DNA of 64,000 nucleotides from an uncultured Verrucomicrobiota bacterium (GTDB lineage: Bacteria > Verrucomicrobiota > Kiritimatiellia > CAIVKH01). Under the pieces are notes generated by a model, which was not told the origin of the DNA, ran no database searches, and saw only the letters and a list, made by a program, of their open reading frames with translations. Below are positions 1 to 64,000 of the stretch, piece after piece; the first letter of the stretch is position 1; each line of letters starts with the position of its first letter. The stretch is from the NCBI GenBank assembly GCA_937872895.1, contig CALMUP010000027.1:124001-188000 (forward strand). The letters run 5' to 3'. A program made the translations under genes and the position numbers.

Positions 1-79
1 CCACAACAGGTTGCGATGATACGCCCCCCTAACCCCAACTTTTTCCGGAAAGACGACCTGCTCGCCGCTTTAAGGATGC

Positions 80-955
80 ATGAGAACATCACGCATCAAG
101 GTCGATGATTCCGATACTTGGTATCATTGTTACAATCGAACCGCCGGCACGTCAAAGGACCGGCCCTTCCGCGACGCCGACAAGGAGCAGTTTGTCCGGA
201 TCCTTCACCGGGTGAGTCAGCTCTACGGAATCGGGATTATTGCCTATCAGGTGATGTCAAACCACTACCACTTGCTGGTTCACGCCCCGCGGGAGGTAAT
301 GAGTCCGGAAGACATGTGCCGCCGCTACAAGGTATTCCATCGGGATCGCAAGGATTTGAATCCGGATAGCGAGCTTTGCCGCTTATGGCAACAGCGGGCA
401 CGTGACATCAGTTGGTTCATGCGCCATCTCCAGCAGCTGTTTACCATGTGGTACAACCGGAGCCGTCCGCTTCGACGTCGTGGCTCGCTTTGGGCCGATC
501 GTTTCAAACACACGATTCTGGAAAGCGGATCGGCGGTATGGGCCTGTTGGAACTACATCGAAAACAACCCGGTCCGGGCAGGTATGGTTGAAAAAGCCGG
601 GGACTACCGGTTTTCCTCCTACGGAGTATGGCATCAATCCGGAAAACATCCTTTTGCCGATCAGGTAGCGATACGCATTTTGCCCATGCTCGGACTCAGA
701 AACCTGACCGATCTATTTTCCATGATGTCAGCCCTTCTTGACAAACAAGCCTCTTCTGGTGAGAGCCATACATCCGTCAACACGATTTCGCGGCGCATCC
801 GCTATTGGGTGGACGGACTGGTCATAGGGTCCGAACTATTTGTTCGCACGGTCATGTCCACTCATCATCCGCAGGCATCCTGTCGTAGGATCATGAACCG
901 AGCCACTGACGAGCCACCCCTTGCATGCTGGCGAAGACCGAGACCCGAACGCTAG
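80..955 (+). CDS. RAYT / REP-associated tyrosine transposase (Y1_Tnp, IS200-like fold)
   Basis: This 291-residue protein belongs to the Y1/HUH single-strand transposase family, in the chromosomal RAYT branch thought to mobilise REP palindromes. The HUH metal motif is visible as H62-Y-H64 inside NHYHLLVH, after a YHCYNR start typical of RAYTs. A probable catalytic tyrosine is Y125 in the helix before the conserved RRRGSLWADRFK block, followed by the ENNPVRAGMV motif. The length is normal for RAYTs and the frame is intact. An AAGGA ribosome-binding site lies five bases before the ATG. No IS200-type left and right ends are obvious, which fits a domesticated, non-self-transposing RAYT. Several REP-like palindromes elsewhere in the window are candidate substrates; that link is inference. 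Confidence 0.88.
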   Translation: MRTSRIKVDDSDTWYHCYNRTAGTSKDRPFRDADKEQFVRILHRVSQLYGIGIIAYQVMSNHYHLLVHAPREVMSPEDMCRRYKVFHRDRKDLNPDSELCRLWQQRARDISWFMRHLQQLFTMWYNRSRPLRRRGSLWADRFKHTILESGSAVWACWNYIENNPVRAGMVEKAGDYRFSSYGVWHQSGKHPFADQVAIRILPMLGLRNLTDLFSMMSALLDKQASSGESHTSVNTISRRIRYWVDGLVIGSELFVRTVMSTHHPQASCRRIMNRATDEPPLACWRRPRPER

Positions 956-1156
956 CTATTACCACCCAACAATACGCTTGCGGAACAGGACCGTGATATC
1001 GGCGGATGCGAAGAGGTCTGCCCGGAAACCGGAATATCACCCCCACGCGCGCACATACTGGGCCGTATGAGCGACCGCACCACCCTGCCGCGCAACCAGA
1101 CACCAAGCGCAATCCACGATCACCACGTCTATCGGTTCATACCTTAGGCATGGTCG

Positions 1157-1229
1157 CTATTTCTGTGTCCCCTTCGCCGTACCTTCGCCGTCTATTTCTG
1201 TGTCCCCTTCGCCCTGTGTCCCCTTCGCC
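1157..1229. repeat. Short direct repeats (CTATTTCTGTGTCCCCTTCGCC family)
   Basis: Two 22-base copies (1157-1178 and 1192-1213) and a 16-base partial copy (1214-1229) of one motif lie side by side, with a further degenerate GTACCTTCGCC unit at 1179-1189. The first copy supplies the stop codon of the MFS gene on the minus strand. The array sits 200 bases from the RAYT gene. The stretch 956-1156 between that gene and the array shows no gene or clear signal. Confidence 0.75.
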
Positions 1230-2479
1230 CCTTTCGCCGAGGTTTCTATGTCCCTCTCGGACCGTCTTGGAAGAGGCGCACAATCCCGCCCTTTCCAGGC
1301 GAACCACAGGGTCCCCGCGACGCCGAAGGCAAATGCAATCTTCAGGTTCAGTTCCGGCGAAACCTGCCAGAGCAAGGCTCCCCCGAAGGCGGCAAACGCT
1401 ACTAGTATGTCCCTGATCAGGTAATAGAGGCCGAACATCGCGGCCTTACGGCCCTCAGGGGCCAGATCCATGATCAGGGCCTTGCGCGTCGGCTCACCAA
1501 ATTCCTTCAGACCGCGCAGTACGAAAACTGCAGCGAGCGGCGCCATCGATTCGGCATGGAGCAACGCCAGCGGAAACAAGGTGAAAAAGCCGAAGGTGAT
1601 CAGCACAAACGGTTTCTTGCCGAACTGATCCGCCAGGTAGGCCACAGGCAGGTAAATCAATACGGCGGTGATGTTCTCGATGGCGGATAGCCACCCGAAG
1701 GCCAGCTCGGAGACCGGCTGGGTGATCGCACGGGTAGCCCAAATCACCACGAAGGCATCCGGGATGCGTTCACAGAAACGAACGAGAATATCCGACCACA
1801 GCAGGTTCCGCAGCCCCTGCGGCATTTCCCGCCATACACGCCATGGATTCGCCTCCGGCTCCGGTTTCGACGGCGCTTCATCTGCAATCAGCCGCTGCTG
1901 CAGGATGGCCGCCACCACGGCCAGCAACAAGGCCATGACAAACGCCCGTCGCACCCCCTCCTCCACCCCCCATACCGCAATGCAGGCACCACCGACAACC
2001 GGGCCAAGCATCTTGGGGAGCCGTCGCACCAAGGCAAGCACCGAGACGCCCATGGTGCGACGATGCTTCGGAACGACCCGGGCAAGCAGGTCCATCGTGG
2101 CCGGCAGCGAAATCGCCGACCACGATATGAACAAGACCGCCCCGACCAGGACCGCCCACCAGGCATGGATCATGATAACCGCAAGATAACCCAGCACGGA
2201 AAGCAGATTGAACAGCAACAAAGCGCGCTTTGTTCCCAACCGGTCGCTCAGGTACCCTCCCGGAAACGAGTACAGCGCCGACAAAAGATCATCCAGACCC
2301 GCCAACAATCCGATCGCCAGCACCGCCGTGGATGCCGGCGCCAAGGCCTGCAGGTACAGCGGTAAAAACCGCTCGGCCATGTGCTCGCCCATGCCCACCA
2401 GGACCACCATGCCCAGCAATCCGGCCATGCTGCGCGTGTGGCCGGTCACTGGTAATGAGGGTGTCCCTTCCGGTTTCAT
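1157..2479 (-). CDS. MFS transporter
   Basis: This 440-residue major facilitator superfamily protein has about 12 hydrophobic segments. It carries the family loop motif between TM2 and TM3 (GGYLSDRLGTKRALL) and its echo in the second half (AYLADQFGKKPFVL). The substrate cannot be told from sequence. The last roughly 35 residues are hydrophilic and encoded by the tandem repeat at 1157-1229 (GEGDTEIDGEG, then GTAKGTQK and stop), so the original C-terminus was probably near the RRSERD stretch. The chosen ATG at 2479 has no clear Shine-Dalgarno sequence; an internal start at MAGLLGM is possible. The gene is transcribed alone. The 2480-2702 gap upstream shows no gene. Confidence 0.85.
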   Translation of the reverse strand: MKPEGTPSLPVTGHTRSMAGLLGMVVLVGMGEHMAERFLPLYLQALAPASTAVLAIGLLAGLDDLLSALYSFPGGYLSDRLGTKRALLLFNLLSVLGYLAVIMIHAWWAVLVGAVLFISWSAISLPATMDLLARVVPKHRRTMGVSVLALVRRLPKMLGPVVGGACIAVWGVEEGVRRAFVMALLLAVVAAILQQRLIADEAPSKPEPEANPWRVWREMPQGLRNLLWSDILVRFCERIPDAFVVIWATRAITQPVSELAFGWLSAIENITAVLIYLPVAYLADQFGKKPFVLITFGFFTLFPLALLHAESMAPLAAVFVLRGLKEFGEPTRKALIMDLAPEGRKAAMFGLYYLIRDILVAFAAFGGALLWQVSPELNLKIAFAFGVAGTLWFAWKGRDCAPLPRRSERDIETSAKGAKGTQGEGDTEIDGEGTAKGTQK

Positions 2480-2702
2480 GCGTTTCGTATTCCGGCACGG
2501 TCAAGACCTGTCACCTCACGCCCCCCGTTCCGTTCCCCTTTCATCGTCGTGGAGCACCCGTGATCGTGACGTTTACTTCCTGATCAACTCACGGCGGTGG
2601 AATGGTCTGATCATCGCACACAACCCCGGAGCGAGGCAACCAACCCGTTCGATTCCGGGTTAATGATGACGTGATCGGCTTGACCCCGCCAGGGAGGAGA
2701 AA

Positions 2703-2735
2703 CAAAAAGGCCCCGGCCATTGCTGGCCGGGGCCC
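2703..2735 (-). terminator. Rho-independent terminator of the urt-porin operon
   Basis: Read on the minus strand, an 11-bp perfect GC-rich stem (GGCCCCGGCCA with TGGCCGGGGCC, arms 2724-2734 and 2709-2719) with a 4-base loop is followed directly by TTTTTG. It lies 30 bases after the porin stop codon and closes the transcription unit. Confidence 0.92.
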
Positions 2736-2763
2736 CCGCATGGAGTAGCGGTAGCAAACGCGG

Positions 2764-3726
2764 TTAGAACGTGTAGAGCAGTTCGGCGGCGAAGGTGTCG
2801 GCGTCGCCGGCGTCACCGTAGTCGTCGTGGCGGTATTCGGTGACCAGCAGCAGGTTGGAGGCGAGCTTGTAGCTCGGGCTGATCGTGTACTCGGTGTTCT
2901 CGTAGCCGTTGTCGAGGTCGGCGTAGCTGGTACGCAGGGTCAGCGCGGCCTTGCCGAAGGCATAGTTGACCATGAACAGGTAACCATCGCCGTCGCTGCC
3001 CGCACCCTCGATGTCGTACAGGAGGTTGTACTCACCGGCAAGGGTGAGCGCGCCGACCTTGTACTCGGCCCAGAAGTTGGCGATGCCCTTGTCGTAGGCA
3101 TCGGCGAGTTCCTCGTCGACGACCGTGGCATCGAACTCCTCGGTGGCATAGCCGGCCTGAAGGGTGAGGCCTTCAACGGGCGCAAGCTTGAGCTGGACTT
3201 CGTAGCTGAGGGTTTCGGGATCGTTGTCACCCGAGTACCAGCCATCGACGATTGCACCATAGACACTGCCGACACCGAAATCATAGGTCAAACCGGCACC
3301 GCTGGCATACCCGGGATAACCAATGATCGTGGCCGAAACCGAATACTGGTAAAGCAAGGTCGGCTCCGCTCCTTCATACCCGAGGCCGCTGAGAAACTTA
3401 CCGGCCTTGGCAGTCAGGCCGTTCTCGAAGTCGTAGGTGACGAACGCCTGTTCAACCACCACGCCCTCGTCCGACGCATTGACGTCATTGATTTCCACGC
3501 GGGCAGCAACCTTCTCCACGGGATCGAAGCTGAGTCCGAGTTCCCACTGGTCGAAGGAGGCGGTCGAGGTGGTCTCGCCATCCTGATCCCGATAGGTCGT
3601 GGACATGTCGATGAAGCCATCGGCCTTGAGGCCGGGGGCCAGCTCGATTTCCGCATAGGCGGCCGGAACGGACACTGCCAAACCCAGCGCGATCAGCGTC
3701 CGGGTCATCTTGCTCTTCGTTTTCAT
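2764..3726 (-). CDS. Outer-membrane beta-barrel porin at the end of the urea transport operon
   Basis: This 320-residue protein has a Sec signal peptide ending at AAYA (about residue 25). The rest is made of alternating amphipathic beta strands rich in Tyr, Gly and Asp, and it ends in the outer-membrane signature LLYTF with a terminal Phe. The size and the TYRD/FDQWELGLSFDP start resemble short-chain porins seen in urea or amide gene clusters; the exact subfamily is uncertain. Two ATGs are in frame; the second (3726) is chosen because AGGAG lies six bases upstream of it but directly touches the first. The gene starts 47 bases after the urtE stop with no terminator between, so it is probably co-transcribed and gives urea access to the periplasm. 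Confidence 0.85.
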   Translation of the reverse strand: MKTKSKMTRTLIALGLAVSVPAAYAEIELAPGLKADGFIDMSTTYRDQDGETTSTASFDQWELGLSFDPVEKVAARVEINDVNASDEGVVVEQAFVTYDFENGLTAKAGKFLSGLGYEGAEPTLLYQYSVSATIIGYPGYASGAGLTYDFGVGSVYGAIVDGWYSGDNDPETLSYEVQLKLAPVEGLTLQAGYATEEFDATVVDEELADAYDKGIANFWAEYKVGALTLAGEYNLLYDIEGAGSDGDGYLFMVNYAFGKAALTLRTSYADLDNGYENTEYTISPSYKLASNLLLVTEYRHDDYGDAGDADTFAAELLYTF

Positions 3727-3773
3727 GGTCATCTCCTGTTTGGTGTGTTTTAACGCGCGCAGGCCAACCTGGC

Positions 3774-4487
3774 CTACACGCTCAGATAGCGATGGACAAT
3801 CTCCGGGGATAATTCGCGGGTCTCGCCCGCTGCGGCGATTTGGCCGCGGTTCATTACGACAAAGTGGCGGCTGTATTCACGCACGAAGTCGAGGTACTGC
3901 TCGACGATCAGCACGGTCATGCCGAACTCGCCGGTGAGCCGGCACAACACCTCGCCGATCTGCTGGATGATGTTGGGCTGGATGCCCTCGGTCGGCTCGT
4001 CGAGGATGACCAGCTTGGGATCGGTCATCAACGCACGGCCGATGGCGAGCTGCTGTTGCTGGCCACCGGAGAGGTCGCCGCCGCGCCGCCCCCTCATGTC
4101 GCGCAGCACGGGGAACAGCTCGTAGATGAACGGCGGCACGGTGCGCAGCTTGTCGTCGCGCGCGACCAGGCCGACCAGCAGGTTCTCCTCGACGGTGAGG
4201 CGCGGGAAGATCATCCGCCCCTGCGGTACATACGCCATGCCGCCGCGCACGCGGCGGTGGGTGGGTTGGCGGGTGACGTCACGGCCGTCGAACTCGATCG
4301 CCCCGGCCTGCGGCTTGAGGATGCCCATGATGGTCTTCATCAGCGTGGTCTTGCCCACGCCGTTACGGCCCATGACGCTGACCACCGTGCGCTCGGGTAC
4401 GGTGAGCTGCACGCCGCGCAGCGCGAGCACGTGGCCGTAGGCGACCTTGACGTCGCGGATGGTGAGCATGGAATTCAACGCGATCAT
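3774..4487 (-). CDS. urtE: Urea ABC transporter ATP-binding protein UrtE
   Basis: This 237-residue ATPase of the LivF/UrtE type energises urea import through UrtBC. It shows Walker A (GRNGVGKTT), the Q-loop (VPQGRMIFPRLT), the ABC signature LSGGQQQQLAIGRAL and Walker B with the switch region (LVILDEPTEGIQP). Its ATG overlaps the urtD stop codon as ATGA, which implies translational coupling and decides the start; a second in-frame ATG (MLTIRDV) lies six codons later. Conserved features that favour UrtE over LivF are the TEGIQPNIIQQI stretch and the gene order. Confidence 0.95.
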   Translation of the reverse strand: MIALNSMLTIRDVKVAYGHVLALRGVQLTVPERTVVSVMGRNGVGKTTLMKTIMGILKPQAGAIEFDGRDVTRQPTHRRVRGGMAYVPQGRMIFPRLTVEENLLVGLVARDDKLRTVPPFIYELFPVLRDMRGRRGGDLSGGQQQQLAIGRALMTDPKLVILDEPTEGIQPNIIQQIGEVLCRLTGEFGMTVLIVEQYLDFVREYSRHFVVMNRGQIAAAGETRELSPEIVHRYLSV

Positions 4488-5293
4488 CGTCCCAGGTAGG
4501 CCTCCCGGACCTCGTGGTTGTTCTGGACCTCCTCGAGCGATCCTTCGGCGAGGATGCGGCCTTCGTTCAGCACGGTGACCTTGGCATCGAGGCGGCGCAC
4601 AAAGTCCATGTCGTGCTCGATGACCATGATGGTGTGCTTCTCGCGCAGCTCGAGCAGCAGGTCGGCGGTCAGACCGGTCTCGGCATCGGTCAGGCCGGCC
4701 GCCGGCTCGTCGATCAGCAGCAGTTTCGGGTTCGACAGGATGAGGGTGCTGATGGCCAGCCACTGGCGCTGGCCGTGGCTGAGGTGGCGGGCCTGGGTGT
4801 GGGCGCAGGTTTCGAGGCGGACGCGGGCGAGGAGGGCCATGATGCGGTCGCGGTCGCTGGTGGTGGTCCGCCCGAACAGGTTGGCCCAGACGGCCTGATG
4901 GCCGGGCAAGGCGAGCTCCATGTTCTCGAAGGCAGTGAGGCTGTCGTACACGGTAGGGGTCTGGAACTTGCGGCCGATGCCGTTGCGGGCGATATCGGTG
5001 TCGGACCAGGTGGTGATGTCGGCGCTGTTGTAGTGGACGCGGCCGGTGGTGGGCAGGGTCTTGCCGCTGATCACGTCGCACATCGTGGTCTTGCCGGCGC
5101 CGTTCGGGCCGATGACCACGCGGAGTTCCTGGTGGCCGATGCCGAAGGCCTCGATGTCGAGGGCCTTGAAGCCGTCGAACACCGCGGTGATGCCCTCAAG
5201 GAACAGCAGGTACTTTTTGTCCCACAGGCCGTTTACGCTTGGCCGGTCCTCCTCATAGGGCCGGTGGGTGACGATGGATTCGGTGGCGATCAC
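4484..5293 (-). CDS. urtD: Urea ABC transporter ATP-binding protein UrtD
   Basis: This 269-residue LivG/UrtD-type ATPase has Walker A (GPNGAGKTT), the Q-loop in GIGRKFQTPTVY, the signature LSHGQRQWLAI and Walker B (LLLIDEPAAGLT), plus the switch histidine in VIEHDMDF. The KFQTPTV motif is typical of urea-type UrtD. Translation most likely begins at a GTG that overlaps the urtC stop as GTGA. No ATG occurs between that GTG and Walker A. Confidence 0.95.
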   Translation of the reverse strand: MIATESIVTHRPYEEDRPSVNGLWDKKYLLFLEGITAVFDGFKALDIEAFGIGHQELRVVIGPNGAGKTTMCDVISGKTLPTTGRVHYNSADITTWSDTDIARNGIGRKFQTPTVYDSLTAFENMELALPGHQAVWANLFGRTTTSDRDRIMALLARVRLETCAHTQARHLSHGQRQWLAISTLILSNPKLLLIDEPAAGLTDAETGLTADLLLELREKHTIMVIEHDMDFVRRLDAKVTVLNEGRILAEGSLEEVQNNHEVREAYLGR

Positions 5294-6465
5294 GCCTGAT
5301 CCTCCCCGGGGACCGCCAGGCTGGCGGGTGCGGGTTCGGTCCATCGGGCGCGCAGCGAGGTCCATGCGGCGGCGAGTTGAGCGCCGAGGCCCATCACGCC
5401 GCCGGGCATCAGCAGCACGACGGCGAGGAAGAGCAGACCCTGCACGAACGGCCAGACTTCGGGGGCGCGGGTGGTGAGGAAGCTGTAGAACAGGTTCACG
5501 CCGAGGGCGCCGATGACCGCGCCGGACAGGGTGCCGCGGCCGCCGACGGCGACCCAGATGACCACCAGGATCGAGCGGTCGGCCGCCATGTTCGCGGGGG
5601 TGAAGATGCCCATCTGCGGGGCGTAGAGCATGCCGCCGAGCCCGGCCAGCGCGCCGGCCACGGTGAACACGAAGGCCTTGTAGTGGTACGGGCGGTAGCC
5701 GGAGAAGCGCAGGGTTTTCTCGTCGTCGCGCACGGCGACGAGCACGCGGCCGAACGGCGAGCGGGTCAGCCAGCGGCACAGCAGGTAACTCGCGATGAGC
5801 AACACCACGGTGGTCAGGTAGAGACCGAGTTTCACGTGGTCGGAGGTCAGCGGAAAGCCGGCGATGGTGGCGAAGCGGGTCAGCCCGTTGGTGCCGCACA
5901 GCTTCATGTTGTTCATGCAGAAGACCAGCCAGAAGGCGACGGTGATCGCCTGGGTGAGGATCGAGAAGTAGACGCCGCGGACCTTGCTCTTGAAGCCGAA
6001 GTAGCCGATCAGGTAGGCGACGAGGCCGGGGATCAGCACGCCGAGCGCGACGGTCAGGGGCAGCCAGAAGAACGGTTTCCAGAACCACGGGACGGTCGCA
6101 TCACCGGGGGCCTCGCCGACCGCGTAGGGGTAGACCACGTAGAGGCAGGCGGGGATCTTCCAGCCGTTCGCGTCGATGATGCCTTCGGGTCCGCCGTGGT
6201 GGGCGAGGTACATCCCCATCGCGTAGCCGCCGAGGGAGAAGAACAGGGCCTGGCAGAGGCTGAGGATGCCGGTGTAGCCCCAGATCAGGTCGAGGCCGAT
6301 GGCGACGATCGCGAAGGTCAGGTAGCGGCCGAGCATGTTCACCGTCTCGATGGTGAGGTGGCCCGCAAGGTAGGCGGCGGGCACGGCGAACAGGCCGGCG
6401 GCGACCAGGAAGAGCGTGAACCGGTGCGCGTGCAGGCGCGCGGCGAAGCCGGGGGCGTTAGACAT
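5290..6465 (-). CDS. urtC: Urea ABC transporter permease UrtC
   Basis: This 391-residue inner-membrane permease of the LivM/UrtC family forms the translocation channel with UrtB. It has about ten hydrophobic segments and the family motifs GYTGILSLCQALFFSLGGYA near residue 70 and RVLVAVRDDEKTLRFSGY in the cytoplasmic loop that contacts the ATPases. The start MSNAPGF at 6465 overlaps the end of urtB by 8 bases. The loop around residues 95-140, with NGWKIPACLYVVYP, is the longer periplasmic insertion usual in UrtC. Confidence 0.95.
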   Translation of the reverse strand: MSNAPGFAARLHAHRFTLFLVAAGLFAVPAAYLAGHLTIETVNMLGRYLTFAIVAIGLDLIWGYTGILSLCQALFFSLGGYAMGMYLAHHGGPEGIIDANGWKIPACLYVVYPYAVGEAPGDATVPWFWKPFFWLPLTVALGVLIPGLVAYLIGYFGFKSKVRGVYFSILTQAITVAFWLVFCMNNMKLCGTNGLTRFATIAGFPLTSDHVKLGLYLTTVVLLIASYLLCRWLTRSPFGRVLVAVRDDEKTLRFSGYRPYHYKAFVFTVAGALAGLGGMLYAPQMGIFTPANMAADRSILVVIWVAVGGRGTLSGAVIGALGVNLFYSFLTTRAPEVWPFVQGLLFLAVVLLMPGGVMGLGAQLAAAWTSLRARWTEPAPASLAVPGEDQA

Positions 6466-8140
6466 CGGCCGCCCTCCCCTTCGGCGCGAACAGGCCGGCC
6501 GGCTTGAACTGGATGAAGGTGACGATGATGATGAGCAGTACGACTTTCGCCCAGATGGCACCGAAGGTGAACCCGCCGATCTCGAGGGGCTCGATCAACT
6601 TGGTCAGGATGCCGATACCGAGGCCGGCGCAGATCACGCCGACCATTTCGCCGACACCGCCGGTGACCACGACGAGGAACGAATCGATGATGAAGTTCTT
6701 CTGGCCCATGTCGGGGGTCACGCCGCCGATCAGGGTCCATGCGTAGCCGGCGAGGCCGGCGAGGCCGGAGCCGAGGGCGAAGGTCAGGCGGTCGACGAGG
6801 TGGGTATTCACCCCCATCGACGCGGCCATGTCGCGGTTCTGCATGGTCGCACGCATGTTCAGGCCGAGCCGCGAGCGCTGGATGAGCTGGTGCAGGGCGA
6901 GCAGGGCGACCACGCACAGGCCGATGATGAAGAGGCGTCCGTAGGGCAGCGTCAGGTCGGGCAGGATCTCGATGCCTCCACGCGCCCAGGCGGGGGCGTT
7001 CACGCCGATGTTGTCGCCGTAGCGGAGGCGGACGGCCTGGATCAGGATCAGGCCGAGGCCCCAGGTGGCGAGCAGCGATTCGAGCGGGCGCTTGTAGAGG
7101 TGGCGTACGACCAGCCATTCGATCAGGAAACCGGCGAGGGCGGCGGCCAGGAACGCGGCGGGGAGGGCGGCCCAGAAGTAGACGTCCTGGTGGGCGGCGG
7201 AGATCACACCGGAGGCGGCGAGCGAGCCGAACAGGCGTTGCATCTCGTAGGTGGTATAGGCGCCGATCATCATCATTTCACCGTGGGCCATGTTGATCAC
7301 GCCCATGAGTCCGAACGTGATGGCGAGGCCCATGGCCATCAGGATCAGCACGGAGCCAAGGGAGATGCCCTGGAACAGGCTGGAGACGCGGTCGAGCAGG
7401 AACAGGCGGCGTTCGATGGTGCGGATCGCGTCGGTGGCGACGGCGTGGAGGACGTCGCGGGCTTCGGGATCGGCCAGCTCTGCGGTGAGCAATTCGCGCA
7501 GGCGCGGTATGGCGCGTTGGCACCGCAATTCGGCGAGGGCGATGATGGCTTCCACCTGGGCGTGTGAACCCGGCGGATTCTGGTCGAGTTGGATCAGGGA
7601 AATGCTTTCGCGGGCGGTGCGGCGGACGCGGCGGTCGGGGTCGTTGGCGGCGAGGTCCTCGAGTTTGCCGAGGGCCTCGACCAGCACCGGCGGATCGCCG
7701 CATTTCTTCGCGCCGGCGATCCGGCTTTCCGCGCGTGGGGAAAACAGGCGCAACAGGCTGCGGGCGTTGGCGACGGTCTTGCGTTCGTTGCGTGAGATCT
7801 TGATGGCGACGAGGTCGGATTTGGCAACCACAACCGGGGTAGACTCCGCGTCGAGCAGCGGCATGGACGTTAGCGGATCCAGCAGGACGAGGCGTTGGCC
7901 GGGGTGGCTTTCGGCGACGACCAATTGTCCGTTCCAGCCATGGACGGAGCCGACGCGGTAGGCTTCAAAGAAGGGGTCGAGGCGTTCATCGCCGGTTCGG
8001 GCGAGATCGATCAGCGCGGCTTCGCGGTCGGCGGCGTTCTCGGAAAGGAGGCGAGGGAATATGGCTGCGGGTTCGGCGCGGGTCACCGTGGCGGCGCCGG
8101 TCAGGGCGAGCAGCAGCAGGATGATGATTCGTTCGCGCAT
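6458..8140 (-). CDS. urtB: Urea ABC transporter permease UrtB (long form with N-terminal periplasmic domain)
   Basis: This 560-residue protein has two parts. Residues 1-20 are a signal peptide or anchor (RERIIILLLLALTGAA), and residues 25-265 form a soluble, HEAT-like helical domain. From about residue 270 a LivH-type permease follows with VINMAHGEMMMIGAY, RATMQNRDMAASMG and a conserved GGVTPDMGQKNFIIDSF segment. The long N-terminal domain is known from proteobacterial-type UrtB and is absent from LivH. The start is placed at MRERII, where the signal peptide begins, not at an upstream in-frame ATG that would add an unlikely Ser/Arg-rich extension. It lies 88 bases after urtA. Confidence 0.94.
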   Translation of the reverse strand: MRERIIILLLLALTGAATVTRAEPAAIFPRLLSENAADREAALIDLARTGDERLDPFFEAYRVGSVHGWNGQLVVAESHPGQRLVLLDPLTSMPLLDAESTPVVVAKSDLVAIKISRNERKTVANARSLLRLFSPRAESRIAGAKKCGDPPVLVEALGKLEDLAANDPDRRVRRTARESISLIQLDQNPPGSHAQVEAIIALAELRCQRAIPRLRELLTAELADPEARDVLHAVATDAIRTIERRLFLLDRVSSLFQGISLGSVLILMAMGLAITFGLMGVINMAHGEMMMIGAYTTYEMQRLFGSLAASGVISAAHQDVYFWAALPAAFLAAALAGFLIEWLVVRHLYKRPLESLLATWGLGLILIQAVRLRYGDNIGVNAPAWARGGIEILPDLTLPYGRLFIIGLCVVALLALHQLIQRSRLGLNMRATMQNRDMAASMGVNTHLVDRLTFALGSGLAGLAGYAWTLIGGVTPDMGQKNFIIDSFLVVVTGGVGEMVGVICAGLGIGILTKLIEPLEIGGFTFGAIWAKVVLLIIIVTFIQFKPAGLFAPKGRAADV

Positions 8141-8228
8141 GGTGAACCCAACAGGGCGGGCGGAGGGAGCGGTTTCGATTCGGCGTCGGCCGGGATGGGA
8201 CCGACCGGCGCCGGAACAGGGACATCGA

Positions 8229-9494
8229 TTACAGTTTCTTCGGGCCGCCGGTCGGGGGCGGGAAGTTGCCGTCGGGATGCAGGAAGCGGCTGTACGAGTC
8301 GGGTTCGACCAGGCCATCGCTGGCGTAGACGATCTTGAACTGGCCGTCGGCGAGGATTTCACCGATGAAGACCGGCTTGTGGGTGTGCTGGTTGCTCACG
8401 TGCATCTTCTTCGCACCGCCGGGGGCGTCGAATTCAAGACCGTAGGCCGCGGCGCGCACGGCATCGACGTCAAACGAACCGGCCTTCTCGGCGGCTGCTT
8501 TCCAGACATAGACGCCGAAGTAGGCTGCTTCGATCGGGTCGTCGGTCACGCGGTCGGCGCCGCCGGGAAGGTTGTTCTTCTCGCAGTAGGCCTTGAAGTC
8601 GGCGACGAACTTCGCGTTTTCGGGGGTATCGATCGACTGGAAGTAGTTCCACGCGGCGAGGTGGCCGACGAGCGGCGGGACGTCCATCGCGCGGAGTTCG
8701 TCCTCGGCGACCGAGAAGGCCATGATCGGGCAATCCTCGGAGGTCAGGCCCTGGTTGGCGAATTCCTTGTAGAACGGGACGTTCGAGTCGCCGTTGATCG
8801 TCGACATCACGCAGGCGTCACCGCCGGCGGCGAACTTCTTGATGTTCGCGACGATGGTCTGGTAGTCCTGGTGGTGGAACGGGGTGTATTCCTCGATGAT
8901 GTTCTCATCGGGCACGCCCTTCGACTTCAGGAACGCCTTCAGCACCTTGTTCGCGGTTCGCGGGAACACGTAGTCGGTGCCGAGAAGGTAGAACTTCTTG
9001 CTGCCGATCTCCTCCATCATGTATTCGGCGGCGGGGATCAACTGCTGGTTCGGGGACGCGCCGGTGTAGAACACGTTCAGCGACTGTTCCTCGCCCTCGT
9101 ACTGCACGGGGTAGAACAGCAGCGCGTTGTATTCCTCGAACACGGGCAGGCAGGACTTGCGGCTCACCGAGGTCCAGCAACCGAAGGTCGCGGCGACCTT
9201 GTGGTTCACGATCAGTTCCTTCGCTTTCTCGGCGAAGAGCGGCCAGTCGGACGCGGGATCAACGACCACGGCCTCGACTGGTTTACCGAGCACGCCGCCG
9301 GCGGCATTGATCTCCTCGACGGCCATCAAGACGACGTCGCGGAGTGACGTCTCGGAAATGGCCATGGTGCCGCTCAAGGAATGCAGCACACCGATCTTCA
9401 CCGGCTCCTCGGCCCGCGACGGCAAGGCCATCGCCCCGGCCACCAGCGTCGCCCCGAGGGCTGCCCGCCACGATGTTTTTACGATTGGATTCAC
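8229..9494 (-). CDS. urtA: Urea ABC transporter substrate-binding protein UrtA
   Basis: This 421-residue periplasmic binding protein of the urea/amide Leu-Ile-Val family has a signal peptide ending at PSRA. Typical UrtA stretches are visible: [47 protein letters not shown] and [18 protein letters not shown] start at 9494 is chosen because AGGAG lies eight bases upstream; an upstream ATG would add 15 residues ahead of the signal peptide. It is first in the operon, about 95 bases behind the sigma-54 site. No urease genes are in the window, so what happens to the urea is not shown here. Confidence 0.96.
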
Positions 9495-9588
9495 GCTCTG
9501 TTCTCCTGGTAGTTGTGTGGTTGTGTTTTTCTGCCGCACATCCGGTCACCGCTTCACGACCGGACAGCCCGTGTGCGCCAGCAGCAAA

Positions 9589-9604
9589 AGCAAACGCCAT
9601 GCCA
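9589..9604 (-). promoter_or_regulatory. Sigma-54 (RpoN) -24/-12 promoter of the urt operon
   Basis: On the minus strand TGGCATGGCGTTTGCT matches the sigma-54 consensus TGGCACGRNNNTTGCW at every defined position but one (T for C at the sixth). The essential GG and GC doublets are exactly 10 bases apart. The predicted start lies about 12 bases past the GC, giving a leader of roughly 85 bases before the urtA GTG. Urea uptake operons are classic nitrogen-regulated targets, which supports the call. In 9605-9828 I see no gene and no convincing pair of NtrC sites, only weak half-site-like sequences. Confidence 0.72.
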
Positions 9605-9828
9605 AGAATATCCGAAGCGCGACCGGCGACGCGCAGGAACGGATCGTGGTGTGCATGCGAAGAATCAACACCGGCAAGGAGAAACAGACGCATCCGATCA
9701 AGCGTTTAACCGGAAGCTCAGCCCGCACCGAAAAGAAAACCAAACACGATCCGAATCCACACCATGCCTAGCGAGGCGGGCGGGATCGTCCCGGACCTGG
9801 CGCTTGCGACAAAGTTGTTGCGCGGCTT

Positions 9829-9852
9829 GAAAAAAGCGACGTTGTTGTCGCG
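9829..9852 (-). terminator. Rho-independent terminator after the Na/Pi symporter gene
   Basis: On the minus strand a five-bp stem GCGAC/GTCGC with a six-base loop (AACAAC) is followed by six T residues. It lies 64 bases after the stop codon of the symporter gene, whose transcript would otherwise run into the urt promoter region. Confidence 0.7.
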
Positions 9853-9915
9853 GCCGATGTTTATTCCGCCGAGTTTGGCGTATCGGCAGGCCGTATCGCG
9901 ACGGAACGTTGCCGG

Positions 9916-11598
9916 CTATTTCTCGTCGGCGATGACTTCCGCGACATTGAAGGCGTGGTCCTTCATGCGGCGGTAGTGGTTGAGGATATCCATGTAGATC
10001 AGGCTTTTCAGGGGGGCGATCTGGTTATTGCTGAGGCGCTGGAGGTGGCGTTTGCGGATCTGCTTCATCAGGCGGGTGACGTTGTCGCCATCGGCGCGGG
10101 CACGGGCGATGATGTCCTTGTTATCGGCTTTCACCGCCTCATTGATCATGTGGACGTATTCGGTGACGGCGGCATGGAGCAGGCGCAGGTCCTGGAGGCC
10201 TTCGGGGCTGATGGTCAGTTGGTTCCTGCGGAGCTTGATCAGGCCCTTGAGCACATTGGTCTGGTAATCGCTCAGGGTTTCGTATTCATCGGCCATGCGG
10301 ATCTGGCCGCGGGCTTCGTCGATGACGTCGTGCGAGACTTCGCCGTTCAGGACGCGGCCGAGGAAGAGCACGACTTCCTTCTGCATCTGGTCGAGGATCT
10401 CCTCGCGTCGGAACAGCTTCTCCTCGATTACCACATTTCCATCGGGGCTGTTGAGGATGGTGTCGAGGTAACCGAACATCTTTTCCGTCGCTTCGCCCAT
10501 GACGTTGATCTGTTCGCGCGACTGGACGATGCCCAGCGCGGGGCTGAGGGCATTGCGCACATCGAGGTAGGTCAGGCGGTGGATTTCCTTCTGGCCCTTG
10601 TCGGGGATGATGCGTTCGACGATCCAGGCGAGCACACCGGCGAACGGAAGGAAGACGAAGGAGTTGATGACGTTGAAGCCCGAGTGCACGGTGGCGATGG
10701 CGCGCAGGATATACGGATAGGTTTCCTGACCATCCTGGAGGACCATGGTGTTCGGGTCGTGTCCGGTGAGGTGGATAACCAGCCGGGTCATGACCGGGAA
10801 GAGGAGGACGAACCAGGTGGTTCCGAGCACGTTGAACATGATGTGGGCCCAGGCGGCGCGTTTGGCGGTGGTGGTGGCGCCGAGGGTGGCGAGGTACGCG
10901 GTGATGGTGGTGCCGATGTTTTCACCAAGCACGAGGGCGGCGGCGGTATGGAACGGGATCACCCCGGACGCGGCCAGGCCCATGGTGATGCCGAGGGTTG
11001 CGGAGGAGGACTGGAGGATCAGGGTCAGCACGCACCCGACGAGTACGCACTTGATGACGCCGGGGTAGGTCGAGGCCTCGAAGGCGTGAAACCAGGCACA
11101 GAAGGCCTCGTCCTTGCGGAGCGGCACGAAACCGTTCTTCATCAATTCCAACCCGAAGAAGATCATACCGATGCCCATCATGGCCATGCCGAGGTAGCGG
11201 ATGCGGTCATTCTTGGCGAACAGGTAGAAAAAGGCGAAGAACCCGAGGATGGGCAGGCCGTATTTGCCGATATCCAGCACGAGGATCCAGCCGGTGATGG
11301 TCGTGCCGACGTTGGCCCCGAAGATCACGCCGATGGCCTGCATCAGGGTCATGAACCCGCTGTTGACCAGGCCGACGACCATGACGGTGGTGATCGAGCT
11401 CGACTGGACGATGCAGGTCACGAGGATACCGACCACCAGGCCCATGAGGCGGTTGTCGGTGGCGATGCTGATCATCTTGCGCAGCCGCTCGCCGGCCACC
11501 GCCTGCAAGCCGTCCGACATGTACCGCATACCGACAAGGAAAATACCGAGGCCACCGACCACGGAAAACAGGATCGAGACAAACATGCCGAGTTCCAT
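9916..11598 (-). CDS. Na/Pi cotransporter family protein with PhoU-like C-terminal domain (NptA/YjbB type)
   Basis: This 560-residue protein has an N-terminal membrane region (residues 1-340) with two inverted repeats. Each carries the QSSS signature of type II sodium-phosphate cotransporters (VQSSSITTVMVVGLVNSG and LQSSSATLGITMGLAASG) plus GANVGTTITGWI and GENIGTTITAYL. The C-terminal part (about 350-560) is a helical PhoU-like domain. It probably moves phosphate with Na+ and may work as an exporter like E. coli YjbB. The ATG at 11598 is preferred (GAGAG eight bases upstream) over a GTG nine codons earlier. Confidence 0.9.
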   Translation of the reverse strand: MELGMFVSILFSVVGGLGIFLVGMRYMSDGLQAVAGERLRKMISIATDNRLMGLVVGILVTCIVQSSSITTVMVVGLVNSGFMTLMQAIGVIFGANVGTTITGWILVLDIGKYGLPILGFFAFFYLFAKNDRIRYLGMAMMGIGMIFFGLELMKNGFVPLRKDEAFCAWFHAFEASTYPGVIKCVLVGCVLTLILQSSSATLGITMGLAASGVIPFHTAAALVLGENIGTTITAYLATLGATTTAKRAAWAHIMFNVLGTTWFVLLFPVMTRLVIHLTGHDPNTMVLQDGQETYPYILRAIATVHSGFNVINSFVFLPFAGVLAWIVERIIPDKGQKEIHRLTYLDVRNALSPALGIVQSREQINVMGEATEKMFGYLDTILNSPDGNVVIEEKLFRREEILDQMQKEVVLFLGRVLNGEVSHDVIDEARGQIRMADEYETLSDYQTNVLKGLIKLRRNQLTISPEGLQDLRLLHAAVTEYVHMINEAVKADNKDIIARARADGDNVTRLMKQIRKRHLQRLSNNQIAPLKSLIYMDILNHYRRMKDHAFNVAEVIADEK

Positions 11599-11857
11599 CT
11601 GCCGCACTCTCTTTCCGCGGCTCACGCCGCGCTAACCAAACCCTAACCGTCCGGGGGAAAAACAAGCCCGCACGTCGGCGGACGATCCAACAGACTGCCC
11701 CATCCGAACCCGCTTGGCAAGCGGGTGTTGCGACGCTTCGGACACGCGCCGTTGGCCCAGAAACGGACCGGATTTCGCACCCGGTCGCTTTCCGCTCCGC
11801 AAGGCTGAACCAAGTCGTCCTTGCATCCCCTGCCAGTTCGGGCTAGGTCAGGAAGGT
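11599..11857. other. Divergent intergenic region with small hairpins
   Basis: This 259-base gap separates the Na/Pi symporter gene (leftward) from the endonuclease-fold gene (rightward) and should hold both promoters. I see a perfect 8-bp hairpin (ACCCGCTT, loop GGC, AAGCGGGT at 11708-11726) and a weaker one around 11771-11791. No riboswitch class is recognised and no small gene is convincing. Confidence 0.4.
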
Positions 11858-13987
11858 ATGGCACAACCTATTCGAATACGGTGGCGGCTGGCGGGACTGC
11901 TGGTGATGGGTGCGGTGGTGGCGGCCTCCGGGGAATCGTTGCGGGTAATGGCGTACAACCTGCGGTATGCGTCCGGGGCGGATGGCAGCAATGCCTGGTT
12001 CCAGGCCGGACAGTCGCCCGCACGGCGCACGGTGGCCCGGGACATCGTGCTCCAGCACCAGCCGCATCTGGTAGGCCTGCAGGAGGGGGAACCGGCGCAA
12101 CTGGACGACCTGGCCGCACTGCTGCCGCCATTGTACCGGATGGAGCGGCAGGGACCGAGCGGAGGCGGCGGCAACGAGCAGGCGGCCTTCCTGTACGACA
12201 CGAACGCGGTGGAGCTGTTGGACCGCGGGGTGTTTTCACTGGGTCCGAGTCCGGGTGGCGGGAATTGGAACCATGTTCCGGGGACACCGTTTGCGCCGTG
12301 GTCGTTGTTCCCGGAGAATTTCTTTGCTTTTCCCCGCGTGGCCTTGTGGGGCCAGTTCCGCTGGCGGGCGAGCGGACAGGATTTCGTTTTCTACACCACC
12401 CATTTCGATGTCTACAACGGTGCCAACGAGGGCTTGTCGCAGGTCAAGAGCGCAGCGCTGATCACCGACGATGCGAAAGCACGTTGCCGTCTCCTTCCGG
12501 CCTCGCCCCTGGCCGTGGTGGTGGGCGACTTCAACGGCAACCAGAACGACCGTGCGTGGAAACTGTTCACCGGCTCGCATACCAACGCGGGGGTCACCGG
12601 CGACTTTACCGACAGTTGGTGGCAGGTCCACGGATCATGGAACAACGCGGGGACGTTCCACGGATTCGCGGGCGGGACACAACCGGCGGATCGGCGCATT
12701 GACTGGATCCTGCACCGGGGCGGATTCACCGCGACCCAGGCGGTGATCGCCACCGGATCCGCGGCGTCGACCAACCTCGCCACCGGGCACACCCATGTGC
12801 TGTACCCTTCGGACCACTACCCGGTGGTGGCAGCGTTGCGTTTCCCTCCCGTCGCGCCGGATGCCGACCGCGATGGGTTGCCCGATGTGCTGGAGTTTGC
12901 CTCGACACGCTCCCACCCCACCCTCGCGGACAGCGACGGCGATCTGCTGCTCGACGGCGAGGAGGACCTCGATGGCGACGGCGTGGTCGGCGGCGGCGAG
13001 AGCGATCCGTCGTGGGGCGGCGACACCCAGCGGCCGACCGACATACGCCGTTATGCGATGGATGGTGTCGTCGATTTCCGCTCGACCCTCGTCGCGCAAA
13101 ACGGGTTGATCCTGCGCGCGGCTTTCGACGGTCGCTACCTGTACGTGGCCACGCAGGACGCGGGCGAGGGCAACGATCACTTCATCTTCATCGCGACCAA
13201 TCCATCCGCCGCGGTCAACGCGCCGTGGGCCAAAGGCGGCACGGTGGGTCGGTATGCGGCGTTTCTCGCCGACGAAAACGACAACGGGTTTGCCGGATGG
13301 TTTGATGCGGCGAACCAGATGATCACCAACCTGTTCCTGGCGCGTGCGGCCACCTATTACGAGAACGGCGGGTGGCTGGAGGGCGTGATCGATGCAGCGG
13401 CGGTGTTCGGAGCGGGTTTCACCGGACCACTTTTCATCGCGGCGGCGCCCTACGGCAACGGCGACGGGGGCGCGCTGATCACCTCGGCGCAGGTGCCGGC
13501 GGGCAACGGGGATGCGCACCTGCTGGGACCCGGCGAATACGTCAACCTGACTCCGGGCGATCTCGATGGCGACGGCATCAACGACGCGGCGGATCCAGAC
13601 CAGGATGGCGACGGATTGCCGGATGCATGGGAGGTCGCGCACGGCCTCGATCCGCGGAGTGCCACCGGCCTGCACGGCGCGGAGGGCGACCTGGATGGCG
13701 ACGGGGTTTCCAACCGTGATGAATGGCGCGGGCGCACCGCGCCGGGCGATGCCGGCGACCGGCTGGTCATCACCGACATGTCGTTATCCGGATCCACCGC
13801 CACGGTGCAGTGGCCGGCCGTATTCGGGGCGAATTACCGGATCGCGCTTGCCACGAACCTTCCGTCCTCCGCCTGGACCGACCTGATCGCCGGGGCGACG
13901 AGTGCATTTCCGGCCGGCATGGCCACGCAACAGGTCAGCTTGCCACCCCCGGCGGCGGGTGTGTTCCGGATCATGCTGGAGCCGTGA
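11858..13987 (+). CDS. Secreted endonuclease/exonuclease/phosphatase-family protein with thrombospondin type 3 repeats
   Basis: This 709-residue protein has a signal peptide (residues 1-26). Residues 28-325 carry an endonuclease/exonuclease/phosphatase (EEP) fold with visible catalytic motifs: MAYNLR, VGLQEG (metal-binding Glu), VVVGDFNGN (Asp and Asn) and PSDHYPVVA (Asp and His). A run of Ca-binding thrombospondin type 3 repeats (DADRDGLPD, DSDGDLLLDGEEDLDGDG) follows, then a beta-rich domain, more type 3 repeats (DQDGDGLPDAWEV) and a C-terminal module with VQWPAVFGANYRIALATNL. It is probably an extracellular nuclease or phosphodiesterase; the substrate is unknown. The ATG at 11858 has AGGAAGG almost touching it, so initiation may be unusual, but no better start precedes the signal peptide. 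Confidence 0.82.
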   Translation: MAQPIRIRWRLAGLLVMGAVVAASGESLRVMAYNLRYASGADGSNAWFQAGQSPARRTVARDIVLQHQPHLVGLQEGEPAQLDDLAALLPPLYRMERQGPSGGGGNEQAAFLYDTNAVELLDRGVFSLGPSPGGGNWNHVPGTPFAPWSLFPENFFAFPRVALWGQFRWRASGQDFVFYTTHFDVYNGANEGLSQVKSAALITDDAKARCRLLPASPLAVVVGDFNGNQNDRAWKLFTGSHTNAGVTGDFTDSWWQVHGSWNNAGTFHGFAGGTQPADRRIDWILHRGGFTATQAVIATGSAASTNLATGHTHVLYPSDHYPVVAALRFPPVAPDADRDGLPDVLEFASTRSHPTLADSDGDLLLDGEEDLDGDGVVGGGESDPSWGGDTQRPTDIRRYAMDGVVDFRSTLVAQNGLILRAAFDGRYLYVATQDAGEGNDHFIFIATNPSAAVNAPWAKGGTVGRYAAFLADENDNGFAGWFDAANQMITNLFLARAATYYENGGWLEGVIDAAAVFGAGFTGPLFIAAAPYGNGDGGALITSAQVPAGNGDAHLLGPGEYVNLTPGDLDGDGINDAADPDQDGDGLPDAWEVAHGLDPRSATGLHGAEGDLDGDGVSNRDEWRGRTAPGDAGDRLVITDMSLSGSTATVQWPAVFGANYRIALATNLPSSAWTDLIAGATSAFPAGMATQQVSLPPPAAGVFRIMLEP

Positions 13988-14010
13988 CGCGGTGTCGCCA
14001 CGCGGGGGCA

Positions 14011-15102
14011 TCAGGTCGCCTGGCCGGAATGCGAGCGCTGGTACTCCTTCGGAGTCATGCCGTGGTAGCGGCTGAACATGCGGGTAAACGATGACGGGTC
14101 GGCGAAGCCGAGAAAATACGTCACGTTCTTCACCGTCATGTCGGTGCGGGCCAGCATGGATGCGGCGCGGCGCATCAGCACATCGATGCTGTACTGTTTC
14201 GGGGTTGTTCCGTAGGCGCGCTTGAATTCGCGGATGAAGTGCGACTCCGACATGCCCACGGCCTGGGCGACATGGAGGATGCAACGGGTGTCCTGCTGGT
14301 GACAGCCCTGTTCCATCATGACCTTCGCCTTCAGGAGCGCCGACTCCTTGCTGATCAGCGACGGCGCGATGGCATTGCCCTGGGAAAGTCCGTTGCGGCG
14401 GATGCCGCGCGAGAACAGCGAGATCGCCCGCATCAGGCAGGCGATGACATCGGAGCAGATACCGTATTGGCTTTCGGCAATGCTGGCGGCAACCTCGTTA
14501 AGGATCGCGGTCACCGGGGCGCGTTCGGGATCACCCACGGTCAGGCCAACGCCCTGGCGTATGTAGAACCATTCGTAAAACGGAGTGAAGGCCATGTCGA
14601 TGGTCTCTCCGGACTCCTGGGGGATCTGCGACACGTCGATGACGAGGTCGAAATTCACCACAAGCAGGCGCCACGGCGCGGCATCCCCGTTCACGGTCCA
14701 GGCGGATTGATGGGCCGTTCCGGGTGGAAGCACGAGCAGGCGACCGGCAACACATTCCTCGGAGCGCTTCCGATCGGGCAGGTGGATGGTTCCGGTGCCG
14801 TCGAGGGTGTAGAGCATTTCGGAGTGCGGATGGGTGTGCATCGGGTAGAAGCCGTGGCGGGCATGCTCATGCACACCAACATAGCGGACGATGAATTCCA
14901 CGCCCTGGGTCCGGATGTGGACCGGCCCCAGCCAGCGTCGCTTGACGTAGCGAATGGCACCGGTAGGCCAAGGCTGTTCAAGCCCGTTAACGGCTACACG
15001 GTCAACGATGCGCCCGCCCGGATAAGGGACGTGCTTGTAGTATTCGGCATCTTCCACCCGGCATCCCCGCTTCAGGTAATGATCCACGAAACACCCTAGC
15101 AC
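14011..15102 (-). CDS. AraC-family transcriptional regulator with N-terminal cupin sensor domain
   Basis: This 363-residue protein has an N-terminal cupin-type ligand pocket (residues about 80-150, with HARHGFYPMHTHPHSEMLYTL and LLVLPPGTAHQS). A C-terminal pair of helix-turn-helix units follows (about 255-355), ending with the AraC signature FLGFADPSSFTRMFSRYHGMTPKEY. The inducer is unknown; in this family it is often a sugar. The start is uncertain: GTG at 15102 gives the full frame, and a second GTG lies five codons inside. It lies just downstream of, and in the same direction as, the giant CotH gene, and converges with the EEP gene. Its targets cannot be read from the sequence. Confidence 0.88.
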   Translation of the reverse strand: MLGCFVDHYLKRGCRVEDAEYYKHVPYPGGRIVDRVAVNGLEQPWPTGAIRYVKRRWLGPVHIRTQGVEFIVRYVGVHEHARHGFYPMHTHPHSEMLYTLDGTGTIHLPDRKRSEECVAGRLLVLPPGTAHQSAWTVNGDAAPWRLLVVNFDLVIDVSQIPQESGETIDMAFTPFYEWFYIRQGVGLTVGDPERAPVTAILNEVAASIAESQYGICSDVIACLMRAISLFSRGIRRNGLSQGNAIAPSLISKESALLKAKVMMEQGCHQQDTRCILHVAQAVGMSESHFIREFKRAYGTTPKQYSIDVLMRRAASMLARTDMTVKNVTYFLGFADPSSFTRMFSRYHGMTPKEYQRSHSGQAT

Positions 15103-15170
15103 GCCGAGTCGGTGAATGCGAAAACAATGTCAGTTCATGATGATGATCGCGTACGCCTCCGGTCATGGCG

Positions 15171-15205
15171 GCCCTCAACGGCACCCGGCGGGTGACGTTG
15201 AGGGC
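15171..15205. repeat. Strong hairpin between the CotH gene and the AraC gene
   Basis: A 10-bp perfect outer stem (GCCCTCAACG with CGTTGAGGGC), one mismatch and an inner 5-bp stem (CACCC/GGGTG) close on a three-base loop. It lies 14 bases after the CotH stop codon. It lacks a T-run on either strand, so it is a 3'-end stabiliser or REP-like palindrome, not a canonical terminator. Confidence 0.6.
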
Positions 15206-15218
15206 GGCATCATGTCCC

Positions 15219-18200
15219 CTACTCCTCGGGCGCGACCAGAATTTCATCCACGCGCAACTCGGCGCGGGCACCGGACGTTCCGGAAAGCAGATAGTAGCGC
15301 CACAGGAGCTGGACGTGCTCCTCGCCGATGGCTTCGGCGGGAAGGGTGACCGGCCCGATGACCTGGCTGTGTCCGGCGCTCGCGTTGCGTACGTATTCGA
15401 CGATGTTCGTGCCGTTGAGCACATTCTGGAATTCCCCGGTGACGCCGACGCGGTACTGCAACCGCACCGCGTACACGCGGACATTCGGGTTCACGGTGCC
15501 GCCGGTCCAGGTGACGGATGCGCCATCGAGGTTGAGGGTGTCCACCGCCATCAGCGCGGCGCCGAGATCACGGCCTCGGCCGGTGTTGATGAACGAAACG
15601 CCGTTGGTGCCGAGACCGTTGATGCGGGTGCGCGAGGTCGCGGCATAGGGGAAGTTCGCATCGTTGGTATGTGCCGCGTCGGCGGCGGGAATATGGTAGG
15701 CATGTTCCAGTTTCGACGTGATGGTGGAGTCGTTCTCCACGCCCTGGAGGAAGAGCATGTGCGGCGGGTAGGTGCCGGCGGCCTGGTTGGTGAACCACTG
15801 GGTGAAGCCGACGGAGCCGAGCTCGAGGATATGCGGTTCGGGAAAGACCAGCGCGCGGAACGAGGTCTGCGCGGGGGTCGTCTCGCCATCATCGGCCGTA
15901 ACGGTGATGGTGGCCTGGCCACGGGACTCCGGAGCGAGGACGAGGTTGCCGCTGCTGATGCCGGCCAGCACGACATTGGTGTTGTCGGACTGGGCGGAAT
16001 AGGTCAGCGGATCGCTGTTCGGGTCGGCGAACACGGAGGCCAGGCTGATCAGCGTCGCGCTGTCGTTTTCGATGAGCGACTGCAGGCCCGGCGCCTGCAC
16101 CACGTAGGGCGGGAGGTTGGGCAATGGAAGGGCGACGCCTTCCACGGTGAAGTTGTCGAACCGGTTGTTGCCCGCCGTGCCGCCGCCTCCCTGGGCGAAG
16201 GTGATCCGGACGATGAAGTTCGGGTTGTCATCGGCACCCGGGACGGCGGTGAAGTCGAACGTGTAGAGGACGGGGGTTCCATCCACCGGCGACAGGGTCG
16301 TGTAGGTGGTGTAGTTCGTGCCGTCGAGCGTGTAGTCCACGATCTGGCTGCCCGCCCCCGAGCCGGAGCGGCGGCTTTCGTACTTCACGAGGATGTCCTC
16401 GTATCCGGTGGTCGGCAGCTTGACCGTCATGGTGGCGCCGATCGGATTGTTCACCCGGAGGTGCGAGCTGGCGGCATCGCCGTTGCGCGCGTTTTCACCG
16501 AAGAAGTCCTGGCCGGTGCCGGAGGTCACTTCGGTGGTGGGGCCGTTGGTGACGGTCCAGGTCGCGCCGCCCGCGGTATAGGTGGGCGTCAGGAGCGTGC
16601 CGGTGTTGTTGAAGTTCCAGTAGTGGATCAGCTCGGACTCCGGTTCCGGCGGGATCTCCTCGAAGACGGCCTTGAACTCGGCATCGCCGGCAAGCGACAC
16701 GGTGATGGTCTGGTTGGTGCTGTAGAAGGCCGGCGCCGAAGCGACCTTGGTCACCACCGACAGGTTCTGCACCAGCAGGTTGTTCTCGTTGCCTGCGGTG
16801 TAGTTCCAGGCGCGGAACCGCGAGATGCTCTTGTTCGCGTGGTTCTGGAGATTTCCCGTGAAGGCGTACAAGGTGCCGCCGGCGCGGATCTTGGCCGCAT
16901 AGTTCGACGTGCCGGTCAGGGTCACTTCCACATCGATGCCCTGGGTGGTGAACGGGATGCCGGACGAGGAGCCGTTCAGCGTGTAGTGCGAGCCGCCACC
17001 GCCGAAATACAGCTCCCACAGCGGTTGATCGGAGGAATTCCGGAGGGCGATGCCGACGCTGGCACCGGAATTGATGTTTCCATGGGCAAACCGCGCGCGG
17101 AAGGTCTGGCCGGAAACCATCGCGGAGGAGAAGGTGCGGTAGGCATTCGCCTCCTGGCTGCTATTGGCGTAGAGGCCCCAGCGTTTCGGCGGGCCGGCGG
17201 AGAGGAAGTGTCCGTTCTGGCTGCTGTTGCCGCTGGTGGTCTGCAGCGACCAGGCGGCGAACCCGCTGCCGAGGTTGCTGTTGTTGGTCCAGTTCGAATA
17301 ATTGGTCGCGTCATCGGAGGCCTGCGCGCTCACCGACGAGGTCACGGCCACCCACTCCACGAACCGGAAGCCGGGCTTCGGCACCGCGGTCAGGGTGACT
17401 GCGTGTTCGGAGAAGTACTCGCCCGACCACGGATACGTGCCGGCGACACCGGCGGTGTTGCTGTCGATCAACAGGCTGTTGACCATGACCGCACCCTGGG
17501 TGGTGTTGGTGACCTGTACGGTCAGGCCGACCGGGAAGGATAGATTGAAGTGGTCGCGCAGATGGCCCCAGACGTGGCCGGGGCGCACGGAAAGGTAGCC
17601 ATGGATGCGCTGCACGCTGCCGGACCATCCGGTCGGATAATACCAGCGGTTCTTGTGTTCGGTCATTTCCGGAGCATACAGGTTCCTCATTGCATCGAAG
17701 ACCGGCAGGGTACGGTTGGTGGCCAGGCTGGAGTTGAGCAGGTCGGCAAAGCGGTTGATGAAACGCGCCTTGAAGACGGGGTTATCCAGCGACTTCCGCA
17801 GCAGCAGCGTCGCGTTCAGGCTGTTGCCGAACGAGAAGTTGTTGGTGGCGGTGGCGAAGGCCAGTGTGTTGAACGCGGCGTGGAGATTGACATCCGCGTT
17901 GTAGCCGGGGTTGTAGGAATACGGCAGGCCGAGGCCGAGGTCGGTGTCGAAGAACATCCACCGCCAGCGGCCATCATGGCGCGGGTGTGCGCCGGGACTG
18001 TTGTCCGCGGCGACGGTGCGCCAGACGCGGGCGTTGTTGCCGGGCCAGTCGGTATTGCCGGCGAAGATCTCGTAGATGTTGTAGTCGATGTAGTTGTCCA
18101 CATCGATGCGGCTGTTCAGGGTGGTGAAGCTGCCGGAACTGGCGAACTCGTTGTTGCCGGCGCGGGTCAGGATGTCAAGGAAGTCATTGGTCATGGCCGG

Positions 18201-21089
18201 CGACGGATTGCCGGTATCGAAGATGGGCAGGTGCTTCCAGTCATCGGAATGGTGGTGGATGTCGAGCTGCGTGTAGGCCAGTTCGTCGAGGCCATAGTGG
18301 TTGGCGAAATACCCTTCGTCGATCCGGTCGCGGATGTCATGGACGCCCCAGTATTCGCCGTCGATGAAGACCACCGCCGGGCGGGTGGAGAGGTGGTCGA
18401 TGCCGGTATGCGCCACCAGCTTCGACATCAGCGAGTCGCGGAGGATGGACTGGGCCCAGTCATTGCCGCCGTTGCGGAGGATGAAGGTATCGAAGGTGTT
18501 GATGTTCTTGTCGGGGAACAGCTGGTAACTGAACTCGTTGCTGCCCTGCAGGGCCCGAGAATACACGCGAAGACTCTTGCGCGGGTGGCGGCGGCTCATG
18601 TTGCCGTTGATACGCAGCCCGACATCGGCGGTAAAGCCGAGGGCGCCATTCTCCTCGTAGAACTCAAGGTGCCCCTTTCGTTCCCAGGCGCGTCCGGACT
18701 GGGTAAAGTTCTCGTAGGTACCGGGCACGTAGATGCCGGTCGCGCTGCCGAACAGGTTGGACGGCGTGGTGGCGATGGAAATGACCGGCATCGAGTAGCG
18801 GTTTGCTCCGGAGGGGTGGATGACATACGAGCGGGTGGTGATCATGCTCGGCAGGGCATTGGTCTTGAAGGCCCGGGCGCGCAGCACGTTCAGCTTGAAC
18901 ACTTCGCCGGGATTGACCCAGTTTTCCTCGAAGGTCGAATCGCCGTTGCTGGTCTGGATGTTGGCATACTGGTTGGCCTGCCCGACCCGGCTGCTCATGG
19001 TGATCGGGCCGGTATAGACCGGCGAGGAGGCGGTCGGCTCGGAGCCGTCCAGCGTGTAACGGATCACCACGGAACCGCTGGTGCTGGACACCCCGACATT
19101 GACCGAGGAGGTGTAGAAGCCGCCGGGCACCGAGAAGACCGGGGCGCTGGCGACTTCGGGCTGGCCGGCCGAGCTGTTCGGGTAACCGGGGGTGGCGCCA
19201 TCCTTGTCGAAGTAGTGCCAGGCGGATGTGCTGTTGTTCACGCGACCGTACGCGATGTCAATGGTGAGCGGGATGGCCGGTGTTTCGTCGAGGGTGACCC
19301 CGCCGGGGGTGGTCAGGCGCAGCGGTTCACCGCCGGCGCTGATGCTGAAGTTCGCGTGGAGGTCGGGGCGGTGGAAGAGGCGGTTTCCGGCGATGGGGCG
19401 TTCAAACGAACTGTTGGGGAGCTGCCATCCGACGGCGAGGTTGTCACCGCCCGTGCCCTGTTTCATGATCGCGGAAATGTAGTAGGCTTGGCCGGCGTAG
19501 AGGTAGATCTGGGACGATTGCTGCTGGCTATACTTGTCCCACTGGCGCGAGGCGGTCCATCCGGGTACCGAGGCGATGGGCGTGGCCGAGGCGGGGTTGC
19601 CGTTGGTGCTCAGGAGCAACACGGAATAATCATCGCTCGCGATATAAAAACGATACAGGCCGGAGGTGGGTGCGACCACGTAGCCGTGGATGCGCTGGCC
19701 GTAGTTGATGCCATCGCCGGAGGGGGCCTCGAAGAGGTTCGGCACGATACTCCGGTCATCCGGGCGCAACGGATACCGGGAGTTGTTGGTCAGGGCGGCC
19801 ACGGTTTCCCCGTAGATGGTATGCCAGATGTCCCGGCGAAGGCCGTTGGTCAACGTGCTGCCGTCGGGACGACGGTCCTTGCTGGAGGCCCAGACGAGGA
19901 CACAGGCACCGGTCTGCACGGTCACTGAAGGGAACGTCCACTTGTAGGGCTGACCAAGGTTGTCGGTGAGGCCGTAGCCATCGAGGTTGACCGCTTCGGT
20001 TCCGGCATTGAAGATCTCGATCCAGTCCGAGTTGTCGCCATCCTCGTCGCGAAGCGTCTCGCGGTTGGCCGAGGAGATCTCGTTGATGCGCAGCACCGGC
20101 GGGGCGGGTGTGCGCACGACATCGATCGTGCTGGAGCAGGTCGCGCCGGTCGAGGTGGCGGAGACAATCTCGATGTCGTTGAAGTATGCGTTGTAATCGG
20201 ATCCGGAACCGGCGTTCGAGTTCCACATCCGGACGCGGGTGATGTCGCGGCTGGAGGCACCGCCACCAAGCGTGCCGGTGAAGTTGGTCGGCGAACCGCC
20301 GACCTTGGTGATCGTGGCGGAAAACGAATTGGTTCCGGTCAGCACCACGGAGATGTCGAAGCCATCGCCGGTCCAGCCGATGCCGGTATTTCCCTGGTCG
20401 GTCATTCGATAGACGGATTCGCCGCCGATGAACCAGAACTGCCAGAGGTTCGAGCCGCTGCCGTTCTGCAGGGCGAGACCGACACCGCCGCCAGTCTGGA
20501 TCCAGTTGTTCTGCATGCGGGCCTTGAATGTCTGCCCAACTTCAAGTTTGTTGGTAAAGGTGCGGATCGCCTGTGTATTGTGGCCGCCGTTGGCATACAT
20601 GCCCCAGGCGCGGCTGCCGATCTTGACCGCGCTACCCGAGCCCATGAAGAAGCCTCCATTGGCCGGATTGCCCGCTGACGTGCTGAGCGACCAGGCATTG
20701 AAACCGGACCCGCCGTTGCTGTTGTTTGTCCAACTGCTGTTGTAGGCCGTATTGGTGCCTCGATCGATGGCGATGGTGGCAGGCGCGACTTGTTCGGCAG
20801 CGGTAACGGTGATGGCATTGGTTCCCAACGACACGGGAACGGAAGCGATGGACCATGCGGTTGCGGCGGTGATGCTGCCGGACGATCCGCTCAGGGCGTT
20901 GGTCCAGCGGATCGTGCCGCCGAGGGTGTTTGAACCTGCCGTGCCCTGGACCGTCACAGAAGCCACGGTGACCGTACTTACGGCGGAAGGATTGGTGATG
21001 GAGATGCTGCAGCTTCCATCAGCCGGAACGCAACGGAACCAAGCCAGCGTCCCGCACAACAACACGAACCGAACGCGCGATGTCTTCAT
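15219..21089 (-). CDS. Giant secreted CotH-kinase protein with lamin-tail, PA14 and chitobiase-type modules
   Basis: This 1956-residue secreted protein starts at an ATG with GGGGGA seven bases upstream; a signal peptide spans about residues 1-27. Modules in order are: an Ig-like domain (SISITNPSAVSTV); a roughly 190-residue beta-sandwich module; a lamin-tail domain (LRINEISSANRETLRDEDGD); PA14 (GYVVAPTSGLYRFYIASDD); a chitobiase/HEX C-terminal Ig domain (RYTLDGSEPTASSPVYTGP); a CotH kinase-like domain (WERKGHLEFYEENG, SILRDSLMSKL, GNTDWPGNNARVWR, WMFFDTDLGLG); an InlB-like domain (FRFVEWVAV); a second copy of the sandwich module; a discoidin-like domain; and a cadherin-like domain (DPNSDPLTYSAQ). 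CotH domains are atypical kinases, but in this large PVC architecture the role is unknown. Cell-surface or extracellular carbohydrate or matrix binding is likely. Confidence 0.85.
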   Translation of the reverse strand: MKTSRVRFVLLCGTLAWFRCVPADGSCSISITNPSAVSTVTVASVTVQGTAGSNTLGGTIRWTNALSGSSGSITAATAWSIASVPVSLGTNAITVTAAEQVAPATIAIDRGTNTAYNSSWTNNSNGGSGFNAWSLSTSAGNPANGGFFMGSGSAVKIGSRAWGMYANGGHNTQAIRTFTNKLEVGQTFKARMQNNWIQTGGGVGLALQNGSGSNLWQFWFIGGESVYRMTDQGNTGIGWTGDGFDISVVLTGTNSFSATITKVGGSPTNFTGTLGGGASSRDITRVRMWNSNAGSGSDYNAYFNDIEIVSATSTGATCSSTIDVVRTPAPPVLRINEISSANRETLRDEDGDNSDWIEIFNAGTEAVNLDGYGLTDNLGQPYKWTFPSVTVQTGACVLVWASSKDRRPDGSTLTNGLRRDIWHTIYGETVAALTNNSRYPLRPDDRSIVPNLFEAPSGDGINYGQRIHGYVVAPTSGLYRFYIASDDYSVLLLSTNGNPASATPIASVPGWTASRQWDKYSQQQSSQIYLYAGQAYYISAIMKQGTGGDNLAVGWQLPNSSFERPIAGNRLFHRPDLHANFSISAGGEPLRLTTPGGVTLDETPAIPLTIDIAYGRVNNSTSAWHYFDKDGATPGYPNSSAGQPEVASAPVFSVPGGFYTSSVNVGVSSTSGSVVIRYTLDGSEPTASSPVYTGPITMSSRVGQANQYANIQTSNGDSTFEENWVNPGEVFKLNVLRARAFKTNALPSMITTRSYVIHPSGANRYSMPVISIATTPSNLFGSATGIYVPGTYENFTQSGRAWERKGHLEFYEENGALGFTADVGLRINGNMSRRHPRKSLRVYSRALQGSNEFSYQLFPDKNINTFDTFILRNGGNDWAQSILRDSLMSKLVAHTGIDHLSTRPAVVFIDGEYWGVHDIRDRIDEGYFANHYGLDELAYTQLDIHHHSDDWKHLPIFDTGNPSPAMTNDFLDILTRAGNNEFASSGSFTTLNSRIDVDNYIDYNIYEIFAGNTDWPGNNARVWRTVAADNSPGAHPRHDGRWRWMFFDTDLGLGLPYSYNPGYNADVNLHAAFNTLAFATATNNFSFGNSLNATLLLRKSLDNPVFKARFINRFADLLNSSLATNRTLPVFDAMRNLYAPEMTEHKNRWYYPTGWSGSVQRIHGYLSVRPGHVWGHLRDHFNLSFPVGLTVQVTNTTQGAVMVNSLLIDSNTAGVAGTYPWSGEYFSEHAVTLTAVPKPGFRFVEWVAVTSSVSAQASDDATNYSNWTNNSNLGSGFAAWSLQTTSGNSSQNGHFLSAGPPKRWGLYANSSQEANAYRTFSSAMVSGQTFRARFAHGNINSGASVGIALRNSSDQPLWELYFGGGGSHYTLNGSSSGIPFTTQGIDVEVTLTGTSNYAAKIRAGGTLYAFTGNLQNHANKSISRFRAWNYTAGNENNLLVQNLSVVTKVASAPAFYSTNQTITVSLAGDAEFKAVFEEIPPEPESELIHYWNFNNTGTLLTPTYTAGGATWTVTNGPTTEVTSGTGQDFFGENARNGDAASSHLRVNNPIGATMTVKLPTTGYEDILVKYESRRSGSGAGSQIVDYTLDGTNYTTYTTLSPVDGTPVLYTFDFTAVPGADDNPNFIVRITFAQGGGGTAGNNRFDNFTVEGVALPLPNLPPYVVQAPGLQSLIENDSATLISLASVFADPNSDPLTYSAQSDNTNVVLAGISSGNLVLAPESRGQATITVTADDGETTPAQTSFRALVFPEPHILELGSVGFTQWFTNQAAGTYPPHMLFLQGVENDSTITSKLEHAYHIPAADAAHTNDANFPYAATSRTRINGLGTNGVSFINTGRGRDLGAALMAVDTLNLDGASVTWTGGTVNPNVRVYAVRLQYRVGVTGEFQNVLNGTNIVEYVRNASAGHSQVIGPVTLPAEAIGEEHVQLLWRYYLLSGTSGARAELRVDEILVAPEE

Positions 21090-21346
21090 AGATATGTCCC
21101 CCAAACAATCTAGAAGCCAACCGTTGCACCGATCATACGGAACCCTCAAACGCTAATGCTTGACAAATATCGCTCAAACATCGGCAGAAATAATGCAGCG
21201 GGGATCGGCTGATCGGGAGGGATGATCATGCGGGAATGGATTGAATCGTGTTGCGAGGACGGAATTGCACGTCCTGATACGCACAAGCGGCCGGGATGCC
21301 GCAGCGGTTCGCGGCAGTGGAAGCCGGTCTCTCGTACATAATGCGT
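21090..21346. other. Intergenic region upstream of the CotH gene
   Basis: This 257-base gap should contain the CotH promoter on the minus strand; no convincing -35/-10 pair stands out. On the plus strand a 37-codon ORF (21228-21341) has a good GGGAGG site seven bases before its ATG, but its product (MREWIESCCEDG...) has no recognisable features, so I do not call it a gene. Confidence 0.35.
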
Positions 21347-22603
21347 TCAGAAACGGCTGATGTCGCGGCCGAAGATCCAGGTCTTCATCCAGTCGAACAG
21401 GACGAGGATCTTGTTCTTGAAGCTGACGAGTTTGGTGAGGTAGGCGGAACGCCAGAAGATCCAGGTGGCGAAGCCGTGGCCCTTGAGGTAGCCGGTGTCG
21501 GCGAGGGCGCGACGGTCGCCGATGTAGGCGAGCATGCCCATGTGGCGGTAGTTGAAGGCGCGGCCGGGTTTGCCGCGGGCGAGGGTATTGAGCTGGCGGG
21601 CGAGGTATTCGCCTTCCTGCTGGGCGACCTGGGCGGTGGCGGGGAGTTCGTCACCGGCGCGGGTGGCGCAGTCGCCGATGGCGTAGATGGATCTGGCGGG
21701 ATCGACGGCGAAGGTTTCATCGGTGACGAGGCGCTGGCCGCGGGCCTTGGGGAACGGAAGGGCGGCGACCAGCGGGGTGGCGCCGATGCCGGTGCTCCAG
21801 ACGACGAGGCCGGCGGGGAGTTCGGTGCCTTCGGCGAGCACGACACCGCGGGCGGTGACCTCTTTCACCATCGCGCCGGTGCGGACCTCGATCTTCGCGC
21901 GGGCGAAGCGCTTGAGGGCGTAGTCGCTGAGTTTCCGGTCGAACATGTTCAGGATGCCGGCCGAGGCTTCGACGAGGGTGATGCGTGCGGCCGGCACGAG
22001 GTCGGGGAAGGCCTTGATGAGGTCGTCCTCGAGGAAGTCGTGCAGCTCGGCGGCGAATTCCACGCCGGTGGGTCCGCCACCGACGATGACGAAGTGGAGC
22101 AACCGGTCGCGGTCCTCGCCGGCGAGCGGATTGTAGGCGCGCTCGAAACATTCGATCACGCGCTGGCGGATCGCGCGGGCGTCGGCCAGTTCCTTGAGGA
22201 ACAGGGCATGTTCGCGCACGCCGGGGATGTTGAAGGTCTTGCTTTCGGCACCGACGGCGATGACCAGGACATTGTAGCTGAGGATGAAGGTGTCGCCGTC
22301 GAACTGGCCTTCGAAGGTGGCGAGCTTGGTGGTGGTGTCGATGGCGGTGCACCGCGCCTGGTAGAAGGTCAGGTGGGTCTTGCGCTGCAAGGCACGCACC
22401 GGCTCGATGATGCTGCGGAACTCGAGGGTGCCGACGGTGGTGCTCGGCAGCAGCGGGGAAAACAGGAAGTGGTTGCGCGGGCTGGCGACGAGGATGTCGT
22501 AGCAATCGGGATCGATGCGGTGCAACAAACTGAACGCGGCGAAGCCGGTGCCGAGCACCAGCAACTTGGGCTTGCCCGGCGTACCGGGCGATGTCGGGAT
22601 CAT
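21347..22603 (-). CDS. ndh: Type II NADH:quinone oxidoreductase (NDH-2)
   Basis: This 418-residue flavoprotein oxidises NADH and reduces membrane quinone without pumping protons. Two Rossmann motifs are visible: the FAD-binding LLVLGTGFAAFSLLHRI (near residue 20) and the NAD-binding FVIVGGGPTGVEFAAEL (near 170). The second FAD motif is IYAIGDCAT (near 305), and NDH-2 motifs include AVGAESKTFNIPG, AQVAQQEGEYLA and the C-terminal amphipathic, Trp-rich WIFWRSAYLTKLVSFKNK for peripheral membrane attachment. The ATG at 22603 is chosen because AAGG lies upstream and the Rossmann motif follows at the usual distance; an ATG ten codons earlier lacks a ribosome-binding site. Confidence 0.92.
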   Translation of the reverse strand: MIPTSPGTPGKPKLLVLGTGFAAFSLLHRIDPDCYDILVASPRNHFLFSPLLPSTTVGTLEFRSIIEPVRALQRKTHLTFYQARCTAIDTTTKLATFEGQFDGDTFILSYNVLVIAVGAESKTFNIPGVREHALFLKELADARAIRQRVIECFERAYNPLAGEDRDRLLHFVIVGGGPTGVEFAAELHDFLEDDLIKAFPDLVPAARITLVEASAGILNMFDRKLSDYALKRFARAKIEVRTGAMVKEVTARGVVLAEGTELPAGLVVWSTGIGATPLVAALPFPKARGQRLVTDETFAVDPARSIYAIGDCATRAGDELPATAQVAQQEGEYLARQLNTLARGKPGRAFNYRHMGMLAYIGDRRALADTGYLKGHGFATWIFWRSAYLTKLVSFKNKILVLFDWMKTWIFGRDISRF

Positions 22604-22719
22604 GGCGGAGGCCTTGGGTTGAAAGCCGATCATTATACGCCGAATCTTCCCCGCGGCAATACCGCACATGGCGAGGAGGCATGCCCCCCGAACAAGGCGT
22701 CTGGGCGGCGAACCGACGG

Positions 22720-23274
22720 TTACTTCAGCCAGATCCTGTCGATCTCGAGGCGGAAGGATTCGGCGGTGCCGTTGGCGATCATCAGCCGGACCTGGGCGAG
22801 GGTCTTGCCGGGAAAATTCGGCTTGTCGAGGCGGTCGCCGCGGCGTACCGGGACGAGGGCGTTGAACGGGATCTCCACGGTTTCCCATTCCCCGCTGGTG
22901 GCGAACTCGGCCTCGTAGTAGTGCCAGGCATCGGGCTCGGCCTCGACGAGCAAGCGGTAGCGCTTGCCGTCGCCCTTCACCCGCAGAAAGGCGGAGCGGT
23001 AGGCCGAAACATCCATTGGCTCCAGGTAACATTGCACCGACGAAAACCCCCCATCGTTTTCAAGCGAGACCTCGCCGGAAAACACCCCATGCCCGTCCTC
23101 GCTCACGGCGAAGCCACCCTTGGACAATCCACCCATCACCCCGTCATCCTCCACGGTCCATCCGCCCGGACCCGCGCCCGGCGTAAAGTCGTGGATGGTT
23201 TTTTCCGGGGCGGTTTCCGCCCGGGCGGTCGCGGCCGCGAGGGCACAGGTGAACAGGAATATGGCGTATTTCAT
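22720..23274 (-). CDS. Secreted CIA30-family (NADH:ubiquinone oxidoreductase intermediate-associated protein 30-like) protein
   Basis: This 184-residue protein has a signal peptide (MKYAIFLFTCALAAATARA). Residues 25-184 match the CIA30 beta-sandwich: FTPGAGPGGWTVEDDGVMGGLSKGG, GVFSGEVSLENDGGFSSVQ, then RVKGDGKRYRLLVE and LDKPNFPGKTLAQVRLMIANG. In eukaryotes CIA30 helps complex I assembly. Bacterial members are often annotated as CBM11-like or of unknown function, and the signal peptide here argues for a periplasmic or extracellular binding role. It sits just upstream of the NDH-2 gene on the same strand (116 bases apart), which may be coincidence. Confidence 0.8.
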   Translation of the reverse strand: MKYAIFLFTCALAAATARAETAPEKTIHDFTPGAGPGGWTVEDDGVMGGLSKGGFAVSEDGHGVFSGEVSLENDGGFSSVQCYLEPMDVSAYRSAFLRVKGDGKRYRLLVEAEPDAWHYYEAEFATSGEWETVEIPFNALVPVRRGDRLDKPNFPGKTLAQVRLMIANGTAESFRLEIDRIWLK

Positions 23275-23324
23275 GCACCCATCATACGCCGCGAAATGCT
23301 CGCTGCCAAACCGGGTTTGTCCTA

Positions 23325-23369
23325 TCCAGGGATTGGAACTTCGGCGCGGCGCGTTTTCCAATCCTTGGA
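23325..23369. repeat. Inverted repeat TCCAGGGATTGGAA / TTCCAATCCTTGGA
   Basis: Two 14-base arms (23325-23338 and 23356-23369) are complementary except for one G-T position, separated by 17 bases. The pair lies between the divergent CIA30 and tsaE genes, where both promoters should be. A single arm of the same motif (TCCAATCCCTGGA) recurs at 49005-49017. Confidence 0.7.
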
Positions 23370-23388
23370 CACCCGGCCCGGTTCGCGT

Positions 23389-23841
23389 ATGATGCGCGCC
23401 ACCGTGAACGAACCGAGTGCCATACAATCCGACAGTCCGGAGGAGACCGAAGCCTGGGCCGCCGCCTGGGCGAAGGGTCTGCCCGACGGAACGGTCATCG
23501 CCTTGCGCGGCGATCTCGGCGCGGGCAAGACGTGTTTCGTGCGCGGCCTGGCGGCGGGGCTCGGCATCACGGCGTCGGTACACAGCCCCACCTTCACCCT
23601 GATCAACGAGTACCGCGGGCCACGCTGCCTGTTCCACCTCGACCTCTACCGCCTTGCCGGGGCGGAGGACGCGTGGGAGATCGGGATCGACCAGTACCTG
23701 CCTGGCGACGGGATCACGGCCATTGAATGGGCCGAGCGTATCTCCGCGCTGCTACCGGTCGACACGATCGAGGTCACCCTTGAACACGGCGACGAACCCC
23801 ACCAGCGGACCATCCGCGTCGTGCACGGGGTGCGCCCATGA
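23389..23841 (+). CDS. tsaE: tRNA threonylcarbamoyladenosine biosynthesis protein TsaE
   Basis: This 150-residue P-loop ATPase is needed for t6A37 modification of ANN-decoding tRNAs together with TsaB, TsaC and TsaD. It shows Walker A ([17 protein letters not shown]), the TsaE motif [10 protein letters not shown], the HLDLYRL motif and Walker-B-like [10 protein letters not shown]. The start is ambiguous: two tandem ATGs (23389, 23392) and a GTG (23404) are in frame with no strong ribosome-binding site; all give a normal family length. Its stop overlaps the tsaB ATG as ATGA. Confidence 0.93.
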
Positions 23842-24461
23842 AGACCCTCGCCCTCGATTGCTCCACCCCGCAGGCCAGCATGGCGTTGTTCGAGGACGAT
23901 AGGCTGGTCGCGGAGACCGGCTGGTTCGAGGAACGGTCGCGCCACGAACGCCTGTTTGACGCGGGTGCAGAGCTGATGCATGAGGCCGGCTGGCGGTGGG
24001 AGGAGCTGGAGCTCTTCGCGGTCGGTCGAGGACCGGGCGCGTATTCCGGCCTGCGGGTCAGCCTGCTGGCCGCACAGGCATGGGCAGCGCCCGGCAGGCG
24101 ACCTGTGGTCGCGGTCAGCAGCATGGAGGCGTCCGCGCGGGTTTGGCTGGAGGCCACCGGTTCGCCCTCGCTCTGGGTGGTCGGTGATGCCCGGCGTGCG
24201 ACGTGGTGGTATGGCGAGGTGATCCGGGGGCAAACCGGTACGCCGGTGCCCTGGCGGGTCGCCCCCTGCACCGAGATCGAACGCATCATCCCGGCGAACG
24301 TCCCGGTAGCTACGCCTCATCCGGTGGTCGTCACCACCTGGCCCACCGCCCATGTAATGATCCCGGACGCACCAGCCATTGCCCGCCTCGCCAGGACCCG
24401 CCTACATTCAAGCGTTCCACCGGAACCGCTCCTCCCCCTTTATCTGCATGCCGCCGTGTAG
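23838..24461 (+). CDS. tsaB: tRNA threonylcarbamoyladenosine biosynthesis protein TsaB
   Basis: This 207-residue actin-like ASKHA protein is the partner of TsaD in the t6A complex. It starts with TLALDCSTPQASMALF and contains VGRGPGAYSGLRVSLLAAQAWA, the TsaB signature loop, followed by VAVSSMEA and VVGDARRATWWYGEV. It lacks the metal-binding histidines of TsaD, as expected. It is translationally coupled to tsaE, a common bacterial order. Nothing notable lies between its stop and sucA except a short direct repeat (GAATCCACTT/GAATCCACTC) near 24513. Confidence 0.9.
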   Translation: MKTLALDCSTPQASMALFEDDRLVAETGWFEERSRHERLFDAGAELMHEAGWRWEELELFAVGRGPGAYSGLRVSLLAAQAWAAPGRRPVVAVSSMEASARVWLEATGSPSLWVVGDARRATWWYGEVIRGQTGTPVPWRVAPCTEIERIIPANVPVATPHPVVVTTWPTAHVMIPDAPAIARLARTRLHSSVPPEPLLPLYLHAAV

Positions 24462-24592
24462 CAACGGGTTCGGTTGATGCATGCCACGGCGACGCCCATC
24501 CGATTTCCTCCGAATCCACTTGAATCCACTCGGGCCGCGGAGGATACTTACCTAATCTATTTTTGCCGTTTATTCGCGGTGGAATGAACCCT

Positions 24593-27486
24593 ATGACACG
24601 ATCATCCAGCTCGTCGCACATCTATGCCGGCAGCGCCGATTTCCTCGACAGTTTGTACCACCAATACCTGAACGACCCCACGGCGGTAGAGGAACGGTGG
24701 CGGGTATATTTCGACAGCCTGCGCAACGGCCATGGCGATGACCGCGAGCCGACCCAGGAGGAAATCCGTGCCTATTTCAAGGAAACGGCACCGGCGCGTC
24801 CGGGTGCGGCGTACTCGATGCAGGGCGTCCACAGCCTCGAAATGGCCCGCAAGCAATCGGCCGTGCTGCGCATGATCCACGCCTACCGCCTGCTCGGGCA
24901 CCTGCGGGCCGCCGTGGACCCGATCAAGTTGCGCGGCGTGCCGCACATCCCCGAACTCGAGCCGATTTACCATGGGCTGACCGAGCAGGACATGGGCCTG
25001 GTGTTCAACACCGGCGGCCTCGGCGGGCGTGCCGAAATGCCGCTCTCCGAGATCATCGAGATGCTCAAGGAAACCTACACCGAGAGCATTGGCGCGGAGT
25101 TCATCCACATCTCCGATGTCGAGCAGAAGGAATGGATCCAGCACCAGCTTGAACTGACGCGCACCAATCCGGATTACCCGTCCGACTTCAAGCTGCGCCT
25201 GCTGGAACGGCTGACCGCGGCCGAGGGCCTCGAGACCCACCTGCACCAGAAGTACGTCGGACAGAAACGGTTTTCGCTCGAGGGTGGCGAAGGGCTCATC
25301 ACGATGATCGACGAGATCGTTCATCGCGGCGGGACGCAGGGCCTCGAGGAGATCGTGATCGGCATGGCCCACCGCGGCCGACTGAACGTGCTGGTCAATG
25401 TGATGGGCAAGTCGCCGGCCGAGCTGTTTTCCGAGTTCGAGGGCAAGCACGCCTGGCGCAACGGGGCCACCGGCGACGTGAAGTACCACCAGGGGTATTC
25501 GTCCGATGTGATGACTCCCGGCGGCCCGGTCCACCTCGCCCTCGGCTTCAATCCGTCGCACCTCGAGATCGTCGCGCCGGTGACCATGGGATCGGTGCGC
25601 TCCCGCCAGGAACGCCGCACCGAGCGCGGCACCGACAAGGTGCTCGCGGTGATGGTGCACGGCGACGCCGCGCTGGCCGGCCAGGGCGTCGTCTACGAGA
25701 CCGCCCAGCTCGCCAAGGTCCGGGGCTATTCGGTGGGCGGCTCGATCCACCTCGTGGTCAACAACCGCATCGGCTTCACCACCAGCCATCCGCAGGACGC
25801 CCGCTCGTCGCACTACTGCACCGATGTCGGCAAGGTGATCCAGGCCCCGATCTTCCATGTCAACGGCGACGACCCCGAGGCGGTGGCCTTCATCACCCAG
25901 CTCGCCCTGAACTTCCGCATGCGGTTCCGCACCGACGTCTTCATCGACCTCGTCTGCTACCGGCGGCACGGCCACAACGAGGCCGATGAACCGGCCGCGA
26001 CCCAGCCGATGATGTACAAGAAGATCCGCAAGCAGGACACCACCCGCAAGATCTACGCCGACCGCCTCGTCGCGGAGAACATCATCACCGCGCAGCAGGC
26101 CGACGACCTGCTCAAGGCCTACCGGGCCAAGCTCGAGGCGGGTGAACAGGTTGTGGAAGGCCTCGTCGAGGACGCGCCGAACGTGTACCGCACCGACTGG
26201 CGGAAATTCCTCCAGGCCCGCTGGTTCGACGCCGCCGACACCGCGGTGCCGATCGCCCGCCTGAAGCGCCTGGGCAACCAGTTGAGCACCCCGCCCGAGG
26301 ATTTCGAGCTGCACCCGCGCGTGGCCAAGATCTACGACGACCGCGTCAAGATGGCTGCCGGCGCGTTGCCCATCGACTGGGGTTTCGCCGAGATCATGGC
26401 CTACGCGACCCTGCTGGAGGACGGCTACAAGATCCGCATCTCCGGGCAGGACAGCGGACGCGGCACCTTCTTCCACCGCCACGCCGTCCTGCACAACATG
26501 ATCAACGGCGATGAATTCATCCCGCTGCAACATGTCGCGGAAAATCAGCCCAAATTCACCGTCATCGACTCCATCCTCTCCGAGGAGGCCGTGCTCGGGT
26601 TCGAATACGGCTTCAGCGCCGCCGATCCCAACTCCCTGGTCATCTGGGAGGCGCAGTTCGGCGACTTCGTCAACGGCGCGCAGGTGATCATCGACCAGTT
26701 CATCGTCGCCGCCGAACAGAAGTGGGGCCTGCTGACCGGCCTGGTGATGTTCCTCCCGCACGGCTGGGAAGGCCAGGGTCCCGAGCACACCTCGGCGCGC
26801 CTCGAACGCTTCCTGCAACTCTGCGCGCAGGACAACATCCAGGTCTGCTACCCGACCACCGCCGCGCAGATGTTCCACATGCTGCGCCGCGAGATGGTAC
26901 GGCCCTACCGCAAGCCGCTCGTGGTCATGACCCCCAAGAGCACCCTTCGCCGCAAGATCTCCTTCAGCACGCTCGACGAACTGGCCACCGGCGGCTTCCA
27001 GATGGTGATCGGCGAGATCGACCCGATCGACCCCGCCGCCGTGGAACGCGTGGTCATCTGCTCCGGCAAGGTGTATTTCGACCTGCTCGAGCAGCGGCGC
27101 GAGACCGGCATCGCCAACATCGCCCTGCTCCGCCTCGAGCAATTGTACCCGTTCCCCGCCGAGGTGCTGATCGCCGAGCTCGCGAAGTTCCCCAACGCCA
27201 CCGAGATCTGCTGGTGCCAGGAAGAGCCGCAGAACCAGGGCGCGTGGTACTCGATCCAGCACGCCATCCGCACCTGCCTGACCGACAAGCAGACCCTCTA
27301 CTATGCCGGACGCATGGCCATGGCCGCCCCGGCCGGTGGCGACTACCACAAGTCCGTCGAGCGCCAGCGCACGCTGGTCAACCACGCGCTGACCCTCGCC
27401 ACCGCATCGACCAAACGCGACCTCAGCCAGGTTCCGCAACTCACCGCTTCCCAGCCGATCCACCACCAACTTGGAGAAAAACGCCC

Positions 27487-27490
<4 letters not shown>
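24593..27490 (+). CDS. sucA: 2-oxoglutarate dehydrogenase E1 component
   Basis: This thiamine-diphosphate enzyme of about 965 residues decarboxylates 2-oxoglutarate in the TCA cycle and passes the succinyl group to SucB. The N-terminal motif [27 protein letters not shown] matches the E1o-specific extension. Family motifs follow: [58 protein letters not shown], the ThDP motif region VNGDDPEAV, and [18 protein letters not shown]. The C-terminal half has [31 protein letters not shown] and [23 protein letters not shown]. The ATG at 24593 is preferred because GGTGG lies about ten bases upstream; another ATG at 24584 touches that site. It overlaps sucB as ATGA. Confidence 0.96.
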
Positions 27491-28800
<1,310 letters not shown>

Positions 28801-28818
28801 GAACGCTGGAATACCCCC

Positions 28819-30243
28819 ATGAAGAAATTTGATGTCCTGGTCATCGGCGCCGGCCCGGCCGGCTATGTCGCCGCCATCCGCGCCGCCCAACTCGGCAAGA
28901 TCACCGCCTGCGTGGATGCCTGGATCGGCAAGGACGGCAAGCCCGCGCTCGGCGGCACCTGCCTGAATGTCGGCTGTATCCCCTCGAAGGCCTGGCTGGA
29001 GTCCTCGGAGTACTACTACGAGGTGCTGCACAAGCTCGGTGCCCACGGCATCCGCACCGGCGAGGTCACCCTCGACGTCGCCGCCATGGCCGCGCGCAAG
29101 GACAAGATCGTCACCACGCTGACCAAGGGTGTGGAATCCCTGTTCAAGAAGAACAAGGTCGAGTGGATCCCCGGCAAGGCACGCCTGCTGCCCGGCCACA
29201 AGGTCGGCGTGACCCCGACCGACGGACGCGGCAGCGGCGAGGAAACCATCGAGGCCGAGCACATCATCATCGCCACCGGTTCCGCACCCCGCCACATCCC
29301 GAACGTGCTGATCGACGACAAGCGCATCTTTGAATCGGCGGGCGCACTCGACTTCACCAGCGTCCCTCGCCGCCTGGTCATCATCGGCGCCGGCGTGATC
29401 GGCCTCGAACTCGGCTCGGTCTGGAAGCGCCTCGGCTCGGAAGTCATCCTGCTCGAAGCGATGGACTCCTTCCTCGCCATGGCCGATGACCAGATCGCGC
29501 TCGAGGCACAGAAGGAATTCAAGCGCCAGGGCCTCGACATCCGCCTCGGCGCCCGCGTGCTCTCCGCCACCGCGCGCGAGGACGGCGTCATCGTCCAGTA
29601 CCAGGATGAATCCGGCGACCACGCCCTCGAATGCGACAAGGTCATCGTCGCCGTCGGCCGCAAACCGATGCTCCAGGGACTCGGCGCCGCCGAGGTCGGC
29701 CTCGAACTCGATGAACGCGGGTACATCCACGTCGATGAACACTGCGGCACCAACCTGCCCAACGTCTATGCCATCGGCGATGTCGTGCGAGGCCCTATGC
29801 TCGCGCATAAAGGCAGCGAGGAAGGCGTGATGGTGGCCGAGCGGATCGCCGGCCAGGAAACCCGCCTCAACCACGACACCATCCCTTGGGTCGTCTATAC
29901 AGCACCGGAAATCGCCTGGGTCGGCAAAACCGAAAAACAACTCAAGGCCTCCGCCCGCAAATACAACACCGGCGTGTTCCCCCTCGCCGCCAGCGGCCGC
30001 GCCAAAGCCATGGGCATCACCTCCGGACTGGTCAAGATCATCGCCGATGCCAAGACCGACCGCATCCTCGGCGTCCACATGATCGCCCCGGCCGCCTCGG
30101 AACTGATCGCCGAAGCCGTCGTAGCCATGGAATTCGGAGCCAGCGCCGAAGACCTCTCCCGCATCGTTCACGCCCACCCGTCCATTTCCGAGGCGGTCCA
30201 CGAAGCCGCCCTGGCCGTGCACAAACGCACCATTCACATTTAG
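28819..30243 (+). CDS. lpd: Dihydrolipoyl dehydrogenase (E3)
   Basis: This 474-residue FAD enzyme reoxidises the E2 lipoamide and makes NADH. Visible motifs are the FAD Rossmann fold (VLVIGAGPAGYVAAIRAAQLG), the redox disulfide GGTCLNVGCIPSK, the NAD fold (LVIIGAGVIGLELGSVWKRLG), the second FAD motif NVYAIGDVVRGPMLAHKGSEEG, and the C-terminal dimer-interface His-Glu pair in HAHPSISEAVHEA. It lies 18 bases after sucB and completes a sucA-sucB-lpd operon that makes the full 2-oxoglutarate dehydrogenase complex. Succinyl-CoA synthetase genes are not present here. Confidence 0.97.
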   Translation: MKKFDVLVIGAGPAGYVAAIRAAQLGKITACVDAWIGKDGKPALGGTCLNVGCIPSKAWLESSEYYYEVLHKLGAHGIRTGEVTLDVAAMAARKDKIVTTLTKGVESLFKKNKVEWIPGKARLLPGHKVGVTPTDGRGSGEETIEAEHIIIATGSAPRHIPNVLIDDKRIFESAGALDFTSVPRRLVIIGAGVIGLELGSVWKRLGSEVILLEAMDSFLAMADDQIALEAQKEFKRQGLDIRLGARVLSATAREDGVIVQYQDESGDHALECDKVIVAVGRKPMLQGLGAAEVGLELDERGYIHVDEHCGTNLPNVYAIGDVVRGPMLAHKGSEEGVMVAERIAGQETRLNHDTIPWVVYTAPEIAWVGKTEKQLKASARKYNTGVFPLAASGRAKAMGITSGLVKIIADAKTDRILGVHMIAPAASELIAEAVVAMEFGASAEDLSRIVHAHPSISEAVHEAALAVHKRTIHI

Positions 30244-30290
30244 CAACCGGCTCGCGCCCAAGCGTTTGCCGCCCCTGACGCCACACCCGG

Positions 30291-30325
30291 CCCCTACGCC
30301 CTTCGGCGTAGGGGTGTTGATTTGC
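30291..30325 (+). terminator. Hairpin terminator after lpd
   Basis: A 10-bp perfect stem (CCCCTACGCC with GGCGTAGGGG) and a CTTC loop lie 48 bases after the lpd stop and are followed by TGTTGATTTG, a weak U-tract. It separates the dehydrogenase operon from the PAS gene. Confidence 0.72.
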
Positions 30326-30363
30326 TCGATTACCGCAGCCGGAGGGCGTAGCATGTCCGGTTG

Positions 30364-31425
30364 ATGTCGCCCACACCGCCAAACGAATCCGCCACCGCCC
30401 CGGCCTCCGGCGATGACCGCGATCACGCCCTGTGCCAAAACCTGTTGCGCGGACTATACGACGGCGTTGCGATCTGCCACGAGGACGGTCGCATCCGTGA
30501 CACCAACGAGCGGCTGCAACGCTTCCTCGGCCTCGACGACGCAACCCTGCGCACACGCAACATCACCGAGTTCATCTCCGGTGCAAGCCACGAACTCGTC
30601 GCACTGATCCACCGCAGTCTCGCTGAAAAACGCCACGTCCTCGTGCAGGCCTACATCCGGCGCGCCGACACCACCATCTTCCCCGTCGAGATCTCCGCGA
30701 ACTACCTCGGCGGCCGCGATACCGTCATCTGCTTTTTCCGCGACATCACCGTCCGCAAGAAGGCCGAAGACCTCTTGCGCACCGGGTACAACGCGATTTC
30801 CAACTGCCTGTCCGGCATCGCCGTCGCCGATCCGATGGGCATCATCGTGTACGTCAATCCCGCCGCGGTGAAACTCTGGGGCTGCACCTCCGAGCGCGAC
30901 CTGCAGGGACAGAGCATCCTCAACCTGTGGAAGGACCGCGCCAAGGCCCAGCACATGCTCGACATGATCATGGACTCGGAACGTGAGTGGAACGGCGACC
31001 TCGTGGCACAGGGCTTCGATGGCCGTACCACGTCCCTCCATGTCGCCGCCGCCCGCAACGTCGATGACGACGACGACGTCAGCGGCATGGTCTTCTCCTT
31101 CATTGACATCAGCGACCGCCTGCGCGCCGACACCGCCGTGCGCGAAGCCGAAACCCGCGAAGCCATGCTGGCCAGCCTCGCCGCCGCCTGCCACCACCTC
31201 GGCCAACCCGCCACCGTGCTCCTCACCAGCATCGGCCTGCTCAAGCTGCAGCAACCCCCCGGCGGCAACCCGGAACATACCATGCTGCTCGACACCGCCC
31301 TGGAAGCCGCCAACAAGCTGGCCGAGGTGCTGGAGAAACTGGCGAAGACCAGCGAGTACCGCACCACCGACTACCTCAACGCCACCGAAGACCGCAGCGC
31401 AATCAAGATCCTCGAGATCGAATAA
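30364..31425 (+). CDS. PAS-PAS-HisKA protein lacking a kinase ATPase domain
   Basis: This 353-residue soluble protein has two PAS sensor domains (about 25-130, with GVAICHEDGRIRDTNERLQRFLG and ICFFRDITVRKKAE; about 140-255, with GIAVADPMGIIVYVNPAAVKLWG and SFIDISDRLRAD). A helical segment at 260-340 follows in which ACHHLGQPATVLL (H277/H278) resembles a histidine-kinase H-box and dimerisation domain. The frame ends at 353 with no N, G1 or G2 boxes, so no HATPase domain is encoded, and the next gene is a glycosyltransferase. It may be a phosphotransfer or scaffold partner of another kinase, or a decayed kinase; the clean stop and intact domains argue against recent decay. The start is the ATG right after a TTG. 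Confidence 0.78.
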   Translation: MSPTPPNESATAPASGDDRDHALCQNLLRGLYDGVAICHEDGRIRDTNERLQRFLGLDDATLRTRNITEFISGASHELVALIHRSLAEKRHVLVQAYIRRADTTIFPVEISANYLGGRDTVICFFRDITVRKKAEDLLRTGYNAISNCLSGIAVADPMGIIVYVNPAAVKLWGCTSERDLQGQSILNLWKDRAKAQHMLDMIMDSEREWNGDLVAQGFDGRTTSLHVAAARNVDDDDDVSGMVFSFIDISDRLRADTAVREAETREAMLASLAAACHHLGQPATVLLTSIGLLKLQQPPGGNPEHTMLLDTALEAANKLAEVLEKLAKTSEYRTTDYLNATEDRSAIKILEIE

Positions 31426-31452
31426 CCCGCCCCGTCGCCCCTGCCGTATTTG

Positions 31453-31487
31453 GAAGTTGAATGTTGCCCGCCGAATGTTGAATGCTG
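31453..31487 (+). repeat. Five degenerate heptamers (GAAGTTG/AATGTTG type)
   Basis: The stretch divides exactly into five 7-base units: GAAGTTG, AATGTTG, CCCGCCG, AATGTTG, AATGCTG. It fills the gap between the PAS gene and the first glycosyltransferase gene and even supplies an ATG (31482) in frame with the latter. Related arrays are at 39125-39159, 39201-39235, 50960-51001 and 51035-51069. Confidence 0.75.
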
Positions 31488-31496
31488 GCGTCTTCT

Positions 31497-32612
31497 ATGC
31501 AGGTCTGCCTCGATATCCAATCCGCCCTGGCCCAGCGCGCCGGCGTCGGCCGCTATACCCGTGAACTGGCCCTCCACCTCGCCGCCACCGCCCGACCCGG
31601 CGATGACCTGTCGTTGTTCTATTTCGACTTCAAACGGCGCGGTTGTGAATTCACCCCGCCCGGCACCTCCACCCGCGCGGTGACCTGGCTGCCCGGCCGC
31701 ATCGTGCAAAAGGCCTGGAAGACCCTCCATCAACCACCCTTCAACTGGTTCGCCGGCCCTGCCGACGTGTACCATTTCCCGAATTTCATCCGCCCGCCCC
31801 TATCGCGCGGCCGCTCCGTCACCACCATCCACGACGCCGCCTTCCTGCGCTTCCCCGACACCATCGAGGTGCGCAACTACCACTACCTCACCCGCTGCAT
31901 CCGCCAGACCGTGGATCGCTCCGACGCGATCATCTGCGTCTCCGCCTTCACCGCCCGCGAACTGGAGGAGCTGCTCGGCGTTCCCGCCGACCGCCTCCGC
32001 GCCATCCCGTCCGGCCTTTCGCCGCACCATCGCCGCGCCTCCGATGACGCCATCGCCGCCACCCGCCGCCGCCTTCACCTCGACCGCCCCTACCTGCTCA
32101 GCGTCGGAACCCTCGAACCGCGCAAGAACTACCCGTTCCTGATCGACGTGTTCGAACGCCTGCCCTTCGACGGCGACCTCGTCATCGCCGGCATGAAGGG
32201 GTGGAAGACCGACGGCATCTTCGAGCGGCGTGACGCCTCGCCGAAGCGCGAGCGCATCCGTCTGCTCGAATACGTCGACGAAGCCGACCTCGCCCCGCTC
32301 TACAGCGGTGCCGACCTGTTCGTCCTCCCGTCGATCTACGAAGGCTTCGGCTTCCCCCCGCTCGAGGCCATGCAGTGCGGCACCCCGGTGGCCGCCGCCG
32401 CCACCGGCTCGCTGCCCGAAGTGCTCGGCGACGCCGCGCTGCTGATCGACCACTTCCACCTCGACGGCTGGATCGAGGCGCTGACCTCCCTGCTCGGCGA
32501 TACCACCCGCCGCGCCGACCTCGTCGCCCACGGCACGCAACAGGTTACCCGCTACACCTGGGAGAACACCGCCCGCGCCACCTGGGACGTGTACCGGAGC
32601 GTCACCCGTTGA
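31497..32612 (+). CDS. Glycosyltransferase family 4 (GT-B) protein
   Basis: This 371-residue GT-B glycosyltransferase probably adds a hexose, perhaps mannose, during surface polysaccharide or LPS synthesis. The N-terminal half has QSALAQRAGVGRYTRELALHL and VYHFPNFIRPP. The C-terminal half has VGTLEPRKNYPFLIDVFERLP, the acceptor/donor site and the EX7E motif in PSIYEGFGFPPLEAMQCGTPVAA. The start is set at MQVCLDIQ (31497) because the earlier in-frame ATG lies inside the heptamer repeat; neither has a clear ribosome-binding site. Its stop overlaps a TTG start of the next glycosyltransferase. Confidence 0.87.
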   Translation: MQVCLDIQSALAQRAGVGRYTRELALHLAATARPGDDLSLFYFDFKRRGCEFTPPGTSTRAVTWLPGRIVQKAWKTLHQPPFNWFAGPADVYHFPNFIRPPLSRGRSVTTIHDAAFLRFPDTIEVRNYHYLTRCIRQTVDRSDAIICVSAFTARELEELLGVPADRLRAIPSGLSPHHRRASDDAIAATRRRLHLDRPYLLSVGTLEPRKNYPFLIDVFERLPFDGDLVIAGMKGWKTDGIFERRDASPKRERIRLLEYVDEADLAPLYSGADLFVLPSIYEGFGFPPLEAMQCGTPVAAAATGSLPEVLGDAALLIDHFHLDGWIEALTSLLGDTTRRADLVAHGTQQVTRYTWENTARATWDVYRSVTR

Positions 32613-33745
32613 AACGCCCGCCGCACATCGCCATCGATGCCCGATGGATCTTTCCCGAAATCTCCGGCATCGGCCTCTATACCCAGGAACTGATCGGCGC
32701 GCTGGTTCGACTGGACCCCGCCCACCGCTTCACCCTGCTCTTCAACCACGCCGGGGTCGCCGAACGCACCGCCCGCGAAACCGGCTTCGCCAACCACCGC
32801 GCCTTCACCGCGCACCTGCTCGACCACGGACCGTTTTCCCCGCGCGACCAATGGACCACCCCACGCCTGCTGCGCGACCTCGAGGTCGATGTCTTCCACG
32901 CCACCAACAGCATGATGCCCCTGCGCGGCACAGGCCCGGTCCGCCGCGTCGTCACCATCCACGACCTGATCCCGCTGCTGTTCCGCGACCACGCCCCGCG
33001 CTCGAAGAAGAATCGCCTGTTCCCGGTCTACCGCTGGCTGATGCACCAGGTCGCCCGCCAGGCCGACGCCCTCATCGCGGTGAGCGACCACACCCGGCGC
33101 GACATCGAGGCCCACCTCCTCCCGCCCATTCCGCAGCAGCAGAAGATCCACGTCATCCACGAAGGCGTGCGCCCCGTCTACACCCCCGCCCGCAAACCGG
33201 AACGCGACCACGTCGAGTTCCTCTACGTCGGACGGCGCGACCCGTACAAGAACCTGCCGCTGCTCATCCGCTGCCTGCACGCCGTCCGCAAACTCGGCCA
33301 TCCGGCCCGCCTCCGCATCGTCGGTGGCGATGACCCCCGTTACCCCGAAGCCCGCCAGGCCGCCACCTCCCTCCGCCTCGACGACGCGATCACCTGGAGC
33401 GGCTACATCCCCGACGCCGACCTCGTCACCGCCTACCAGCAGGCCGACGTGTTCGTCCTGCCCTCGCGCTACGAAGGATTCGGCCTGCCCGTGCTCGAAG
33501 CCATGGCCTGCGGCACCCCGGTCATCTGCAGCAACTCCAGCTCGCTCCCCGAAGTCGCCGGCGACGCCGCGATGCTGATCGACCCCGACCGGCCCGATAC
33601 CCTCACCGACGCCATGGTCCGCCTCACCCGCGATGCCCGCCTGCGCGAACTCTATGCCCGGTACGGCATCACCCGCGCCGCCACCTTCACCTGGGAAAAA
33701 ACCGCTCGCCAGACCTTGGCCATCTATGAAAGCCTGACGCCATGA
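32609..33745 (+). CDS. Glycosyltransferase family 4 (GT-B) protein
   Basis: This 378-residue protein is a second GT4 enzyme related to its neighbour. Visible are AIDARWIFPEISGIGLYTQEL at the N-terminus, VFHATNSMMP, TIHDLIPLLFRDHAP, AVSDHTRRDIEAHL, and then VGRRDPYKNLPLLIRC and the EX7E motif in PSRYEGFGLPVLEAMACGTPVI. Translation most likely starts at TTG (32609), overlapping the previous stop as TTGA; no ATG precedes the conserved AIDARW. Its own stop overlaps the next ATG, so three genes are coupled. The two adjacent GT4 genes suggest successive sugar additions to one glycan. Confidence 0.87.
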   Translation: MKRPPHIAIDARWIFPEISGIGLYTQELIGALVRLDPAHRFTLLFNHAGVAERTARETGFANHRAFTAHLLDHGPFSPRDQWTTPRLLRDLEVDVFHATNSMMPLRGTGPVRRVVTIHDLIPLLFRDHAPRSKKNRLFPVYRWLMHQVARQADALIAVSDHTRRDIEAHLLPPIPQQQKIHVIHEGVRPVYTPARKPERDHVEFLYVGRRDPYKNLPLLIRCLHAVRKLGHPARLRIVGGDDPRYPEARQAATSLRLDDAITWSGYIPDADLVTAYQQADVFVLPSRYEGFGLPVLEAMACGTPVICSNSSSLPEVAGDAAMLIDPDRPDTLTDAMVRLTRDARLRELYARYGITRAATFTWEKTARQTLAIYESLTP

Positions 33746-35091
33746 ACCCGAACCTGCTTCGCCCCGCCTCACTGCGGCTCCTGCTCCTCGCCACCCTCGC
33801 GCTTACGACCCTCCCGGTCTTCGCCGAAGGGCCCGCCTACTGGAAGGCCCGCGACGCCGAATGCCGCGGCAACGTGGAACGGATGATCGCCGAACTGCAA
33901 CGCCACCCCCCCGCCGCCCCGGTGCGCCTCGCCGTCCCCCTCGAACACCTCGCCACCACCCTCGAGGCCAACGGCCGCTTCCGCGAACTCGGCCTCAACG
34001 CCCACGACGGACGACGCCTGCTCCGCGCCCTCTACCAGCACTTCGGCGTGCCCGAAACCCGCCCCGCCCCGGCCGCCATCGCCAATACGGAGAAACGCGG
34101 CATCGCGTCCCTCCCCGGTTACCGCCCCCGCGGTGAATTTGAGCCGATCGATGCCGTGCTGATGACCTGGCCGGACACCTCCGCGCTCAACGACGAATTC
34201 ATCACCATGATGAAAACCATCCATGCCGGCCAGGCTTGGATCTACCTCATCGTCAACAACGGATTCGAACAACGCCGCCTCTCCCGCACCCTCGGCGAAA
34301 ACGGCGTCGATCTTTCCCGCATCTCCTGGATCACCGCCCGCCGCAACAGCATGTGGGTGCGCGACTATGGCCCGTTGTTCCTCTACAACCGCGCCGGCTC
34401 ATGGGCCGTCGCAGATTTCCATTACTTCCGGAACCGCCCCGCCGATGACCGCATCCCGACCCGCTTCGCCTCGCTGTTCGGCGTGCCCGTGGTCGATCGC
34501 CAACGCCGCGAGAACATCGTCTACACCGAGGGCGGGAACCTGATGACCGATGGCCTCGGTGCCATCGTCTATTCCTCCCGCACCTACACGGGCAACCCGC
34601 GCACCGACGCCGGCACCATCGACGCCCGCATCGGCTCGGCGCTCCAGGCCACCCGCGCCATCGTACCCGACCCGCCCAGCCTCGACGGCACCGGCCATGT
34701 CGACATGTTCCTCAAGATCATCAAACCCGACACCGTCGTCATCGGGCGCTACCGCGAAGACCAACCCGACTACACCGTGCTCGAGGAAACCGCCTCGCTG
34801 TTCGCCTCCACCCCGAACGGCGCCGGCCAACCCTGGAACATCATCCGGGTGCCGATGCCCGACGTGTACTACGCCTACTTCGGTCTGCCCGTCGTCCGCA
34901 CCTACATCAACGGCTTGATGGTCAACAACCAGTTCATCGTGCCGACCTACGGCCTCCCCGAGGACGCCGAAGCGCTGAACATCCTCGCCGCACAGTTGCC
35001 CGGCAAGTCCCTGGTTCCGATCAACGCAAACGAGATCATCGAATCGCTCGGCGCCTGGCACTGCGTCACCATGGAATTCCCGCGGCCGTAA
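33742..35091 (+). CDS. Secreted agmatine / peptidyl-arginine deiminase-family protein
   Basis: This 449-residue protein has a signal peptide (residues 1-28, ending VFAEG). A short helical region precedes the pentein fold: VLMTWPDTSALNDEF, RRNSMWVRDYGPLFLY, NIVYTEGGNLMTDGLG, DGTGHVDMFLKI (catalytic His-Asp) and the catalytic Cys in LGAWHCVTMEFPRP at the C-terminus. These match the PAD_porph/agmatine deiminase family. With a signal peptide, a peptidyl-arginine deiminase-like role outside the cytoplasm is more likely than agmatine catabolism, but the substrate is unknown. It is translationally coupled (ATGA) to the glycosyltransferase upstream, an unusual neighbour for this enzyme. Confidence 0.85.
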   Translation: MNPNLLRPASLRLLLLATLALTTLPVFAEGPAYWKARDAECRGNVERMIAELQRHPPAAPVRLAVPLEHLATTLEANGRFRELGLNAHDGRRLLRALYQHFGVPETRPAPAAIANTEKRGIASLPGYRPRGEFEPIDAVLMTWPDTSALNDEFITMMKTIHAGQAWIYLIVNNGFEQRRLSRTLGENGVDLSRISWITARRNSMWVRDYGPLFLYNRAGSWAVADFHYFRNRPADDRIPTRFASLFGVPVVDRQRRENIVYTEGGNLMTDGLGAIVYSSRTYTGNPRTDAGTIDARIGSALQATRAIVPDPPSLDGTGHVDMFLKIIKPDTVVIGRYREDQPDYTVLEETASLFASTPNGAGQPWNIIRVPMPDVYYAYFGLPVVRTYINGLMVNNQFIVPTYGLPEDAEALNILAAQLPGKSLVPINANEIIESLGAWHCVTMEFPRP

Positions 35092-35114
35092 CACAAACCG
35101 CCGCCCACCGCCAC

Positions 35115-35552
35115 CTACTCGGCGCGCAACCGCGGCCAGTTCGCGTCGGCCTTGCGGATGAAGCCGGGGATATCCCTCTCCCAGTCCCGCTGCACCTTCG
35201 CACTGTAGTTGAGGTAGAGCCGCCCCTCGACGATCCGCCCGTGCTCCGGATCACCTGGCGCCCGCTCGCCCTGCGCGGCCGCCCACGCGCAATACCCGCC
35301 ATACTGCGGCTCGTAACGCTCCGGCTCGCGCAGGAACGCGGCGCGGTTCTGCTCCGAGGCGAACAACCACACCGCCCCCTTGTGCCGCAGCGCGGTGTCG
35401 GCGCGGCCCTTTACCGGACGCCCCTCGAAGTACGATACGGCATCATACCCGCCCACCGCCTTGTCGCTGAACAACGCGGTGTACACCTCGCCGCCCCGCG
35501 CGACAACCGTCGCCAACCCCAGCACCGCCACCAGCATCCATGTCGTTCTCAT
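35115..35552 (-). CDS. Secreted YHS-domain protein
   Basis: This 145-residue protein has a signal peptide (MRTTWMLVAVLGLATVVARG). A YHS-type domain follows, with VGGYDAVSYFEGRPVKGRADTALRHKGAVWLFASEQNRAAFLREPERYEPQYGGYCAWA. This is the common periplasmic YHS family of unknown function, often linked to metal or heavy-metal handling; the Cys in GGYCAWA is conserved in it. The start is the ATG directly before the signal peptide. It stands alone on the minus strand between two plus-strand genes and converges with the deiminase gene. Confidence 0.84.
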   Translation of the reverse strand: MRTTWMLVAVLGLATVVARGGEVYTALFSDKAVGGYDAVSYFEGRPVKGRADTALRHKGAVWLFASEQNRAAFLREPERYEPQYGGYCAWAAAQGERAPGDPEHGRIVEGRLYLNYSAKVQRDWERDIPGFIRKADANWPRLRAE

Positions 35553-35623
35553 ATCCCGTTCTCCCGGCCGCCCGGTTTTTTCCATCGTCTCCACCGGCCG
35601 GCTTTGTCTACACTTCGCTCCCC

Positions 35624-36769
35624 ATGACCCCATCGGTTACATACCCGGCCTCCTGGTCGAACCTGCGCGCCGCCCTGGCCCACGACTGGCTGACCGGGAT
35701 GCGCGGCGGCGAGAAGGTCCTGGAACTGCTGGCCGCCGGCTTTCCCGACGCCCCGCTCCATTGCCTGCTGCACAAGCCCGGCTCGGTTTCTCCCGTCATC
35801 ACCAACCGCCCGGTCCACACCTCCGTGCTGCAGAGGATGCCCGCCATCGCCCGCACCTACCGCTACTACCTGCCCCTGTTCCCGCTGGCCATCCGCACCC
35901 TCGGCCCCGCCGATGCCGACCTGCTGATCAGCACCAGCCACTGCGCCGCCAAGGCCCTGCCCCACACCCGGCGCACCCGCCACCTCTGCTATTGCTTCAC
36001 CCCGATGCGCTACGCCTGGACCTTCCGCGAGGAATACTTCGGCGCATCACGCCTCAAGCACCTCGCCCTCGCCCCGTTGCTCGGCGGCCTGCGCCGCTGG
36101 GACAAGGCCAACTCCGCCGGCGTCGACCGCTTCGTCGCGATCAGCCACCACGTGCGCCGCCGCATCGAGCAGTTCTACGGCCGCGACGCCGATGTCGTGT
36201 ACCCGCCGGCCGACACCGCCTACTACACCCCCGACCCGTCAATCCCCCGCGAGGACTTCGACCTCGTCGTCTCCGCCCTCGTCCCCTACAAGTGCGTCGA
36301 CCTCGCCGTCGCCGCCTACACCCGCACCCGCCGCAACCTCGTGGTCATCGGCGCCGGCACCGAATTCGAACGCCTCTCCGCCGCCGCCGGCCCGACCGTC
36401 CGCCTCCTCGGCTGGCAACCCGACGACGTCATCCGCGACCACTACCGCCGCTGCCGCTCCCTGATCTTCCCCGGCGAGGAGGATTTCGGCATCGTCCCCG
36501 TCGAAGCCATGGCCTGCGGCACCCCCGTCGTCGCCTTCGGCCAGGGCGGCGTGACCGAAACCGTGGTCAATGGCACCACCGGTCTTTTCTTCCACGCCCA
36601 GACCGCCGACGCCCTCGCCCAAGCCTCCGCCGCCGCTACCGATCACCCCTGGGATCACAACGCCATCCGCACCCACGCGGAACGGTTTGGCCAACAAGCG
36701 TTTATCAACGGACTTGCCGCCTCCATTGATGCGTGCCTGCGCGCTCCCTCCCCCTCCGACCGCAAATAA
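35624..36769 (+). CDS. Glycosyltransferase family 4 (WbaZ-like)
   Basis: This 381-residue GT4 enzyme begins with LRAALAHDWLTGMRGGEKVLELLAAGFPDAPLHCLLH, the signature of WbaZ/mannosyltransferase-like LPS enzymes. It continues with LISTSHCAAKAL, CYCFTPMRYAWTFREEYFG, VVYPPADTAYYTP, VSALVPYKCVDLAV and the EX7E motif FPGEEDFGIVPVEAMACGTPVVA. It probably makes O-antigen or another surface polysaccharide. The ATG at 35624 fits the family N-terminus. Its gene is divergent from the YHS gene, and FHA and GT2 genes follow in the same direction. Confidence 0.89.
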   Translation: MTPSVTYPASWSNLRAALAHDWLTGMRGGEKVLELLAAGFPDAPLHCLLHKPGSVSPVITNRPVHTSVLQRMPAIARTYRYYLPLFPLAIRTLGPADADLLISTSHCAAKALPHTRRTRHLCYCFTPMRYAWTFREEYFGASRLKHLALAPLLGGLRRWDKANSAGVDRFVAISHHVRRRIEQFYGRDADVVYPPADTAYYTPDPSIPREDFDLVVSALVPYKCVDLAVAAYTRTRRNLVVIGAGTEFERLSAAAGPTVRLLGWQPDDVIRDHYRRCRSLIFPGEEDFGIVPVEAMACGTPVVAFGQGGVTETVVNGTTGLFFHAQTADALAQASAAATDHPWDHNAIRTHAERFGQQAFINGLAASIDACLRAPSPSDRK

Positions 36770-36815
36770 AATCGTAACTTGGCGAAGCCACCGCGCCCCA
36801 CTATACTGCGAGCAT

Positions 36816-38312
36816 ATGATTTACCGGCTCATCGTCCTAACCGGCCCGCTGAAGGGACAGCGCATCACCGTGGACCCCGAACCCATGGTCATCGGCCGAC
36901 AAGAGTCCTGCGACATCCAGTTGCCCGACAACGAGGTGGCCCTGAACCATGCCCGCCTCGAACACCGCGGCGACGAGCTGTTCATCCGCGACCTCGGCTC
37001 GATGAACAAGGTCATCCTGAATAAACGCGAAGTGCAGGAAACCCGCCTGAAGCACGGCGACATCCTTGAACTCGGCCGTACCCGCCTTCTGGTACAAGCC
37101 ATCGTCCAGGCCGAAGTGTGCGATGCACCCGCCCCGGTCTGCCTCGCCCGGCGCGCCCGACGCTCCCGCCTCGTGCTCGCCATCGCCGCCCTGCTGGTCA
37201 TCGGACTCGGCATCCGCTTCTGGACCTCCGAACCCGCCGAAGCGTCCGATCCCACCACGGCCGCCCAGGCCACCGCCGATGCGGCCCCATCGCCCGCCGA
37301 ACCCGCCGCCACACCGGAACTCGCCCCGCAGGATTGGCCCGCCCAGGATCCCAACCTCGCCGCCCTGCCGGAACCGGAACTGGCGCCAGCCCTCGATGTC
37401 GCTCCGCCCACCCCGGCCCCACCGATCGACAACGAACTGCGGCAGATCCGCGAAGACCTGTCCTTCATCCAGCAACACCTCCAGAACCTGAACGCCAGCG
37501 CTCAACCGTTGGCCACCGAACGAACCCCCGCAACACCGCCCTCCATCAACGACCTTGAAGCCACCATGACCGCCGTCCGTGACGCCTTGCAGGCCGGTGA
37601 GTTCAACCAGGCCGACCTGATGCTCGAGCACATCCAGCTCGAATACCCCGACTACCTGCCCGCCTACGAAACCCGTGCCCGGCTGTTCGAGGAATGGGGC
37701 ATGCCCGGCAAGGCGCGCGAACAATGGACCGCCATCCTCCAGCGCACCACCGAATCGGAACTCTACCGCAAGGCCGTCGTCGAACGCATCCGCCTCGGCC
37801 GCTCCGACAGCCAGCGCCAGATCAGCGCCCACGACGCCGTCCGCATCGAATCGATCGAACAGATCCGCTTCCAGGAAACCGCCGATTACGACGAGATGCG
37901 CATGGTCAAGATCGTGCTGAGCTACGACCGAAGCCTCGGCCCCATCGACCCCGAAGGCGTCCGTCTCCTCGTCTATTTCTTCGAGCAGGATCTGGATACC
38001 TCCCGCATCGAGTTGAGCAAACTCCAACCCTATACCGAGTCGAAGCTCAACGAACGCCAGAATGAAAGCGGCGACCAATTCCGCCTTTCCGCCAGCTACG
38101 TCGTGCCCAAGGGGTATTACCAGCGCGACCAGGAAAGCAGCCGCCAACGCTACTTCGGGTTCATCGCCCGCCTCCACTATTTCGACCGGCTGGTGGATGA
38201 ACAGGCCCGGCCACCCAAACTGCTCGAGCCCGCCATCCTCGAAGCCGCCGGCCTCGCCGTTCACACCGCCGGACACCGCAGCGACGACCAACTCAAGCCC
38301 GCTACCAACTAG
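36816..38312 (+). CDS. FHA-domain membrane protein with Ala/Pro-rich linker and TPR-like region
   Basis: This 498-residue protein starts with a forkhead-associated (phospho-threonine-binding) domain at residues 1-95 (MVIGRQESCDIQLPDNEVALNHARLEH, then LGSMNKVILNKREV). A transmembrane helix at about 117-132 (LVLAIAALLVIGLGI) follows. Next come a long Ala/Pro/Glu-rich linker, a coiled coil (ELRQIREDLSFIQQHLQNL), two TPR-like helical pairs (ALQAGEFNQADLMLEHIQLEYPDYLPAYETRARLFEEWG) and a beta-rich C-terminal domain of about 150 residues that I do not recognise. The N-terminal FHA domain faces the cytoplasm. A Ser/Thr kinase gene lies two genes downstream and is a natural partner. Confidence 0.82.
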   Translation: MIYRLIVLTGPLKGQRITVDPEPMVIGRQESCDIQLPDNEVALNHARLEHRGDELFIRDLGSMNKVILNKREVQETRLKHGDILELGRTRLLVQAIVQAEVCDAPAPVCLARRARRSRLVLAIAALLVIGLGIRFWTSEPAEASDPTTAAQATADAAPSPAEPAATPELAPQDWPAQDPNLAALPEPELAPALDVAPPTPAPPIDNELRQIREDLSFIQQHLQNLNASAQPLATERTPATPPSINDLEATMTAVRDALQAGEFNQADLMLEHIQLEYPDYLPAYETRARLFEEWGMPGKAREQWTAILQRTTESELYRKAVVERIRLGRSDSQRQISAHDAVRIESIEQIRFQETADYDEMRMVKIVLSYDRSLGPIDPEGVRLLVYFFEQDLDTSRIELSKLQPYTESKLNERQNESGDQFRLSASYVVPKGYYQRDQESSRQRYFGFIARLHYFDRLVDEQARPPKLLEPAILEAAGLAVHTAGHRSDDQLKPATN

Positions 38313-38326
38313 GCGGACGCCCGCCC

Positions 38327-39166
38327 ATGCGCGACAAAATCTCCGCCTGCGTCATCGTATTCAACGAAGAAACGAAGATTCGCCGCTGCCTGGAAAGCCT
38401 GACCTGGTGCGACGAACTCATCGTCGTGGACAGCTTCAGCACCGACCGCACCGTCGAGATCGCCCGCGAATTCACCCCCCACGTGTACCAGCACGTCTGG
38501 CTCGGTTACGTCGGCCAGCGCAACATGATCCGCGACAAGGCCAGCCACCCGTGGATCCTCTACCTCGACTCCGACGAGGAAGTCTCCCCCGGCCTGCGCG
38601 ACGAGATCCTGTACGAATTCGACCACGGCGACCGCCAATTTCGCGGTTACGAATTTCCCCGCCTCGTGTTCTTCCTCGGCCGCTGGATCCGCCACGGCGA
38701 ATGGTACCCCGACGTAAAACTCCGGCTGTTCCACAAGGAATTCGGCCGCACCGAAGGCGAGGAACCGCATGACCGCGTCGCCGTGCGCGGCCCGGTGAAA
38801 CGCCTCAAGAACCCCGTATACCACTACACCTACGACGACCTGCGCGACCAGAACGAGACCCTCAACCGCTTTTCCTCCATCACCGCGCAACAGAAGTTCG
38901 TGAAGGACCAGTCGTTCGCGATCATCGACCTGCTCTTTCGGCCGTTCTTCCGCTTCTTCAAGGGCTACATCCTCCGCCTTGGCTTCCTCGATGGCATGGC
39001 CGGCTTCATCATCGCCGTCACCAACGGCTACGGCGCCTTCCTGAAATACGCCAAACTCTGGGAACTGAACCTGCGCCAGCGCGACGACTTCCGCGAAATG
39101 CCCGACAAGGAGGAGCCGGCGGCGCAACATCCGACGTTCAACCTCCAACGTCCAACATCCAAGTGA
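38327..39166 (+). CDS. Glycosyltransferase family 2, WaaE/KdtX-like
   Basis: This 279-residue GT-A enzyme has SACVIVFNEETKIRRCLESLTWCDELIVVDSFSTDRTVEIA, the DXD-like LYLDSDEEVSPGLRDEIL, and the WaaE-type stretch PRLVFFLGRWIRHGEWYPDVKLRLFHKE. These fit LPS core beta-1,4-glucosyltransferases. A C-terminal hydrophobic segment (GYILRLGFLDGMAGFIIAVTNGYGAFLKYAKL) anchors it to the membrane. The last 15 or so codons (AAQHPTFNLQRPTSK) are encoded by a heptamer repeat array, so the ancestral C-terminus was probably near DKEEP. It starts 15 bases after the FHA gene. Confidence 0.9.
   Translation: MRDKISACVIVFNEETKIRRCLESLTWCDELIVVDSFSTDRTVEIAREFTPHVYQHVWLGYVGQRNMIRDKASHPWILYLDSDEEVSPGLRDEILYEFDHGDRQFRGYEFPRLVFFLGRWIRHGEWYPDVKLRLFHKEFGRTEGEEPHDRVAVRGPVKRLKNPVYHYTYDDLRDQNETLNRFSSITAQQKFVKDQSFAIIDLLFRPFFRFFKGYILRLGFLDGMAGFIIAVTNGYGAFLKYAKLWELNLRQRDDFREMPDKEEPAAQHPTFNLQRPTSK
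39125..39159 (-). repeat. Five heptamers inside the 3' end of the GT2 gene (CAACNTC type)
   Basis: Units are CAACATC, CGACGTT, CAACCTC, CAACGTC and CAACATC, in register without gaps. Read on the minus strand they give GATGTTG-type units, so this array is an inverted partner of the one at 39201-39235. Confidence 0.78.
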
Positions 39167-39200
39167 GGAAAGCTTCTTGAAAGTTGCCTGACGGAAGGGG

Positions 39201-39235
39201 AAAGTTGGATGTTGAAGGTTGAATGTTGGAAGTTG
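39201..39235 (+). repeat. Five heptamers just before the Ser/Thr kinase start
   Basis: Units are AAAGTTG, GATGTTG, AAGGTTG, AATGTTG and GAAGTTG. They end seven bases before the kinase ATG and occupy the place of its ribosome-binding site. With the array at 39125-39159 they form an inverted pair around a 41-base centre. Confidence 0.78.
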
Positions 39236-39242
39236 CCGACCC

Positions 39243-40241
39243 ATGAAGCTCCGCCAGTTCTACAACGTGTTCAAGAAGTCGCTGGACATCAGCCGCCGCG
39301 CCCGTGCCGCCTTCGAGCAGGGCCTGCACAGTTGCGAATCCTGCGGACACGCCGTCGCGCTCGACACCCTGACCCCGCTCTCCGTCGTAGCCTGCCCGAA
39401 GTGCGGCGTGAACAACCTCGTTCCCTACCGCCTCGGCGACTACCTGCTGTTCGAACCGCTCGGCGCCGGCGGCGTCTCCAGCGTGTACAAGGCGGTCCAC
39501 CGCTCCCGGGAAAACACCTTCTTCGCTGTAAAGCTGCTGCGCGACGACCGCGAGATCACCGAGACCACCCTGCGCGAGTTCGAGTTCGAGGCCGGTGTGC
39601 ACCACGCGGTCAGCCCGCACCCCTCCATCGTCCGCTTCATCGAGGCCGGCACCCTCGGCGGCGACCACTTCCACGCCATGGAATTCGTTCCCGGCGAAAG
39701 CGTGAAACGCCGCGTGGAATCCTCCGGCCGCATCCCCGAAATCCTCGCCCTCACCTGGTTGCGCGAACTGGTCGGCGCCCTGCGCCACATCCTCGGCAAG
39801 GGCTACCAGTACCGCGACATCAGCCCCGGCAACCTGCTGATCCGCGGCGACCAGTCGATCTGCCTGATCGACTTCGGCCTCGCGCTCTCCATCGAGGACG
39901 CCGACCAACCCGGTCACCCGATCGTCGGCACCCCCGAATACCTCCCCCCCGAACGCATCCAGCAACTCGGCGAGGACGAACGCAGCACCGTGTACAGCCT
40001 CGGCATGCTGCTGATCTACATGCTGAAGGGCGAACCGCTGGTGAAGGGCGGCACCCACGAACGCGCCGCACTCCAGCACGTCTCGGCCATCCGCGTCGCC
40101 TTCACCGACCGCCAACTCCCGCCCGACATCTCCGAAAAAACCGTCGCCCTCTGCGCCTGGATGATCAAGTACGACCCGGTGGACCGGCCGCAAACCCTGG
40201 AGGCGGTCGACAAGGCCCTCGCCGCCCTGCTGCCGGCATGA
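39243..40241 (+). CDS. Serine/threonine protein kinase with N-terminal zinc ribbon
   Basis: This 332-residue cytoplasmic Hanks-type kinase has an N-terminal zinc ribbon (C31-x2-C34 and C51-x2-C54). The kinase domain starts near residue 65: glycine loop GAGGVSSVYKA, ATP lysine K97 in FAVKLL, and DFG as D210-F-G. GTPEYLPPER stands for the APE motif. The catalytic loop reads YRDISPGN: the usual His of HRD is Tyr, and the Lys two residues after the catalytic Asp192 is Ser194. Both Asp and Asn remain, so activity is possible but not certain. There is no transmembrane sensor domain, unlike PknB-type kinases. It is coupled to rluD by ATGA, and the FHA protein gene is two genes upstream. Confidence 0.84.
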   Translation: MKLRQFYNVFKKSLDISRRARAAFEQGLHSCESCGHAVALDTLTPLSVVACPKCGVNNLVPYRLGDYLLFEPLGAGGVSSVYKAVHRSRENTFFAVKLLRDDREITETTLREFEFEAGVHHAVSPHPSIVRFIEAGTLGGDHFHAMEFVPGESVKRRVESSGRIPEILALTWLRELVGALRHILGKGYQYRDISPGNLLIRGDQSICLIDFGLALSIEDADQPGHPIVGTPEYLPPERIQQLGEDERSTVYSLGMLLIYMLKGEPLVKGGTHERAALQHVSAIRVAFTDRQLPPDISEKTVALCAWMIKYDPVDRPQTLEAVDKALAALLPA

Positions 40242-41179
40242 CCGACGCGCCCGACGAGATCGCGAACCTGACCCTCGGCCCGGCCACCGCCGACGAAACC
40301 CGCATGCGCCTCGACGCCTGGCTGGCCCACCACCACCCCGCCCTCTCCCGCGCCCGCTGGCAGGACCTGATCCGCGACGGCGATGTGACCGTCAACGGCA
40401 CCGCCCGCAAGGCCTCCTACACGATGCAGGAAGGCGACACCGCCGAAGCCGAACTGCCCCCGCCGGTCGACACCGACGTCGTCGCCGAGGACATCCCGCT
40501 CGACATCCTCCACGAGGACGCCGACCTGATCGTGATCAACAAACCCCCGCGCCTCGTCGTCCACCCCGCCCCCGGCCACCCCTCCGGCACCCTCGTCAAC
40601 GCGCTGCTCCACCACTGCCACGACCTCGCCGGCATCGGCGGCGAAAAACGCCCCGGCATCGTCCACCGCCTCGACCAGGACACCAGCGGCGTGCTCGTCG
40701 CCGCGAAAAACGAAAACGCGATGAACCACCTCGCCGCGCAGTTCAAGAACCGCGCCACGAAAAAGGAATACCTCGCCCTCGTCTGGGGAACGCCCCTCCA
40801 CCGCAACGGCACCATCCGCACCACCATCGGCCGCGATCCGGTCCACCGGAAAAAAATGAGCACCCGCGCCCCCCACGGCCGCGACGCGGTCAGCCATTAC
40901 GAAGTGCTGAAAACGTGGGACGCCGTCTCCCTGCTCCGCGTCACCATCGAGACCGGCCGCACCCACCAGATCCGCGTCCACCTCGCCCACCTGAAACACC
41001 CCGTGGTCGGCGACGAACTCTACGGCCGCAAACGCCCCACCGACCTCCCCGCCCCGGTCGACCGCCACCTGCTCCACGCCTGGAAACTCTCCCTGACCCA
41101 CCCGCGCACCGGCCAAGCCATCACCTTCGAAGCCCCCTGGCCGGAGGACCTCAGGAACCTGGTCGCGGCGTTGGGATAA
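40238..41179 (+). CDS. rluD: Ribosomal large subunit pseudouridine synthase, RluD/RluA family
   Basis: This 313-residue enzyme isomerises uridines in 23S rRNA. It has an N-terminal S4 RNA-binding domain (MRLDAWLAHHHPALSRARWQDLIRDGDVTVNG). The catalytic domain holds LDILHEDADLIVINKPPRLVVHPAPGHPSGTLVNALLHHC, the catalytic Asp in PGIVHRLDQDTSGVLVAAK, KKEYLALV and the ETGRTHQIRVHLAHLKHPVVGDELYG motif. The S4 domain and the HPAPGH loop fit RluD better than RluA or RluC; the subtype is moderately certain. The 164 bases after its stop show nothing of note. Confidence 0.9.
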   Translation: MTDAPDEIANLTLGPATADETRMRLDAWLAHHHPALSRARWQDLIRDGDVTVNGTARKASYTMQEGDTAEAELPPPVDTDVVAEDIPLDILHEDADLIVINKPPRLVVHPAPGHPSGTLVNALLHHCHDLAGIGGEKRPGIVHRLDQDTSGVLVAAKNENAMNHLAAQFKNRATKKEYLALVWGTPLHRNGTIRTTIGRDPVHRKKMSTRAPHGRDAVSHYEVLKTWDAVSLLRVTIETGRTHQIRVHLAHLKHPVVGDELYGRKRPTDLPAPVDRHLLHAWKLSLTHPRTGQAITFEAPWPEDLRNLVAALG

Positions 41180-41343
41180 ATCGACCCGTTTATTCCCATC
41201 ACGGCTCTTGCGGTAGTCACGTGTGATGCTTTATCGACCGACTTGCTCCAGCTCAAATGGACACATCGCTGAAACAGGTCGATGACGCGTGTTCGTACCA
41301 CGTTCGGCGAAGACGGGAGGATCTGACAGGCTGCAGCGCAGGA

Positions 41344-41691
41344 TTATCCGGCGTCCGTCGCTCGTACCGCGCGATCCAAAAGCACATCCTCCAGGTTGCG
41401 ACGACCATCGAATACCGCCACCACATACACCGCCTGACCGGCCATGCGATAAACCATACGCCATGGAGCGATCACCAACTCTCGGTGCGTGACCAAACCG
41501 TGGACTTCCAATTCCGGGACGATGCGTCCCCGGTTCGGAAACTTTTCCAGGCTGGCGGCCGCGGCTTCAAATTGATGAAGCGCCCGAAGCGCGGCGCCAG
41601 GATCATGAACAGCAAGGTAATCCACAATGGCAAGAACATCACCCTCGGCAACGCGGGCGAACTCAACCGTATAGTTTCGGGGAACCGCCAC
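41344..41691 (-). CDS. ParE/RelE-superfamily toxin
   Basis: This 115-residue small basic protein belongs to the RelE/ParE fold: NYTVEFARVAEGDVLAIVDYLAVHDPGAALRALHQFEAAAASLEKFPNRGRIVPEL, then HRELVIAPWRMVYRMAGQAVYVVAVFDGRRNLEDVLLDR. The pattern of two N-terminal helices, FPNRGR and the final beta strands is typical of ParE-like toxins. The start is taken as a GTG at 41691, one base after the antitoxin stop. It is paired with a Phd/YefM antitoxin directly upstream, so this is a type II module; whether it acts on gyrase (ParE) or ribosomes (RelE) cannot be told. Confidence 0.85.
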   Translation of the reverse strand: MAVPRNYTVEFARVAEGDVLAIVDYLAVHDPGAALRALHQFEAAAASLEKFPNRGRIVPELEVHGLVTHRELVIAPWRMVYRMAGQAVYVVAVFDGRRNLEDVLLDRAVRATDAG

Positions 41692-41692
41692 G

Positions 41693-41974
41693 CTACACCC
41701 GCGGTGTCGACAGCTTTTTCTTCGCCCGGGCAAATACATCCGCGGCTTTCGCCGTATGACCAACCTGAATGTCCTTCTCCCCCTGGGCGACCAGCTTAAG
41801 CAATCCGATCGCCGCCTTCATTTGCTCATAACTTTCCGGATCTTGCAGCACACCCTTCGCCTCTCCGTTCTGGGTGATCACCACCGGCCGATGCGTCGTG
41901 TTAATCTGCAACAGCAAATCAGCGGCCTTGTTTTTCAAATACGTAACCGGGCGAATGTCATGGGCAAGATTCAT
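41693..41974 (-). CDS. Phd/YefM-family antitoxin
   Basis: This 93-residue protein has the Phd/YefM fold: NLAHDIRPVTYLKNKAADLLLQINTTHRPVVITQNGEAKGVLQDPESYEQMKAAIGLLKLV, with a flexible Lys-rich C-terminus that should wrap the toxin. The ATG at 41974 matches the family N-terminus. It precedes the toxin gene, the normal order, and an inverted repeat lies ten bases upstream. Confidence 0.88.
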   Translation of the reverse strand: MNLAHDIRPVTYLKNKAADLLLQINTTHRPVVITQNGEAKGVLQDPESYEQMKAAIGLLKLVAQGEKDIQVGHTAKAADVFARAKKKLSTPRV

Positions 41975-41984
41975 GGTCGGACTC

Positions 41985-42002
41985 CGTAATGACCGAATTA
42001 CG
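41985..42002 (-). promoter_or_regulatory. Candidate operator of the toxin-antitoxin operon
   Basis: A perfect 6-bp inverted repeat CGTAAT-N6-ATTACG lies 10 to 28 bases upstream of the antitoxin ATG. Phd/YefM antitoxins bind such palindromes to repress their own operon; the assignment here rests on position and symmetry only. Confidence 0.5.
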
Positions 42003-42190
42003 TACCATATTCGGACCCACCGAGGCAACATCACAGACGACACTTCTCATGCGTAGTTCCGTGGCGCAGCCACACCAACACCGCAGGCATCCGCTTCGAC
42101 AGGGCTCACGTACCACACGAAGGGATGGATCACCGAAAGCCCGGTTTAAACGCTTGAGGAATCGCCCATTTTCCCGATGATGGCAGACCG

Positions 42191-43060
42191 ATGAACAGCA
42201 CCCATTACATCCACGACCTCGACCCGGTCCTGCTGCCGGTCTGGGGCAACCTCGCCGTCCGCTGGTACGGCCTGTCCTACGTCGCCGGGTTTGTCGTCGC
42301 CTACCTGCTGCTGAACCGCTGGGGCCGCCAGGGCCGCTTCGCCCTGCACGGCGAGGCGCTGCAGTCGTTCCTCGTCACCATCGTGGTCGGGGTGATGGTT
42401 GGCGGACGCCTCGGCTATGTGCTCTTCTACGACTTCGACCAGTTCCTCGCCGACCCGCTGGTCCTGTTCCGCCTGTGGGAGGGCGGCATGGCCAGCCACG
42501 GCGGCATGATCGGCCTCGCCCTCGCCGCCTGGTACAGCGCGCGCCGCCTGCGCATACCCTTCCTGCACCTGACCGACGGACTGGCCTGCGCCGCCCCGAT
42601 CGGCCTGTGCTTCGGCCGCCTCGCCAACTTCATCAACGGCGAACTGTGGGGCCGGATCTCCACCGTGCCGTGGGCCGTGATCTTCCCGCAGGAGGCCGGC
42701 CTCTTCCACGGCGATGACCCCGCCGGCGAACAGACCCGCGACCTCATCGCCCGTGGCATCCTGTCCCCCCGCCACCCTTCCCAGCTCTACCAGGCCGCCC
42801 TCGAAGGCCTCGCCCTGTTCGTGATCCTGCTCCTCGTCCGCCGCACCGCCTGGGGCCGCGTCAACGGCCGCTGCAGCGCCGTGTTCCTGCTCGGCTACGC
42901 CCTCTTCCGGTTCACCGCCGAATTCTTCCGCGAACCCGAGATCACCCACTTCGGCTGGCTCAGCCAGGGCCAGCTTCTCTCCCTGATTATCCTGTTGCCC
43001 ACCGCCGCCGTTCTGCTATACCGCTCCGCTGCGTCAACCAACCAGGAATCACACCGATGA
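42191..43060 (+). CDS. lgt: Prolipoprotein diacylglyceryl transferase
   Basis: This 289-residue inner-membrane enzyme moves diacylglycerol from phosphatidylglycerol to the lipobox cysteine of prolipoproteins. It has about seven transmembrane segments and the family motifs VRWYGLSYVAGF, GGRLGYVLFYDF, EGGMASHGGMIG (essential His), the Lgt signature GRLANFINGELWGR, and HPSQLYQAALEG, then RFTAEFFREPE near the end. Several predicted lipoproteins in the window would be substrates. Its stop overlaps the ATG of ppnP. Confidence 0.96.
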   Translation: MNSTHYIHDLDPVLLPVWGNLAVRWYGLSYVAGFVVAYLLLNRWGRQGRFALHGEALQSFLVTIVVGVMVGGRLGYVLFYDFDQFLADPLVLFRLWEGGMASHGGMIGLALAAWYSARRLRIPFLHLTDGLACAAPIGLCFGRLANFINGELWGRISTVPWAVIFPQEAGLFHGDDPAGEQTRDLIARGILSPRHPSQLYQAALEGLALFVILLLVRRTAWGRVNGRCSAVFLLGYALFRFTAEFFREPEITHFGWLSQGQLLSLIILLPTAAVLLYRSAASTNQESHR

Positions 43061-43380
43061 ATACGCCCAGCCAATTCGACCACGTCAGCGTCGTCTGCAA
43101 AGCCAATGTCTACTTCGACGGCAAGGTGGTCAGCCACTCCGTCCTGTTCAAGGACGGCTCGAAGAAGACCCTCGGCCTGATCTACCCCGGCGCCTTCTAC
43201 TTCGGCACCGCCGCCGCCGAGATCATGGAGATCGTCGCCGGCTCCTGCACCGTCCGCCTCAAGGGCGAGACCGAATGGAAAACCTTCACCGCCGGCACGC
43301 ACTTCCAGGTCGCCGCCAACGCCGGTTTCGACATCAAGGTTGACGCCGGCATCTGCGAATACATCTGCTCGTTCGTCTAA
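43057..43380 (+). CDS. ppnP: Pyrimidine/purine nucleoside phosphorylase PpnP (DUF1255)
   Basis: This 107-residue single-domain cupin has the PpnP pattern: VYFDGKVVSHSVLFKDGSKKTLGLIYPGAFYFGTAAAEIMEIVAGSCTVRLKGETEWKTF, then FQVAANAGFDIKVDAGICEYICSF. E. coli PpnP phosphorolyses many nucleosides. The protein is about 13 residues longer at the N-terminus than the E. coli enzyme. It is coupled to lgt by ATGA. The large fold-back element begins 53 bases after its stop codon. Confidence 0.93.
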   Translation: MNTPSQFDHVSVVCKANVYFDGKVVSHSVLFKDGSKKTLGLIYPGAFYFGTAAAEIMEIVAGSCTVRLKGETEWKTFTAGTHFQVAANAGFDIKVDAGICEYICSFV

Positions 43381-43432
43381 TCTGGTCGCAGCGCCGCCCC
43401 GCGTGCCGGGAGGATCATAGCCCGAAACAGAC

Positions 43433-43663
43433 CGGATGATGTCTTGGTTTTATCGGCGAGCGAAGCGACGCCGATGCGTGACCACCAGGATTCTTCGGGT
43501 GGTTTCGCGGAGCGAAACCAGCGGAACGATGGTCGGATTTGCCCTGATTTCAAGGCGAAGCAGCCGCTGCTGGACTCCCGTCCGCGGCGGTTGCTTCAAC
43601 GCAGAAAGCGGGGTAAATCCGGGCGTCGTTCCGCGGCCTGAAGAATCCTGGTATCATCATCCG
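43433..43663. other. Large fold-back element / structured non-coding element between ppnP and ymdB
   Basis: This 231-base stretch folds into one long rod with two side hairpins. Paired arms are 43433-43441 with 43655-43663 (9 bp), 43484-43496 with 43640-43652 (13 bp), 43521-43529 with 43626-43634 (9 bp), 43534-43544 with 43611-43621 (11 bp, one G-U), 43548-43551 with 43604-43607, and a top stem 43557-43567 with 43584-43597 (11 bp, 3-base bulge). Side hairpins sit in the left arm only: 43452-43458 with 43469-43475, and 43500-43508 with 43512-43520. About 70 bp form in all. It is either a structured RNA or a fold-back/MITE-like insertion. A run of six T follows at 43691. The rest of the 354-base gap shows nothing else. 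Confidence 0.7.
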
Positions 43664-43734
43664 ATGGCGATGCGTCGCTCTTTCGCGTGGTTTTTTAATT
43701 TACAGCCATACCTCATTCACCCCCATAGTGTCCC

Positions 43735-44508
43735 ATGCGCATTCTCCACGTCGGTGATATCAACGGTTCCCCCGGACGCCAGGCCTTCATGAAGGTCGCC
43801 GTGCCGATGAAACAACGCGGCGAGATCGACGCCCTGATCGTGAACGGCGAAAACACCGCCGCCGGCCGCGGCATCACCCCCGCCCTCGCCACCGAACTGC
43901 TCGACGCCGGGGCCGACGTGATCACCCTCGGCGACCACGCCTGGGACCAGAAGGACCTGATCCCGTTCATCGACCTCGAACCGCGCCTGATCCGCCCGCT
44001 GAACTTCGCCCCCGGAGCCCCCGGCAAAGGCTGGGTCCGCATCGACACCCCGAAAGGCTCCCTCTCCGTCGTGCAGGTCATCGGCCGCGTGTTCATGGAC
44101 CCCTACGACTGCCCGTTCCGCGCCTTCGACGCCCTGCTGAAACTCCACCCCGAACTCGGGCCGCGCATCGTCGTGGAAATCCACGCCGAAGCCACCTCCG
44201 AAAAAATCGCCTTCGGCCGCCACGTCGAAGGCCGCGCCAGCTCCGTCGCCGGCACCCACACCCACGTCCAGACCTCCGACGACACCATCCTCCCCAAAGG
44301 CACCGCCTACATCACCGACCTCGGCATGACCGGCCCCAAGGACTCGGTCATCGGCCGCGAAGTCACCCCCGTCCTCCACAAGTTCCTCACCGGCATGCCG
44401 GTCAAGATGGACATGGCCAAGGACCAGGTCGCCCTCGAAGGCGTGCTCGTCACCATCGACGGCTCCGGCCGCGCCCAGCAGATCGAACGGATCCGCACCT
44501 TCATCTGA
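43735..44508 (+). CDS. YmdB/TIGR00282-family metallophosphoesterase
   Basis: This 257-residue calcineurin-like phosphoesterase of the YmdB family hydrolyses cyclic nucleotides (2',3'-cAMP type) in characterised bacilli. Metal-binding motifs are visible: ILHVGDINGSPGR, ALIVNGENTAAGRGI, ITLGDHAWDQKDL, VVEIHAEATSEK and VAGTHTHVQTSDDTILPKGTAYITDLGMTG. The usual HTWD of YmdB reads HAWD here. The ATG at 43735 begins the conserved MRILHVGD. Confidence 0.92.
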   Translation: MRILHVGDINGSPGRQAFMKVAVPMKQRGEIDALIVNGENTAAGRGITPALATELLDAGADVITLGDHAWDQKDLIPFIDLEPRLIRPLNFAPGAPGKGWVRIDTPKGSLSVVQVIGRVFMDPYDCPFRAFDALLKLHPELGPRIVVEIHAEATSEKIAFGRHVEGRASSVAGTHTHVQTSDDTILPKGTAYITDLGMTGPKDSVIGREVTPVLHKFLTGMPVKMDMAKDQVALEGVLVTIDGSGRAQQIERIRTFI

Positions 44509-44612
44509 ACCGGGCCCGCACCAAACATTTCCTTAACATCGCCTCCTTCCGGGGTATGGTTTGTAGAGCGTTTTGACGCTGACAACCGAATCTACCCGGA
44601 AAGGCGACCTGT

Positions 44613-47600
44613 ATGAGGACACGAACGAACGCCGCGACCCGCTTCTTCGCCTTTTTTGCGCTCCTTGCGTCAAACGTTTTAACGGGTGCCCAGTCGAGCC
44701 GGCCCGGCCTTGGCTCGATGCCCTACGCCGACAGCAACGGAACCGGCGTGACCTTCCGCACCTGGGCCCCCAACGCGACCGCCGTCGGCGTGAAGGGCCA
44801 GTTCAACGGCTGGGCCACCACCCCGATGGTGAAGGAAGGCAGCACCGCCTACTGGTCCGTCGATATCCCGAATGCACAGGCCGGTCAGGAATACAAGTAC
44901 CGGATCAACAACAGCTTTGACCGCCGCGATCCGCGTTCGCGCCGCGTGACCAACTCGAACGGCAACTCGATCATCTACAACCCGAACGCCTTCGACTGGA
45001 GCGGACATTCGTTCACTACCCCGTGGTTCAATGACCTGGTGATCTACCAGATGCACGTCGGCACCTTCAACGCCGAGTCATGGGTGCCCAGCTCGTTCGA
45101 CAAGGTGATCGAGCGCCTCGACCACGTGAAGAACCTCGGCGTGAGCGCGATCAAGGTGATGCCGGTGAACGAGTTCGCCGCCGACAAGAGCTGGGGCTAC
45201 AACCCCGCCGATGTCTTCGCCATCGAAAGCGCCCTCGGCGGACCCGACGCCTTCAAGCGCTTCGTGAAGGCCGCCCACGCCCGCGGCATCGCCGTGCTCG
45301 TCGATGTCGTCCACAACCACTACGGCCCGAGCGACCTCTCCCTGTGGCAGTTCGACGGCTGGAGCCAGAACAACCGCGGCGGCATCTATTTCTACAACGA
45401 CGTGAACAAGGCCTATACCTGGTGGGGAGATACCCGCCCCGACTTCGGCCGCCCCGAGGTGCGCCAGTTCATCCGCGACCAGATCTTCATGTTCCTCGAG
45501 GAATACAAGGTCGATGGCTTCCGCTGGGACTCGGTCTTCAACATCCTCTACTACAACGGCGGCGCCAACACCCTGCCCGAAGGCGAAGCCATGCTGCGCG
45601 ACATCAACTGGGAAATCTCCCAGAGCTTCCCCGGCAAGATCCGCATCGCCGAAGACCACGCCTTCGACTACAACCTGAACTACGACTCGATGTGGGAGGT
45701 CTCCTTCCACGACCACCTCAAGTGGCAGGTCACCCAGGCCAACGACAGCGACCGCAACGTGAACTGGCTGGCCGACAAGATCACCGCCTGGCCCAGCTTC
45801 CAGCGCGTGCTGTTCAGCGAGTCGCACGACACCGTCGGCGACCTGAACAACAAGAAGCGGCTGCCCCGCGACATCGACAGCGGCAACCCCCAGAGCATCT
45901 GGGCCCGCAAACGCGCCCTGCTCGCCGCCTCCGTCGTGCTCACCTCCCCCGGCATCCCGATGATCTTCCAGGGCCAGGAAATGAACGACGACTGGACCTT
46001 CAGCGCCGAGACCGCCCTGCGCTGGAACCTGACCAACCAGAACGCCGGCATCGTCCGCGCCTACTCCGACCTGATCAACGTCCGCCGCAACAAGTACGGC
46101 GGCACCCAGGGCCTGAAGGGCCTCGGCGTGAACGTGTACGGCCGCGACAATACCGGCAAGGTCATGACCATGGTCCGCTGGGACGCCGGCGGCGGCTCCG
46201 ATGACGTGGTCGTGGTCATGAACCTCTCCGCCACCAAACGCACCGCGAACAACTACGAGATCACCTTCCCCAGCGCCGGCACCTGGTACGTGCACTACAA
46301 CAGCGACTCGTCCGCCTACGGCGCCGACTTCGACAACATCGGCCCGACCCAGGTCACCGCCTCCGGCTCCCCCGCCAGGGCCGCCGTGAACATGGGCATG
46401 TACGCGACCCTCGTGTTCTCGAAAACCCCGCCGCCCTCGACCGGTGGCGTGACCGTGAACCCACCCGCCCCCAACGGCTGCGTGCCCGTCGAGATCAGCT
46501 ACACCCCCGCCGGCGGCCCCCTCGCCGCCGCGACGAACATCGTGCTCACCATCGGCTACAACGGCTTCCAGTTCCCCGAGGACCGCGTCATGACCAACCA
46601 GGCCGGCACCTGGAAAACCACCTACCCGATCCCGGTCGGCGCCGGTGCGATCAACTTCGTCTTCCACGACGGCGCGACGGAAAACCGCGTGTACGACAAC
46701 AACCTCACCCGCGACTGGAACATCGGGGTGGCCAATTGCGCGAACCTTCCCTCCACCGCCGCAACCACCCCCTCCCTGCCCCAGGGTTGCGTGCCGATGC
46801 AGATCACCTACACCGAAAATGCCGGGGTGCTGCAAAACGCCACCTCGGTCGTACTATACGTCGGCCGCAACAACTGGCAGGACATCCAGTCGATCCCGCT
46901 CGGTGAAACCACCCCCGGCGTCTGGACCAACCGCTACATCATCCCGTCCGATACCTGGCAGGTGGACTTCGTCTTCCACAACGGAGGCCCCGCCACCAAC
47001 CGCGTCTGGGACAACAACGGCGGCAACGACTGGCGCGTGTTCGTCGCCGACTGCGTGTACCAGCTCGAACCCGGCGTCTTCATCACCAACCCCGCATCCA
47101 GCCTCGTCGTCTCCAACAGCCAGACCAACCTCACCGTCGGCGGCACCTCGTCCTCGAACATCATCGGCCACGTCATCCTGACCAACACCCTGACCGGCTG
47201 GTGGGATCAACGCCCGGCCGGCGGCTTCGCCTGGTCGCTGAACCTCGCCCTCGGCGAAGGCGTGAATATCTTCCGCGTTCGCGGCACCAGCGACACGCTG
47301 AACCCGAACCACGGCGCATCCGACGGCGCGACCAACGCCCCGTACATCTCAAACCAGTGGATGACCGGGGATCAGGGCGGCTATTACTGGGGCGGAGGCT
47401 GGCAACTCACCGCCGAAGGCAACTCCGGCCACTTCATCGCCAACAACGAGTCGAACCAGAACGTCGCCGCCACCGCCTGGGGCCTGTGGGCCGACGGCGG
47501 ACTCTCGGCGGCGGTGCGGCCGTTCCGCGGCCGCCTGACCGTCGGCGACACCTTCCGCGTGCGCTTCGAGAACAACTGGATCGAAGGCGGCGGCGCCGTC

Positions 47601-48281
47601 GGCATCGGCTTCCAGAACCGGTTTGGCCAGAACCTGTTTGAATACCTGTTTGTCGGCGGAACCACCAACTACCTGATCAACGACGATCAACTCGGCCGCG
47701 CCACCGGCCTCCCGTGGAGCGGCGATACCCAGGTGCTATCCTTCAGCCTCATCGGTCCCAACACCTATCGGTTCACCGTCAACGGATCCAACGTCTTCAC
47801 CGGCTCGTTCAGCGTCTCGGCCGAGACCGCGATCGACCGTGTCCGTTTCTTCAACGCCAGCGCCGGCGGCGGCTTTGAACGCAATGTCTATTTCACCGAC
47901 ATGACCATGACCGGCATGCCCCTGCAGGCCGAGACCTACCAGAGTGAAGTTACCATCACCCGCTCGTTCGGACCCGACAGCGATCCTGACGGCGACGGCT
48001 ATACCACGCGCGAGGAGGAGATCGCCGGGACGAACCCGTTTGACGGCAATTCACGCCCGCCGGTCGCCCTGCTCCCCCGTGGCACCGGACCCTTCGATGT
48101 CGACTTCCCCCAGACCGTGGCTGGACGCTGGTACGCCCTCTACGCCTCGACCAACCTCGCCCAGGGCCACTGGCAACGCCATGGCGGATCCGTCGCCGGT
48201 TCCGGTGGCGCCCTCGTCCTCAGCTTCACCAATGACGCCCCGAACTTCTTCTTCCGCACCGGCGTCTCGACCGAACCGTAA
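44613..48281 (+). CDS. Secreted GH13 alpha-glucan enzyme with two CBM25-like and accessory modules
   Basis: This 1222-residue secreted protein has AAGG eight bases before its ATG and a signal peptide (1-27). A CBM48-like domain (GVTFRTWAPNATAVGVKGQFNGW) leads into a GH13 barrel: VIYQMHVGTFN, IAVLVDVVHNHYG, the nucleophile Asp in VDGFRWDSVFN, the acid Glu in IRIAEDHAFD and FSESHDTVGD. This looks like a branching-enzyme or amylase-type GH13. Two repeats of about 95 residues resembling CBM25 follow (IVLTIGYNGFQ, INFVFHDG; VVLYVGRNNWQ, VDFVFHNGG, each starting GCVP). Then come an Ig-like domain, the same sandwich module as in the CotH protein, a thrombospondin type 3 repeat (DSDPDGDGYTTREEE) and the C-terminal module (GRWYALYASTNLAQGHW). 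It likely degrades or remodels starch or glycogen outside the cell. Confidence 0.87.
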   Translation: MRTRTNAATRFFAFFALLASNVLTGAQSSRPGLGSMPYADSNGTGVTFRTWAPNATAVGVKGQFNGWATTPMVKEGSTAYWSVDIPNAQAGQEYKYRINNSFDRRDPRSRRVTNSNGNSIIYNPNAFDWSGHSFTTPWFNDLVIYQMHVGTFNAESWVPSSFDKVIERLDHVKNLGVSAIKVMPVNEFAADKSWGYNPADVFAIESALGGPDAFKRFVKAAHARGIAVLVDVVHNHYGPSDLSLWQFDGWSQNNRGGIYFYNDVNKAYTWWGDTRPDFGRPEVRQFIRDQIFMFLEEYKVDGFRWDSVFNILYYNGGANTLPEGEAMLRDINWEISQSFPGKIRIAEDHAFDYNLNYDSMWEVSFHDHLKWQVTQANDSDRNVNWLADKITAWPSFQRVLFSESHDTVGDLNNKKRLPRDIDSGNPQSIWARKRALLAASVVLTSPGIPMIFQGQEMNDDWTFSAETALRWNLTNQNAGIVRAYSDLINVRRNKYGGTQGLKGLGVNVYGRDNTGKVMTMVRWDAGGGSDDVVVVMNLSATKRTANNYEITFPSAGTWYVHYNSDSSAYGADFDNIGPTQVTASGSPARAAVNMGMYATLVFSKTPPPSTGGVTVNPPAPNGCVPVEISYTPAGGPLAAATNIVLTIGYNGFQFPEDRVMTNQAGTWKTTYPIPVGAGAINFVFHDGATENRVYDNNLTRDWNIGVANCANLPSTAATTPSLPQGCVPMQITYTENAGVLQNATSVVLYVGRNNWQDIQSIPLGETTPGVWTNRYIIPSDTWQVDFVFHNGGPATNRVWDNNGGNDWRVFVADCVYQLEPGVFITNPASSLVVSNSQTNLTVGGTSSSNIIGHVILTNTLTGWWDQRPAGGFAWSLNLALGEGVNIFRVRGTSDTLNPNHGASDGATNAPYISNQWMTGDQGGYYWGGGWQLTAEGNSGHFIANNESNQNVAATAWGLWADGGLSAAVRPFRGRLTVGDTFRVRFENNWIEGGGAVGIGFQNRFGQNLFEYLFVGGTTNYLINDDQLGRATGLPWSGDTQVLSFSLIGPNTYRFTVNGSNVFTGSFSVSAETAIDRVRFFNASAGGGFERNVYFTDMTMTGMPLQAETYQSEVTITRSFGPDSDPDGDGYTTREEEIAGTNPFDGNSRPPVALLPRGTGPFDVDFPQTVAGRWYALYASTNLAQGHWQRHGGSVAGSGGALVLSFTNDAPNFFFRTGVSTEP

Positions 48282-48425
48282 CCACCACGTTGGAAATCCG
48301 GAAATGGAAGCGTCGGCACCGCATTGCAGTTCGGGTTGAACGGCCACCCCGCCGCTCGGTCTACTCTTGTGTCCGGGCGGCGTTTGGCTACACTGCCGGT
48401 CAAGTCATCCGTGGAAAACGAGCCT

Positions 48426-49001
48426 ATGAACAACCGATCCCTCGTCCTCACTGCCGGCCTTCTGCTCGGCATCCTCGCCCTCTCCATCCACACCGGCTGC
48501 ACGGTGGACAGCGCCAACGGGACATCCCGCACCGTCGGCATCAGCGTCGGCGGCATCTACCGCTACGACTCCAGCGCCTGCGGAAACGACGGCCGCTTCG
48601 TTACCGCGAACTCCGGCCGTTCGGTCATCTCCCTAGACCTCCGCCAGGCCGGCGACTCGCTCGAGGCCATCGACAACAACGGCATCATCTTCCGGGGCAC
48701 CATCGGCAACGTCGTCGACAACTCCGCCAGCTTCAACCTTGAAGGCGCAACCACCGCCGGGAATTCCGCGCTGATCTCCGGTAACATCTCGGTCAGCGGC
48801 GGTAAGGGCGTGATGCAGGCAACCTGGGTCGAAAACACCTTCTTCGCCACCCTCTGCGGCTCCTCCACCGGCCAGAGCGTCACCACCAACGCCCCGCCCC
48901 CGACGAACACCAACAACAACGCCTCCATTTCCATCGGCCTGCAGTCCGCCGAACAACTCGCCGCGTACCGCAATCTCGCCTGGTGGCTCGACAACGGCTG
49001 A
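48426..49001 (+). CDS. Probable lipoprotein of unknown function
   Basis: This 191-residue protein starts with a hydrophobic segment and a Cys in LSIHTGCTVDS, a non-canonical lipobox (His at -3) but positioned like one. The rest is a small beta-rich domain (VGGIYRYDSSACGNDGRF, SLDLRQAGDSLEAIDNNG, FRGTIGN, ATWVENTFFATLCG) and an Asn/Pro-rich tail. I do not recognise the family. It stands alone after the GH13 gene and converges with the next gene. Confidence 0.6.
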   Translation: MNNRSLVLTAGLLLGILALSIHTGCTVDSANGTSRTVGISVGGIYRYDSSACGNDGRFVTANSGRSVISLDLRQAGDSLEAIDNNGIIFRGTIGNVVDNSASFNLEGATTAGNSALISGNISVSGGKGVMQATWVENTFFATLCGSSTGQSVTTNAPPPTNTNNNASISIGLQSAEQLAAYRNLAWWLDNG

Positions 49002-49004
49002 TCG

Positions 49005-49055
49005 TCCAATCCCTGGACACCATCCCCTCCCGATTGTCCATACGCTGGACAATCG
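49005..49055. repeat. TCCAATCCCTGGA motif and a 10-bp hairpin
   Basis: The motif TCCAATCCCTGGA (49005-49017), shared with 23325-23369, lies directly after the lipoprotein stop. A perfect 10-bp hairpin follows (CGATTGTCCA, loop TACGC, TGGACAATCG; 49031-49055), and both arms keep the TGGAC core of the motif. There is no T-run. Confidence 0.6.
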
Positions 49056-49089
49056 CGGAACAACCATGCGCCATTCCTTCTTCGGTAAA

Positions 49090-49174
49090 GCCGGGTTTAC
49101 CCCGGCACTCAAACGTCAGTAGAGCCGGGTTTACCCCGGCATTCAAACGCCAGTAGAGCCGGGTTTACCCCGGC
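49090..49174. repeat. Three tandem REP-like palindromes with a 34-base period
   Basis: The 17-base palindromic unit GCCGGGTTTACCCCGGC occurs at 49090-49106, 49124-49140 and 49158-49174, exactly 34 bases apart. The two 17-base spacers (ACTCAAACGTCAGTAGA and ATTCAAACGCCAGTAGA) differ at two positions only. This is a BIME-like tandem array in a convergent intergenic region. Confidence 0.85.
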
Positions 49175-49271
49175 TACAGCACGGTGTCATACGAGAAGAG
49201 TGAAATCAGGAGGAGAATCATCCGGTTCCGCATCGCTACGCCCCGGGAGGTCTGCCGGCGAGGCGCCTGGA

Positions 49272-49991
49272 TCAGTCCACGGGAGGCAGGTACCCCTCGG
49301 CGACCAGTTGGGCATCCTGCTCCGGGGTCAGGGGAATCGGAAGCGGGGGAAGGCCTTGGCGGATGACTTCCATCTGGTACTCATGCAGGTGCTTGGTCAA
49401 TTCCTCGCCGGTGTATTTCGGCTCGATCGGCTTCTGCTCCTGCTGCACCTGCTCCATGCGCTGGCGACGGCGCTCGGCATAGGACGGACGGTTGCGGGCC
49501 GCCTCGATACGTCCCTGCTGTTCGGAGGGGGCGATCTCGGTAAATTCGCCCGAGGTTAACTTCAGCAACGCCATTTCGTCGCCGTTGCGCAGGATGGCCT
49601 CTTCGTCATCAAAGCTCGCCGAGATCAACTCGATCCCGTCCTCGGCATCGCCGGCACGCAGCATGTAACTGCGCCCCGACCGGTTGTCCACGAACCCGAC
49701 CCGCATGCTCCCGTCATCGGTCTCGATGATCATCGAAAGCCGCAGGCTCTTCGCAAAGGAGTCGGCCTTGGGCGGCGGGGGTTTCACCATGGGTGGAGGC
49801 GGCGGCGCAGCGCCAAACGGCTTGCGGGTGAGAATAACCTGATACCGGTCAAACGCCGGAGGCGTGGTAACCGCCGAAACCGTCGCGGCAAACACCGCCG
49901 ACACCGCCATGATTCCCGCACCTCGAAACAACATACCCATAGTGGCATAGACCATACCCGACCCGCGCCCGTTCAACAAGTGCCGTGTCAT
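49272..49991 (-). CDS. Secreted or periplasmic protein of unknown function
   Basis: This 239-residue protein has a signal peptide or anchor around residues 13-40 (GMLFRGAGIMAVSAVFAATVSA). A Pro-rich stretch follows (APPPPPMVKPPPPK), then a small beta domain (SMIIETDDGSMRVGFVDNRSGRSYMLRAGDAEDGIELISASFDDEEAILRNGDEMALLKL) and a charged helical tail (EQQGRIEAARNRPSYAERRRQRMEQVQQEQK). The beta domain resembles the small modules of PilP or GspC-like pilus/secretion proteins, but I cannot assign it. The ATG at 49991 has GGGAG seven bases upstream. It stands alone. Confidence 0.6.
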   Translation of the reverse strand: MTRHLLNGRGSGMVYATMGMLFRGAGIMAVSAVFAATVSAVTTPPAFDRYQVILTRKPFGAAPPPPPMVKPPPPKADSFAKSLRLSMIIETDDGSMRVGFVDNRSGRSYMLRAGDAEDGIELISASFDDEEAILRNGDEMALLKLTSGEFTEIAPSEQQGRIEAARNRPSYAERRRQRMEQVQQEQKPIEPKYTGEELTKHLHEYQMEVIRQGLPPLPIPLTPEQDAQLVAEGYLPPVD

Positions 49992-50007
49992 GCGCCGGCT
50001 CCCGGAG

Positions 50008-50027
50008 GGGCGACCTCCGTGTCGCCC
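50008..50027. repeat. REP-like hairpin GGGCGAC-CTCCGT-GTCGCCC
   Basis: A perfect 7-bp stem with a six-base loop lies 17 bases upstream of the leftward gene at 49991 and would fall in its 5' leader. It may be another dispersed palindrome family or a leader structure. The rest of the 163-base gap to trmH shows only an isolated TATAAT (50057-50062) without a matching -35. Confidence 0.5.
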
Positions 50028-50154
50028 TGCCCCAATGCGCCAAAAGGGGTCAAACCTATAATATTCTCATCGCTCACCTTGAGCTCGATCCGTTTGCCAT
50101 TTCCTGGTCGTCTTTCTGGTTGCCATCCGCTCCGGATCGGCAACACTGTGCGGC

Positions 50155-50967
50155 ATGAAACCGGCCCTGATCCTGACCAGCCCGCAGAACCCGCGCATCA
50201 AGGATGTGGTGAAGTTGCGCAAGCGCAGCCACCGCGACCTGACCAGCCCGATCCTGATCGAGGGCTACCGCGAAGTGCTGCGCGCTGTGGAGAACAACTG
50301 GCCGGTGTCGACCCTGTTCTACAGCCCGGACCACTTCCTCGGCGACAACGAGGGCGGCCTGCTGGAGTTGTGCCGTTCGAAGGGCATCGAACTGATCGAA
50401 TGCACCGCCCCGGTGTTCGAGAAAATCGCCTACCGCGACCGTCCTGAAGGCCTGCTGGCCTTGGGCGCCCCGGTCTCCGGCAACCTCGCCGGGATCCGCC
50501 TGCCCGCCCACCCGTTCGTGGTCATCGCCGAATCGATCGAGAAACCCGGCAACCTCGGCTCCCTGCTGCGCTCGGCCGATGCCGCAGGCGTGGATGCGGT
50601 AATCGTCTGCGACCCGCGCACCGACATCAACAACCCGAACGTGGTGCGCTCGAGCGTCGGCACCCTGTTCACGCTGCCGGTGGTCCAGGTCGACGCCACC
50701 GAGGCCCTCGCCTGGTGCCGCGAACACCACCTGAACGTGCTCGCCGCCACCCCCGAGGCCACGGTGGAGTACACCGAGGTGGACATGAATCCCGGCGTGG
50801 CCATCGTCGTCGGCACCGAGAAGTTCGGCCTGACGGACCTCTGGATGAACGGCTCGAACCTGAAGGTCCGCATACCGATGCTGGGCAAGATCGACTCGCT
50901 GAACGTCTCGTGCGCCGCCACCATCCTGCTCTACGAGGTGGTGCGGCAGCGGCGGAAGAATGGTTGA
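50155..50967 (+). CDS. SpoU/TrmH-family RNA 2'-O-methyltransferase
   Basis: This 270-residue SPOUT-fold enzyme methylates a ribose in rRNA or tRNA. It has an N-terminal RNA-binding substrate domain (LILTSPQNPRIKDVVKLRKRSHRDLTSPILIEGYREV). The three SpoU motifs are IAESIEKPGNLGSLLRSADAAG, AIVVGTEKFGLTD and RIPMLGKIDSLNVSCAATILLYE. Its target base is not evident. The last two codons and stop overlap a heptamer array (50960-51001). Confidence 0.9.
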   Translation: MKPALILTSPQNPRIKDVVKLRKRSHRDLTSPILIEGYREVLRAVENNWPVSTLFYSPDHFLGDNEGGLLELCRSKGIELIECTAPVFEKIAYRDRPEGLLALGAPVSGNLAGIRLPAHPFVVIAESIEKPGNLGSLLRSADAAGVDAVIVCDPRTDINNPNVVRSSVGTLFTLPVVQVDATEALAWCREHHLNVLAATPEATVEYTEVDMNPGVAIVVGTEKFGLTDLWMNGSNLKVRIPMLGKIDSLNVSCAATILLYEVVRQRRKNG

Positions 50968-51001
50968 TGGTTCATGGTTAATGGTCGATGGATGAATGGC
51001 G
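50960..51001 (+). repeat. Six heptamers (ATGGTTG type) overlapping the trmH-family stop codon
   Basis: Units are ATGGTTG, ATGGTTC, ATGGTTA, ATGGTCG, ATGGATG and AATGGCG. The first overlaps the stop codon of the methyltransferase gene. Confidence 0.78.
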
Positions 51002-51034
51002 ACCACTAGGTTTTGGCACACATTTCCGTCCGCC

Positions 51035-51069
51035 CATCAACCATTAACCATTTCCCATCAACCATTCTT
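51035..51069 (-). repeat. Five heptamers (CATCAAC type), inverted partner next to leuA
   Basis: Units are CATCAAC, CATTAAC, CATTTCC, CATCAAC and CATTCTT, ending three bases before the leuA stop codon. The array is the reverse complement in type of 50960-51001, so the two could pair across a 33-base centre between convergent genes. Confidence 0.78.
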
Positions 51070-51071
51070 CT

Positions 51072-52637
51072 TCACACCGCCGCGTCGCCGTCCTGCTGGC
51101 CGACCGGCTGATTGGATTTCATCAGGAACAGGTAGCGATTGAGGCAGTTGAGGTAGGCCTTGGCGCTGGCCTCGACGATGTCGGTGCTCGACCCCTTGGC
51201 CGACACCACCGCCTCGCCGTAGCGCACCCGCATGCTGACCTCGCCCAGGGCATCCTCGCCGGCGGTGACCGCCTGCAGCGAGAAATCCTCGAGCTCGCCG
51301 TTGATCCCGGTGATGCGGTCGATGACCTTGCACGACGCATCAACCGGCCCGTCGCCGATCGCCGCGTCCTCGAACACCTTGTCCTCCTTCTTCAGGCGGA
51401 TGGTGGCGGTGGGCAGCGTGCCGGAGCCGGTCGTGACCTGCAGGTAGTCGAGCACATAAACCTGCGGCCCTTCCTGCGACTGGTCCTGCACGATCGCGAC
51501 CAGGTCGTCGTCGTACACCACCTTCTTCTTGTCGCACAGCTCCTTGAACTGGTTGTACACGCGGTTCAGCTCCTCGTCGGTCAGCTTGAACCCCATCTTC
51601 TCCAGATGCACGCCCAGCGCATGCCGGCCCGAATGCTTGCCCAGCACCAGGTCCGTCCCCGACACACCGACATCCTCTGGCGTCATGATCTCGTAGGTCA
51701 TCCGGTTCTTGAGCATGCCGTCCTGGTGGATGCCCGATTCATGGGCGAAGGCGTTGGCCCCGACGATGGCCTTGTTTCGCTGCACGATCATGCCCGTCAT
51801 ACGGCTGATCATGCGCGACGATTTCATGATCTCGCGGGTGTTGACGCCGGTCCACACCTTCAGCGCGTCGGACCGGGTCTTGATCGCCATGACCGCTTCC
51901 TCGAGCGAACAGTTGCCCGCCCGCTCGCCGATGCCGTTGATGGTGCATTCGATCTGCCGCGCCCCGGCCTGCACCGCGGCCAGCGAATTGGCTACCGCCA
52001 GCCCGAGATCGTTGTGGCAATGCACGGAGAAAATCACACCGGGAACCTTGACCCGCGCGACCAGGTACGCAATCAGGTCGTGGTATTCCTGCGGCGTGGC
52101 ATAGCCCACCGTGTCCGGGATGTTCAGCGTGGTCGCACCCGCCTCGGCGCACGCGGTGTAGAGATCGACCAGGTAATCGCGGTCCGAGCGCGTCGTGTCC
52201 TGCGCCGAATACTCGATGTCGTCGGTGTAGGTCTTGGCGACCTTGATCGCCTCGACCGAACGCGTGATGTTTTCCGCGCGCGACAGGCGCAGGATGCTTT
52301 CCAGGTGGATGTCGCTCCCCGAGCTGAAGGTGTGGATGCGACGCCGCGCCGCGGATTTCAGTGCGTCACCGGCCCGGGCGATATCCTTCTCCTTGATGCG
52401 CGCCAGCGCGGCGATGACCGGACCGCTGACCGTTTCGGAAATGCTCCGCACCGCCTCGTAGTCGCCCGGCGACGCGATCGGGAAACCGGCCTCGATGATG
52501 TCCACCCGGAGGCGCGCGAGCTGCTTCGCCACCTCCAGCTTTTCATGCAGGTTCATCGTCGCGCCGGGGCTCTGTTCCCCGTCGCGCAGCGTGGTGTCGA
52601 AAATCACGACCCGGTTCTTCTCGTCTTGCGTACTCAT
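51072..52637 (-). CDS. leuA: 2-isopropylmalate synthase
   Basis: This 521-residue enzyme condenses 2-ketoisovalerate with acetyl-CoA in the first committed step of leucine synthesis. The TIM barrel shows VIFDTTLRDGEQSPGATM, DIIEAGFP, FSVHCHNDLGLAVANSLAAVQAGA and CTINGIGERAGNCSLEEAVMA. AFAHESGIHQDGMLKN marks the subdomain, and GKHSGRHALGVHLEKMGF leads to the C-terminal LeuA regulatory domain (about 390-510) that senses leucine. Length and order match the bacterial type 1 enzyme; the very similar citramalate synthases are a less likely alternative. A leader peptide and terminator upstream imply attenuation. It is preceded by GAGAG eight bases before the ATG. Confidence 0.94.
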   Translation of the reverse strand: MSTQDEKNRVVIFDTTLRDGEQSPGATMNLHEKLEVAKQLARLRVDIIEAGFPIASPGDYEAVRSISETVSGPVIAALARIKEKDIARAGDALKSAARRRIHTFSSGSDIHLESILRLSRAENITRSVEAIKVAKTYTDDIEYSAQDTTRSDRDYLVDLYTACAEAGATTLNIPDTVGYATPQEYHDLIAYLVARVKVPGVIFSVHCHNDLGLAVANSLAAVQAGARQIECTINGIGERAGNCSLEEAVMAIKTRSDALKVWTGVNTREIMKSSRMISRMTGMIVQRNKAIVGANAFAHESGIHQDGMLKNRMTYEIMTPEDVGVSGTDLVLGKHSGRHALGVHLEKMGFKLTDEELNRVYNQFKELCDKKKVVYDDDLVAIVQDQSQEGPQVYVLDYLQVTTGSGTLPTATIRLKKEDKVFEDAAIGDGPVDASCKVIDRITGINGELEDFSLQAVTAGEDALGEVSMRVRYGEAVVSAKGSSTDIVEASAKAYLNCLNRYLFLMKSNQPVGQQDGDAAV

Positions 52638-52676
52638 GGTTCGTTCTCTCTATGTTGCTTGACCTTACAATGGCAA

Positions 52677-52711
52677 TAAAAAACCCACCCGGCTTCCGCG
52701 GGGTGGGTTTT
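52677..52711 (-). terminator. Attenuator terminator upstream of leuA
   Basis: On the minus strand AAAACCCACCC pairs with GGGTGGGTTTT around a 10-base loop (11 bp), followed by a T-run (TTTTTTATT). It lies 23 bases after the leader-peptide stop and 40 bases before leuA. Part of its 5' arm (AACCCA) can pair instead with TGGGTT in leader codons 30-32, a plausible antiterminator. Confidence 0.88.
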
Positions 52712-52734
52712 CCTGGCGACTCCAGACGGCTCGA

Positions 52735-52839
52735 TCAGCCGGCCAACCCATCCGCGGCGCGGACCACACGAAGTCGAAGCGCGAGGAGCTGCAGGGCTCC
52801 CGCGGTACGCGGCGTCAGGTTGGAGGTCGGTCCGTTCAT
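52735..52839 (-). CDS. leuL: leu leader peptide (attenuation)
   Basis: A 34-codon ORF begins at the ATG just after a promoter and ends before the terminator. Its product contains the control stretch LQLLALRLRVV (residues 16-26), with five Leu and two Val codons in eleven. In classical leu attenuation, ribosome stalling at these codons when charged tRNA-Leu is low lets the antiterminator form. ACCGCGG at codons 12-14 can pair with CCGCGG at codons 28-30, and the segment after that holds the antiterminator arm, which fits the model. The predicted transcription start coincides with the ATG, so the message appears leaderless. No Shine-Dalgarno sequence is present. Confidence 0.75.
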   Translation of the reverse strand: MNGPTSNLTPRTAGALQLLALRLRVVRAADGLAG

Positions 52840-52846
52840 GGACGAC

Positions 52847-52876
52847 ACTATACCCCCACCCGCCCACGCGCGTCAA
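52847..52876 (-). promoter_or_regulatory. Sigma-70-type promoter of the leuL-leuA unit
   Basis: TTGACG (52871-52876) and TATAGT (52847-52852) are 18 bases apart on the minus strand. The -10 box lies seven bases from the leader ATG at 52839, so transcription should begin at or within a base or two of that ATG. The -35 box overlaps the stop codon of the upstream DUF3999 gene. Confidence 0.75.
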
Positions 52877-54135
52877 CCGCCCGCCTCGGGCGGCTCCGCC
52901 ACCGTCCGCCGCACCATCCGGACAATGACCCACAGCACCGCCAGGCTGGCGAGCCCGACCGATACCGTCGCGGCGAGTCCGCCCCACCGCCCCCACCCGG
53001 CCGGCCGGTGGCCGCCGTTTTCCACCCCTTCGCCGAGCACCGCATTCGCCCGCGCCGCCGACGTCCCCAGCCGACGGGCCGCATCAAACCGCGCCGGTTC
53101 GACCCATTCCGATCCGGTGTAGAGCGAGGCCGGACCGTCCGAAGCCGCCTCGACCACGAGGTAGGGGCGATGGGCGACCACCGCGAGGGTGTCGATCACC
53201 AGCGGCGGATCGTCGTCGTGGTGCAGATCGATCCGGATGAACCGCGCCCGCGCACCCGCGAACACCTCGTCCTTGATGCTCGCTCCGATCCGGTGCACAT
53301 CGCCCGCTCCGGCAAACCGCCACTCCCCTGCCGCATCATCGCGCGTCCACACCTCCACGCGCCGCACGTAGTCGCCGCGACCCTGCACCTGCACCCGGTT
53401 GAAGGGCACCCCGGTATGACCAAGATCGAGCAAGACCGTCTGACGCCCCACCCGCTGCTCGCTCACCGGCGTCTCCATCAGCCGGTACCCGAGCGACCGT
53501 GTGGTCACCGGCTCCGCTTCGCGCCGCTGCAACGCAACCGTCCCGACCGCGAATTCCTCGAGCGCATTCCGCGTGTTCGGATAGACGCGCACCTGGATGA
53601 ACGGATAGTCCGACTCCGGATACGCGAGCACCCGCTCCCGGAACAGCCGTGGCCGCATCATCTCCATGATGAAGCCGCGACCCAGCAACGCCCACGTTTG
53701 TTGGTCGTCCGACCCGTAGGCCTCGATCTTGCGCAGGAAATCCGTACCGCTCGTATCCACCTCGACCCGGTTGTGCCGCATCCGGGCTCCGCCCGCCGCT
53801 CCCTGCACCGCCAGATCAACCCGGTGGTACGGCTCCGGCGCGTCGACCCATGCATCGTTGAGCCGTTCCGCCGCCACGTCCCGCACCACGTCCTCCGGTC
53901 GATCCGGCTCCAGAAAAAACGGCCAGGCCCGGCCAGCATCGTCAAAGAACCGTACATCCGCCGGAAACGCCTCGGCTCGCCCGTACACCTCCGCCGGCAC
54001 CTCGATGCGGTAGACCTCCCCGCTGCGCAACACACCCTCCACCGGAAACCGCCAGGCGAAATCCGCCGGACCCACAGTCCCGGCCAACGCCCCGCCGCCG
54101 CAGACGAGCACCATCCAGCCGATGTGCCTCCTCAT
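52873..54135 (-). CDS. DUF3999-family protein
   Basis: This 420-residue protein has a signal peptide (MRRHIGWMVLVCGGGALAG), a large periplasmic region and one C-terminal transmembrane helix (about 390-407, LAATVSVGLASLAVLWVIV). Sequence features typical of DUF3999 are FAWRFPVEG near the N-terminus, YRIEVPAEVYGRA and two beta-sandwich, discoidin-like domains (VDTSGTDFLRKIEAYGSDDQQTWALL and VQVQGRGDYVRRVEVWTRDDAAGEW). Function is unknown; the family is regularly next to DUF2339 genes, as here, with an ATGA overlap. Confidence 0.82.
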   Translation of the reverse strand: MRRHIGWMVLVCGGGALAGTVGPADFAWRFPVEGVLRSGEVYRIEVPAEVYGRAEAFPADVRFFDDAGRAWPFFLEPDRPEDVVRDVAAERLNDAWVDAPEPYHRVDLAVQGAAGGARMRHNRVEVDTSGTDFLRKIEAYGSDDQQTWALLGRGFIMEMMRPRLFRERVLAYPESDYPFIQVRVYPNTRNALEEFAVGTVALQRREAEPVTTRSLGYRLMETPVSEQRVGRQTVLLDLGHTGVPFNRVQVQGRGDYVRRVEVWTRDDAAGEWRFAGAGDVHRIGASIKDEVFAGARARFIRIDLHHDDDPPLVIDTLAVVAHRPYLVVEAASDGPASLYTGSEWVEPARFDAARRLGTSAARANAVLGEGVENGGHRPAGWGRWGGLAATVSVGLASLAVLWVIVRMVRRTVAEPPEAGG

Positions 54136-56354
54136 GCCGCCTCCTCGGCGCTGAGCCGCTCGGCCGCGCGCTGGTAGACGAACGACAACACCAGCAGCAA
54201 CACGCCCGCGCCGATGAAGGCGATGATCCGCTCGAGGCCGCTCAATGCCGACAAGTCGACGAGCAACACCTTGACCGTCATCGCTCCGAACAGCAGCAAC
54301 CCGCCGTAGCGCGATTTCTTCCGCTGCCGCATCAAACCATACAGCACCAGGGTGATCGCACTGACCGCCCACCAGATCGTCACCAGCACCTGGTCCCAAT
54401 GCCCGGGCAATCGGTACAACTCAACCGTCACCAACCACACCACGGCAAACACCGATCCGAGTTGCAGCTTCGATGAAAATTCCTCCGGACCACCCTGCTC
54501 GCCCAGGCACCGCGGCGACAACACGAACAGCGCCACCGCGAGCCCGATCATGACCAGGAACGGCAGGTTGATCCCGATCCGGTGCAGACCATCCGCCAAT
54601 TCCCACCATACGCCCGCCAGCACCAGCACCCCGGCCAGCGCGAGCACCAACAGCCCGCGCACCAGCAGGGCCTCGCGGAAAACCGCCGCGTGCAGCAAGG
54701 CCACCGCGACCAGCACACTGCCGGTGCCCAGCCACGACCAAAAATGGTCATCGCCGAGCGTCCAGAACAGATCGGCACCAACCACGCTCACCACCGCCAA
54801 CGCCGCCAGCGGCGCCAGGAACCGCCATCCATCCAGCTCGTCATGGCCCACGCCCACCTGCGCATGCCGCCGGTGCAATACCCCTTGCGCGCCCAGCAAC
54901 AGCGCCGCGAGCAGACCACTGATGAACCGTGCATTGAGGAAGGCGTCCGGCGTGGTCGTGTAGAACTGCACATCAAACCCCATCGCCTTGCCCAACCCGA
55001 TCAACCCCAGCAGGACCGCCGCCACCTGCAGCAATCCGACCCTCGCCCGCAAGGCCAGCCAGCAGAGCAACACACCCTCGATGCTCCAGCCTACCGAGAC
55101 CCAGGCCCCGTCCAGCTGTGCCGGCAAGGCCAGGCTGGCCATGGTCAGCGCGCCGAACAGCAAGGCCAGCAGGTCGTGGCTGAACCGGGGGAACCACTGC
55201 CAGCCGACGCGGGCGAGCGCGAGATGCACCACCGCCCCGCCGAGCAGGGCCGCACCCCGCCACGATGCACGGTCCATCATCGGCAACACCGTCATCAACA
55301 CGCCGAGCCACCCCAGCGAATTCAGCACCAGCCGCACGATGTCCGTCGTGCGCACCGCATCCGGCCGCTCCGCCCGCAACTTCACCAGCCCCAGCGTGGC
55401 GAATTGCAGGAAAAACACCGAGCCGAACAACAGCGCCATTCCGCCGCGCTCCTCGCCGTAGCCGACCACAAACCCCGCGAGGTAGAAGCCGGTGAACCCG
55501 AACGCCGTGTTGTACAACGCCTGCCAGTTGCGCTTCAATCCGAGCACCAGCACCGGCACATTGATCAGCGCGAGGTAGGTCAGGGCGAAGACCGGATTCG
55601 GCGAACGCCCGGCCAGCAGCAATGGCATCACACACGCGCCGATCACCCCGATCAGCCCGACCACCTGGCTGCGGTACACCACGGCCAAGCCCAATGCGGC
55701 CGCCGCGGACACCACCAACCCGGCCATCGCCGCGACCTGGCCGATGAGGCCGTAGAATGCATACGCGGAAAACACGGTGAAGTAGAACAGCGCCGTGCCT
55801 CCGCCGGTCAGCGAACGCGCCAGCACCGCATACCGACCCTTGCCGCGCACCTCCGCCACATGCCCGATCACCACCAGGGCCGCCCCGCTCAGCAAGCCCA
55901 TCAGCACCCGCACCGCCGGACCCATCCACGCGTTGCGAATCGCATACCCGACCAGCAACGCCAACCCGATCAACAACAACCCCACCCCGGCGAAACTGGC
56001 AATGCGCCCGCCGAACGCCACCTCGGTCAGGATCGGCTTCGCCTCGGGACGCACCGGCGGCAACGGCGGCGGTTTCTGGACGGGTGGCGGGGCCATCGCC
56101 GGAACGGGAGTCGCGGGTGGCGGAACCGGGAGCGCAGGTGTCGGCGCATGAACAGCTGCGGGCGCGGCCGTGCTGACCTCCATTTGCGGGGATGGCGGGG
56201 ACGGTTGGTGCGGCGCGGCCTGAAGGCGCGCAAGCTGCCGACGCAGCGACTCCACCTCGCGCTCCGCACGGTTGGCGCGGATCAGCGCCATGATGGATAG
56301 AACCGGTGGGGCCAGCACCACGGCAATGGCCATGAGAACGAAAATCAACTCCAT
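54132..56354 (-). CDS. DUF2339-family polytopic membrane protein
   Basis: This 740-residue inner-membrane protein begins with one TM helix and a coiled coil (RANRAEREVESLRRQLARLQ). A Pro/Ala-rich linker follows, then some 20 or more transmembrane segments from about residue 110 to the end. Characteristic stretches are GGRIASFAGVGLLLIGLALLVGYAIRNAWMGP and ARSLTGGGTALFYFTVFSAYAFYGLI. Its function is unknown; a role in envelope processes has been guessed from its architecture. It is co-transcribed with the DUF3999 gene downstream. Confidence 0.85.
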   Translation of the reverse strand: MELIFVLMAIAVVLAPPVLSIMALIRANRAEREVESLRRQLARLQAAPHQPSPPSPQMEVSTAAPAAVHAPTPALPVPPPATPVPAMAPPPVQKPPPLPPVRPEAKPILTEVAFGGRIASFAGVGLLLIGLALLVGYAIRNAWMGPAVRVLMGLLSGAALVVIGHVAEVRGKGRYAVLARSLTGGGTALFYFTVFSAYAFYGLIGQVAAMAGLVVSAAAALGLAVVYRSQVVGLIGVIGACVMPLLLAGRSPNPVFALTYLALINVPVLVLGLKRNWQALYNTAFGFTGFYLAGFVVGYGEERGGMALLFGSVFFLQFATLGLVKLRAERPDAVRTTDIVRLVLNSLGWLGVLMTVLPMMDRASWRGAALLGGAVVHLALARVGWQWFPRFSHDLLALLFGALTMASLALPAQLDGAWVSVGWSIEGVLLCWLALRARVGLLQVAAVLLGLIGLGKAMGFDVQFYTTTPDAFLNARFISGLLAALLLGAQGVLHRRHAQVGVGHDELDGWRFLAPLAALAVVSVVGADLFWTLGDDHFWSWLGTGSVLVAVALLHAAVFREALLVRGLLVLALAGVLVLAGVWWELADGLHRIGINLPFLVMIGLAVALFVLSPRCLGEQGGPEEFSSKLQLGSVFAVVWLVTVELYRLPGHWDQVLVTIWWAVSAITLVLYGLMRQRKKSRYGGLLLFGAMTVKVLLVDLSALSGLERIIAFIGAGVLLLVLSFVYQRAAERLSAEEAA

Positions 56355-56398
56355 GCCGGAAGCATGGCATAGTCGGGGCGGAAATCCAATACCGCGGC

Positions 56399-57100
56399 TC
56401 AGGCCGGGTTGAGCGCTGCCGCCAGCACGTCGGGCAGCGGATCACCGCACGGAATCCGCTCCAGCACGCGCCCGGTCACCGCCTCGAACCGGTCCGCCAT
56501 CGCACCGGCCACCTGCACGATCGACGGAGTCGCCTCCCCGAGCAGGGACCGCAACGACGCCACCGGCTCGCCGGCCAACCCGCACGGGACGATCAACTCG
56601 AATCCGCCGAGCCCGGCCTCCACATTGAAGCTCATGCCGTGCAAGGTGACCCAGCGCTGGATCTTGAACCCGATCGCCGCGATCTTGCCCGCCGCCGTCC
56701 ACGCCCCGTTCTTGCCCTCGCGACGCCACGCCTCCACCCCGAAGGCCGCGCAGGTGCCGATCGCCACCTCCTCGAGGTTGTGCAGGTAACCGTGCGACCC
56801 CGAACCACCCTGGCCGAGCCGGATGATGGGATACATCACCACCTGGCCCGGTCCGTGGTAGGTCACATCGCCCCCCCGCGAGGCCTCGAACAGGTCGATC
56901 CCGCGCGCCCGCAACTGGTCCTCGCGGGCGAGCAGGTGGTTGGAACGGCCGCGCCGGCCCAGCGTGATCACCGGGCAGTGCTGCAGGAAAAGGACCGTGT
57001 CGGGAATCCGGTCGGCCACCCGGGCGGCATGGAGCGCCTCCTGGAGCCGAAGGCCTTCGACATAAGGAAGCGGGTCGGGAAAGAACAGCGCAAAGGCCAT
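56399..57100 (-). CDS. lipB: Octanoyl-ACP:protein N-octanoyltransferase LipB
   Basis: This 233-residue enzyme transfers octanoate from ACP to the lipoyl domains of E2 proteins and GcvH, the first step of lipoate assembly. Motifs are VITLGRRGRSNHLL, EASRGGDVTYHGPGQVVMYPI, the active-site Lys in WTAAGKIAAIGFKI, WVTLHGMSFNV and the catalytic Cys in LIVPCGLAG. It lies 14 bases after gcvH on the same strand. The lipoyl synthase LipA is not encoded in this window. Confidence 0.95.
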   Translation of the reverse strand: MAFALFFPDPLPYVEGLRLQEALHAARVADRIPDTVLFLQHCPVITLGRRGRSNHLLAREDQLRARGIDLFEASRGGDVTYHGPGQVVMYPIIRLGQGGSGSHGYLHNLEEVAIGTCAAFGVEAWRREGKNGAWTAAGKIAAIGFKIQRWVTLHGMSFNVEAGLGGFELIVPCGLAGEPVASLRSLLGEATPSIVQVAGAMADRFEAVTGRVLERIPCGDPLPDVLAAALNPA

Positions 57101-57114
57101 GGGCGGCCCCGCGC

Positions 57115-57501
57115 TTATTCCTCGTCGGGCATGGACTGGTCGTACTGGTCCGCGTCCATCAACGATTCGAGTTCCGTCGCATCATCGGGCAGCATCTTGA
57201 ACAGCCAGCCCTCGCCGTAAGGATCCGTGTTGATCAGCTCCGGACGGTCGAGCAACCCGTTGTTCACCGCAGTGATGGTGCCGCTGATCGGTGCGTAGAC
57301 ATCGGACGCCGCCTTGACCGATTCCACCACCGCCACCTCCTCCTGTCCGGAGAAGGAATCGCCCACCGTCGGCAACTCCACATAGGTCAGGTCGGAAAGC
57401 TGGTCCTGGGCGAAGTCGGTGATCCCGACCACCACCTGCTTGCCTTCAACGCGGACCCATTCGTGGGAATTGGTGTACTTCAGATTGCGCGGTGTATCCA
57501 T
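57115..57501 (-). CDS. gcvH: Glycine cleavage system H protein
   Basis: This 128-residue lipoyl carrier has [38 protein letters not shown] and the lipoylation site K63 in [17 protein letters not shown], then the conserved GEGWLFKM. No gcvT or gcvP genes are adjacent. The pairing with lipB suggests it is kept here as a lipoyl-relay substrate as well as for glycine cleavage; that is inference. The 212 bases upstream to the tRNA gene contain no other gene. Confidence 0.95.
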
Positions 57502-57713
57502 GATGTTCTCTTTATCTGGTTAGTTCGCCGGGGTTTATCCACCCGGCCACGGTCAAGCGCTCTTTTTTACCATTCACGGTACAAGGTCAAGCAAAGACTA
57601 TGGGAAAAAGCAGGTTTGACCGCCCCGGACCGCTCCCCGAGGCTCCACGACTTTTTTCTGGCCATGCCGGACTTGTGGTATAGTATAGCGCCCCGGTCGA
57701 GAAAACCCTTCGG

Positions 57714-57786
<73 letters not shown>

Positions 57787-57788
<2 letters not shown>

Positions 57789-57814
57789 GTTTTTCCCGTC
57801 CGCGGGAAAAACTG
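57787..57814 (+). repeat. 12-bp perfect hairpin starting inside the tRNA-Cys CCA
   Basis: CAGTTTTTCCCG and CGGGAAAAACTG pair perfectly around a TCCG loop. The left arm begins with the last two bases of the tRNA CCA. There is no trailing T-run, so it is more a processing or boundary structure than a plain terminator. It overlaps the first of two 55-base direct repeats. Confidence 0.65.
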
Positions 57815-57928
57815 CCACGGCGTAGCCCCACCGGGGCGAAGCCGGGCGGGCTCAACTCCAAAAACAGGACCCATTCCCGTCCGCGGCAAAAACTGCCACG
57901 GCATAGCCCAACCGGGGCGAAGCCGGGC
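57793..57928. repeat. Two 55-base direct repeats next to tRNA-Cys
   Basis: 57793-57847 and 57874-57928 agree at 52 of 55 positions. Each contains CCGTCCGCGG, AAAAACTGCCACGGC and the palindrome-rich ACCGGGGCGAAGCCGGGC. The repeats fill the gap between tRNA-Cys and the CHAD gene; no gene is seen in 57815-57999. Confidence 0.82.
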
Positions 57929-57999
57929 TCATCCCGCCTGAACGTGGACCCACGCCGACGCGACCCCGACCTCACCGCGCATCAGGGCAGCAATGCCCT

Positions 58000-58818
58000 T
58001 CACCCCGCGAACCCCGCCTCGTTCCACAGCCGCAGGAATTCCCGCCGCCGCCGGGCCCGCAGCCGGGTAAGCCGTTCGGTCAGCCAGGCCGGGGTGAGCC
58101 GCGGATGTTTGGCCAGCCAGGCCATCAGGATATCGACGTCGTGGACACAACCGAGCTGTTGTTCGGCCGGACGGATGCGCCGGATGACCCGCTGGCGCCG
58201 CTTGGCCACATGGTCGCGCATCAACCGCCCGAAGTAGCGCAACCGCCGCAGCTTGACCCGCAGCACATGCAGCGCCTCGACCTCCTCGTCACCGGCATGG
58301 CCCTGGATGCGCACCACGTTGCGCACCAGCCGCCGGTACTCGTGATCGACCAGCTTGTCCATGCTGCGCGCTCCCTCCGCCACCGCCGGTGACAACAGCA
58401 GGCGGTCCACCCGTTGCTGGATCCGCGCCCACGACGGTCCCGAGAACAAGGCGACGGCCCGCCGGTGACGGGCCGCCTGTTCGCGCCGGATCCGCCGGAC
58501 CAAGCCCTCGGTCTGCTTCATCTCGACCCGCGTGCGCGCCATCTCATCCACCAGCAACAGCATCACATCGTAGTCGCGCACCGCCCCCAGCCGTCCCGCC
58601 GCGTGCGACAGCGACAGGCGCAGCGGCGTCATGTCCCGCACCGGGAATTCATCGCGCAAGACCCGCAACAGGCCGCGGCAGCGGCGCAGGCTGATCCGGA
58701 AATCATGCAGACTCTCCTCGCCCGGGCTTTTCCGCCACCACGCCGCCTGCGCGACCATGTCGCACAACGCCTCGCGCAGGAGGCGGCGGCTTTCCCGGGC
58801 AACCGACTTCCGGCTCAT
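58000..58818 (-). CDS. CHAD-domain polyphosphate-binding protein
   Basis: This 272-residue all-helical protein has conserved His and Lys/Arg residues: ESLHDFRISLRRCRGLLRVL, LGAVRDYDVMLLLVDE, EEVEALHVLRVKLRRLRYFGRLM and LGCVHDVDILMAWL. CHAD domains bind inorganic polyphosphate through a basic surface. Its ATG overlaps the ppk1 stop as ATGA, which links it tightly to polyphosphate synthesis. There is no CYTH triphosphatase domain fused here. The C-terminal ends of the helices are very Arg-rich. Confidence 0.9.
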   Translation of the reverse strand: MSRKSVARESRRLLREALCDMVAQAAWWRKSPGEESLHDFRISLRRCRGLLRVLRDEFPVRDMTPLRLSLSHAAGRLGAVRDYDVMLLLVDEMARTRVEMKQTEGLVRRIRREQAARHRRAVALFSGPSWARIQQRVDRLLLSPAVAEGARSMDKLVDHEYRRLVRNVVRIQGHAGDEEVEALHVLRVKLRRLRYFGRLMRDHVAKRRQRVIRRIRPAEQQLGCVHDVDILMAWLAKHPRLTPAWLTERLTRLRARRRREFLRLWNEAGFAG

Positions 58819-60938
58819 GGCTTGAGCGCGCCCGGCCTTTCCGGCTGGAACACCTGGGGCTGGATCGACTTGGCCGTGCGGTTGGCCTCGCAGGCCTGCT
58901 GGTAGAACCACTCCTGCGAACGGAACGGCTTCGCACCCTTCGCCGGCTTGACCCGCACATAACTTCCGTCGCTGGTCTGGCGTCGCGCCTTGGCCGTGTC
59001 CCGGAACATCGCATCGAGGTTCTGGATCAGCCGCTGGCGCGCCGCCTCGTCGTCCACCGGCACCAGCAACTCGACCCGGCGGTCGAGGTTGCGCGGCATC
59101 CAGTCGGCGCTGGAGATGAAGAGCAGCGGATCCCCGCCCTGGTGGAAATAGAGGATGCGGCTGTGCTCGAGGAAGCGGTCGACGATGCTGATCACCTCGA
59201 TGTTGTCGCTCAACCCCGGAACCCCCGGCCGCAGGCAGCAGATCCCGCGCACGTTGAGCTGGATCTTCACCCCGGCCTGCGACGCGCGGTACAAGGCGTT
59301 GATGATGTCGGCATCGACCAGCGAATTGATGCGGGCACGGATCTGCGCCGGCTGCCCCTGCTCGCAGCGCAACGTTTCGCCTTCGATCAATTCCAGCAAG
59401 CGCGCCCGCAGCCCGATCGGCGCCGCTTCGAGCTTCCGGAACGCCACCGGCTGCGAATACCCGGTGATCATGTTGAAGAACGCCGTGGCGTCCGCCCCGT
59501 AGTCGTCCGCGCAGGTCATGTAGCTGGTATCCGTGTACAACCGCGCGGTGATCTCGTTGTAGTTGCCGGTACCGAAGTGCACGTAGCGGCGAATGCCCCC
59601 GGTCTCCTTGCGCACCACCACGCACACCTTCGCATGCGTCTTCAACCCCTTGATCCCGTAGATCACCTGCACGCCCGACTGCTCGAGCGACTCGGCCCAG
59701 CCGATGTTGCGGGCCTCGTCGAACCGCGCCTTCAGCTCGACGATCGCCGTGACATGCTTGTCGCGGTTGGCCGCCCGGGCCAGGGCGGCGATGATCGGAC
59801 TGTTCTCGCTGGTGCGGTACAGGATCTGCTTGATGGCGAGCACATTCGGGTCGTCCGCTGCCTCCTCGACCATCCGGACCACCGGATCGAAACTTTCGTA
59901 GGGGTGGTGCAGCAGGATGTCCTTGCGCGCGATCGCCTCGAAGATGGAGCCGTTGGGCGGAATGGCCGGCGGCTGCTGCGGCGGCCACGGCTTCTCGCGC
60001 AACTCGTCGAACCCGGTCATCCGCGCCAGGCCGAAATACGCGGCGAGATCGAGCGGTCCCGGAACCAGGTAGGTGTTGTCGGCATTGACCCCGAACAGCT
60101 GGGTCAACATGCCCAGGCTCGTCTTGGACACCGCATCGCTGACCTCGAGCCGCACGCAGTTGCTCTGCTTGCGCGCGACCAGCACGTCCTTCATGCGCCG
60201 CAACAGGTCACCGGCCAGGTCCTCCCGCACCCCCATGTCGGCATTGCGGGTGATCCGGAACGGCACGACCTCGGCCACCGGTTCACCGGGGAACAGGCGG
60301 CTGACGAATTCGCCCACCACATCCTCGACCAGCACGTAGTTGTGGCCTTCCTCGATCGGTGCGGTGATGAACCGGCCCAGCCGTTTCGGGATCAGCACCA
60401 CTGCATAGCGGGGCTTCTTGGCCTTCGCATCATCCGCCTTCAACCGCACGAACAGCAGTACAGTCAGTCCGGGCAGTTGCGGCAGGTCGTCCGCCCCCTT
60501 GATCGCGATCGGGGTGATGACCGGATACAGCTCGTGCTCGAACACGCCCTCAAGGTACTCGTACAGGGCGGGCGTCAGCTTGTTCATGTGCAGGCGGCGG
60601 ATGCCCGCGTCGTGCAGCCGCGTCTTGAGGTCGTTCATCATGCAGCCGTACTGCGTGGCCACCATGGCATGGCACTGCCGGTTGATCTCGGCCAGCAGCT
60701 CGCCCGGGGCCCAGCCGGAATTGTCCGCCTCGGTCTTGGCCTGCAACAGCAACTGCTGGAGCCCGCCCGCGCGGACCATGAAGAACTCGTCGAGGTTGGA
60801 CGAGGTGATGGCGATGAACTTCAGCCGCTCCAGCACCGGCAACGACGCATCGAGGCCCTCCTCCAGCACCCGCGTGTTGAAGGACAGCCAACTCAATTCC
60901 CGGTTGTTGTAGACCGGGGCTACGGCGGGTTTAGACAT
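58815..60938 (-). CDS. ppk1: Polyphosphate kinase 1
   Basis: This 707-residue enzyme polymerises the ATP gamma-phosphate into polyphosphate. Family landmarks are NRELSWLSFNTRVLEEG, FIAITSSNLDEFFMVRAGG, HPYESFDPVVRMVEEAADDPNVLAIKQILYRTSENSPI, ELKARFDEARNIGWAE and the autophosphorylated His in RYVHFGTGNYNE (near residue 455). CCLRPGVPGLSDNIEVISIVDRFLEHSRI and a second phospholipase D-like region complete the domain. Length is normal. The start overlaps the ppx stop by eight bases. Confidence 0.97.
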   Translation of the reverse strand: MSKPAVAPVYNNRELSWLSFNTRVLEEGLDASLPVLERLKFIAITSSNLDEFFMVRAGGLQQLLLQAKTEADNSGWAPGELLAEINRQCHAMVATQYGCMMNDLKTRLHDAGIRRLHMNKLTPALYEYLEGVFEHELYPVITPIAIKGADDLPQLPGLTVLLFVRLKADDAKAKKPRYAVVLIPKRLGRFITAPIEEGHNYVLVEDVVGEFVSRLFPGEPVAEVVPFRITRNADMGVREDLAGDLLRRMKDVLVARKQSNCVRLEVSDAVSKTSLGMLTQLFGVNADNTYLVPGPLDLAAYFGLARMTGFDELREKPWPPQQPPAIPPNGSIFEAIARKDILLHHPYESFDPVVRMVEEAADDPNVLAIKQILYRTSENSPIIAALARAANRDKHVTAIVELKARFDEARNIGWAESLEQSGVQVIYGIKGLKTHAKVCVVVRKETGGIRRYVHFGTGNYNEITARLYTDTSYMTCADDYGADATAFFNMITGYSQPVAFRKLEAAPIGLRARLLELIEGETLRCEQGQPAQIRARINSLVDADIINALYRASQAGVKIQLNVRGICCLRPGVPGLSDNIEVISIVDRFLEHSRILYFHQGGDPLLFISSADWMPRNLDRRVELLVPVDDEAARQRLIQNLDAMFRDTAKARRQTSDGSYVRVKPAKGAKPFRSQEWFYQQACEANRTAKSIQPQVFQPERPGALKP

Positions 60939-62553
60939 CGGGCATCAATCCTTCATTGCTGGTGGCGACCTCGAGGCCGATCTTCATGCCGTAGACCTCC
61001 TCGAACATGCTGCCCTTCTCCTTGAGCGCCACCCGCTCGAGGGAGAGGTCTTCCACATCATGGACCAGAATCGTAAATGAACCGCGCGCGCGGGCGAAGG
61101 ACAGCTCGCGGACCTGCTGCATGTGGTTGCGGTCGAGCGCATCGGCCACCCGCAGGATCGCCGCCAGCTTGGACACCACCATCCGGTCGTCGCGGCTGAG
61201 CAACGCATACCCCTCGTGGTAGGGCTGCGGCGCAGCCCGCCGGTGGTACCGCGCGATCAGGCCGATCAGGTTCATGTCCGACCGGCTCATCCCGAACAGG
61301 TCGCTGTTGAGGATGATGTACATCGAATGCTTGTGGTGGCTGCGCGAATGGATGAACAACCCGACCTCGTGCAGGATCGCCGCCACCCGGAGCAACCGCT
61401 CGTGCCGCACCCCCAGCTGGTGGTCCGGCTGCAACTCGCGGAACAGGCGCACGCTGAGATCCGCCACCTGCGTGCCGTGGCGTTCGTCGAAACTGTACTT
61501 GTGGCCGAGCGACACCGCGGAGTGGATCAACTGCGACTCCAATCCCTCGTTCCACGCCCCCGACCCGATCGCCTCGCGCAACAGGCCGTGCCGCAGGCTG
61601 GACTTGGGCACCACGAACTGCTCGACCCCGAACACCTTGGCCAGCTGGGCATACCCCATCAGGGCCGGCCCGACCGTCTCCGCCTCCTGGAAACTCATCC
61701 GGTACTTGCGGACGAGTTCATCCACCTCGAGCGAGGCGATCTTGCGCGCGAAGGCGCTGAAACTCTTCACGTCGATCCGCGCGATCGACTTGTCCGCCCA
61801 GTCCGCGACCAGGTGCGTCGCCGCGAACCGCGCATCGCCCGAGATCGCCACCAGGCACGCCGTCTTCTCCACCGGCACGCTGCGGTGGATCTGGTCCACC
61901 GTCAACTGGATGTGCTTGAGGAACGTCTCGTACAGGCGCGCCGCCGGCGTATGCCGCACATCGAGCGTCTCGCGCATGCGCAGCGACCCGAGACGGTAGG
62001 TGTTGGAGAAGGTGACGAAACCATCCTGCACCACCAGCAGCTCGGAGTCGCCACCGCCCACCTCGACCACGAGCAGGTCGCCTTTCTGGAGTTCCGGATG
62101 ACGCGCAAGGATGTCCTGCACCCCGAGGTAGGTCAGCCGCGTCTCCTCCGCCTCCTCGATCACCTCCAGGTTGATGCGCGTCGCGATATACACGCGGTCG
62201 AGGAAGGTGTCGCGGTTGGACGCCTCGCGCACCGAACTCGTCGCCACCGCGCGGATCTGGTTCGGGGCGGTGACCCCGTACTCCTCCATGACCCGGCGGT
62301 AGTTCTTGAGGATGTTGACGCACTCCTCGATGGTCGACTGCTGGATGCGCCCGAGGGTGAAACTGTCCTTGCCGAGATGCACCGCATGGTGCAGCTGCTC
62401 GATGGTATGGATCGCCCCGTTGTCGAGCAACTCGGCGATCTCCATGCGGACCGCGGTGGAACCGACATCGATAACGGCGAACAAACGCGGCCCCGCGGGC
62501 GCGTCCTTCCCGGTGGCCGGACGTGCCGGCTCGGATGGCGAGGGAGGTGTCAT
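60931..62553 (-). CDS. ppx: Ppx/GppA exopolyphosphatase-family protein with HD-like C-terminal domain
   Basis: This 540-residue protein has an ASKHA N-terminal half: FAVIDVGSTAVRMEIAEL, VATSSVREASNRDTFLDRV, the glycine-rich VVEVGGGDSELLVV and SLRMRETLD. An HD-type helical C-terminal domain (from about 320) has LLRVAAILHEVGLFIHSRSHHKHSMYIILNS and ADALDRNHMQQV. This matches exopolyphosphatase or guanosine pentaphosphate phosphohydrolase. The operon with ppk1 favours Ppx. The N-terminal 20 residues are Pro-rich and could be partly untranslated. Confidence 0.92.
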   Translation of the reverse strand: MTPPSPSEPARPATGKDAPAGPRLFAVIDVGSTAVRMEIAELLDNGAIHTIEQLHHAVHLGKDSFTLGRIQQSTIEECVNILKNYRRVMEEYGVTAPNQIRAVATSSVREASNRDTFLDRVYIATRINLEVIEEAEETRLTYLGVQDILARHPELQKGDLLVVEVGGGDSELLVVQDGFVTFSNTYRLGSLRMRETLDVRHTPAARLYETFLKHIQLTVDQIHRSVPVEKTACLVAISGDARFAATHLVADWADKSIARIDVKSFSAFARKIASLEVDELVRKYRMSFQEAETVGPALMGYAQLAKVFGVEQFVVPKSSLRHGLLREAIGSGAWNEGLESQLIHSAVSLGHKYSFDERHGTQVADLSVRLFRELQPDHQLGVRHERLLRVAAILHEVGLFIHSRSHHKHSMYIILNSDLFGMSRSDMNLIGLIARYHRRAAPQPYHEGYALLSRDDRMVVSKLAAILRVADALDRNHMQQVRELSFARARGSFTILVHDVEDLSLERVALKEKGSMFEEVYGMKIGLEVATSNEGLMPDV

Positions 62554-62560
62554 GGCGTCA

Positions 62561-63550
62561 TCACGTTCCTTCCGCCACCCGCGCGGCGATCAACGCCGCC
62601 GCCCCCATGACCCCGGCATCATCCCCCAGCGTGGCCACCTCGACGCTGATCGACTTGGCGAACGAATCCATGACGTTCTTCTGGACCGCTTCCCGGACCT
62701 CCTCCAGGAAGATCCCGCGCAACGCCTCGACCAGGCCGCCACCCAGCACGACGATGTCCGGCGCGAGCAGGTTCGAGACATTCGCCACCGTTTCGCCGAT
62801 CCGCTTCGCCGCGTTGCGGATGATCTTCTCGACCACCTTGTCGCCCGCCGCTACCGCGTCGGCCAGCAGGCTGCTGCGAATATCGGCCAGGTTGGTGCCC
62901 GCCTCCTCCATGATCAGGCTGGTCTCGCCCCGGTACGCCGCCATCGCCACCTCGGCGGAAATGGCCAGACGACTCGCCACCGTCTCCAGGCACCCGCGGC
63001 GGCCGCACCCGCACAACCGTCCGCGCGGATCCACCACCACATGACCGAACTCCATGCACGACGAGGTCTTGCCGCGGAAGATCTTCCCCTCGTACACCAA
63101 GCCGCCGCCGATGCCCGTGCCCGGAAACACCCCGAGCACGCACCGGCCCTTGCGCCCCGCCCCGAAACTGTATTCGCCGAACGTGCCCGCATCGACATCG
63201 TTGGCGATCGCCACCGGGCACTTGAAGTGGTCGGACAGGATCTGCTGGATCTTGATGTTCTTCCACCCGAGGTTGGCCGACTCGATGATGATGCCCTTGT
63301 CGAGATCGAGCGGACCCGGCAACCCCATCCCGATGCCGCTCAACACGGACGGCGCCAGCTTCGCCTCCTCCAGCGCCTCCTCGATGGTCCGGATGATCCG
63401 GTCAAGCCCCGCCGAAGCCCCCTCCGCCCCCTTCGTCTTGCGCCGCTTGCGCCCCAACGGCTTGAACTTGTCGTCAAACACCGTGGCCAACATCTTGGTG
63501 CCGCCGAGGTCGAACCCCACCCAGATTTTCTTTTTGCTGTCGTCGGCCAT
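62561..63550 (-). CDS. ROK-family glucokinase
   Basis: This 329-residue ROK sugar kinase has VGFDLGGTKMLATVFDD (phosphate 1), GIGMGLPGPLDLDKGI, VAIANDVDAGTFGEYSFGAGR (catalytic Asp) and VFPGTGIGGGLVYEGKIFRG. The ROK zinc motif is CGCGRRGCLETVAS, with MEFGHVVVDPRGRLC before it and DIVVLGGGLVEAL near the end. Glucose is the likeliest substrate; an ATP- or polyphosphate-dependent donor cannot be told from sequence. It lies seven bases upstream of ppx in one operon. The ATG at 63550 has AAGGA seven to eight bases upstream. Confidence 0.88.
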   Translation of the reverse strand: MADDSKKKIWVGFDLGGTKMLATVFDDKFKPLGRKRRKTKGAEGASAGLDRIIRTIEEALEEAKLAPSVLSGIGMGLPGPLDLDKGIIIESANLGWKNIKIQQILSDHFKCPVAIANDVDAGTFGEYSFGAGRKGRCVLGVFPGTGIGGGLVYEGKIFRGKTSSCMEFGHVVVDPRGRLCGCGRRGCLETVASRLAISAEVAMAAYRGETSLIMEEAGTNLADIRSSLLADAVAAGDKVVEKIIRNAAKRIGETVANVSNLLAPDIVVLGGGLVEALRGIFLEEVREAVQKNVMDSFAKSISVEVATLGDDAGVMGAAALIAARVAEGT

Positions 63551-63734
63551 GACCACGTCCTTTCAGGCTGGATTGCAGATCGCTGGCAGCATACCCAAGG
63601 CGCATCCCGGCGACAAGTGCAGGCCACCGACCACCCCGTTCCTAACCGTACGCTCATCGTCACCCCTTGTACGACGTCCCGACCCGCCTCGGAAACCGTT
63701 TGCCCCGTTCCCTGCGGTAGGCTACAAAACTCCC

Positions 63735-64000
63735 ATGCAGGGGTTGATTCAACGAGGCCTTTTTCCCACCATACGCCACCTCCCGTGGCTTGCCACGGCG
63801 CTGGCCCTCGCCCTCGTCCTGACCCCCGGATGCTCCACCACCGATCCGGTGACCGGCCGCCGGGTATCAAACCTGTATTCGATCGAAGACGACATCAAGA
63901 TGGGCGAAGGGGTGATGCAGGACATCACCGCCGTTATGAAGAAACAGGGCGTTCCTATCAATGCCGATCCGGTCCGCCTCGCCCAGCTCCGCGAGATGGT
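63735..64000 (+). CDS. M48-family metalloprotease lipoprotein (partial, runs off the window)
   Basis: Only the first 88 codons are present. A signal peptide with lipobox LTPGC (Cys33) is followed by STTDPVTGRRVSNLYSIEDDIKMGEGVMQDI, the N-terminal pattern of LoiP/YggG/BepA-like M48 peptidases. The HEXXH zinc motif would lie beyond 64000. The gene is divergent from rok, and the 184-base gap between them shows no strong promoter match. Confidence 0.72.
   Translation, partial: MQGLIQRGLFPTIRHLPWLATALALALVLTPGCSTTDPVTGRRVSNLYSIEDDIKMGEGVMQDITAVMKKQGVPINADPVRLAQLREM

Follow-up and report, generated by a model that had tools for sequence, protein, structure and literature searches.

The DNA analysed here (the window, 64,000 nucleotides) contains a 231-base fold-back, at positions 43433-43663, lying in the 354 bases that separate ppnP from ymdB; the genes identified around it with Pfam were lgt, ppnP and ymdB. 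The pairing arms that an initial annotation had described in this fold-back were each present, at or very near the places assigned to them and with their complementarity checked, as were the two hairpins reported for the left arm only (43452-43475 and 43500-43520; Table 1). Adjacent genes for a ParE-type toxin and a Phd/YefM-type antitoxin were also detected with Pfam upstream of lgt and ppnP (41344-42043, minus strand).

Table 1. Coordinates of the fold-back repeat and its parts in the window.
Feature	Position	Strand	Remarks
Whole repeat unit	43433..43663	+	Ends GATGATG..GGTATCATC at 43435-43658 common to the source-genome copies; fold z -10.6
Outer stem, 5' arm CGGATGATG	43433..43441	+	100% complementary to 43655-43663
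First side hairpin, left arm only	43446..43483	+	ATCGGCG 43452-43458 / CGCCGAT 43469-43475; found in source-genome copies
Second stem, 5' arm	43484..43499	+	Pairs with 43637-43652, 94% complementary; 7/15 modelled pairs doubly changed
Second side hairpin, hypervariable	43500..43520	+	TGGTTTCGC 43500-43508 / GCGAAACCA 43512-43520; arms complementary in copies
Third stem, 5' arm	43521..43551	+	Pairs with 43604-43634, 81% complementary, several G-U; wobbles conserved
Apical core, covariance model R2 (class-wide conserved part)	43535..43620	+	R2 match
CAAGGCG, near-invariant, 5' side of apical internal loop	43551..43557	+	Near-invariant columns of alignments A1 and A3
Apical stem-loop, stem letters variable, stem pairs compensating	43558..43596	+	Conserved tip GCTGGACTCNNGTCCGC 43569-43585
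CAACGC..G, near-invariant, 3' side of apical internal loop	43597..43609	+	Alignment columns
Third stem, 3' arm	43604..43634	+	Partner of 43521-43551
Second stem, 3' arm	43637..43652	+	Partner of 43484-43499
Outer stem, 3' arm CATCATCCG	43655..43663	+	100% complementary to 43433-43441

RNA folding of both strands against shuffled controls, as the annotation had proposed, yielded -163 kcal/mol for the plus strand of the element, compared with -102.7 +/- 5.7 for 200 dinucleotide shuffles (z = -10.6, 0/200), while the minus strand folded less well (z = -8.4). The folding of the window fold-back is thus far above chance level. A suggested switch between two folds, in which GCGACGC would pair with GCGTCGC next to the downstream T-run, found no comparative support: the pairing is possible in the window copy only, and neither half is kept in the other copies.

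The source genome (G000; 3.87 Mb, 51 contigs) was searched for further copies, a check also called for by the annotation. Twelve full-length copies were found including that of the window, the remaining ones being 74-86% identical to it, together with a thirteenth that lacks the inner domain and forms a short perfect palindrome. All of them were located between genes, and the ends GATGATG..GGTATCATC were common to the 13 copies with slight variation. Internally deleted copies persist in the family (L013 and L243), and the dispersal of copies that have no transposase gene of their own is a trait shared with MITEs. On contig C17 (L010), a 341-bp tandem duplication with 99.7% identity (1501-1841 and 1926-2266) covers the repeat plus the beginning of the downstream gene, which we take to be a uracil-DNA glycosylase from its translation only. 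The first 20 bases at the 5' end differ between the two tandem repeats.

According to the annotation, a lack of compensatory changes would have pointed to a chance or decaying repeat. In the pairing alignment A1 (15 copies from three genomes, 65 consensus pairs), compensation was present well above the level of shuffles, with double-sided changes in 36/65 pairs. An independent count gave 97.9% of alignment cells paired, versus 81.6% when shuffled, and a covariation score of 0.463 versus 0.151 that was reached by none of 500 shuffles; the pairing signal was lost when partner columns were shifted by 1-3 positions. For the class-wide core described below, 26/31 pairs were doubly changed and the score was 0.712 versus 0.191 for shuffles (0/500). 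The second side hairpin, whose sequence is unlike in nearly all copies and whose length varies, retained its pairing (6/6 modelled pairs doubly changed, 96.6% of cells paired), and the position of the first one is occupied in genomes G004 and G001 by a hairpin of unrelated sequence. Across relatives, side hairpins recur in the 5' arm only. Both left-arm hairpins are regular features of the family, not accidental insertions in the window copy. The annotation had read the element either as an inverted duplication invaded by palindromes or as a multi-stem RNA: the multi-stem fold is indeed kept by compensation, and the side hairpins did not turn out to be accidentally inserted palindromes.

Imperfect pairs were strongly biased on the plus strand, with G-T versus A-C cells in ratios of 94:1 (A1) and 56:3 (the wider set A3), although many of these cells are co-inherited and the ratios are not a tally of independent events. 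A G-T cell read on the opposite strand becomes an A-C cell, so the bias suggests that it is the pairing of one particular strand on which selection acts. Judging from these alignments, the plus-strand fold appears to be what selection keeps, as RNA or as single-stranded DNA; the covariation supports a secondary structure of one strand, which both molecules fit alike. MITE and RNA gene had been presented in the annotation as mutually exclusive, whereas signs of both were found here, namely a mobile-type repeat plus a compensated fold with strand-specific G-U pairs.

R2, a covariance model that covers 86 apical positions and was built from 23 diverse copies, yielded a single match in the window (43535-43620, 86.1 bits, E = 4.8e-22). 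At E <= 1e-6 the core was detected in 53/346 genomes of the class, representing 37/121 genera, so that the covariance search recommended by the annotation did uncover a family in related genomes; elsewhere in the phylum, matches were far rarer and weaker. Under full scoring there were 12 copies in the source genome, 45 in a genome of the same genus, and 11, 19, 22, 36, 16, 27 and 37 in others, the overall range being 4-45 per genome with a wide sequence spread. The distribution across the class was patchy, and the core was absent from five of the seven other same-family genomes searched (G002, G003, G005, G006 and G007). Copies are alike inside a genome and their stems have no common sequence between genera, while the tip CTGGACTCNNGTCCGC and the internal-loop motifs CAAGGCG and CAACGC recur across genera as the stems are rewritten. 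The fold-back is a copy of an uncatalogued, probably mobile repeat, whose shape and tip, but not its stem sequences, are kept in at least 37 genera.

Two further candidates were set aside. An extra hairpin 5' of the fold-back was rejected as a family trait, as it was found in G032 and G345 (mean z about -3.3) and not in G000 (mean z -0.4) or G332. A 22-mer pattern also had matches in named genomes; four of them (L018, L019, L024 and L025) were folded, lacked the structure and look like chance.

A search of Rfam 15, in which matches were accepted up to E <= 10 near the element and E <= 1 for its relatives, yielded only chance-level matches, none above the gathering score, the best one at the window copy having E = 0.38. 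A known RNA family was rejected at these permissive values for the window copy and its relatives. As far as Rfam 15 is concerned, the annotation was thus right in assigning the element to no familiar RNA class. The family was not found in plasmid, phage and viral collections, and no paper describing the repeat was found in the literature.

Movement was seen in genome G145, where the core lies centrally within an element of 393 bp bounded by the terminal inverted repeats CAGGGCAGACGCATCTT. Among its 29 units, counted with and without core, target duplications of 10 bp were perfect in 13 and matched at 8/10 positions or more in 18, compared with 0.7% among mismatched ends used as control, which shows that this carrier subfamily has transposed. 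Units without the core also bear target duplications, so the data from this genome show movement of the carrier and not the core as the mobile part. The core-less junctions are of two types, at the short direct repeats GCG and CGC, and an original empty site explains them no better than does the loss of a long palindrome by slippage. Short core-less versions (L227, L228, L230, L235, L236 and L238) were seen with at least two junction types and several perfect 10-bp duplications. In a second G145 subfamily the core is present in tandem arrays without the carrier termini, and at three G032 loci (L293, L294 and L295) the copies form inverted pairs that diverge from each other and enclose another hairpin; the core unit can thus be single, paired in tandem or inverted arrangement, or cargo.

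The outcome of the search for target duplications proposed by the annotation was mixed, with 10-bp duplications around the G145 carrier, and neither consistent target duplications nor consistent or shared inverted repeats beyond the fold-back arms around the source-genome copies. For this reason, movement in the source genome is inferred from the dispersal of the copies, their amplification in particular lineages and the patchiness of their distribution. An inverted-repeat scan of G145 revealed pairs at most ~412 bp apart and no longer gene-bearing element, although contig breaks may hide one; nor did it reveal an autonomous relative with the same ends, as expected for a MITE, which assembly gaps could hide. 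An ISAs1-type mover, guessed from the 10-bp duplications, was rejected because no such transposase was detected in G145, G000, G144 or G075, and no transposase was found linked to any copy.

The account that we consider the best, and on balance probable, is that the element is a mobile palindromic repeat of the non-autonomous kind, functioning as a single strand in its folded form. Its unit would comprise two long pairing arms, one or two extra hairpins in the 5' arm only with fast sequence turnover, and an apical stem-loop whose loop and bulge letters are fixed. A transposase acting in trans would spread the copies, and selection would act on the folded plus strand, most likely RNA produced by read-through from neighbouring genes and possibly single-stranded DNA during replication. 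The apical motif would presumably be bound by a protein, which would be the reason why the fold is selected; both this binding of the tip and RNA, rather than single-stranded DNA, as the active molecule are what we infer. The copy between ppnP and ymdB would most likely be a neutral passenger, through which the transcript of this intergenic region gains a very stable hairpin. Overall, the data suggest a case of selfish DNA that relies on a folded molecule, either RNA or single-stranded DNA.

The strand-specific G-U wobbles, the near-invariant unpaired and loop letters in 37 genera with rewritten stems, and the regular architecture with its 5'-arm hairpins would also suit a trans-acting or cofactor small RNA family, for example one that partners a nuclease or some other protein supplied from elsewhere, with its genes carried and multiplied by mobile repeats. 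We regard this as unlikely in view of the 4-45 copies per genome with their wide sequence spread, the persistence of internally deleted ones, the absence from close relatives, the lack of an Rfam match and the lack of a linked protein: when the flanking reading frames of all loci were clustered in search of a recurrent partner, only the element itself and duplicated loci recurred, and no nuclease gene linked to the copies was found. HEARO or omega RNA and the IS200/IS605-associated RNAs are likewise structured RNAs spread by mobile DNA, with many orphan copies possible, but they differ from the present family, which has no Rfam match and no linked nuclease gene.

Slightly less likely still is an element of REP/REPIN type that a RAYT-like Y1 (HUH) transposase would move in the form of a single-stranded DNA hairpin. 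As in REPINs or BIMEs with their RAYT (PMC3116915, PMC3733652), we observed intergenic palindromes with compensatory stems, tandem and inverted pairs, and deletions leaving shorter palindromes; target duplications were not found in the source genome, and Y1 genes are numerous in all these genomes (14 domain matches in G000). Nevertheless, none of 70 Y1 loci (254,617 bases searched, i.e. 255 kb) had a core within about 1.5-2 kb, so mobilisation by Y1/RAYT was rejected, and the 10-bp target duplications of the G145 carriers are unexpected for Y1 transposition. When the ends of 13 copies were aligned, the GTAG/CGTC tetranucleotide was absent from the hairpin foot, its place being taken by an internal invariant tip, and the element, with side hairpins on one arm and ~230 nt in length, is far longer than single REPs (about 20-60 bp). 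A Y1 (IS200-like) transposase domain match was also noted near the start of the window (about 155-331, plus strand).

That the repeat is a cis-acting leader or attenuator RNA of downstream genes, ymdB included, seems highly improbable to us. With gene calls from a simple codon-usage caller, which makes orientations approximate, 12/14 cores counted in the source genome were on the strand of the next gene, usually 60-170 nt upstream of it, an arrangement that would also suit a 5'-leader RNA; in G075, however, the downstream gene was mostly antisense to the core, and in G145 the copies were mostly between divergent genes. This genome-dependent bias makes a single cis-regulatory role unlikely. The downstream genes in the source genome are unrelated and share no function, on which grounds, along with the varying orientation, a riboswitch-type leader was rejected; moreover, ymdB in G001 has no element and the switch letters are not conserved. 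No clean empty orthologous site at ymdB was found, as the upstream synteny is not preserved in G001, G003 and G004. In G004 (L064 / L123) a copy was observed ~460 bases upstream of ymdB and oriented like that of the window, though without preserved flanking synteny. Finally, a decaying, functionless inverted duplication, which could by itself give long perfect arms and agrees with the internally deleted copies, is scarcely credible given double changes that keep pairing far above shuffles and loop letters conserved across genera.

As a non-autonomous mobile repeat, the family can be filed as a variant among the structured mobile palindromes resembling MITEs and REPINs, which form a broad company of non-autonomous elements (PMC10969869, PMC3116915, PMC3733652). 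Like MITEs (reviewed in PMC10969869), the copies are short, non-coding, intergenic, multi-copy and palindromic with very stable predicted folds, and the G145 form has terminal inverted repeats and 10-bp target duplications. Unlike in MITEs, the conserved part is the central folded core and not the termini, neither inverted repeats nor target duplications are recognisable in the source-genome copies, the search for a parent insertion sequence found none, and the core is common to at least 37 genera with differing outer sequences. The family also resembles repeats of another kind in being a long imperfect intergenic palindrome that is foldable in transcripts. Such are the ERIC/NEMIS-type repeats, long imperfect intergenic palindromes of about 100-150 bp that can fold in transcripts. 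They are set apart by description, given the faster letter turnover with structure kept and the one-arm branching seen here, and neither E. coli-type plasmids nor Rfam yielded a sequence match.

For most small mobile repeats of bacteria, the ends are the defining part. In this family, the ends and almost all letters of the stems change from genus to genus, whereas the branched fold and the apical motif are fixed in at least 37. One can thus test directly if selection on a miniature mobile element has as its unit a folded RNA or a single-stranded DNA, along with the protein reading it. More tentatively, the family may possibly be a new class-wide structured RNA family with a protein-read apical motif (CAAGGCG / CTGGACTCNNGTCCGC / CAACGC) that persists as a mobile repeat; if so, the identity of a selfish element would lie in its RNA fold, and not in its termini or transposase. 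The covariance model can be used to annotate such repeats in this poorly known bacterial class. In G075 (L203-L214), the core was often preceded, at a distance of ~100-150 bases, by a member of another family of short palindromes, GGGGCGAGGTCGCCCCGG..CTCC and then an A-rich stretch.
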